Assembly (NCBI GenBank): GCA_023250585.1
Contig: JAHFAK010000008.1
Coordinates: 4,846 to 11,905, forward strand
Length of the DNA: 7,060 nucleotides
Direction of reading: 5' to 3'
Source of the DNA: Deltaproteobacteria bacterium
GTDB taxonomy: Bacteria; Bdellovibrionota_F; JAHFAK01
Shown here in pieces: positions 1 through 7,060 of the stretch (within the stretch, counting starts at the first letter, position 1; the number at the start of each line of letters is the position of its first letter). The position numbers and the translations under genes were made by a program. The notes under the pieces are model-generated. The model was not told where the DNA came from. It worked only from the letters and a program-made list of their open reading frames with translations, and did no database searches.

Positions 1-2
1 TC

Positions 3-2231
3 TTATAGAAAATTTAATGGATCTATGTCAATTTTTAAACTCACCTGTGGAGGCTTATCTTTCTGGTTTTCGAGGTATTTATCGAGATAGAGATCCAGGC
101 TTTGGGCATTTTTTCCCTTGATTAATATGCTCCATCGATACTTGTCGTTAATTTTGTAGATAGGACACATAGCAGGACCGAGCAGAATAATTTTTTCTGC
201 AAAATGTGGATTGGTGTCCCGAATCGTTGAAAGCGCATGGGCAGCTTGATATGCCGCAGTTTTTGTATATCGTTCGTTTACTCCGGATATTCTTATATTT
301 GCGAGGCGCGAATACGGCGGGTAGTCGAGTTCTTTTCGATACGTGAGTTCTTGCTCATAAAAGGCAACATAATCATGTGTCTGAGCTTTTATTATGCTGT
401 ATTGACTCGGATTAAATGTTTGAATAATAACTCGACCTTTTTGCTCGCCCCTCCCGGCCCGCCCTGCAACTTGTGTAATAAGTTGAAACGTTCGCTCGCA
501 GGCTCGAAAGTCAGGAATTGTAAGCGTTAAATCAGCATAAATAATTCCTACGAGTGTGACTTCAGGAAAATCAAGGCCCTTTGCTATCATTTGAGTTCCA
601 ATGAGAATATCTATTTCCCCTTTTTTGAACAGCTCATGAAACCGCTCTGTTGTACCCTTTTTTTTTGTAGTATCTGAATCCATTCTGAACAGTTTTGCAT
701 CAGGAAATTTTTGTTCTAGTTCATGGTGGATTCGCTCTGTTCCAAGGCCAATTTTGGTAACCGCATGTTTTCCGCAGTGATAACATTTATCGGTAAATTC
801 TTCGGTATATCCACAGTAATGGCACAGGAGCGTATTGATTCCTTGATGATAGGAAAGCGAAACGCTACAGAACTTGCATGTTTTAATTGAACCGCATTTG
901 TTGCAGAGTATAAGCGAAGAAAATCCTCGGCGATTCAAAAATAAAATGGTTTTTTCACCGGTATCTAAATTTTTTCTAATTTCATCTTCAAGTTTTTCTG
1001 AAATAATAGGTGTTTCCCCAAATGCTTTATCTTCATCTTTCATGTCAATAATTTCAGCTTTTGGCGGAAGAGCCTGGGTAACACGTTCAGGAAGATGGAG
1101 AAGGACATATTTACCTAAATGAGCATTGAAATATGATTCGATTGATGGCGTCGCAGAACCAAGAATTACGGTACATCCAAATATTTTTCCTTTCATAAGC
1201 GCGGTATCGCGGGCATTGTAGAGGAGCAATGAGTCTTGTTTGTACGTGGTTTCATGTTCTTCATCAACTACGATTAATTGTACTTCAGGAATAGGCAAAA
1301 GAACGAGAGATCGAACTCCAATCATAACACGCATTGTTCCTAGCAAAATTTTAACCCACCTTTCACACTTTTCGTCTTCAGTCATTTTTGAATGAAATAC
1401 AGCAACCTGAGGGCCGAAACGTCCGGTTACAATTTCAATGAGCTGCGGAGTGAGTGCAATTTCCGGGACAAGCATAATGGCTCTCGCTTTGCTATTATGC
1501 TTGAGAAGATATTCAATTGATCGAAGATATACTTCTGTTTTGCCGCTTCCTGTAACGCCATGAAGAAGAAAAGGAGAGAATGAATGCGTGTCAATTCCTC
1601 TTTGCAACTCGGCATATGCCCTTTCTTGATGTGAATTTAATCGAGGAATATTCGAGAAAGGGTACGTATGGTCCAAAAGAGGATTTCCATCAAGCGAACT
1701 TTCTATAAAAGGCGCTTGGAATATTGTTTCTATGAATCCCATGGACTCTAATTCTTGAAGATAGGGAAAGAGTTTGTCGATTTTTGTTTTTTTTTCAATC
1801 GTTTTTTCTGATAAAATTTTCTTTGAAGAAAAAGCGTTTAAAATAATTCGATGTTGTTTTTTCAGCAGATTATCATCTCTTGTTTTTTCTGTTAGTTTAA
1901 CTTTTTTTGTTAATCTCTTCGCTATTTTATTAGGAAGGCTATGCCATATCACACGAGGAAAAGGATATTTATAATAACTCGCTAGCCAGGAATAAAGCTT
2001 GATATCATTCTCTCGACATAAGGGATTTTCATCGAGAATTGATTCAATGGGTTTGATTTCATAACTTTTTTCTAGAACATCTTGCGTGCTAACAATAAGC
2101 CCTATTTTCAAAGTTCCATTGAGAGGAGCAACAACGCGTTTACCCACCGCAACCTGGTTTTCCAAATGAGCAGGAATAGAATAGAAAAACGAATGATCCA
2201 GAGAAAAGTTGAATACTATACGAGCAAACAT
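3..2231 (-). CDS. priA: Primosomal protein N' (replication restart helicase PriA)
   Basis: This is a complete 742-residue protein, close to the usual PriA length. PriA is a cytosolic 3'-5' superfamily 2 helicase that recognises stalled or collapsed forks and starts primosome assembly so that DnaB can be reloaded. The N-terminal DNA-binding region is about residues 1-105. The helicase core shows Walker A GVTGSGKT (225-232), the DEEH box (323-326), GSATPS (358-363), GTQMIAKGLDFPEV (545-558) and QVAGRAGRG (587-595). Eight cysteines at 443, 446, 452, 455, 470, 473, 483 and 486 form the two zinc sites typical of PriA. The start is firm because the N-terminus (MFARIVFNF) matches the family and the ATG overlaps the preceding stop codon as TAATG. 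No good ribosome-binding site precedes it, so translation probably depends on coupling to the upstream LolA-like gene. Nothing is missing or broken. Confidence 0.97.
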   Translation of the reverse strand: MFARIVFNFSLDHSFFYSIPAHLENQVAVGKRVVAPLNGTLKIGLIVSTQDVLEKSYEIKPIESILDENPLCRENDIKLYSWLASYYKYPFPRVIWHSLPNKIAKRLTKKVKLTEKTRDDNLLKKQHRIILNAFSSKKILSEKTIEKKTKIDKLFPYLQELESMGFIETIFQAPFIESSLDGNPLLDHTYPFSNIPRLNSHQERAYAELQRGIDTHSFSPFLLHGVTGSGKTEVYLRSIEYLLKHNSKARAIMLVPEIALTPQLIEIVTGRFGPQVAVFHSKMTEDEKCERWVKILLGTMRVMIGVRSLVLLPIPEVQLIVVDEEHETTYKQDSLLLYNARDTALMKGKIFGCTVILGSATPSIESYFNAHLGKYVLLHLPERVTQALPPKAEIIDMKDEDKAFGETPIISEKLEDEIRKNLDTGEKTILFLNRRGFSSLILCNKCGSIKTCKFCSVSLSYHQGINTLLCHYCGYTEEFTDKCYHCGKHAVTKIGLGTERIHHELEQKFPDAKLFRMDSDTTKKKGTTERFHELFKKGEIDILIGTQMIAKGLDFPEVTLVGIIYADLTLTIPDFRACERTFQLITQVAGRAGRGEQKGRVIIQTFNPSQYSIIKAQTHDYVAFYEQELTYRKELDYPPYSRLANIRISGVNERYTKTAAYQAAHALSTIRDTNPHFAEKIILLGPAMCPIYKINDKYRWSILIKGKNAQSLDLYLDKYLENQKDKPPQVSLKIDIDPLNFL

Positions 2232-3193
2232 TATTTATTACCAAGCGAATATCGTGTTTTCACTTGGTAGGTATACAATGCTACTGTATCCTTTTTGTCA
2301 ATGGGATGCGGAGTTATTTTTTGGGAAGGAAAAGAACTAAAAGGTGAAAGATTAAAACGATTTTCATCTATATTTTCTTGTCGAAATGATGAAATCGTAT
2401 ACGTGAGTAATCGTGTATCATTATTATAGACTTCTATTTCTTGAGGGTAAATTTTAAAGAGAGAGTAATTATTGTAATATTCGGTAAAGCGCTCATTTCG
2501 TTCATTTTCAATAATTGTTTTAACAGGGAGGAATGTTTCTTGATCAAACCAAATTTGGATTCGTTGAGAAGAAATTTGTTTTTCTTCGCCTATCGCGCAA
2601 TAGACTTCTAGATCTTCAGGTATTGTCGTTTTTTCGCGCACTGGAAATGAATTTGGTTGAATTTTAACATTGAGTCCATTGAGAAAAAGCAATGCTTCTT
2701 TCGCATTTGTCCGTGTAAGTAAACTATAGAAAATAGGTTCATAAAATTGGCCACGAGAAGTTATGATATCATTAAGAGTGGTTAAGGATCTGCCGTTATT
2801 TTTTATTGAGATTTGTTTTCCTGAAAGATGTTCTGGGACCTCTATAAACGTTAGCGAGCTTCCTTGTAGATCCGTTGTTTCCTTTATTTCATGGGGAATG
2901 CTATCATAAATATCTTTTTCAATTGTTGCCGTGCTTTTTATGACGAAACTTCGAGGTATTGATTGGTAATGAGCGTAAAATTTTTTTAGAATATATTCGG
3001 AATCAAAGTCTGCATACGCAGAAACGGTGAGCACGATAGAAAACAAAAAAAATAAAATATAGGAACCTCTGAAAAAGGTCCATCTGTGTTGTTGCACACA
3101 AAAGTCACAATCCTCACATACTATCTGAGTATGCTCCGGTTGTGACTTTGCGTGCGCCTTACATCTGGACCTTTTTGAGAGGTTCCCTAGCAT
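2231..3193 (-). CDS. Predicted exported LolA-like (outer membrane lipoprotein-sorting type) protein with an N-terminus built from a palindromic element
   Basis: The reading frame has 320 codons. Residues 45-58 are strongly hydrophobic and end in an AYA motif, giving a probable signal peptidase I cleavage after residue 61. The mature part (about 259 residues) has no cysteine lipobox at its start and is rich in beta-strand-like stretches. The pattern ILKKFYAHYQSIPRSF near the mature N-terminus, and later IQIWFDQETFLPVKTIIE, resemble the LolA/LolB-like periplasmic fold that carries lipoproteins. This assignment is by general resemblance only. Residues 3-44 are encoded entirely by repeat copy 1. 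The true start is uncertain: the ATG at 3193 has no ribosome-binding site. The GTG at 3097, inside the element, would give a 288-residue protein with a better proportioned signal peptide (MQQHRWTFFRGS then the hydrophobic core), with a GAGGA 13 bases upstream. The stop overlaps the priA start. A periplasmic or secreted protein of unknown role is the fallback. Confidence 0.75.
   Translation of the reverse strand: MLGNLSKRSRCKAHAKSQPEHTQIVCEDCDFCVQQHRWTFFRGSYILFFLFSIVLTVSAYADFDSEYILKKFYAHYQSIPRSFVIKSTATIEKDIYDSIPHEIKETTDLQGSSLTFIEVPEHLSGKQISIKNNGRSLTTLNDIITSRGQFYEPIFYSLLTRTNAKEALLFLNGLNVKIQPNSFPVREKTTIPEDLEVYCAIGEEKQISSQRIQIWFDQETFLPVKTIIENERNERFTEYYNNYSLFKIYPQEIEVYNNDTRLLTYTISSFRQENIDENRFNLSPFSSFPSQKITPHPIDKKDTVALYTYQVKTRYSLGNK
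3062..3187 (-). repeat. Palindromic MITE-like element, copy 1 (126 bp)
   Basis: The ends are inverted repeats of about 21 bp (GGAACCTCT...GGTCCA) with one internal mismatch. Inner arms (3094-3110 with about 3140-3155) and an apical stem (CATACT/AGTATG) fold the whole unit into one long interrupted hairpin. TA lies on each side (3060-3061 and 3188-3189), which fits a TA target duplication as made by IS630/Tc1-mariner-type transposases. The unit is too short to encode a transposase, so it would have to be moved in trans. It is about 88 percent identical to copy 2, in the same orientation. Its length is exactly 42 codons, and one minus-strand frame is open throughout and continues into the LolA-like gene. 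The strand given is that of the surrounding genes. Confidence 0.88.
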
Positions 3194-3250
3194 TATGAAT
3201 TTTTTAGAGAGTCCTGTATTTTGTGATCACTTTTTACTAAGAGAAATGAA

Positions 3251-3275
3251 GAGAGCTACTATTTAAGTAGCTCTC
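3251..3275 (-). terminator. Hairpin terminator after the HU gene
   Basis: A perfect 10 bp stem (GAGAGCTACT paired with AGTAGCTCTC) encloses a 5-base loop and begins about 20 bases after the HU stop codon. On the minus strand it is followed by the T-rich tract TTCATTTCTCTT rather than a pure T run. It probably ends or attenuates the HU transcript before the LolA-like gene. The broken T tract could allow some readthrough. Confidence 0.65.
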
Positions 3276-3294
3276 AATCATGATACGTTGTTTA

Positions 3295-3573
3295 TTATAA
3301 CGTACTTTTAAAGCCAGGAGCAGGTTTAAAACCAACGGTCCTGCTTGCCTTGATCTTAATTTCTTCACCCGTTTGTGGATTTCTTCCTTTACGAGCTTTT
3401 CTATTCTTAACTGTCCATGTGCCGAATCCAGGATACGTAAACCGCTTATCCTTTTTGATTCCTTTGGTCAGTTCTTGAAAAACGCAATCACAAAGATCGT
3501 TAATTGCGGTTTTTGAAAAACCTTGTTTCTTTCCGAAGTTCCACACGCATTCAATTAATTCTGCTTTAGTCAT
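3295..3573 (-). CDS. HU/IHF-family nucleoid DNA-binding protein
   Basis: This is a complete 92-residue protein of the normal HU length. HU-type proteins are small dimers that bind and bend DNA in the nucleoid and assist replication, repair and recombination. Residues 1-45 form the helical dimerisation part, starting MTKAELIECV. The segment FTYPGFGTWTV (45-55) is the first beta region. RKARKGRNPQTGEEI (58-72) contains the family signature with the GRNP arm that enters the minor groove, and the C-terminus is VGFKPAPGFK. Three cysteines (9, 28, 30) in the helical part are uncommon for HU. The start is set by an excellent AGGAGGA seven bases upstream. The gene has its own strong promoter and a hairpin terminator, so it is probably a well-expressed single-gene unit. 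HU cannot be separated from an IHF-like paralogue here; HU is favoured. Confidence 0.95.
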   Translation of the reverse strand: MTKAELIECVWNFGKKQGFSKTAINDLCDCVFQELTKGIKKDKRFTYPGFGTWTVKNRKARKGRNPQTGEEIKIKASRTVGFKPAPGFKSTL

Positions 3574-3580
3574 GGATGAC

Positions 3581-3587
3581 TCCTCCT
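3581..3587 (-). promoter_or_regulatory. Ribosome-binding site of the HU gene
   Basis: AGGAGGA on the minus strand lies 7 bases before the ATG. It is a near-perfect Shine-Dalgarno sequence, much stronger than anything upstream of mutS, priA or the LolA-like gene, and it fixes the HU start. Confidence 0.85.
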
Positions 3588-3628
3588 AAATAAAAGGGTT
3601 AAAACTAAAACTACGCTTACGAGTGTAA

Positions 3629-3657
3629 ATAATAAGGAAGCGAGAAAATCATGTCAA
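3629..3657 (-). promoter_or_regulatory. Sigma70-type promoter of the HU gene
   Basis: On the minus strand a perfect TTGACA (3657-3652) is followed, after exactly 17 bases, by TATTAT (3634-3629). Transcription would start near 3622 and give an untranslated leader of about 50 bases. The promoter lies downstream of repeat copy 2, so HU expression should not need readthrough from rpmB. Confidence 0.85.
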
Positions 3658-3699
3658 GCAAATAAAGAGTATATCTGCATCTGAGAGTATTATGCTTTA

Positions 3700-3824
3700 G
3701 GAACCTCTGAAAAAGGCCCATCTGCATCGTTGCATGTAAAACCACAATCCTCACATACTATCCGAGTATGCTCCGGTTGTGTCTTTACATGCGCCTCGCA
3801 TCTGGACCTTTTTGAGAGGTTCCC
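3700..3824 (-). repeat. Palindromic MITE-like element, copy 2 (125 bp)
   Basis: This has the same structure and orientation as copy 1: terminal inverted repeats GGAACCTCT...AGAGGTTCC, TA on both sides (3698-3699 and 3825-3826), an inner stem (GCATGT paired with ACATGC, perfect here) and the same apical stem. It differs from copy 1 at about 14 bases plus a one-base deletion. It occupies the space between the rpmB stop and the HU promoter, and its right-hand TA lies inside the rpmB stop codon. In an rpmB transcript it would form a long 3' hairpin, which might protect or terminate the message. On the minus strand an ATG at 3735 opens only a 12-codon frame that stops just outside the element. Confidence 0.88.
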
Positions 3825-4030
3825 TAAAAGGCGAGTTTTCCAGAGTGTGCTTTAATAAGTTTTCCTGAAGTAATGCATGAAGCACATGCGTAGATTCTTT
3901 TTGCTGCTCCATTGATTATTGCGTGAACCTTATGAATATTGGGTAACCACACTGTCTTTGTTTTATTGTTGGCATGGCTTACTTTATTTCCTCGTAAAAT
4001 TCCCTTGCCGCACAACTCACATTTTCTCAT
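3824..4030 (-). CDS. rpmB: 50S ribosomal protein L28
   Basis: This 68-residue protein is a complete bacterial L28, a small basic component of the large ribosomal subunit that binds 23S rRNA. It begins [10 protein letters not shown] and contains the family segments VSHANNKTK (17-25) and WLPNIHKV (28-35). Cysteine pairs at 4/7 and 49/52 make it a zinc-binding form. An upstream extension of the frame to 4198 exists, but it overlaps the mutS coding region and does not look like L28. The ATG at 4030 is preceded by GGAGG five bases away, so that start is chosen. The stop codon TAG is partly made by repeat copy 2: T and A are the flanking TA and G is the first base of the element. The last residues (HSGKLAF) go a little past the common ending at about KA. 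rpmG, its frequent partner, is not adjacent. Confidence 0.95.
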
Positions 4031-4035
4031 AGAAA

Positions 4036-4040
4036 CCTCC
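4036..4040 (-). promoter_or_regulatory. Ribosome-binding site of rpmB
   Basis: GGAGG on the minus strand lies five bases before the ATG at 4030. It decides this start over the longer frame that begins at 4198. Confidence 0.8.
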
Positions 4041-4051
4041 ACTAACAAACT

Positions 4052-4057
4052 ATTATA
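4052..4057 (-). promoter_or_regulatory. Possible -10 box for rpmB
   Basis: A perfect TATAAT lies on the minus strand about 20 bases before the rpmB start codon's ribosome-binding site. No convincing -35 hexamer is seen at the right distance, so the call rests on the -10 match and its position in the divergent rpmB-mutS gap. Confidence 0.4.
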
Positions 4058-4107
4058 AATACGATGGTCCTTGTAGCATAGGTGCTTCATGGTTGCAAGC
4101 GATTTTC

Positions 4108-4136
4108 TTGCTTCCTTCTTTGTATTGAAATATATA
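4108..4136 (+). promoter_or_regulatory. Possible mutS promoter
   Basis: TTGCTT (4108-4113) and TATATA (4131-4136) are separated by 17 bases. Each hexamer is only a partial match to consensus. Transcription would start within a few bases of the ATG at 4145, implying a leaderless or nearly leaderless message, which agrees with the lack of a ribosome-binding site there. Confidence 0.3.
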
Positions 4137-4144
4137 CCTATCCT

Positions 4145-6757
4145 ATGCAGCAACAAGAAACCCCGATGATTCGACAGTACAATGAAATCAAGGCTCATTA
4201 CAACGATGCAATACTTTTCTTCCGACTCGGCGACTTTTATGAAATGTTTTTTGATGATGCGTTGGTAGCTTCAAAAATTTTGGGAATTGCGCTGACGGCA
4301 AGGAATAAAAATCAAGAAACAAAAGTACCTCTTTGCGGAGTCCCTTATCATAGCGCTTCTCCATATATTCATAAATTAATTGAAGCCGGCCATAAAGTTG
4401 CAATCTGCGAACAAACCGAAGATCCTAAAGCAGCAAAAGGAATCGTTAAACGAGAAGTGATTCGCGTCATTACTCCTGGATGTGTTATTGATAGTGATTC
4501 AATAGAAGGTAGCGAAAATAATTATCTCATGAGTATTCTTCCTCATGATAATCTATTTGGAATTTCATATATTGATATTACAACAGGTGAATTTAAGGTT
4601 AGTGAACTTTCAAATCCTGTGCTTCTTTTAGACGAACTCTACAAAATTAAACCGCGAGAGCTTTTGGTTCCGGAAATTTTACGAAAGCATGTTCTTTTTA
4701 ATGAGCTTAATAAATACACCGATTGTCTTTTTACCTTTCTCGATGATCCGTTAGGCGATAGCGTAGAAGCAAAGAATACGCTTAAAGAATATTTTAAAAT
4801 TGTATCGCTTGATTCTTTTGGATGTAATGAGCTTTCCGTTGGACTGCAATCTGCGCGGATGATTCTTGAGTATGCTCAAAAAACACAACATGTGCCGCTT
4901 TCTCATATTACTAAATTAACACCTTATTCCCTTGAAAATACTTTAATGCTTGATGAGATGACCAGAAAACATCTCGAACTAACGGAAACAATCATTGAAA
5001 AAACAAAAAAAAATACACTTTTGTGGGTTATTGATAAAACAGCGAATCCAATGGGCACAAGGCTTTTAAAGAAATGGCTCATGCATCCATTGATTGATCG
5101 AAATAAAATACTGAATCGTCAAGATGTGGTTGAATATTTCGTTGAATCTTTTTCTCTGAGAAAAGAAGCACAAAAAATTCTTAAAGACATGGTTGATATT
5201 GAGCGTATTAATGGAAAGTTAGGAAATAAAAATGTGACTCCTCGAGATCTTATTGCTTTGAACAATTCGTTAAAAGAAATAGAAAAAATGAAGACGCTTT
5301 TAAAAGATATTCAGGTAGATGGTATTCAAACAATTCTTTCTAAATTCAAAATTGATATATCTGTCGTTGACCTTATAGATCAGTCAATTGCGGATGAACC
5401 TCCACTTGCCGTAACAGAAGGCGGAATTATTAAGAAAGGTTTTAATCCAAAACTCGATGAGCTTATTGATATTGTTGAGAACGGGCATAATTGGCTTTCT
5501 AATCTCGAAAAAAATGAACGAACAAAATCAAAGATTCCTTCCTTGAAAGTAAAATTTAATAAAGTTTTTGGCTATTATATTGAAGTAACGCATACACATA
5601 AAAATAAAATCCCAGATTACTATATTACTAAACAAACCTTAGTAAATGGCGAGCGTTATTTTACAGAGGAATTAAAAGCATTTGAATCAAAAATGCTTAC
5701 CGCAAAAGAAGATCGGCAAACGCTTGAATATGAAATTTTTTGTACGATTCGAGACAAGATCACCATTTACATCACGCATTTGCAAGCAGTCGCTGAAGGC
5801 ATTGCTGAGCTCGATGTTTTTTTATCTTTAGCTATGCTTGCTGAAGAAGAAAAATATGTGCGTCCGGTTATCACCGATGATGATGCAATTGATATTGTTG
5901 CCGGGCGACATCCCGTTATTGAAAAGATGAACAATATTTCTCGCTTTATTCCCAACGATATTTCGTTTGATTGTAAAAATGCTCAAATAGTGCTCCTGAC
6001 TGGTCCTAATATGTCAGGGAAATCAACGATTATGAGGCAAATTGCACATATTGTAATTTTGGCTCATATGGGAAGTTTCGTTCCTGCTGATAAAGCGAGT
6101 ATTGGACTCGTCGATAGAATTTTCACCCGAGTAGGAGCTTCGGATAATATTGCTTTAGGCGAGAGTACTTTTATGGTTGAGATGAATGAGGCGGCAAAGA
6201 TTCTCAACAATGCAACGAAAAAAAGTCTCATAATCATGGATGAAATTGGTCGTGGTACGAGCACTTTTGATGGCATGAGTATTGCCTGGGCAGTGTGCGA
6301 GTATATTCATGAAAATATTGGTGCAAAAACTATTTTTGCAACTCACTATCATGAGCTTACTGAGCTTGCCAACAATTTTAATCGAATTAGAAATTATACG
6401 GTTTCGGTTCAGGAATATAATGGCGAAATATTATTTCTTCGAAAACTCAAAGAAGGCGCTGCTGATAAAAGCTATGGAATTGAAGTAGCAAAGCTTGCGG
6501 GCATTCCCTTAAAAGTCATTAGCCGAGCTTCAACTATTCTTGATGAACTTGAAAAAGATACGATACAAAAAACGCATAAAAAAATTAAAAATGCACTGAG
6601 CGTAAATCATGAAGTCCAACTTGCAATTCCTTTTTATGAAACAAAAAATGATACAATCAAAGAAATGCTTAAAGCTATTGATCTCGATAACCTATCGCCT
6701 CTTGAGGCTTTGAAGAAATTATTTGAACTCAAAAAAGAAGCTCTTAAGGTTGAATAA
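4145..6757 (+). CDS. mutS: DNA mismatch repair protein MutS
   Basis: This is a complete MutS1 of 870 residues. MutS binds mispaired bases and small loops as a clamp-like dimer and recruits MutL by ATP-driven movement along DNA. The mismatch-reading FYE is at residues 31-33 (GDFYEMFF). Connector, lever and clamp regions follow to about residue 590. The ATPase has Walker [10 protein letters not shown] (620-628), the STFMVEM segment (675-680), Walker B LIIMDE (695-700) followed by GRGTSTFDG, and ATHYHEL (732-738). QLAIPF (825-830) resembles a sliding-clamp binding motif, and [17 protein letters not shown] near the end matches the usual MutS tail. The frame can be extended to a GTG at 4082, but those 21 residues are unlike MutS. 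The ATG at 4145 gives [12 protein letters not shown], which aligns with the family N-terminus (TPMMQQY in E. coli). No Shine-Dalgarno sequence precedes it. mutL is not in the window. Confidence 0.97.
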
Positions 6758-6808
6758 AATGCCTTCGAGTAAATTGGTGCATCTGTCAGTCACAACAACA
6801 CCTTTGGT

Positions 6809-7060
6809 CTAATTAGAAAGACAATAGACGGCTGCTTCGTTGAAGCACAAACCAGTTTCTGAACAACTTGGGCAATTGAAAGTTTTTAAAACTTGAGAAT
6901 CAACTCTGGCTTCATAATAGCATTGAGGAGGATTGGAACAAGCATAAATAGTACATCCTGTTAAAGGTTGAGGGGAGCTAACAGATATACATGTTTGATC
7001 GTCTTCATTTGAAGAAAGCGATTCTTCTGCACATAATGTAGAAGTTGTCCATGTTCCAGA
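6809..7060 (-). CDS. Cysteine-rich protein, C-terminal part only (truncated by the window edge)
   Basis: A minus-strand frame is open from the right edge for 83 codons and ends in TAG at 6811-6809; the start lies outside the window. The visible part holds nine cysteines, at fragment positions 10, 24, 36, 41, 47, 63, 66, 72 and 80. Short motifs such as CPSCSETGLC occur, and the fragment is rich in Ser and Thr and poor in Lys and Arg. Dense cysteines without a regular zinc-finger spacing suggest a secreted, disulfide-bonded protein, perhaps at the cell surface, but this is inference. I do not recognise the family. It is convergent with mutS, about 50 bp apart, and no clear terminator is visible between them. 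The frame is judged real because it is long, ends cleanly and has a protein-like composition, while the plus strand offers no alternative. Confidence 0.6.
   Translation of the reverse strand, partial: SGTWTTSTLCAEESLSSNEDDQTCISVSSPQPLTGCTIYACSNPPQCYYEARVDSQVLKTFNCPSCSETGLCFNEAAVYCLSN

Follow-up and report, generated by a model that had tools for sequence, protein, structure and literature searches.

ERIC has been in typing use for decades and, to our knowledge, it has been described without a demonstrated mobiliser. It is known from Enterobacteriaceae and Vibrionaceae (PMC10969869), and when located within mRNA it affects transcript stability (PMC10969869, PMC2229807). Most copies of QMITE2 in Coxiella lie within 3' untranslated regions (PMC2229807, PMC10969869), and as of 2007 the mode of transposition of such elements was called open (PMC2229807). 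The locus analysed here is a stretch of 7,060 nucleotides (the window) from a Deltaproteobacteria bacterium, the genome assembly of which comprises 2.24 Mb in 164 contigs and is 96.7% complete. The window contains genes for PriA, the HU protein, ribosomal protein L28 and MutS, plus a gene without a Pfam match whose LolA-like identity is a guess, and it carries two copies of a repeat that is best assigned to a genuine, MITE-like and formerly mobile family that combines IS5-type ends with an ERIC-like hairpin core.

The first-pass annotation of the window had reported two palindromic units in the same orientation, 88% identical and bounded by terminal inverted repeats of ~21 bp, and both observations were confirmed. 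The hairpins occupy positions 3062-3186 (125 bp) and 3700-3823 (124 bp) on the plus strand, their 26-nt arms are complementary for 88% and 85%, and RNA folding gave free energies of -59 to -71 kcal/mol (z about -10 to -12), with no shuffled sequence folding equally well. The expectation that the genome would contain further copies was also correct. By BLAST, 23-24 copies, some full and some partial, were recovered from the whole genome. With a covariance model built on the core, 38 copies scored E<1e-6, and after them came a partial match at E=0.004. Searching the genome_contigs collection with a 17-mer from the terminal inverted repeat marked 58 stretches, most of them without an inverted partner. 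The hairpins had been taken for the complete mobile unit, and this part did not hold. When the genome-wide copies were aligned in one orientation, conservation extended 27-28 bp past the right arm, and this tail, ...GAGTTTTTCAGAGAGTCC, was kept in 35 of the 38 copies. The tail terminus TTTTTCAGAGAGTCC corresponds to the left end GGAACCTCTGAAAAA in inverted orientation. In a second subfamily the left end reads GGRACCTCTAAAAACTA and the tail end TAGTTATTAGAGGTGYCC, both ends being altered jointly, and this co-variation of tail end and left end between the two subfamilies (CTCTGAAAAA versus CCTCTAAAAACTA) is as expected of paired terminal repeats. The full units in the window therefore run on the plus strand from 3062 to 3214 (153 bp) and from 3700 to 3850 (151 bp), with tails at 3187-3214, ending in the third inverted copy of the terminal repeat (TTTTTTAGAGAGTCC), and at 3824-3850. 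Some copies have shrunk, leaving, for example, a short hairpin (contig C98, 1376-1433) or a left end beside a tail (C111, 917-951). Of note, another palindromic repeat, with ends TACTAAGTTGCATGCAAACG... and ...ATGCAACTTAGTATAA, abuts a shrunken copy on contig C43 (~1700-1890).

Both hairpins had been described as sitting between TA dinucleotides, and these had been read as a target duplication made by an IS630/Tc1-mariner-type transposase. A TA does precede both copies in the window, and CTA follows the right arm of both hairpins, which would favour this reading. However, the left TA forms the last two bases of a 4-bp duplication and the right TA lies inside the conserved tail, and across the genome TA flanks are rare, preceding the left end in 9 of 38 copies and following the hairpin in 7 of 38. 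The actual duplication is 4 bp long and surrounds the full unit, with TATA (3058-3061) and TGTA (3215-3218, one mismatch) around copy 1, and TTTA (3696-3699 and 3851-3854) around copy 2. Genome-wide, it was exact in 9/38 copies (shuffled mean 1.2) and present in 17/38 when one base of slack was allowed (shuffled mean 3.6), so that roughly half of the family lacks a clean duplication; in 10,000 shuffles neither count was ever attained. Moreover, DDE_3 is matched just once in the genome, by a 182-aa fragment for which no matching ends were found. An IS630/Tc1-mariner-type MITE that duplicates TA is thus very improbable, and the ends together with the size of the duplication resemble IS5-family elements instead. 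What the annotation had said of a non-autonomous, MITE-like element with inverted ends was borne out, as the repeat is short, non-coding, multicopy and dispersed, and has both terminal inverted repeats and target-site duplications.

The insertion points can also be read from the genes on either side. As it stands, the gene upstream of copy 1 (2231-3193, minus strand) appears as a mechanically called 320-aa frame that begins within the element and reads through in frame, giving a chimeric N-terminus; its original GTG start has likely been cut off and lies beyond the far side of the element. L28 (rpmB) has acquired seven additional residues and a new stop from the tail of copy 2 (3824-3850), which on the minus strand encodes HSGKLAF followed by a stop. 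The flanks were joined in silico, as opposed to being observed as empty sites. Removing 3062-3214 together with one copy of the duplication restored the interrupted upstream frame, which then reads GTG-ITKYILFFLFSIVLTVSAYA with a normal-looking signal peptide, and removing 3700-3850 made L28 terminate at ...SGKLIKA-stop, its normal C-terminus. Excising just the 126-bp hairpin would not have this effect. These joins also bear on the idea that the copies are static repeats whose spread is due to recombination or gene conversion rather than to transposition. That some copies are without duplications would fit this idea, but the flanks of different copies are unrelated to one another, the ends are precise and bordered by 4-bp duplications, and flank joining restores genes, which makes spread without transposition exceedingly improbable.

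The distribution of the copies is far from even. Whereas the flanking DNA is 86% coding, 36 of the 38 copies are intergenic, and 11 of these 36 lie between convergent genes. Using genes called by a simple longest-frame method (at least 90 codons), an end of the element was found to abut a stop codon in 24/38 copies, compared to 4% of the TA-containing, AT-rich noncoding 4-mers in the same loci, and three copies contact two stops, one on each side. Of the 20 cases at a left end, 17 have an intact stop that ends before the element begins, within the duplicated target or next to it, indicating that the stop belongs to the original gene, and in the other three the first G of the element completes a TAG. 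We infer that insertion duplicates an AT-rich 4-bp target with TA, that such a target would often be part of a TAA or TAG stop codon, and that the gene would keep its stop because the target is duplicated; the insertion would therefore leave the protein unchanged, be tolerated, and persist. A duplication that regenerates the stop at preferred stop-codon sites would be a simple reason for elements piling up at gene ends. As to the cause of this placement, site preference of the transposase and selection are inseparable in the present data.

Another way to account for the same positions is that the repeat is a selected RNA or 3'-end element, such as a terminator, an mRNA stabiliser or a processing site, which is kept after stops because it is helpful, mobility being secondary. 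The copies do lie directly after stops, more often with the left end facing the gene (17 left-only versus 4 right-only), the hairpin is strong, and its loops are fixed while its arms are compensated. The effect of ERIC on mRNA stability and the mostly 3' untranslated location of QMITE2 (PMC2229807, PMC10969869) point in the same direction. However, target duplication and neutrality at stop codons account for the position without any function, the orientation bias comes from few copies, and the share of intergenic copies between convergent genes argues against it as well, so that we regard a selected RNA element as an unlikely, if serious, alternative to a MITE tolerated at gene ends.

With regard to mobilisation of such a MITE, we propose that each copy is non-coding DNA that would be mobilised in trans by an IS5-family transposase through its outer inverted ends, GGAACCTCTGAAAAA on the left and GGACTCTCTGAAAAA, inverted, at the tail terminus. 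Together with the hairpin discussed below, this IS5-mobilised, ERIC-like hairpin MITE is in our opinion the probable explanation of the family. A genome that carries a MITE frequently also contains a partner transposon whose ends match, but this is not strictly defining and the partner is often lost. The earlier remark that no transposase accompanies the element was correct within the searches made here. An IS element with matching terminal repeats was sought in the own genome, and the transposases found there, an IS701-like split gene, an IS1634 transposase and the DDE_3 fragment, are all without matching ends. Searches of the assembly (96.7% complete; protein search without a positive control) yielded no IS5 transposase, and for this reason the candidate mobiliser was deduced from ends in other bacteria. 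The transposases on contigs C103 (IS701-like, split frame) and C116 (IS1634) were rejected as mobilisers, since the repeats that flank them mismatch. On C103, the region 699-2763 holds the two-frame IS701-like gene between identical 16-bp inverted sequences (ACAATACCTTCGCCAT) as well as a helix-turn-helix-like frame, and the contig end has other sequence past a run of N.

Several other bacteria contain elements with ends of this type. In Tamilnaduibacter, an element begins with the same end GGAACCTCTGAAAAA, and CTAG and TTAG precede GGAACCTCTGAAAAAG... and an open frame that starts with MSQISFAE at a contig end. This start aligns with those of annotated IS5-family transposases of Pseudomonas plasmids, at weak E-values (0.2-0.8). 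A 1.14-kb element in Endozoicomonas with ends GGAGCCTCTGAAAAAC/GGAATCTCTGAAAAAC holds a decayed transposase, the best NCBIfam match of which is IS5 (NF033581, E=2.8e-37, slightly under the curated cut-off). The IS5-family element ISPa41 has ends GGAATCTCCGAACAA/GGATGCTCCGATCAA and lies between TTAG and TTAG. Like an IS5-derived MITE, the window element thus has IS5-family-like ends and an AT-rich, YTAR-like duplication of 4 bp. Candidatus Peribacteraceae STB_185 contains 122-bp elements, identical to one another, that have the same ends and the 4-bp duplications CTAA, CATA and TGAA but an unrelated interior; these are an independent use of the same end type. On plasmids the window element was not found, and phages gave three weak core matches only.

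Between the ends lies the long hairpin. Among 26 copies from the own genome the arms vary with compensation, 20 of the 43 pairs being changed on both sides, and the near-invariant stretches on the minus strand, CAGAT, AAGGCG, AACCGGAG, TGAGGA, CAACGA and AGATGG, are mostly unpaired or mismatched parts of the hairpin. They include two conserved internal loops, which read GGAG/TGA and AAGGCG/CAACG on the minus strand. In copy 1, the apical loop consists of TCA at 3114-3116 (TGA on the minus strand) and CTCC at 3134-3137 (GGAG), and the second loop of TTGTTG at 3089-3094 (CAACAA on the minus strand, CAACG in most copies) and CGCCTTA at 3155-3161 (TAAGGCG). The second loop of copy 2 reads CAACG (3728-3732) and CGAGGCG (3792-3798) on the minus strand. 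Arms that change freely around fixed loops point to a protein or RNA partner, and the loops may be under selection. G.A mismatches in the loops could single out the minus strand as the preferred structured strand; we do not claim this, because transcription of the copies that follow stop codons mostly runs in the opposite sense. Rfam contained no family for the element and gave two weak matches to plant miRNAs, which we dismissed as chance hairpins.

To follow the core beyond this genome, a covariance model, R1, was trained on the own copies and on sequences chosen for having the core motif, with ERIC left out. R1 matches the minus strand of the window at 3100-3151 (61.2 bits) and 3737-3788 (57.1 bits). 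At E<=0.001 it matched 22 of 386 genomes, several with many copies (the best 15 matches per genome were scored). The strong matches each occupy the central part of a hairpin of roughly 110-150 nt, and the ends of these hairpins are unrelated; a few single weak matches are not placed in this way. High-copy hairpin families with the core occur outside the phylum of the window in G043 (at least 15 copies), G171 (13), G179, G248 and G272. The core pattern TCCTCACNTAC..GTANGCTCCGG matched 17 viral-contig stretches, all within long hairpins with different ends and including the enterobacterial type. One of these core-bearing hairpins in the IMG/VR viral contigs is located within a predicted frame start, beside phage genes. 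A stretch containing this enterobacterial type (...TTAGGCTATTTTATTTGCCATTTT...) had matches in 5375 of 5426 complete E. coli genomes, at about five places in each, and the listed E. coli matches of this type have no annotated feature beneath them.

ERIC itself provided a comparison outside the training set. The ERIC between pgk and fbaA of E. coli was matched by R1 over the apical GGAGCTTAC..GTAAGTGA (17.8 bits, E=0.0012), the match being confined to model positions 15-37 with the outer arms unmatched. In the ERIC sequence, AAGGCG precedes GGAG by 25 nt and GAACGCAG follows about 10 nt after TGA. Judged from sequence, this loop match supports kinship, short of proof. Such likeness could also be convergence on a favourable hairpin instead of descent. 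Convergence would suit the complete lack of resemblance in outer ends and arms from one genome to the next, the shortness of the match to ERIC, and the selection of core members by pattern. On the other hand, the second loop lies in the flanks, outside the model, and was not used in the search, yet [AG]AGGCG was present on the left in 11/17 genomes, CAACG on the right in 11/17, and both in 9/17 (1.0, 1.0 and 0.05 in shuffles), at a near-constant offset in these nine, some of which share a family and are thus partly non-independent. The Pseudomonas elements, in turn, resemble the window element in their ends, loops and size of duplication: they have the same ends, the 4-bp duplications TTAG, TTAA and ATAG, the motif AAGGC, a GGAG/GCAG loop with TGAG, and AACGC. 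Convergence alone therefore seems doubtful to us. The hairpin module is common to repeats of other phyla, probably including ERIC, and is probably an old selected unit carried by different ends. The stronger proposal, that ERIC and the window element belong to one ancient cross-phylum superfamily in which the loop-bearing hairpin is selected and repeatedly swaps ends and transposases, is put forward tentatively, with slightly less than even confidence. If true, the IS5-type ends provide a concrete candidate mobiliser for an ERIC-like element.

A cross-phylum family with such loops was not encountered in the open-access literature, which is weak evidence, and nothing relevant turned up on the core motif, the end sequence, or YTAR in combination with a stop codon. 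The element class itself is known; the stop-codon placement, the combination of features and the cross-phylum core appear new. Compared to IS5-family elements (the NF033581 group, e.g. ISPa41), the window element has the same terminal repeat type, GGAAYCTCYGAAMAA, and a 4-bp duplication, TTAG in ISPa41, but it encodes nothing and is only ~150 bp long. With RUP and the Correia/NEMIS MITEs it shares a short, non-coding, mainly intergenic sequence with inverted ends and a long hairpin (PMC2229807), whereas those elements differ in their end sequences and have termini or targets of TA; RUP is linked to IS630-Spn1. QMITE2 of Coxiella burnetii, compared by description and not by sequence, is likewise a hairpin MITE, mostly of 3' untranslated regions, but it has direct repeats of 7-9 bp and is ~190 bp long (PMC10969869). 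The Pseudomonas and Tamilnaduibacter hairpins agree in ends, 4-bp duplication and internal loops, and differ in having no tail; those of Pseudomonas measure 139-140 bp. ERIC (IRU, RU-1) is a non-coding, imperfect hairpin of ~126 bp, scattered over intergenic regions, with an identical apical loop (GGAG-CTTAC..GTAAG-TGA), AAGGCG in the left arm and a near-identical AACGCAG in the right arm, where its second loop reads GAACG, one base off the CAACG found here. The window element likewise has a GGAG/TGA apical loop on a CNTAC/GTANG stem and an AAGGCG/CAACG second loop, in keeping with an ERIC-like element. We rejected an assignment to ERIC proper, as the outer arms and TA termini of ERIC are not those of the window element, which has IS5-like ends, a 4-bp duplication and an extra tail. 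With its IS5-like ends and a 4-bp duplication that can be measured, a family with the loops of ERIC opens mobilisation to direct testing.
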